From positions 1 to 20,541 of the IMG/VR virus record IMGVR_UViG_3300035179_000901: a stretch of DNA of 20,541 nucleotides; one strand, 5' to 3'. The notes beneath the pieces are model-generated. The model worked only from the letters and a program-made list of their open reading frames with translations, ran no database searches and was not told where the DNA came from. The number at the start of each line of letters is the position of its first letter. Within the stretch, counting starts at the first letter, position 1. Below are positions 1 through 20,541 of the stretch, piece after piece. The position numbers and the translations under genes were made by a program. Source of the stretch: a virus.

Positions 1-3000
1 GCATCTCCCTTGGCTGCTCCCTTCATACCGGGGGTCTTTCCCCAGTTCGGAAGCAGCTCCAAGGGTGGGTCAGTTTTCGACGCCAATTACCCCCCAAAGT
101 GGGTCATTATTGCACGCCAACTAACAGCGTACGAGCGGGGCATCTGCGAGGTACCGGATGTCCACAACTTGGCCGTCATCGAGGCCACAGAACGGAACAA
201 TATTGAGGTCGCCATCCAGCTAGAGAAGCAGGTACTGGGATGTCAGCCCACCTCTCCCGAAGTCTACATGTTCCTGGCGGACCTTCTGATCCACCGCGGA
301 CTCGATGGGGACCTGGAAGAGGCATTCCAGGTTGCCAAGATGGGCGTGCGGCGTTGTCCACAGGATCGCAGGGCGCTGGTCAACCTCCTTAGAGTCGGCT
401 TCTCGGCCGGACACGACCGTGACGTAGGACCAGTGCTCAAGGAGCTAGTTCAGTTTCCGGATGTACTCCAGCCATACTCGGTCGAGCAGCTTGGCGAGAT
501 GATCAAGTCCCAGCAGACCGACGTGGCAAAGGCAGAACAGCTGTATCGGACCGGCCCACTTCCTGTGCTCGTCTTCTGCGCGCTTGGGCCCATCCGCACG
601 CCATACTACCGATTCTGGCGTGGTTCGACCATGCGAAGGAGTGGACTTGAGGTCTCGTTGGGTACACAGCCAGGGCTTGCTACGCAGCTGGTTACCGAGA
701 GCATGTTGCCGACGGCGGTAGTGCTCGACTACACGGCCATGGTCACTCTGCATGAGCTGTTTGGAGGTGAGTTGCCAGGCATTCTGCCCAGGGCATTCAC
801 CAGAATCTACGTGCCGGAGTCGCTGCGAGGAGTGCTCTATGCAGAGGGACGACTTCTGGCAGAGATGGGACAGCCGGCCCGCATCGCTGCGCAACACAAG
901 GTATCAGAGTGGGTTGACCAATCGGACAAGGTCGAGTTCATCCCGCCCGTGGGCGACACTGCCGATCTCCTGGGCTCACACGCGGCTCGGAAGCACGCCA
1001 CGGAGCAGGGTATTCCACTGCTTGATGAGTACATGTCCGAGGAGGATGTGTCAGAAGGCCTAATTCGTGTTGGCCTGAGCGATGTGGCCCGGGCACTCGG
1101 GCTCACTGCCGCGCCGCCAAGTGTCCAAGAGCAGATTGCATCGCTGGCACGCCCCCAGGATGATGACGCCAAGGCGGTACTGCAAGAGGGCACTGCGATT
1201 GCCGTCGATGTGCAGACGCTCGTAACGCTCGCAGAGGTAGGCGGGCTGCTGCATCTATCCGGCCTCTTCAGCAAGATCTTCATCGCGAAGAGAGGGATGC
1301 AGTGGCTTAGGGGAGAGCTGAGCCAGAGCGGCTTCGAAGAGGACTGCCGACACCGTTTCCGACTGCTGGAAAGGACGATAGCCGACCTCGAGCGAAGCGG
1401 GGTACTCGTCTTCCAGGGCGTACGGAGGCAGGGGGATGACGCCGGTGAGAGCGACCAAGATGAGAACAGCGGTGGCATCGTCCGCGACGTACTGAACTAC
1501 GTCAGGGATCTGCTGGCCCTGGCCACGAGCCTCACCTGTCCGCTCGTGGCCGATGACCGTGCGCTCCAGGTCATCACGGAAGAGGGGTTATCCGAATACC
1601 GCTTCGGCACGGACGTGCTTCTGCGGTGGCTGCTGCTCGCAGGGGTACTGGATGCCCGTACCTACCGTGAGAAGTACGACCTGTTCAGAGAATGGAACTA
1701 CCGCTTCCTACCGCCGGATCCCGACTATCTATCATGGCTGGCCACGCTGGAGCCACGAGGAGAGGCGGGGGCTTTCAAGGACGCACTTGACTGGTACAGC
1801 CAAGTGGTCCATCAGATGCCCTCCAGTGCGCGACTGCATCCGGCGTATCGGGACCAACTTCAGCGGGCAAGCTTCTCTAGCTACGTGGACAGCTTGTGGC
1901 TTGTCCTCGTTGCGCTCTGGTTAGCAGGGGCGGAGCCTGATACGGCGGCGCCCGTTCTGCGCCGCTTGGCCCCCGATAGAGTGTTGCCCGAGCTCGCTGG
2001 ACGTGGACCGGAATTCCTTCAGTTGCTGCTCATCAGAGCAAGCATAGGGCCTCGATCACGTTCCACCGGGGGGGAGGAGGTGTCGCCCGTTGATCCCGAC
2101 TGGCTCGACGCAGTGCTGCAGGCGGTCCCCTATGATGCCGACGACATCGACCTTGCATGGGTGGATCTGGTACGAGGCTGGATGGACGAAGCGCAGTCGA
2201 AGGCGCCCGATGAAGGGATGGCCACCGCGCTGGTAGCGGATGTCCTTGTCAGCCTGCCTGTGAGAGCCAGAGCCAGACTGGCGCAGTCAGATGCTGGCAC
2301 CAAACTCCAGGAATCCCTCGGCGTGCGCATCGAGACCCACTACACGTTCGCCCTACGCGCCGCCGATGGGGAAACGGCGGTGCGGATCCCGGAGTCTGTA
2401 CTGGACGAGGCGTGTGCGCGAGCCGCTCACCGCCTGCTGGCAGAGGGTGCCCAGCTCCACGAGGAAGCGGGCCTCGTGTTCAGACTGAGTGAGTCTCATC
2501 GTCATGGTTTCCTTAGGGTGATCGAGGTGCTCCCGACGCAAGCCGATCCACGGTCCTGCCATGGCAGACCGCTCGAACGCGTCGTCAACTTGCTGCCATG
2601 GCTCGATTCCGCCGACCCTGCCGAGAGACAGAAGGCATGGCAGACCGGGGTCGAATGTCTCAAAGTGGTGGAGGATGACGCTGACGCTACCGGGACTGCG
2701 CAAACGTATTCCGAACACCTCGCCATCGGCTTGCTTTCAGCGGACGAACAGCGCTGGCGGCCTGTCGCGTTACGCTGCGAGGCCATCCTGAGGCACAGCC
2801 TCGGCGTCGTGCTGCAGCTGGTCGAGGACGCCGTGCTGTTGGGGTTGTCTGGAGCACTTCCTAGTATCATAGGCTGGACCGAGCCCGCTGACGCCGCGTC
2901 ATGGCTGGGTATAACGATGGAAGTTCTGCACGATGAGTCTGTTTTCGCACAGCATGCCGATGCTGCCGCTGGGGAACTGGCCACAGTTGCCGGCCTGAGT

Positions 3001-4467
3001 GACGGTTCTATCTCGCAACTAGTGGCCAAACTAGAGAAGCGGTGGCAATCGGTGTTCCCGGACGCAGTCGCCACGTTCCAGCCGCTGACACATGCGCTCT
3101 CGGTGGCACAGCAGGGCGAGCGAGAGGCAGTCTTGGATGCGCTTCTGTCTATGGCCGAGGACAGCTGCTCACGCTCAGTGAAGGCCAATGCTGTCTGCGT
3201 GGCCGTGCTGGCGCACGAAGACCTCGTGGGCCAGGGACCCGTTGGTGACTCGGCAATCACCTCATTGTCGGGGCGCATTCGGAGCCTACTAATGGCCTGC
3301 ATCGTTCCGCCAAGGGCTGCGCATCGTGGCGACTCTTCGGGTGCCGCCACCTGTGTTCTGTCGGCAGAGACGCTCGTCCGTGCCCTATATGCGGCTTGGT
3401 TGGAATCCGGCATTGAGACGCCAGCGCTTCGCTACCTCGCATGGTGCGCGGGGCATCTTCTGGCCCACGAGCTTGGAAAGCGGAAGGTCGCGGTCGGCGG
3501 CACCGAACTATCACAGGAACTGGAGCAGTACGCGACCGACCGGCTGAACATTCACCTGGAGCAGGCCCCGCCGGAGATCGGGTTCTGCCGACCTGAACTC
3601 ATACGTTATCTCCGTTACCATGCCGCGTTCCTTGGCCAACAGCTGGCAGATCACAGAGATGTCGTTGGTGCGCTCATGGACGACGAGAGCAGAGGTCTGA
3701 CCCTGCAGAGCGCTGCGCTCCACGCGATTGCGTATGCTTGCTTAGGTGGGCTGTCAGCACTCGGAGGGGTATGGCTCGACGCGAGCCTTGCCCTTGACCC
3801 CTCTGGAGGGATGGCGGCGCTCCTGGACGATGGTGACGTCGTCCGCGCGACTTGGCCTGCCGACCAACAGAACGTGTGGCACGTCGTTCAGCAACCTGAT
3901 CCCAATGAACACTGGGCATGGCTCGTTCCAGGCTTCGTGGCGGCAGAAGCTGACTCTGATGCCGTCCGCTACCTCGATGCCTTCGGGCTGGGGACAGTAG
4001 CCCCCACCGAGGACTGGCTTCGGCGTGTGGCGGTACTGCTGACACCCGGGGTTGTGCAGCGCGCGACATGCTCAATCGTTGTATGGAATCGGCTACTCGC
4101 ACTTGTGTCATCGGCTCTCATCCGCTATCGTGAACCATGCGACGCGGTCGGGGTGCTGGAAGCGTTTCTCTTTGCGCCATCTACTACGATGCAGACCAAG
4201 CAGGAACTGCTGCCCGTGCAGGCGGGGTGGCTGGCGGGGCTGTGTTCCAGGGAGCTCTACCTCGATATGACGGCGGCGTGGCTAGAGGCGACGGCTACGG
4301 AGAAGCAGCTGACCCTGACGACTCGTCGGAGATGCATCCGCCGGTTCACGGAGGTGTGGAGCCTACTTCCCGAAGCTGCGCGTGCGGCTTTGGAGCCGGC
4401 TCTGACAAGGACTGCGGGTAACTTGGGACTGCCCGTGTTGATCGAGCTCAAGCCCTTTGTGCACTAG
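1..4467 (+). CDS. Giant TPR/PIN-like protein, 5' end outside window
   Basis: The reading frame is open from base 1. The first available start is TTG at 10, which has no ribosome binding site before it, so the true start probably lies upstream. Residue numbers here count from that TTG. Residues about 55-180 are helical and TPR-like (an E-x-Y-M-F-L-A-D-L-L helix near 84-93). Two PIN-like cores follow. One begins with VVLDYTAM (D240) and has a later acidic residue in YVPESL (E270). The other begins with AIAVDVQTL (D400) and ends with the LVADDRAL block (D515/D516) and a GTDVLLRWLLLAG helix, as in PIN domains. The remaining roughly 900 residues are helical with no domain I recognise. PIN domains are Mg-dependent RNases of the VapC type. 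The role is inferred to be RNA cleavage in a conflict system, possibly triggered through the TPR part. Confidence is high for the gene and moderate for PIN. Confidence 0.8.
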   Translation, partial: ASPLAAPFIPGVFPQFGSSSKGGSVFDANYPPKWVIIARQLTAYERGICEVPDVHNLAVIEATERNNIEVAIQLEKQVLGCQPTSPEVYMFLADLLIHRGLDGDLEEAFQVAKMGVRRCPQDRRALVNLLRVGFSAGHDRDVGPVLKELVQFPDVLQPYSVEQLGEMIKSQQTDVAKAEQLYRTGPLPVLVFCALGPIRTPYYRFWRGSTMRRSGLEVSLGTQPGLATQLVTESMLPTAVVLDYTAMVTLHELFGGELPGILPRAFTRIYVPESLRGVLYAEGRLLAEMGQPARIAAQHKVSEWVDQSDKVEFIPPVGDTADLLGSHAARKHATEQGIPLLDEYMSEEDVSEGLIRVGLSDVARALGLTAAPPSVQEQIASLARPQDDDAKAVLQEGTAIAVDVQTLVTLAEVGGLLHLSGLFSKIFIAKRGMQWLRGELSQSGFEEDCRHRFRLLERTIADLERSGVLVFQGVRRQGDDAGESDQDENSGGIVRDVLNYVRDLLALATSLTCPLVADDRALQVITEEGLSEYRFGTDVLLRWLLLAGVLDARTYREKYDLFREWNYRFLPPDPDYLSWLATLEPRGEAGAFKDALDWYSQVVHQMPSSARLHPAYRDQLQRASFSSYVDSLWLVLVALWLAGAEPDTAAPVLRRLAPDRVLPELAGRGPEFLQLLLIRASIGPRSRSTGGEEVSPVDPDWLDAVLQAVPYDADDIDLAWVDLVRGWMDEAQSKAPDEGMATALVADVLVSLPVRARARLAQSDAGTKLQESLGVRIETHYTFALRAADGETAVRIPESVLDEACARAAHRLLAEGAQLHEEAGLVFRLSESHRHGFLRVIEVLPTQADPRSCHGRPLERVVNLLPWLDSADPAERQKAWQTGVECLKVVEDDADATGTAQTYSEHLAIGLLSADEQRWRPVALRCEAILRHSLGVVLQLVEDAVLLGLSGALPSIIGWTEPADAASWLGITMEVLHDESVFAQHADAAAGELATVAGLSDGSISQLVAKLEKRWQSVFPDAVATFQPLTHALSVAQQGEREAVLDALLSMAEDSCSRSVKANAVCVAVLAHEDLVGQGPVGDSAITSLSGRIRSLLMACIVPPRAAHRGDSSGAATCVLSAETLVRALYAAWLESGIETPALRYLAWCAGHLLAHELGKRKVAVGGTELSQELEQYATDRLNIHLEQAPPEIGFCRPELIRYLRYHAAFLGQQLADHRDVVGALMDDESRGLTLQSAALHAIAYACLGGLSALGGVWLDASLALDPSGGMAALLDDGDVVRATWPADQQNVWHVVQQPDPNEHWAWLVPGFVAAEADSDAVRYLDAFGLGTVAPTEDWLRRVAVLLTPGVVQRATCSIVVWNRLLALVSSALIRYREPCDAVGVLEAFLFAPSTTMQTKQELLPVQAGWLAGLCSRELYLDMTAAWLEATATEKQLTLTTRRRCIRRFTEVWSLLPEAARAALEPALTRTAGNLGLPVLIELKPFVH

Positions 4468-4666
4468 CAACGCCCTTCTCGGCTTCACCAGCGCTCCGAC
4501 GCCCCCACCTGTAGCTCGCGCCTCAATGGAGGCTGCTAGGCCCTACTGCGGGGCTAGCGCCGGGTGCCGATCTCTTTGCGACTAGGCATCACGCGCCAGC
4601 CAGGACACAATGGTTCTTCCCCTCCGCCGCTGGCGATACCGCGGTCGCGTCGAGAGTGCGGCCGTA

Positions 4667-4695
4667 TTGGAAATCCCTCCCAAACGTGATAGAGT
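4667..4695 (+). promoter_or_regulatory. Possible sigma70-type promoter for GIY-YIG gene
   Basis: TTGGAA at 4667-4672 (4 of 6 matches to TTGACA) and TAGAGT at 4690-4695 (4 of 6 matches to TATAAT) are separated by exactly 17 bp. Transcription would start around 4701-4703, the first bases of the large inverted repeat. The matches are weak, and the call rests on spacing and position. Confidence 0.3.
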
Positions 4696-4700
4696 TCGGC

Positions 4701-4779
4701 TGCGACAGGACAGGCGTTTCATATCGATGGCCGCCGGCGCCGCGGTTTGCCCGCGGCGGCCGACGCCTGTCCTGTCGCA
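4701..4779 (+). repeat. 17-bp perfect inverted repeat, long hairpin
   Basis: TGCGACAGGACAGGCGT (4701-4717) is perfectly repeated in inverted orientation at 4763-4779. The 45 bases between them contain a second GC-rich stem: GGCCGCC plus GCGG on the left, interrupted by a 6-base bulge, pairs with CCGCGGCGGCC on the right around a TTTGC loop. No T tract follows on either strand, so it is not a classical intrinsic terminator for the gene upstream. It lies 109 bp before the GIY-YIG start codon. Confidence 0.75.
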
Positions 4780-4856
4780 AGGCTGGCGGCCAGGTTGCCG
4801 CGGGCTCTCTTTGGCCCAGGCGGACCTGGACCGTCGCCATTGGGAGACAGATCGGT

Positions 4857-4881
4857 CTCTCCGTGAACCTGCCAGGGAGAG
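4857..4881 (+). promoter_or_regulatory. Hairpin pairing the Shine-Dalgarno of GIY-YIG gene
   Basis: CTCTCC at 4857-4862 is complementary to GGAGAG at 4876-4881. The second segment is the Shine-Dalgarno sequence, 6 bases before the ATG at 4888. The 13-base loop makes it only moderately stable. It could limit translation, but chance pairing cannot be excluded. Confidence 0.3.
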
Positions 4882-4887
4882 CGTCAG

Positions 4888-5604
4888 ATGCCTGAACGAA
4901 CCGCACAGCTGGTCTGTCAGCATCTTGAGTACATCTCTCGCGATGCTCTCCAGCATTACTCGGAGATCATCCGCACCTTCGTCCGGGGCCGCCATGGGAT
5001 CTATGCCCTCTATCGCAAGAACCGCCTCTACTACGTCGGCCTCGCCACAAACCTGCGTTCCCGCATGAGCCAGCACCTGCGGGACCGCCACGCGGAGACC
5101 TGGGATCACTTCAGCCTCTACCTGACCGTGGGCCACCAGCACCTGCGCGAGATAGAGTGCCTGCTGGTGAGGATCGGTCACCCCCGCGGCAATCGGGCGA
5201 AGCCCAAGTTCGTGCGATCTGAGAATCTGGGCCCGGGCCTGCGCCGACAGGTGAGCGAGTGTCAGCGCAGGGAACTGCGGAAGCTGTTCCCCGGTACGAC
5301 TCGCGCGGGGACGAAGTCGGAGAAGGGGAGCAAGCGGCGGCTGCCGCCTCGGGAAGGTCGCGAGCCGACCCTGGCCCCGTGTCTGACCGGCAACAAGGGA
5401 TTCCCCATCAGGTTCAGGTTCAAGGGGAAGTTGCACAGGGCGCGGGTGCGTGCCGACGGCACGATCCGTTACCAGGGCCAGGTGTTCACCTCGCCATCGA
5501 GCGCTGCTGCAGCGGTGACGAAGAAGGCCTCGGATGGCTGGACGGCCTGGCGATACCAGCGCGCACCTGGTGACTGGGTGCCACTGTCTGAACTCCGGCG
5601 ATGA
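4888..5604 (+). CDS. GIY-YIG nuclease fused to RAMA/DUF4357-like domain
   Basis: The ATG is preceded by GGGAGAG at good spacing. Residues 37-39 are GIY and 49-51 are YVG, the two strands that name the GIY-YIG nuclease fold. R59 (in NLRSRMSQH) and E90 (in LREIECLLV) sit where the family keeps its catalytic Arg and metal-binding Glu. Residues about 110-165 are a basic linker. Residues about 172-232 read FPIRFRFKGK, then IRYQGQVFTSPSSAA and a GWTAWRY block. This is the pattern of the RAMA/DUF4357 domain, found with restriction systems and thought to bind modified DNA or help select targets. The inferred role is a DNA endonuclease with a C-terminal reader domain. The gene is flanked by long non-coding gaps and appears monocistronic. 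At 238 residues it looks complete. Confidence 0.82.
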   Translation: MPERTAQLVCQHLEYISRDALQHYSEIIRTFVRGRHGIYALYRKNRLYYVGLATNLRSRMSQHLRDRHAETWDHFSLYLTVGHQHLREIECLLVRIGHPRGNRAKPKFVRSENLGPGLRRQVSECQRRELRKLFPGTTRAGTKSEKGSKRRLPPREGREPTLAPCLTGNKGFPIRFRFKGKLHRARVRADGTIRYQGQVFTSPSSAAAAVTKKASDGWTAWRYQRAPGDWVPLSELRR

Positions 5605-6069
5605 GACGCTGTCCACAGACCGCTGGCACGGCAGCGCCTGGCTGCGAGGATGGTCGCGCTCACCCACTTCGCCTCCGAGCTCACCCCTGAAGCCAACCTT
5701 GTGCGCCGTCCGTCAGTTGCTTCCCTTCACGCCCCGGTTAGCCGCCCTGCCCCCTTGGACGCAGGGACTGACAGCCCTTGAGCTACGTCCAGGATACCAA
5801 CCTAGCGGAGCGTCGCCCCTGTCCGGGACTGCCGGCGGCTTCCCCTTCGTGTCCTGCAACAGGCGCAAAGGCGCCGCCGGCCGACCTCCTGATGAGACTT
5901 GCTGAGGGCTACCGTGGGGCCGCCGCCGTGGGGCGAATGCGTCTCGCCGTTCCCCTTGCTCAGCCTTCCCTTGACGGTGCTCGGTTGGCGTGGGAGGATG
6001 GGGGGAGGGGCACAGGATACCGAGGGGTTCACCAGGTGATTGCTGCATTCACGTCGTCAGGAGGCCAGC
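5605..6069. other. Intergenic region with GC-rich inverted repeats
   Basis: No gene is supportable in this 465-bp stretch. It contains CCCTGC (5745-5750) pairing with GCAGGG (5761-5766), and GCCGGCGGC (5831-5839) pairing with GCCGCCGGC (5873-5881) across 33 bases. No T tract marks an intrinsic terminator on either strand. No convincing promoter was found, although the next gene must start within or be read through this region. Confidence 0.5.
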
Positions 6070-7320
6070 ATGTCCGAAGAGGACGTCGAGGCTCAGTTCA
6101 GGGCCGCATACACGGAGGAGGCCACTAGATCGGCTCAGAGTCTCACGGCTGCCAAGGACCGTCCTGGCGCTGCGTCATGGAACGAGGCCATAGCCAAGCC
6201 GCTTATCGATACCGCCCCCACCCTTGCAGAGCGTCTCTACAGTTGGGCCGTCTCCGAGGCTGTCCGAATCGAGAAGCAGTCGGGCATTCGACTCAAGAAG
6301 GGATTGGAGTACTGCAACCTTGGGGCTGCTCAGATGCATCAGAGAAAGGTGCGCGAAGCCTACCGCAACTTCGAGCTAGCCGAGCGCGAGGACATTGATC
6401 ACGGGGATGCCAGCCATGCTGGCCTCGATGTGATTGAGGGCGTGCTGCTGCTTCCAGCCGGCGACACCCTAGTGGACCTTGTCAGCCAGTTTGCCGCGGC
6501 AACGGGGTCAGGCCCCCATCTGATCAGCAAGGCGCGCGGGTTCTGGGTCCGTGTGTACCGTGAGGATCGCCTCCGGCTTCGGGAGGTGCTGCCCGATTGC
6601 CGTGATGCCGATGGGGTGACGGCGTCGGTATTGAACCTCCGGTTCCATGCCCTCGAAGTCATAGCGAGACTAGGGGAGGACGTCCTGCGGGGGAAGTGGG
6701 CTCGACCGGGCGAACGGTGCGACATGCAGTGTCTGCTACGCCGCGAGTTTGGGACTCGAGAGTCAAGCATCCTCTTCGACGACTTCAAGAGAACCCACGG
6801 GGATGTAGGCCCTGCGAACGTCGACGGCCAGATGGAAGCGGCCCTGACATACACGAACGACCCACTGACTAACGCGATGATCGTGTTCTACGTTGCCCGC
6901 AACTACACAGCTCACTGGACCAGGAGTTCAGTCGAATGCACGAAGAGGCCTGGACTTTTTGAGGGAGTCCTGCGGACCCTAGCAGCTTTTCTCGCCAGGA
7001 TCGACGTCCCAGAGCCGCCGCCCTGCCCCCTTTCCGAGGCCAGGCTGCCTTTCGGCGTCCTCGCGTATCCGTATGAGATGAGTACCCCCGTCAATCCAGA
7101 ATTGGACAAGGGCCCTATTCGGGACTGGGTCACTCAAGTGGTAGCCCGAGTGACCGGGGCGCCCCCGCTGGAAGTGGTGGTTGCCTTCGTCGGTGGCGTG
7201 ATGCGCTTGCAGCTTCGCCTATCCGAAGCGGCACCGGATCCGTCCTTCTTGGGTAGATACCTGAGCGGGGGGCTTTCGGTCGGCGGTTACTTCAAGGTCG
7301 ACGTGAGTATCGAGCCGTGA
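6070..7320 (+). CDS. Uncharacterised protein with C-terminal HEPN-like motif
   Basis: The ATG at 6070 is chosen because AGGAGG lies at 6059-6064 with a 5-base spacer; an in-frame TTG at 6040 has no such site. The product has 416 residues. A helical stretch around KKGLEYCNLGAAQMHQRKVREAYRNF divides into two TPR-like helices. Near the C-terminus the sequence ARNYTAHW places R277 and H282 as R-x4-H, the active-site signature of HEPN RNases, in the typical setting of a hydrophobic helix before it and a long helix after it. The family is not recognised. HEPN is inferred from one motif and the helical context. The neighbours are a membrane protein downstream and a GIY-YIG nuclease upstream, which fits a conflict-system role. 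Confidence is high for the gene, low to moderate for HEPN. Confidence 0.75.
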   Translation: MSEEDVEAQFRAAYTEEATRSAQSLTAAKDRPGAASWNEAIAKPLIDTAPTLAERLYSWAVSEAVRIEKQSGIRLKKGLEYCNLGAAQMHQRKVREAYRNFELAEREDIDHGDASHAGLDVIEGVLLLPAGDTLVDLVSQFAAATGSGPHLISKARGFWVRVYREDRLRLREVLPDCRDADGVTASVLNLRFHALEVIARLGEDVLRGKWARPGERCDMQCLLRREFGTRESSILFDDFKRTHGDVGPANVDGQMEAALTYTNDPLTNAMIVFYVARNYTAHWTRSSVECTKRPGLFEGVLRTLAAFLARIDVPEPPPCPLSEARLPFGVLAYPYEMSTPVNPELDKGPIRDWVTQVVARVTGAPPLEVVVAFVGGVMRLQLRLSEAAPDPSFLGRYLSGGLSVGGYFKVDVSIEP

Positions 7321-7416
7321 GCGTTTGTCCGTTGGGCGGGAGGCTGCGCGAAGGCCGAGTGAGCGAAGGGGAGAGGAAAGAGAGGCTTAGGCAGCAAGCT
7401 ACCGAAGGAACGAGAC

Positions 7417-8295
7417 ATGCCACGGAAGCGCAAGACACGAAAGCGACGCGCGTCAGCCCAGTTCAGCGATGGCATCCGAGCGGGCGGCAAATCAGAGCCA
7501 GGCACCTCCGACCAACGGGCAAGCGGATCGCCCAAGCGACGGCGCTACATCGGTTGGTTCGCAGGGGTGGCGACCGGCGTCGTCATCACGGTCGTTGCGG
7601 CTCTTGTGGTCCCTCCCGTCAGGCATCTCTTCCTGCCTCCGAAGCTCGAATGGATACAGATTGGACCAGCGGTTAGGATGTCCAACTGGGTGTCCCTCAA
7701 CCTAGTCGAGCGTGCCACAGGCCGGAGCAGCGAGATCCACCGCGTGGACACGCCGGTCTACATGCTGCCGGTCCGCCTTAGGGCGCGGAGAGGGAACTTG
7801 GATCTAGAGTCGTGTGACTTCACTCAGGGCGACCCTTCGTCCAATCATCTGTTCGGTACACCCGCTCTCTACCGCATGCAGGGTGACGCTACGTCGCAGG
7901 AAGAGCTGGAGGGAGTCTGTGACGCGCTCCTGGCGCACGACCTGGCCGACCTCGGTGACATGCGCGCGAGACTGGAAGTCAAAGCGGACATGCCTAACAG
8001 GCAGCGCCACTTGGAGCGGTACCGCGCCCTGCAGCATCGGATCGCTGCGACCCCCGTGACGCTGCGACAGGACGAGCCCACGCCATTCCTGCTAGTGTGT
8101 GTCCCTCGACTCTACACCGGGGACCGCGATTACCTCGCTGAGGTGCAGGACCTGTCGGCAGAAGCTCAAGTGGCTCTCTACTCTCGCCAGCAGGAGGAGT
8201 TGAAGCGCCTCGCCACCGAGGCCTTCACCTTCAGGATTACGACAAACTGCGGCCAAGTGCTTCCCCTATCTGGTCACATCCAGCCCGAGGAGTAG
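7417..8295 (+). CDS. Single-pass membrane protein of unknown function
   Basis: The ATG is preceded by GAAGGA with 7-base spacing, 96 bp after the HEPN-like gene, so the two may be co-transcribed. The first 43 residues are rich in Arg and Lys. Residues about 44-66 form one hydrophobic helix (IGWFAGVATGVVITVVAALV). By the positive-inside rule the N-terminus is cytoplasmic and the remaining 225 residues are outside. That domain has four well-spaced Cys (in ESCDF, EGVCDA, LLVCVP and TNCGQ), which could form disulfides, and a charged helical segment in the middle. No family is recognised. It could be a membrane sensor or effector partner of the upstream gene, but only adjacency supports that. Confidence 0.7.
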   Translation: MPRKRKTRKRRASAQFSDGIRAGGKSEPGTSDQRASGSPKRRRYIGWFAGVATGVVITVVAALVVPPVRHLFLPPKLEWIQIGPAVRMSNWVSLNLVERATGRSSEIHRVDTPVYMLPVRLRARRGNLDLESCDFTQGDPSSNHLFGTPALYRMQGDATSQEELEGVCDALLAHDLADLGDMRARLEVKADMPNRQRHLERYRALQHRIAATPVTLRQDEPTPFLLVCVPRLYTGDRDYLAEVQDLSAEAQVALYSRQQEELKRLATEAFTFRITTNCGQVLPLSGHIQPEE

Positions 8296-8303
8296 GGTGG
8301 TAA

Positions 8304-8338
8304 ACGGCTGCGGTAGGGACGCCACCGCATGATGCCGT
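8304..8338 (+). terminator. Hairpin behind membrane-protein gene, possible terminator
   Basis: Nine bases after the stop codon, ACGGC-TGCGGT pairs with ACCGCA-(TGAT)-GCCGT, giving 11 base pairs with a 4-base bulge and a 9-base loop. The position suits transcription termination, but no T run follows, so an intrinsic terminator is not demonstrated. Confidence 0.35.
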
Positions 8339-8479
8339 CGCAGGTGACCGCCGGAGCATCAACAGCCACTGCCTGGCGCGCGATCGTATCACCACCGTAC
8401 GATCTCCGCGGTTAGGCCAACGACCTGCGGCGGGCATTCCGCTGCGGGTTACACCCGCCTGACAGCAACGCACAACGGC

Positions 8480-8512
8480 GGGATGCTTCGCTTCGCTCAG
8501 CATGACAGCGGG
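8480..8512 (+). repeat. REP-like palindromic repeat, copy 1
   Basis: This 33-base unit matches the unit at 8567-8599 at 27 positions. Its ATGCT and AGCAT arms form a short stem around TCGCTTCGCTC. It resembles the dispersed small palindromes seen between genes in many bacterial genomes. Confidence 0.55.
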
Positions 8513-8566
8513 GCAGGAGGCAAGCTCCTACCCTACGAGCACGGCCAGCGGCCCACGGCCAACGCC

Positions 8567-8599
8567 GGGATTCCTCGGTTCCCTCAGAATGACAGCGGC
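8567..8599 (+). repeat. REP-like palindromic repeat, copy 2
   Basis: This is the diverged partner of 8480-8512. The stem changes in a paired way (ATTC with GAAT here, ATGCT with AGCAT in copy 1), so base pairing is kept although the sequence differs. That suggests selection for the hairpin. Confidence 0.55.
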
Positions 8600-8842
8600 C
8601 CGCGACGCTATACCGCCCCCCTTCCTCCTCCCCAAAAGGACTCCCTCCTGCCCGCGGGCAAGAGGGGGTACAGCATCGTACTGATTCGAGCGCAGTCTCC
8701 AGCCACTTCCGGCATTCATCCTCCTCGCCGAGACGCGCTGAGGCGGCGTTGTAGGTGGCAGACCGGGGGCTGCTTCGACCAGGAAGAGGTCTGCCCTCTT
8801 TACCACCACTCCACCCCCGAACGCGCCCCTACTCTTACTAAG

Positions 8843-8941
8843 TCAAGCCCCATTCGGTGCCTTGCTTGCCTTTTGTGTCTGTTCATCTTCGGGCAGACGC
8901 ACGCGCGGGAGCGCCCCTGCCGATGTGGATCGGCCGGCCAT
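8843..8941 (-). CDS. 32-residue ORF behind terminase, possibly a truncated phage gene
   Basis: ATG at 8941-8939 follows the terminase stop by 15 bases and is preceded by AGGGGGA about 10 bases upstream. It encodes a basic, Ala/Ser/Pro-rich 32-residue peptide beginning MAGRSTSAGALPRV and stops with TGA at 8845-8843. In tailed phages the gene here is usually the portal, and such N-termini are common in phage proteins, so this may be the stub of a portal gene cut at the element end. It is equally possible that it is not a gene. Confidence 0.3.
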   Translation of the reverse strand: MAGRSTSAGALPRVRLPEDEQTQKASKAPNGA

Positions 8942-8956
8942 CGCCGCGCTTTCCCC

Positions 8957-10540
8957 CTAGGCCTTGAACACGTATGTGGTCTTGCCTATCGTGAACCGCC
9001 GCCGCTCTCTCGTAATGCGCTTGCGCCCAGGCCCGCCGCTGCGGCTCACGCGGGCAATGAGGAACGGCGGGTAGCTGGGAGCGGGCTCCTGCCAGAACGC
9101 CATCACTACCGCGTCGCCATCGTCCGTCGAGCGGCCCAGCCGTTTGCGGATCTCCTCCTTGCTCTCGACCGCGATCTTGCCCGCGGACATGTCCCGCCAG
9201 TGAGGCGCCGTCAGGTCTCCGGTGAGCAGGTCGTCTGGCGGAAGGGCGATCTCGCGCCCATTGGCCGGGTCGAGCAGTTCCCGCAGTTTCCACCAGGCCG
9301 CGCTCCGTTTGTTCATGAAGCCGAGCTCTCCCGATCGGTCCTTCGCGTCAGTGTGCTCTGACGCGTTGAAGGCCCGCACCGCTTTGCCCTGCTCCTTGAG
9401 CCGGTCCACCACCCCGGCGCCGATGCCGATCACATCCACCACTGCCTCGCCGCCGTGAGCCTGCAGAATCCCTGCCACCGCCCCCGTCGTCTCCATCGTG
9501 TCGCGCTTCGAGGACCGTCGCAGCTCCCGGATGGCGTCGCCGTACCGGAGAGCGGTGACCGTCCGGTCTTCACCTCCTCGCGCCACATCCACCCCGCAGC
9601 AAGTGAACTCTCCCCACTCCCCCGAGTCCTCCAGCAGCCGCCATCTGTCGTTCGCCGCCTCCACCCAGCTCAGCGGGATCACGCCATCCTCGTCTGAGGA
9701 GGCGAACTCACCCATGACCCTATTCGCGAAGACCGCCGATCCTTCACCCCACTGCCTTCCTCGCTGCTCGGCCCACTCTGGCGAGACACGCCCGGCCGAG
9801 ACGCATTCTGCGAGGGTGACATGGCGCGTCCACCAATCCTCGTATCCGGGCTTGCGCTGGTGGATCTCGTAGAAGCGCCCCTGCGGCTCTCCCGGGGTTG
9901 AGATGGCGAGCGCATAGCATTGTCCGGATGCCAGCGCGCCCTCGGCCGCATCCCAGGTCGCTGGCGGGATCGCCTTCGCCTCATCAAACACGTAGAGCAG
10001 ATGCGAGGCGTGGGCCCCTTCAATGAGGTCCGGCTTGTCACTGGCCGCGGCGAAGGCCTCGCCGTGCTGCAGTTTCAGGGTGATCTGCAGTAGCTCCGTC
10101 CGCTCGTCGAAGCGGCCCCGGCCGATGCGCTGCCACAGCAGGCACCGGCTCCACTTGTGGATCTCCGGCCATAGATAGTGAGTGAGCTGCCGCCACGCGC
10201 TCGCGGTGGTCACCACCTTCCAATCGACACCCATCGCCTCCCGGGTGGCGGCGAACCACAACGTGCCCCACGCTGCGACTGCCGTCTTGCCCAGTGAGTG
10301 CGGTCCGCGCAGGGCCACGCGCCTCTCGGTCGCGAGCCTCGACAGCACCTCGGACTGGTAGCCAGTCGGCCCCTCCCCCTCATCCCACTCGAAGCACTCC
10401 AGCACGAAGCGGGCCGGATCGTCCCGGTAGCCGGCAAAGGAGACCTCCGCCGCCTGTGCCATGAACTCCCGAGCGACCAGGCCCAGCAGGCTATTCGGCG
10501 GTGGCTCTGTCGATCTCGTCGAGGCGCGCGGCCAGCTCAT
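8957..10540 (-). CDS. terL: Phage terminase large subunit
   Basis: This is the DNA-packaging motor. ATPase motifs are Walker A GPHSLGKT at residues 79-86 and Walker B LLYVFDEA at 181-188 (D186, E187). The C-terminal RNase H-like nuclease has its acidic triad at D318 (GVDVARGG), D369 (VVDVIGIGAG) and D476 (DDGDAVVMAF). At 527 residues it is full length with all catalytic residues present, so it looks functional. ATG at 10540 has GGGAG 7 bases upstream but overlaps the previous gene by 50 bases. ATG at 10462 (residue 27), with GGGAG very close to it, is an alternative that would remove most of the low-complexity N-terminus. It is the last sizeable gene of the minus-strand operon; no structural gene follows. 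Confidence 0.92.
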   Translation of the reverse strand: MSWPRASTRSTEPPPNSLLGLVAREFMAQAAEVSFAGYRDDPARFVLECFEWDEGEGPTGYQSEVLSRLATERRVALRGPHSLGKTAVAAWGTLWFAATREAMGVDWKVVTTASAWRQLTHYLWPEIHKWSRCLLWQRIGRGRFDERTELLQITLKLQHGEAFAAASDKPDLIEGAHASHLLYVFDEAKAIPPATWDAAEGALASGQCYALAISTPGEPQGRFYEIHQRKPGYEDWWTRHVTLAECVSAGRVSPEWAEQRGRQWGEGSAVFANRVMGEFASSDEDGVIPLSWVEAANDRWRLLEDSGEWGEFTCCGVDVARGGEDRTVTALRYGDAIRELRRSSKRDTMETTGAVAGILQAHGGEAVVDVIGIGAGVVDRLKEQGKAVRAFNASEHTDAKDRSGELGFMNKRSAAWWKLRELLDPANGREIALPPDDLLTGDLTAPHWRDMSAGKIAVESKEEIRKRLGRSTDDGDAVVMAFWQEPAPSYPPFLIARVSRSGGPGRKRITRERRRFTIGKTTYVFKA

Positions 10541-10949
10541 GCCATCGCTCCCGCGGGACGAAGTCCCGCATCAACTCCGCCACCTTCCGGACGGTCTCGC
10601 GCAGCTCGCTCCCCTGGTAGATGAACTCGGTTAGCTCGTGCTTCTGAGGTGGCGGCCCGTCGTGGTAATCGAAGATGAGCTTCACCAGCGCGGCATTGCC
10701 CTTGGCCGCGTTCACCACGATGGACTCGGTGAGCACGTCGTAGAACTCCTTCTCACCGCCCTTGCCGTCCTTCGCCTTCTTGCGCAGCGCCTGGATGAGC
10801 AGGTTCCGCAGGCTCTTGCTGCCCCGGGGCCGGCCGTCATTGCGCACTCCGGGCTGCCCGAAGCGAGTGTGAAGCGGCGGCTTCTTGTAGCCGACCTCGT
10901 AGTCGCCGCTCCCGTTTTCCTCCCGTTCCTGGGGAACAGCATCACTCAT
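10491..10949 (-). CDS. DUF5681-type phage protein, probable small terminase
   Basis: The product has 152 residues. The N-terminal block GYKKPPLHTRFGQPGVRNDG followed by RPRGSKSLRNLL matches the DUF5681 pattern (G-Y-x-K-P-P-x-x-x-R-F ... G-R-P-x-G-S-x-x-L), found in phage and prophage genes next to terminase large subunits. The C-terminal half is helical and charged. By position it probably fills the role of the small terminase subunit that selects the DNA to be packaged. ATG at 10949 is preferred over an upstream in-frame start because GGAAGGGAAGAG lies just before it and it overlaps the stop of the methyltransferase gene by 8 bases, consistent with translational coupling. Confidence 0.8.
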   Translation of the reverse strand: MSDAVPQEREENGSGDYEVGYKKPPLHTRFGQPGVRNDGRPRGSKSLRNLLIQALRKKAKDGKGGEKEFYDVLTESIVVNAAKGNAALVKLIFDYHDGPPPQKHELTEFIYQGSELRETVRKVAELMRDFVPRERWHELAARLDEIDRATAE

Positions 10950-11793
10950 CGCTCTTCCCTTCCTCACCTTCGGCCGCCTGACGCGCCGCCGCCACCTCGC
11001 CGAAGGTGCGGCCATCGCCAGCCAGGATCGCCTCCTTGCCGGTGAGCGTTTGCCAGCGAAGCACCGACACGTCCACGTAGGCCGGACTCAACTCCATACC
11101 GAAAGCGCGACAGCCCAACTGCTGGGCGGCGATGACGGCCGGCCCGCTGCCCAGGAACAGGTCCAGCACGATCTCTCCTGGCCGCAAGTGGTTGCGCACC
11201 GGGATGCGCCAGAGCTCCGTGGGTTTGGTGGTCGGATGCTGGTGCTCGCTCTGCCGGGCGATCTGCCAGACCGTCGACTGGTTGCGCTCGCCCAGGAAGG
11301 CATGGCGCTCCCGCCACCCATACAGGCATGGCTCGTGCTGCCAGTGGTAGTCGGAGCGGCTGAACTGGAAGCTCTCCTTGACCCAGACGATCTCCTGGTG
11401 CACCTCTACGCCTACAGAGCCCAGCGCGGCCAGGAACGCCGGCCGCGTGATCGAGGCATGCCAGACATACCAGGCTGCATCTTCGGTGGTATGAATGGCC
11501 GCGGCGCGGAAGGCGGCGGTGAGAAACGCTTCTAGCGCCGCTCCCTGCAGATCATCGTTGGCGATGGGATCATAGACTCTGCCCCCGCCGTGCTCCCGCC
11601 GGTGCGCGTTGCCGTCATAGGCGACGCCATATGGCGGATCGGTGGCAAGAAGGCCCGCCCTCTCTCCTGCCATCAGCCTCTCGACCGCGGCCGGATCGGT
11701 GGAGTCCGCGCACATGATGCGATGCTGCGGCATCGGGACCGCGGTGAAGCGCTTGCCGCAGTGTCCGCAGGTGCACTCAATGGTTTCGCTCAT
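10942..11793 (-). CDS. DNA methyltransferase B, N6-adenine/N4-cytosine class
   Basis: This 283-residue enzyme would transfer a methyl group from S-adenosylmethionine to an exocyclic amino group of DNA. The catalytic motif DPPY is at 52-55. A motif-X-like HPTTKP is at 186-191. The SAM-binding motif DLFLGSG is at 211-217, near the C-terminus, so the order is that of beta-class enzymes. A small CxCxxC element (CTCGHCGKRF) precedes a H-R-I-M-C-A-D-S-T segment. The motif I threonine normally following FxGSG is proline here (GSGPAV), a deviation of unknown effect. ATG at 11793 is chosen over the longer ORF because GGAGG lies 6 bases upstream. It overlaps methyltransferase A by 17 bases. It may protect element DNA from host restriction. 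Confidence 0.88.
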   Translation of the reverse strand: MSETIECTCGHCGKRFTAVPMPQHRIMCADSTDPAAVERLMAGERAGLLATDPPYGVAYDGNAHRREHGGGRVYDPIANDDLQGAALEAFLTAAFRAAAIHTTEDAAWYVWHASITRPAFLAALGSVGVEVHQEIVWVKESFQFSRSDYHWQHEPCLYGWRERHAFLGERNQSTVWQIARQSEHQHPTTKPTELWRIPVRNHLRPGEIVLDLFLGSGPAVIAAQQLGCRAFGMELSPAYVDVSVLRWQTLTGKEAILAGDGRTFGEVAAARQAAEGEEGKSDE

Positions 11794-12526
11794 CGCGCAC
11801 CTCCAGGAAGGTCTGTCCGGTCGCGGAAAGAACGGGCTGTCGCTCGGTGAGCTGCATCCAGCGCAGTAGGGCGACATCCACATAGGCGGGCGAGATGTCC
11901 ATGCCCAGACACCTCCGCCTCACCTGTTCCGCCGCGACCAACGTCGTGCCGCTGCCAAGGAAGGGCTCGAGGATTGCGGCGCCCTCACCGGCATAGGTCT
12001 TCAGCAGGTCGGCCCACATCCGCACCGGCTTGGGACAGGGATGGCCGCCGGTGTCCTTGTGGGTGCCGGCCGGGAAATCGAAGACGTCGTTGGGTCTTCC
12101 CCGCGGCCAGCGCTCGCCGAAGAAGAGAACCGGCTCCCAGCACCAGAAGCGCGACACTTTGCCGTTGGTCATCGCGTTGGTCTTGATCCAGGGAGCCACG
12201 TGGTAGGCTTCGAAGAGCCGCAGCCACAGGGGGAGGTTATTGCAGCCGGGCGTGACGATCTGCCGCCGACTCAGAGAGCGCGCTGCCTCAAACCACTGCC
12301 TTGTGAACTCCCGATAGGCTTCCGCGCTCTTGCTGTCGTCGGTCTCCTCGTCATATCCCAGGCCGACATTGTAGGGCGGATCGGTCACCAGCAGCTCGCA
12401 GGCCTCGCCGGAGGTCAGCGCCGTCAGATCCGCCTCACTGGTCGCATCGCCGCAGAGCACGCGATGCTTCACCTGTGGCTCCGCTTCGAATCGATGCCCG
12501 CAGTGCTGACAGGCGCATTCAGACAT
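11777..12526 (-). CDS. DNA methyltransferase A, N6-adenine/N4-cytosine class
   Basis: The product has 249 residues. DPPY is at 49-52, a motif-X-like HPCPKP at 162-167 and PFLGSGTT at 188-195, in beta-class order. The N-terminus CACQHCGHRF then HRVLCGDAT parallels methyltransferase B, as does the C-terminus SPAYVDVALLRW...GQTFLEV. The middle, which should hold the target-recognition region, is unrelated between the two. They are therefore diverged paralogues with probably different recognition sequences. ATG at 12526 has GGGAGG 7 bases upstream. It overlaps the ParB gene by 8 bases. The segment LGR...HRVLCGDAT is the usual junction between ParB and methylase in fused phage proteins, suggesting the two genes derive from one fused ancestor. 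Confidence 0.88.
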   Translation of the reverse strand: MSECACQHCGHRFEAEPQVKHRVLCGDATSEADLTALTSGEACELLVTDPPYNVGLGYDEETDDSKSAEAYREFTRQWFEAARSLSRRQIVTPGCNNLPLWLRLFEAYHVAPWIKTNAMTNGKVSRFWCWEPVLFFGERWPRGRPNDVFDFPAGTHKDTGGHPCPKPVRMWADLLKTYAGEGAAILEPFLGSGTTLVAAEQVRRRCLGMDISPAYVDVALLRWMQLTERQPVLSATGQTFLEVRDERNH

Positions 12527-13154
12527 CAGTGAGCCTCCCACAGCGCGGACAGCGTGCCACCCGGCCCAGCAGCCACAGATCGCCCGGGCGCGTCACCGGC
12601 TGGGCGGGAGGTTCGGGCGCATCGACTTCCTGGGGCTCTTCCTCAGGCTCGAACTGCGCCATCAGTTCGGCCAGAGCGGCCTCCGTGAAGCCGGTGATCT
12701 CCATGTCCGCACCCAGGACCTGGAGCATTCCGGAGTCCAGTTCCTGGAGCAGCTCGGCGAGGGTGGGATTGTCCATCTCCGACAACTCGCTGAGGCGGTT
12801 ATCGGCGATGAGGTCCGCCCACTCCTCGGCCTCGGTGGCATAGTCCTGGCGGTCAACCGGCACGAGGTCAACGCCCAGCAGCTTCGCCGCCGCCAGCCGG
12901 CCATGTCCGCGCACGATGAAGCCCGAGCGATTCGAGATCGTGATGGGCGCCCGCCAACCTTGGTGGCGGATGATCTTGCTGAGCAGGCGGATCTGCTCGT
13001 CCGAATGACGGTTCGGGTTTCTCGGATTCGGGACGAGTGCGTCGACATCCACGATCTCATCATGTGCGCAATGCACGGGAATTCCGGAGGCACAGACCGT
13101 CTCTGCCACGGCACTGGTAGGCCCACCCGCGAGATGCTCTGACGCCTGGTCCAT
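12519..13154 (-). CDS. ParB-like domain protein, companion of DNA methyltransferases
   Basis: Residues about 34-125 show the ParB/sulfiredoxin-fold pattern: V-D-V-D-x-L-V-P-N-P-R-N-P-N-R-H (35-50), then FIVRGHGRLAAAKLLG (79-94) and EEWADLIADNRLSEL. The VRGHGR motif is the conserved nucleotide-binding loop of the family. A helical segment and an acidic-proline linker follow, ending in TRPGDLWLLGR, which in phage ParB-methylase fusions runs straight into the methylase domain. Here it is followed by a short tail with CPRCG and a stop. It is first in the operon ParB-MTase-MTase-DUF5681-TerL. The role is probably DNA binding or nicking with the methylases rather than plasmid partition, since no ParA is present. 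The start ATG at 13154 follows AGAGGTGGGAG. Confidence 0.85.
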   Translation of the reverse strand: MDQASEHLAGGPTSAVAETVCASGIPVHCAHDEIVDVDALVPNPRNPNRHSDEQIRLLSKIIRHQGWRAPITISNRSGFIVRGHGRLAAAKLLGVDLVPVDRQDYATEAEEWADLIADNRLSELSEMDNPTLAELLQELDSGMLQVLGADMEITGFTEAALAELMAQFEPEEEPQEVDAPEPPAQPVTRPGDLWLLGRVARCPRCGRLTDV

Positions 13155-13172
13155 CTCCCACCTCTTCCCTCA

Positions 13173-13187
13173 GCCGCAAGTTGCGGC
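13173..13187 (-). promoter_or_regulatory. Hairpin just before ParB ribosome binding site
   Basis: GCCGCAA-G-TTGCGGC is a perfect 7-1-7 palindrome ending 19 bases before the ParB start codon. As RNA it would form a 5-bp stem with a 5-base loop directly upstream of the Shine-Dalgarno sequence. Another small dyad, TCACA-GA-TGTGA, lies at 13191-13202. Confidence 0.4.
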
Positions 13188-13204
13188 CGATCACAGATGT
13201 GAAC

Positions 13205-13319
13205 CCGAAAAAGACAAAGCCGGCCCCTGGGGTAGAGATCGGGTCATGACTCCGACCGCTACCTCAGACGCCGGCTACGCGTCGCCAGCTCTCACCCCAA
13301 ACCCACAGGGCCAGGGGCC
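13205..13319 (-). promoter_or_regulatory. Structured leader with terminator-like end, candidate attenuator
   Basis: Read on the minus strand, GGCCCCTGG (13319-13311) pairs with CCAGGGGCC (13230-13222), closing a region of about 98 bases. Inside, GGGGTGAGAG pairs with CTCTACCCC, GACGC pairs with GCGTC (13283-13279 with 13271-13267), and CGGTC pairs with GACC(C)G, so several helices share one closing stem. The closing stem is followed by GGCTTTGTCTTTTTCGG, a U-rich tract. It can serve as terminator of the toxin-antitoxin transcript, and, because a predicted promoter lies just before it, as an attenuator in the leader of the ParB-methylase-terminase operon. Confidence 0.5.
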
Positions 13320-13323
13320 TAGT

Positions 13324-13371
13324 TTCACTCAGTGAATTCTACCACAACAGATGCACGTTGACTAGTGCATC
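13324..13371 (-). promoter_or_regulatory. Predicted promoter with two operator dyads for ParB operon
   Basis: On the minus strand TAGTCA (13364-13359, 4 of 6 matches to -35) and TAGAAT (13341-13336, 5 of 6 matches to -10) are 17 bp apart. A perfect dyad GATGCAC-8-GTGCATC (13350-13356 and 13365-13371) is centred on the -35 box. A second perfect dyad TTCACT-C-AGTGAA (13324-13336) covers the edge of the -10 box and the expected start site near 13329. This layout suits repression by a dimeric regulator. It is 170 bp upstream of the ParB gene. Confidence 0.5.
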
Positions 13372-13415
13372 GCAAGCTCAAAAGCCCTCGGCGTATGGGC
13401 AGATGGAGGACGTGG

Positions 13416-13793
13416 CTAGACAAGGCCCTGTTCGTTCATTATGTCCAGAAATCCGAGGGGGAAATGGTCCGAGACGGCGGCCCCCTGGCGTATCTTCTTC
13501 AACACCTCAGGGCTGACGGCAGGACGTTTGACGAAGACCCCCTGGTCAAGTTTGCTCCGCACGACCGCTGGAGGCAAAGCCCTAGCGTCAGCGTAATTCA
13601 CGAATGTCTGGCGCGTGATGAAGTCCTTGTGATCTTCCCGCTGTAGCACACAGGATTCATCCTGGCATACCGGGGAGCTAGTAAGGTTCACCGTGATTAC
13701 GTAGGCAAGGGCGTCCTGCGCGGGGTCGGAGATAACCACCCAGAGGTGATTGTCGGAGCCGTCTGTGTAGAGAAAGGTATCCCCAGCCTTCAT
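13416..13793 (-). CDS. Putative PemK/MazF-like toxin of Panacea TA pair
   Basis: This 125-residue protein begins MKAGDTFLY and continues HLWVVISDP...AYVITVNLTS, then CVLQREDHKDFITRQTFVNYADAR. The opening strands (a G-D-x-F/Y start, W-V-V-I-S-D-P, V-x-V-N-L-T) resemble the PemK/MazF-type fold of small proteins paired with Panacea antitoxins. If so, it would be an RNA-cleaving or otherwise growth-blocking toxin. The start codon ATG directly abuts the TAG stop of the antitoxin gene with no base between, the arrangement of a translationally coupled TA pair with the antitoxin first. Family assignment rests on pattern and neighbour, since no strongly diagnostic catalytic motif is visible. Confidence 0.7.
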   Translation of the reverse strand: MKAGDTFLYTDGSDNHLWVVISDPAQDALAYVITVNLTSSPVCQDESCVLQREDHKDFITRQTFVNYADARALPPAVVRSKLDQGVFVKRPAVSPEVLKKIRQGAAVSDHFPLGFLDIMNEQGLV

Positions 13794-14348
13794 CTACGAC
13801 TGGATGCCGAACACGGTGTTGAACTTCGCCACGCGCTTGGCATCCCTGACGATTCTCATGGTTTCGCCAGCTCTGCCTACGGCCGCCAGAACATCCTCCA
13901 TAGGAATGGGCTGTGATGACCCACGCTTGTGGTTCCTGGCCCATTCCTCAAAGCCATGCGTGAGGCGCGTCAACTCGCTGTCCGACATACCAGTGTATTT
14001 TGCCGCTGTCTCGCGGAGCTTCTGCACCTCGTATCGAGACAGGTGCTTCACTCCAGGATCGGCTAGCAGTCGGACCTCAACGGAGATATTCCCAAGGAAC
14101 TCGGCCCATACCTCCTCGCCCGGAGCAGAGCCCTTGATGAGGTCATATACCTTCCCGTGTACCGGCCCCTGGTCCATTGCAACCAGTTCTGTTCCGATGA
14201 TGGGCCTTCCAACCTCGCGCAGGCTCTCCCTGTCGGCGACATAGAGGAGCTTCAGAAGCCTACGCCGTCCCATGCGATGGTCCTGGCGAGACTGCAGGAG
14301 AACCGCGACCGCTTCGACTATCTTCCTTGTGCCGAACTGGAAGTACAT
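13794..14348 (-). CDS. Panacea-domain (DUF4065/SocA-like) antitoxin
   Basis: The product has 184 residues. The block RRLLKLLYVADRESL followed by GRPIIGTELVAMDQGPVHGKVYDLIKG is characteristic of the Panacea (DUF4065, SocA/GepA) domain, with the L-L-Y-x-A-D-R/Y and G-P-V-x-x-x-V-Y-D motifs. C-terminally it is helical, with an EEWARNHKRGSSQPIPMEDVLAAVG segment. Panacea proteins neutralise unrelated toxins, some acting like chaperones or proteolysis adaptors. ATG at 14348 is preferred over one at 14372 because GGAG sits 8 bases upstream and the predicted transcript would start near 14374. It is the first gene of a two-gene operon and keeps the element in its host by addiction or protects against other phages, both inferences. 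Confidence 0.85.
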   Translation of the reverse strand: MYFQFGTRKIVEAVAVLLQSRQDHRMGRRRLLKLLYVADRESLREVGRPIIGTELVAMDQGPVHGKVYDLIKGSAPGEEVWAEFLGNISVEVRLLADPGVKHLSRYEVQKLRETAAKYTGMSDSELTRLTHGFEEWARNHKRGSSQPIPMEDVLAAVGRAGETMRIVRDAKRVAKFNTVFGIQS

Positions 14349-14369
14349 AGCTGTTCTCCGTGGCGGGAG

Positions 14370-14409
14370 CACTACGCAGTATTATAGCACACTACCACCT
14401 ATCTGACAC
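14370..14409 (-). promoter_or_regulatory. Promoter and operator of Panacea TA operon
   Basis: On the minus strand GTGTCA (14409-14404) and a perfect TATAAT (14386-14381) are 17 bp apart, with TGC before TATAAT giving an extended -10. The hexamer CACTAC (+ strand) occurs at 14370-14375 and 14390-14395, exactly 20 bp apart and flanking the -10 box, so both copies lie on the same helix face. This suggests autoregulation by the TA proteins. The leader to ATG 14348 would be about 25 bases. Confidence 0.7.
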
Positions 14410-14445
14410 CGATTCCCCCTTCGCGCCGCGACTCAAACTGACCCA

Positions 14446-14486
14446 CTAGCTAGATTCCCGCTCTCGCTGCTAGGGCACCTAGCTAG
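14446..14486. repeat. CTAGCTAG repeats and hairpin at gene end
   Basis: The self-complementary octamer CTAGCTAG occurs at 14446-14453 and 14479-14486, the second covering the stop codon of the 338-residue gene. Between them GCTAGG-GCA-CCTAGC (14469-14483) forms a 6-bp hairpin with a 3-base loop. CTAG is scarce in many bacterial genomes. The site could stop transcription of the upstream gene or bind a regulator of the TA promoter. No T tract follows. Confidence 0.45.
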
Positions 14487-15495
14487 CAGGAGGCGTCCTG
14501 GTTCTGCGAGCGCGTTTCGCTTTCCGCTGCTTTCGGTGTCCGTCCGTAGGCAAGATCCCTGTCTCCCGCAGAAGGTGTGCCAAGCGGAGGTTGCGCCCGA
14601 GCGTCTTGACAGTCGCGATGGCATTCGCACCAGAGAGTTCATCTGCGGAAACCAGACCCTCCTTCTGGAGACCTGCGCCCACCCGACAACGGCGACATTC
14701 GGGGCCAACGCAGAAATCGCTTAGCGCGATCCCTGTCATCTTCACCGTGCAGGCCATCAGGCCGCACTTCCGCGCGGTAGCGCGCCGAAGGACTGCAGAC
14801 CTCTCGCGAGGAATCCTGGCTGAGAGCTTCGCCCAATCCTTCACGCGGCTGCCAGCAGCGAACTCGATGTGAAGATCAGTCAGCCCGCGCCCGGACTCCT
14901 TCAGCATACGCAGTATCGGTCCGGCCCGATCCTTCCATCGCTTCCACTTGCCGAGATACTCATCGAAGAACTCCTCCTGGAGACCCTCCGTCTCGCGGGC
15001 TCGCGAGTAGTATCTCTTGAACGTATCGCAGCTGGCGATTTCCCCTGGGTAGCGCGCATTCCACGCTGGGTACAGCCGCTTCTTCCAAGCGATCCTTGCG
15101 CTGGTCTCGAGACTGCGCCTCAGCAAGTTCTGTAGCGACACCTCCCGCTGGGCCACAAAGGCAAGCGCCCTCCAGCAGAGATCGCCTTTCTCGTATCGCC
15201 TGCTGCCGGCCGACTTGCGGTAGGGGGATTTCCTCAGGAGGCCTTTCTCGTCGAGGGCAGACACGTAGACGGCGAGCATCGCGACCGTCCTCTCAGCGAC
15301 TTCTTGGTAGTCTGCAAGGGCCTCCTCCACATCCGCCTCACACGTGGCCGTCCGAAACTCGTGCTCGAAGTCCTTGTCGACGTCTCTGCGATTGGCATCA
15401 GGTATGGGCACTGGAAGGCCAAACTGCTCACTTAGGTCCCGCCATATTCGGCTGACCCCTTCGTCGAGCGCCCTCTTGATCTGCTCTCGATTCAT
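14479..15495 (-). CDS. Uncharacterised 338-residue protein with Cys cluster
   Basis: The start is ATG at 15495, with GGAG about 10 bases upstream; the ORF continues upstream but runs over the divergent excisionase gene and its promoter, so the extension is not real. The protein is highly charged and helical. Residues 100-190 contain many aromatic and basic residues (KRLYPAW, KRYYSRARE, KWKRWKDR). Residues 244-270 hold a Cys cluster ending in CVGPECRRC (C262, C267, C270, with C244 and C249 before it), a possible metal site. The last 25 residues are strongly basic. I do not recognise the family. Its place beside the divergent promoter, where temperate elements put their repressor or immunity gene, suggests a regulatory or nucleic-acid-binding role, but no helix-turn-helix is evident. 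Confidence 0.75.
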   Translation of the reverse strand: MNREQIKRALDEGVSRIWRDLSEQFGLPVPIPDANRRDVDKDFEHEFRTATCEADVEEALADYQEVAERTVAMLAVYVSALDEKGLLRKSPYRKSAGSRRYEKGDLCWRALAFVAQREVSLQNLLRRSLETSARIAWKKRLYPAWNARYPGEIASCDTFKRYYSRARETEGLQEEFFDEYLGKWKRWKDRAGPILRMLKESGRGLTDLHIEFAAGSRVKDWAKLSARIPRERSAVLRRATARKCGLMACTVKMTGIALSDFCVGPECRRCRVGAGLQKEGLVSADELSGANAIATVKTLGRNLRLAHLLRETGILPTDGHRKQRKAKRARRTRTPPAS

Positions 15496-15553
15496 CGGCA
15501 GTCTGCTCCGCGTTCGCGATAGGGACAGGGACAACTCAACCTCAGAAGCCCCA

Positions 15554-15594
15554 TGGGATAATGCCGCTGACAGATGTCGGTGCGTGTTCGCACC
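15554..15594 (+). promoter_or_regulatory. Possible promoter and dyad for excisionase-led operon
   Basis: TGGGATAAT (15554-15562) is an extended -10 element with 5 of 6 matches; no good -35 precedes it. A perfect hairpin or dyad GGTGCG-TGTT-CGCACC lies at 15579-15594, about 25 bp before the excisionase ATG, where an operator or leader structure could act. Confidence 0.35.
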
Positions 15595-15618
15595 CGATTC
15601 TACCACGGGGAACGTGCG

Positions 15619-15816
15619 ATGGCAAACCGATGGTTGACGGCACCTCAAGCAGCACAACAGCTCGGCCTGGCCCCCTTTTCCGTCCACAGGATGGCCCGGC
15701 GCGGCGAGCTGCGCTACCAGCGGCTCGGAAAGCTTTGGGTCTTCGAGCGGCGGGAGATCGCTCGGCTCAGAAGGCGGCTGGCAGCGCGAAGTCGCCAACG
15801 GTACCGAGTCCCATAG
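15619..15816 (+). CDS. Excisionase-family helix-turn-helix protein
   Basis: This 65-residue protein begins MANRWLTAPQAAQQLG and continues SVHRMARRGELRYQRLGKLWVFERREI. This is the MerR-like/excisionase helix-turn-helix (L-T-x-x-x-A-A-x-x-L-G ... V-x-R-x-x-x-x-G-x-L-x-x-x-R-x-G-x-x-x-x-F-x-R-x-x-I). Such proteins bind attachment or promoter DNA and steer recombinases towards excision or act as regulators. ATG at 15619 is used because GGGGA is 7 bases upstream. It opens the plus-strand arm. An upstream extension of 15 residues is possible but has no binding site. Confidence 0.85.
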   Translation: MANRWLTAPQAAQQLGLAPFSVHRMARRGELRYQRLGKLWVFERREIARLRRRLAARSRQRYRVP

Positions 15817-15832
15817 ACGCTGGCCGATTGGC

Positions 15833-15848
15833 GAGACCTCTCGGTCTC
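15833..15848. repeat. Perfect small inverted repeat between excisionase and next gene
   Basis: GAGACC-TCTC-GGTCTC is a perfect 6-bp stem with a 4-base loop, 14 bp before the ATG at 15862. It could be a binding site for a dimer or an mRNA hairpin. No T tract is present. Confidence 0.4.
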
Positions 15849-15861
15849 AGAATCCAGGGCA

Positions 15862-16119
15862 ATGAACCGGCCGCTTTCCGACGATCCACGCGAGCAAGAC
15901 GTGCCTGACGGGCGGAGTTCCATGGCGAACTCCAGTCCTGCCGCGCGTCAGGCCCGCTCGCACGGATCGGTGGGGGCCCCAATCGTGTCTGTGCGGCGCG
16001 GGAAGAACGGCGCAACGTTCATCTTCCGAAGGGAACTGCCGCATGGGATGACGCATGAGGAAGCGCTCCGGCGGTGCGAAGAAGCGATTCGCGCGCTGGC
16101 CGAGGGGGTGGGGCGGTGA
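15862..16119 (+). CDS. Small protein of unknown function
   Basis: The product has 85 residues from ATG 15862, with only a weak CAGGGCA before it. ATG at 15922 (residue 21) is an alternative. The folded part is probably the last 45 residues: APIVSVRRGKNGATFIFRRE, then a helix with THEEALRRCEEAIRALAEG. The stop TGA overlaps the GTG start of the next gene as GTGA, which supports it as a translated, coupled gene. It is not recognised; it may be a small accessory of the topoisomerase-like protein or a DNA-binding regulator, without further evidence. Confidence 0.6.
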   Translation: MNRPLSDDPREQDVPDGRSSMANSSPAARQARSHGSVGAPIVSVRRGKNGATFIFRRELPHGMTHEEALRRCEEAIRALAEGVGR

Positions 16120-17357
16120 CGGCAGCGCTGAACTACGCTGGCATCAAGGCCCTCGCGCGGGAACTTGGTTGTTCGTATCGCGACTTACTGGCGCTCGCCC
16201 CTCAGCACGATCCCTTCTATCAGGGTACTCCGACGGCCCACAGGCAAGCCGAGTGGTTCGCCTACCTCTGGCAGCAGGCCGGGGCATGCTGCGTCCACCT
16301 GCGACGCATGCACTACTGGGCCGTATCGCAGGGCGACCTGACCCGGCACGACGGCGTTCCCTACGAGAACACCGAGGCGTGTTGGAAGTACCTCGGCCTG
16401 GCCGCGCTCCGGGCGCGCTACCTCGGACTCGTCGAGATGACGGACATCGAGGACCGGAAGAACCCGGAGGCGCAGGTGGCGGCGCCGCTACGGGATGCGA
16501 GGCAGGCGCGCGTGACGGTCAACGTTCCTGACCTAGACCGCCCGACGGTCTGGCTAGGTCCGGATCTTGACGGGTTCGAACCAACGCAGGTTCAGCCGTA
16601 TCACCTCGAGCTCTGGATCGAGAAATCGACCATGAACGACGTGCTCCGGCCGGTCTGCCAGCGCTACGGGGCGACTCTGCAGACGGGCGAGGGCGAGCTA
16701 TCTCTGACCGCGGTTCACGACCTGATGCGGCGCGTCAGTTGTCGAGGGCGGCCGACGCGTGTCTTCTACCTTTCGGACCACGACCCGGCGGGCGCCTGTA
16801 TGCCGGTTTCCATCGCCCGGAAGATCGAGTGGTTTTGCGCGAACGACCCTAGCATCCCCGAAATCAAGCTCGCGCACTTGGCGTTGACGCCGGAGCAGGT
16901 GGCCGAGTTTGACCTGCCCCGCGTCCCCCTCAAGGACACGGAGGCGAGGGCGGGCGCCTTCCAGGACCGACACGGCGAGGGCGGGACTGAGTTGGATGCA
17001 CTCGAGGCCCTGCGCCCCGGCGCACTCAGAGCCCTGGTGGAGGAGGCCTTCTCGGACTATTGGAGCGCGGAGGCCGAGCGGGAAACAGCCGAGCAGGAGG
17101 CGGCGTTACGTCTCGCCGTGACGCGCAAGGTCGAGGCCGTCACCGGGCGCTATCGGGAGCAGATCGAGGCGCTGGACAGGATGGTCGGTGAGCTGGCGGA
17201 GGTTGGGTATGGGGATTGGTCGGCCCATGAGCCCCGGCGCGCCCTCCCCGGCGATGTAACCGGTGACGACGGCCGACCATGGCTCTTTGACTCGTCGCGC
17301 GCCTACCTCGACCAGATCGCCGCATATCGTCAGGCGCAGGGCAGGGACGAGCGGTGA
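16116..17357 (+). CDS. Spo11/topoisomerase VI-A-like TOPRIM protein
   Basis: GTG at 16116 is chosen because it overlaps the previous stop as GTGA and follows GAGGGGG; the longer ATG ORF would overlap that gene by 46 bases. The product has 413 residues. Residues about 55-115 look like a winged-helix domain: LRRMHYWAVSQGD, YENTEACWKYLG, ALRARYLGLVEMTDIEDR. Y67 in RRMHYW lines up with the catalytic tyrosine region of Spo11/TopoVI-A (R-x-x-x-Y). A TOPRIM fold follows with E169 (LWIEKS) and D221-x-D223 (YLSDHDPAG), then a late TELDALEAL block (291-299) that is typical of this family in mobile elements. The product may cut or relax DNA during replication or recombination. No TopoVI-B partner is seen, as for the stand-alone A-like proteins reported from plasmids and phages. 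Confidence 0.72.
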   Translation: MTAALNYAGIKALARELGCSYRDLLALAPQHDPFYQGTPTAHRQAEWFAYLWQQAGACCVHLRRMHYWAVSQGDLTRHDGVPYENTEACWKYLGLAALRARYLGLVEMTDIEDRKNPEAQVAAPLRDARQARVTVNVPDLDRPTVWLGPDLDGFEPTQVQPYHLELWIEKSTMNDVLRPVCQRYGATLQTGEGELSLTAVHDLMRRVSCRGRPTRVFYLSDHDPAGACMPVSIARKIEWFCANDPSIPEIKLAHLALTPEQVAEFDLPRVPLKDTEARAGAFQDRHGEGGTELDALEALRPGALRALVEEAFSDYWSAEAERETAEQEAALRLAVTRKVEAVTGRYREQIEALDRMVGELAEVGYGDWSAHEPRRALPGDVTGDDGRPWLFDSSRAYLDQIAAYRQAQGRDER

Positions 17358-18484
17358 CCGTGACTTCGCTCGACCGCGAGATGCTGATCGATGTGGCTGC
17401 GCACCACTGGCAGCACGGGTGGTTCCCTGTCCCCGGGGCCCCCGGGAAGAAGCCAGCGCTGGACGAGTGGGCTGGCTGGGCGAAGCTGGCTCGCCGCGGT
17501 GATCGCCCCGATTGGCCGGAGGTCGAGCGAACCTTCCAGGGAGAGCGCGTCGTGGGCATCGGGCATCTGATCCTCGCGGGCTCATGCGGCGTGGACGTGG
17601 ACGGGCCAGCGGGCGAGGCCGTGCTCTCGAGGGGGGATGTGCCGGAAGGCCCAGAGGTTGCGACGGTGCGCGGACGCCATCTGTACTTCACCGGCGCCAG
17701 GTCTCTTCCATTGTTCGCCAAGCTCGGTCCAAAGATCGAACTGGTCGGTCCCGGTCACTACGTCGAACTTCCCCCGACGAGTGGGAAGGAATGGGTGCGG
17801 CACGTTAGCGGCACCATCCCTCGCCTGCCTCGGCACCTGCGCGAGATCGTGCGAAACCTGAAGGCAGGCACCCCCAAACCGGTCGATGGTCTTAAGAGCA
17901 ACAGAGAGGCTGAGTTCGCCGCCTGGCAGGAACTGCTTGGCGAGCTGCACGGCAGCGGCCCGAAACGGCGGGGGCCATGTCCCCTCCATCCCGACGACCG
18001 CTACAGTTTCTCCGTGTTTCCCGGACAGGATGACGGCCGCCTGATCGGCAAGTGTCATGCGGGCTGCGGGGTATGGACGCTGCGGCGGCTGCGACACCGG
18101 CTTGCCGAACGCCGGATCGCTCAATACACTCGGGCGCACGAATCCATCACCGCGCTGGGCGAATCCATCGACGCTCCGACCCGCGACGCGCTGCGCTGGC
18201 TTGTGAGGCAGGCGGAAACCTACGCACTCGACTTGGCCGACCCCGAGGGCATCGGCGCATCTTACCGACAGCTTGCACGGGCCACGGGCGTGAGCTGCGT
18301 AGCCGAAGAAGGACAGCCATTCAACGGGCGCGCGGTCCTTCGGCTTCTGGATCGGCTGCGCGCGCTCGGCGTGCATGTCATACCCGGCCAGGAGTACACG
18401 CCGGACGGGGGTGGAGGGAAAGCCACCCGCCTCGTCCTTCCAGCGGCCTGGATTCGGCCACGCCGGGGGGAGGTGCAACAGTAG
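17354..18484 (+). CDS. Prim-Pol (AEP-type) primase with zinc site
   Basis: GTG at 17354 overlaps the preceding stop as GTGA. The product has 376 residues. The N-terminal domain (about 10-165) is a bifunctional primase/polymerase: PGKKPALDEWAGW, the catalytic pair D81 and D83 in CGVDVDGP, H109 in GRHLYF, and E129 in KIELVGPGHYVELPPT where the family usually has Asp. Residues 209-238 form a CHC2-type zinc site: C209 and H212 in CPLHPDD, C234 and C238 in KCHAGC. The C-terminus is winged-helix-like (ASYRQLARATGVSC). No helicase domain is attached or adjacent, so the element would depend on a host or helper helicase. The stop codon lies inside the first copy of a downstream 14-bp repeat. Confidence 0.85.
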   Translation: MTVTSLDREMLIDVAAHHWQHGWFPVPGAPGKKPALDEWAGWAKLARRGDRPDWPEVERTFQGERVVGIGHLILAGSCGVDVDGPAGEAVLSRGDVPEGPEVATVRGRHLYFTGARSLPLFAKLGPKIELVGPGHYVELPPTSGKEWVRHVSGTIPRLPRHLREIVRNLKAGTPKPVDGLKSNREAEFAAWQELLGELHGSGPKRRGPCPLHPDDRYSFSVFPGQDDGRLIGKCHAGCGVWTLRRLRHRLAERRIAQYTRAHESITALGESIDAPTRDALRWLVRQAETYALDLADPEGIGASYRQLARATGVSCVAEEGQPFNGRAVLRLLDRLRALGVHVIPGQEYTPDGGGGKATRLVLPAAWIRPRRGEVQQ

Positions 18485-18524
18485 GAGACGCACGTCAACA
18501 GTAGGAGACACCTTCCTATTGTTG
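18476..18524 (+). repeat. Tandem 14-bp repeat and hairpin before recombinase
   Basis: CAACAGTAGGAGAC occurs at 18476-18489 and 18496-18509, 20 bp apart. The second copy pairs with TCCTATTGTTG (18514-18524) to give an 11-bp stem (one G-T pair) with a 7-base loop. The first copy could pair with the same arm instead, so two alternative hairpins exist. It may be an iteron-like site, an attachment site for the recombinase, or an RNA switch. No T tract follows. Confidence 0.6.
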
Positions 18525-18634
18525 CAGAAGGGTGCGACAATCCTGTCTAGGGAAGGGTGACTGCGGCGCCTCTCGTGAACCTGGAGCTGTAGGCCAGGAA
18601 GCCAGGACTAGGAACAGAGTGGGAGACAGAGACG

Positions 18635-18949
18635 GTGAGCAGACTTACCAGCGGACTTGAAAGAGCGGCCTTCGGCGACCCCACAAGCGCGCCTGGCCCA
18701 CTGTCGGGCGGACTGCCAGCGGGTCTTGCGGCTCACGGCCGGCCCGGCGCCGATCCGGCGACGACAATCTGGCCCGGAGGCCTTCCCAGGGCGGCGATTG
18801 TATGGCAGGTTGTAGCCGGCAAGCATGGAGGGATCGTGGAGCGGTCTGGCACTACAGAGATCACTTCTGGACACCTCGGCACCGTCCGTGCTTGCCACGC
18901 TGGACGTTCTGCGGCTGAGGTGTCCTCTCGTGTAGGAGGTCTGACGTGA
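18635..18949 (+). CDS. Doubtful small ORF before recombinase
   Basis: The GTG at 18635 follows GGGAGA at 8-base spacing, and the stop overlaps the recombinase GTG as GTGA, as elsewhere in this arm. Against it, the 104-residue product is rich in Gly, Ala, Ser and Pro, has no recognisable domain and uses codons rare in its neighbours (AGA, CTT, GGA). If it is not a gene, 18485-18945 is a 461-bp gap that could hold the attachment site. Confidence 0.3.
   Translation: MSRLTSGLERAAFGDPTSAPGPLSGGLPAGLAAHGRPGADPATTIWPGGLPRAAIVWQVVAGKHGGIVERSGTTEITSGHLGTVRACHAGRSAAEVSSRVGGLT
18934..18939 (+). promoter_or_regulatory. Strong ribosome binding site fixing recombinase GTG start
   Basis: AGGAGG with a 6-base spacer to GTG 18946 decides this start over the in-frame ATG at 18964, which has no comparable site and would remove the residues leading into the first beta strand. 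Confidence 0.7.
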
Positions 18950-20541
18950 GGGAGTACGCGGCGATGTACACCCGGGTAAGCTCACCCGGGCAGGCGACGC
19001 GGGACGCGGCTAGTCTCGATGCGCAGGAGCAGATCGCCCGCGGCCTCGCGGACCAGGACGGCCGGGAGGTCAGCGAGCACTACCAGGACGCGGGGAAGAG
19101 CGCGACCAAGGACGACCTCGACAACCGCCCAGCGATGCGCCGGCTGCTGGCCGACGCGGCGGCCGGGCGCTTCAAGCACCTGTACTGCTACCACGAAGAC
19201 CGGCTGGCCAGGAATGTCGAGGTGGCCGCGGTGATCGCCGCGAACCTGCGGCGCGCAGGAGTCACCATTCACACCCAGCGAGGGCCGGTCGACCTGGACC
19301 GCTTCGGCGGCAAGCTCCTGTACTACGTTAACGGCCTGCTGGCAGAGGAAGAGGCGCGGCGAATCCGTGAACGGTGCGACAACGGCCGGCGCACCTATGC
19401 TAAGCGAGGCGACTTCGTCTACTGGCAGGAGCCTTTCGGCTACAAGTGGATATCAGGGGACCTGCGGAAGGGCATTCCGAACCGGTTGGAGGCCATTCCT
19501 GAAGAGCTGGAGACATTGCGTCTCATCTACGACCTGGCGACGAAGAAGGGCCTTACCATCCGCAAGATCACGACGACGCTGGATGAGAGACACATTCCCA
19601 CCAGAGGCGGGGGGAAGTGGTATCCAGGCGACGTGGCGGACGTGATGAGAGACCCGCGCTACATGGGCCGGTGGCGGGTATGGGCCGAGGACGGTGAGGA
19701 ATGGTTCGCCCGCCAGGATCTGATACCCGAGGTTGCTATCTCGGAGAAGCACTGGCAGCAGGCGCAGAAGGCGCGAGCCCACCATCGAACCAGGACCCGC
19801 CGGCCTATGAAGCATCACTTCCTGCTCAACGGCCACCTCATCTGCGCCACCTGCGGCGCGCCGATGGCGGGGCAGGTGATACACGAGAACCCCGACGGCA
19901 CTCCTGCGCTGCGATACTACGTCTGCTCGAAGAAGAAGGCGAACGAGGGCAAGTCCTGCCGGGCGCGGTACGTCCCGGCCGAATGCCTGGAAGCCGAGGC
20001 GATGGCGCTGCTGGTCGAGCTCGCCGAAGACCCCCACATGGCCCGCACCTACGCGTACGCGACTCGCCAGAAAGCTTTGCCCGGCGTTGTCGAGGAGAAG
20101 GAGCGTCTAGAGCGGGCCATCGCCGGGTGTGATCGGGAGGTTGAGACCCTCCTGGGCAAGCTGGCTAAGGAGGTCGTCACCGATGAGGACTTCCGACTCG
20201 CCCGCCGTCGGCTGGACGCGGACAGGGCGGCATGGCAGGAGCGGCTGGCCGAGATCGCTCCCCTGATCGCGGACGCGGAGCTATCGGCACGGGCGGTGGA
20301 GGCGGTGGCAGACACGCTCTCCGGCGTGAACGTAGAGCACCTCGACCTCCAGCAGCTGCGCTGGCTTCTGGCGCAGCTTGACTTCGTGATGACGCTCGCC
20401 TGCGATGACTGGCGCGCCAAGAGCGCCTGCCGGAAGTATGCGGTCGAGATCAAATGGGCTGGACAGGCGCTCCTGGGCGAGTCTGCTACTCGGGATTATG
20501 TAGGAAGCCCGAACGCCCTCGCGATATACACCGCCATCTGA
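18946..20541 (+). CDS. Large serine recombinase (integrase)
   Basis: The product has 531 residues and is complete, with its TGA as the last three bases of the window. The resolvase-type catalytic domain has YTRVSSPGQ with S12 as nucleophile (R10 before it), the CYHEDRLARN motif (D85, R86, R88) and the helix E-x-E-E-A-R-R-I-R-E-R. The recombinase domain follows (FGYKWISGDL, GLTIRKITTTLDERHIPT, VADVMRDPRYMG). A zinc ribbon comes next with C300 and C303 (CATCG), C327 and C338, then a coiled-coil (about 376-435, VEEKERLERAIAGCDREVETL) typical of large serine integrases. It would insert and excise the element at att sites, probably steered by the excisionase-like protein or a separate directionality factor. 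It lies at the end of the plus arm, so an att end should lie close by. Confidence 0.93.
   Translation: MREYAAMYTRVSSPGQATRDAASLDAQEQIARGLADQDGREVSEHYQDAGKSATKDDLDNRPAMRRLLADAAAGRFKHLYCYHEDRLARNVEVAAVIAANLRRAGVTIHTQRGPVDLDRFGGKLLYYVNGLLAEEEARRIRERCDNGRRTYAKRGDFVYWQEPFGYKWISGDLRKGIPNRLEAIPEELETLRLIYDLATKKGLTIRKITTTLDERHIPTRGGGKWYPGDVADVMRDPRYMGRWRVWAEDGEEWFARQDLIPEVAISEKHWQQAQKARAHHRTRTRRPMKHHFLLNGHLICATCGAPMAGQVIHENPDGTPALRYYVCSKKKANEGKSCRARYVPAECLEAEAMALLVELAEDPHMARTYAYATRQKALPGVVEEKERLERAIAGCDREVETLLGKLAKEVVTDEDFRLARRRLDADRAAWQERLAEIAPLIADAELSARAVEAVADTLSGVNVEHLDLQQLRWLLAQLDFVMTLACDDWRAKSACRKYAVEIKWAGQALLGESATRDYVGSPNALAIYTAI

Follow-up and report, generated by a model that had tools for sequence, protein, structure and literature searches.

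A conserved leader RNA with a variable palindromic loop ahead of phage packaging-type operons, proposed to pair with its own copies

How might a phage packaging operon be controlled by the long folded leader that stands in front of it? The question is raised by a locus on the minus strand of an IMG/VR virus record (IMGVR_UViG_3300035179_000901, positions 1 to 20,541), the whole of which, 20,541 nt, is here called the window. A preliminary description of the sequence had proposed a promoter under two operators and a multi-helix leader serving attenuation and translational control, and had guessed at a ligand. The leader is here read as an RNA that kisses copies of itself and, through the dimer, gates an attenuator of the packaging operon, a reading to which a probability of about 0.6 is given. 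Positions 13205-13346 hold a promoter-like site and then a strongly folded leader of about 110 nt; the features are collected in Table 1.

Table 1. Features of the leader locus and downstream operon in the window
Feature	Position	Strand	Basis or remark
Extended -10 promoter element TGTGGTAGAAT	13336..13346	-	Promoter scan; motif in relatives
Conserved leader RNA, core of 108 nt	13213..13320	-	Match of covariance model R1
P1 5' strand GGCCCCUGG	13311..13319	-	Pairs with 13222-13230 in the closed form
P3 5' arm GCUGGC	13284..13289	-	Pairs with 13270-13275
Palindromic hexamer ACGCGU (DNA ACGCGT), proposed kissing loop	13277..13282	-	Invariant neighbours: G (13283), A (13276)
P3 3' arm GCCGGC	13270..13275	-	Common to the 5' arm of the terminator-like hairpin
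P4 hairpin, loop palindrome UCAUGA at 13244-13249	13231..13263	-	Compensatory changes
P1 3' strand CCAGGGGCC	13222..13230	-	Also in the 3' arm of the terminator-like hairpin
Terminator-like long hairpin (form B), AGCCGGC...GCCGGCU, includes P4	13218..13276	-	Fold of the full RNA; alignment counts
U-rich tail UUGUCUUUUU	13208..13217	-	T 56% over the first 10 nt, 20 elements
ParB-like gene, first of the downstream operon	12519..13154	-	Pfam ParB_N; PHROG 498/620
Two N6/N4 DNA methylases, presumed small terminase, large terminase	8957..12541	-	Pfam N6_N4_Mtase, DUF5681; phrog_2

The anatomy given in the preliminary description, including the strand, was correct; it did not note the central feature, the palindromic loop at 13277-13282, nor the long terminator-like hairpin with which the closed form competes. 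A perfect 9-bp stem, P1 (13222-13230/13311-13319), closes a domain of about 98 nt; a U-rich tract (about 13208-13218) follows 3' of the stem, and a further hairpin (about 13171-13187) lies before the ParB start and its ribosome binding site. In 3 of 1000 dinucleotide shuffles there is an equally long perfect helix around a loop of 60 nt or more, and the folding energy of the leader lies 3.5-3.9 SD below that of shuffles, none of 200 being as good.

Homologous leaders were first recovered, five in number, through ParB protein relatives in viral contigs; DNA patterns, more protein searches and a host-genome search brought the total to the 20 distinct elements of alignment A4, plus one divergent and one truncated, and all homologous elements stand at the head of packaging-type operons. 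A covariance model (R1) built from 15 elements, with the window left out, finds the window element at 87.7 bits (E 1.6e-13). Each record searched has one copy of the element, a weak second match in one of them being the opposite strand of the same place. Homology between contigs usually starts at the promoter or at the element boundary, upstream DNA is common to close pairs only, and in many members the element directly adjoins the start codon of the first gene.

The 28 pairs of A4, which was fitted to the model structure, are formed in 97.7% of cells across the 20 sequences. Covariation among homologous leaders, which had been named as the check on the leader, was found as compensatory changes in 9 of the 28 pairs, a score that 0 of 500 shuffles reach and no slide comes near; the helices are conserved, and A3, a MAFFT alignment made without structure, gives the same picture. 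Most pairs of P4 show compensatory changes across relatives; the lower hairpin and P1 consist mostly of invariant or G-U pairs, and eight P1 pairs (GCCCCUGG/CCAGGGGC) do not vary across the 15 sequences of A3. Helix cells hold 40 G-U against 2 A-C combinations (21 against 2 once the 19 that come from one constant U-G pair are set aside); since a G-U pair would be an A-C mismatch on the other strand, the molecule under selection is the RNA of the ParB-sense strand. The leader is a conserved RNA rather than a chance fold.

The RNA is preceded in the window by a sigma-70-like site at 13364-13336 (minus strand), with the -35 and -10 elements that the preliminary description had predicted; it is the sole promoter-like site in 2 kb. 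The strict extended -10 pattern recurs in 11 of the 20 elements, its end 14-23 nt 5' of the element, and related sites can be seen by eye in several more. Among the 20 elements inspected, two (L102 and L115) have no clear extended -10 site ahead of the element; contig ends remove the promoter in L087 and, in L175, the 5' half of the element. Two perfect dyads, 7-8-7 (13350-13356/13365-13371) and 6-1-6 (13324-13329/13331-13336), do lie at the window promoter, and about 1% of shuffles hold that many dyads in 55 bp; but they are not generally found in the promoters of relatives, and the double-operator promoter drawn from them is not supported. The hairpin before the ribosome binding site is confined to the window and its close relatives L002-L004, which speaks against a general translational control. 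As neither the dyads nor this hairpin is common to most relatives, both lie outside the conserved system. What does recur is a promoter-like site and a conserved, covarying ParB-sense RNA ahead of packaging-type operons.

No Rfam family matches the element at the gathering score, and a relaxed threshold brings up microRNA models only, far below their cut-offs, and no match to pRNA. Covariance models of ROOL, GOLLD and OLE give no match to the element, which at about 110 nt is not large, and blastn against isolated phages and plasmids finds none. The element is absent from 76 loci of other ParB relatives and from most of the ParB-methylase relatives examined; a pattern search with the promoter and 5' end gave one chance match lacking the RNA (L188). 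Two loci without the element (L173 and L176) have another hairpin in common, GCAGGCGAGCTTRCTCCC...GGCTCGCCTGYTTGCATT, just before the ParB-methylase gene, which is perhaps a different leader. Literature searches returned self-kissing RNAs and phage RNA cages, none with this position or a hypervariable palindrome, an absence that is no proof. The window leader is taken as the type member of a family of structured RNAs not described before, carried by a group of uncultured phages.

The part of this RNA that varies most is also the part whose symmetry is kept. The P3 stem (GCYGRC/GCCGGC; six pairs, or five with an A-C mismatch in 10 of the 20 elements) displays a hexamer with an invariant G on its 5' side and an invariant A on its 3' side. 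This hexamer, whose six positions were left free in the search patterns, is palindromic in 20/20 aligned elements and takes ten distinct forms (ACGCGU, CACGUG, CAGCUG, CAUAUG, CGUACG, GAUAUC, GUAUAC, GUCGAC, GUGCAC, and UCGCGA), the flanking purines never changing. Its mean pairwise identity is 0.298, near chance, against 0.800 for the rest of the element, and on a tree built without the hexamer, most of whose branches are poorly supported, no fewer than 14 changes are required to account for the ten states. Spurious pattern matches without the rest of the RNA carry a non-palindromic hexamer in all but one case. The half-sites of the ten A4 hexamers contain no AA, CC, GG or TT, and none of these half-sites is all A/T or all G/C; this may reflect limits on how strongly the loops kiss or, with as few as ten states, be due to chance.

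Change from palindrome to palindrome has served as an argument for homodimer and homo-oligomer contacts of the RNAs OLE and GOLLD (PMC12286853). In the present family the variable palindromic hexamer has the signature of homotypic loop-loop kissing: from the alignment we infer with some force that like molecules of the RNA bind in pairs by way of the self-complementary P3 loop between its conserved purines, and that changes in the loop are tolerated provided that the palindrome is kept. The P4 loop is palindromic too, in 15/20 elements, but with no more than three different sequences (UCAUGA, UAGCUA, UGAUCA), which makes it the weaker evidence. If the leader were an ordinary terminator or attenuator and its palindrome an accident, the terminator-like hairpin and U-rich tail of the window would be accounted for, but this reading is contradicted by the palindromes, since ten different hexamers would all be palindromic by chance at a rate of about (1/64)^10, and the symmetry of the loop is better conserved than the U tract; we consider it very improbable. 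A SAM riboswitch, suggested by the methylases downstream and raised as a guess in the preliminary description, is scarcely credible: the element has no Rfam match at the gathering score and none to a SAM riboswitch model, and such a switch leaves the variable loop unexplained, the hypervariable part being a self-complementary loop and not a ligand pocket.

Two contigs from two metagenomes (L082:899-7276 and L089:5943-12320) are 99.9% identical over these intervals with unrelated DNA upstream, the identity beginning exactly at the first base of the element, which is there a sharp recombination or module boundary. The 6,378 bases aligned from that first base contain six mismatches in total, and the six differences in the first 1,000 or so bases are the whole hexamer (TCGCGA in L082, GATATC in L089), so all mismatches are accounted for. 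As the two stretches are identical except for the hexamer, no protein encoded in them can be what reads the hexamer, and its natural reader is probably a further copy of the leader RNA itself.

The same pair bears on the possibility that the palindrome is a DNA operator centre for a dimeric regulator, for example an immunity repressor whose gene lies in the variable DNA upstream, the RNA structure then having another function. Operators are typically palindromic, the L082/L089 hexamer changed together with the upstream DNA, and the hypervariability is like that of immunity groups. An operator would not, however, lead one to expect perfect symmetry without a spacer in 20/20 elements, an asymmetric conserved G and A on either side, or placement in an RNA hairpin loop; no protein from the identical 6.4 kb can be the reader, the window and L089 have a recombinase, a primase and another gene 84-91% alike and yet differ in the hexamer, and hexamer counts in the contigs are near expectation. 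The operator is therefore held to be distinctly improbable. Two further readings of the hexamer were rejected: as a restriction site, since it is neither depleted nor enriched in the contigs and identical methylases occur with different hexamers, and as a cohesive end (cos), for which a self-complementary overhang has no reason and the G-U bias indicates RNA.

Around the P3 loop the RNA is predicted to have two folds. The closed form, with P3 and P1, and the terminator-like hairpin have strands in common and would be mutually exclusive; in the alternative form the CCCC of the P1 5' strand pairs with 13295-13298. In nascent RNA, with the 3' arm not yet transcribed, the computed probability of P3 is 0.10-1.00 among the elements and 1.00 in the window; in full-length RNA it is at most 0.11 in 19/20 elements and 0.02 in the window, since the 3' arm there takes up the shared strand to form the long hairpin. 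Forcing P3 in the complete RNA gives the closed form with P1, that is, the 9-bp stem already noted, at -57.0 against -59.3 kcal/mol for the best fold of the window, pseudoknot or kissing terms being left out of both values. In about half of the elements, the window among them, the form with P3 comes to within some 4 kcal/mol of the best fold, and in several the two forms are close to isoenergetic; in the remainder it is less stable than form B by about 6-10 kcal/mol.

The divergent element (L172:597-702) is syntenic, with a similar fold and compensated helices, and has an 18-nt P3 loop with no palindromic hexamer. A G to A change on its shared strand is matched by U-A in P3 and by A-U in the long hairpin, and by this three-way compensation both exclusive helices are kept. 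On these predictions the leader RNA would be bistable. The terminator-like hairpin is conserved; the tail, with T at 56% of its first 10 nt over the 20 elements against 18% in the window as a whole, is interrupted (longest run 1-6), and a simple terminator scan of the window did not flag the hairpin and tail. With the U tract interrupted, and weak in several members (L083, L086, L094), termination may not be general. The attenuation suggested earlier is thus upheld as to its parts (its own promoter, covarying helices and two competing folds), but the switching itself is a prediction from these parts.

It is from the variable palindromic loop and the exclusive folds together that a dimer-gated attenuator is proposed; everything beyond structure and palindromy is what we infer from them. 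P3 would form first during transcription. With no partner, the later 3' arm would invade P3 and yield the long terminator-like hairpin with its U-rich tail (form B). When a partner RNA keeps P3 in place, the 3' arm would pair instead with the 5' end as P1, giving the closed form (form A), which lacks the terminator, so that transcription would go on into the genes for ParB, methylases and terminase; kissing would shift the balance towards this closed form. The leader could in this way sense its own concentration, which would stand for phage genome copy number, and only that of its own kind. Whether it is by this means an RNA-only sensor of copy number and identity, each phage having a palindromic barcode and ignoring related co-infecting phages, is possible but doubtful; leaders of the same phage would then kiss as genomes multiply and switch the packaging genes on.

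The operon behind the leader begins with the ParB-like gene, whose ParB_N match (E 1.9e-4) is below the gathering cut-off, and runs on past 8957; phrog_2 is the terminase large subunit match, and the small-terminase label comes from gene order and weak matches only. Operons of relatives usually have ParB or ParB-methylase and then, where the contig reaches, the small and large terminase, the latter of at least two families, phrog_2 (window, L115) and phrog_38 (L083, L084). A multimeric packaging or scaffold RNA, akin to phi29 pRNA or to ROOL and GOLLD, would also stand at such a place: the leader would be released alone and, through its two self-complementary loops, would assemble into rings, chains or cages with a part in packaging or late infection. 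Two palindromic loops on one molecule, the position at the head of packaging-type operons of two large-terminase families, a promoter-like site and a terminator-like end of its own, and the kissing-loop homo-oligomers of the phage RNAs ROOL and GOLLD (PMC12286853) all fit that picture. It is nonetheless unlikely, as the second loop is non-palindromic in 5/20 elements, many members adjoin the first-gene start codon as a cis-acting leader would, and one element is common to different terminase families.

Upstream, the window encodes at 13416-14372 (minus strand) a protein with a Panacea/SocA antitoxin domain (192 aa, E 1.4e-18) and directly after it a 125-aa protein (phrog_19071); the two are likely a toxin-antitoxin pair. 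As to the host, the element occurs in 2/201 Armatimonadota genomes and 2/14 of one class; one carrier, a MAG titled Candidatus Hebobacteria, holds L112, and the other belongs to the same class group. Phage-type genes, such as a serine recombinase or a primase-like protein, are seen on inspection of both carriers' contigs, and the host of the window phage is probably in that Armatimonadota class group. On L167, a contig of a Ca. Hebobacteria MAG, the element heads a ParB-methylase and a presumed small terminase, followed by type I restriction-like genes and no large terminase, with a serine recombinase-like gene on the other side (by eye); this is possibly a decayed or defence-carrying prophage.

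The dimer-gated leader proposed here has parallels in several known RNAs. The HIV-1 DIS is a purine-flanked 6-nt palindrome in an apical loop of a 5' leader that can refold and sequester the loop (PMC7357161). The element resembles it in its 6-nt palindrome, conserved purine flanks and refoldable 5' leader, and in the 9-nt loop AG-CACGUG-A of L114, but it belongs to dsDNA phages and to a bacterial-type mRNA leader with a terminator-like alternative fold, has ten different palindromes among close relatives, and bears no homology to the DIS. With ROOL, GOLLD and OLE, which are phage, prophage or bacterial RNAs, it has in common a structured fold, palindrome covariation and kissing-loop homo-oligomers (predicted for the element); those RNAs, however, are several times larger than its 110 nt or so (many GOLLD exceed 800 nt), and ROOL and GOLLD often lie near tRNA islands, whereas the element heads a packaging operon and lacks an Rfam match. 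The phi29 pRNA is also a small phage RNA linked with packaging (the element by its genomic place beside packaging genes) and self-associating through loops, as proposed for the element, but it does so by two different complementary loops instead of palindromes, and the element is the terminase operon leader of other phages, with no Rfam match. As in attenuator leaders, two exclusive helices have a strand in common and the later one is terminator-like with a U-rich tail; the ligand of those leaders is a metabolite, a tRNA or a protein, whereas here it would be a copy of the same RNA.

Natural RNA homodimers have, to our knowledge, rarely been documented, and proof of one usually requires a structure. 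In this family sequence variation alone gives very strong evidence for a homodimer, with ten palindromes in one loop while the rest of the element is 80% identical. If the switch is real, it would be an RNA that regulates by binding its own copies, and, with neither protein nor metabolite involved, would tie packaging to the copy number of the phage; the ten loops, if they kiss as proposed, would make up a natural set of orthogonal kissing loops of use in RNA engineering.
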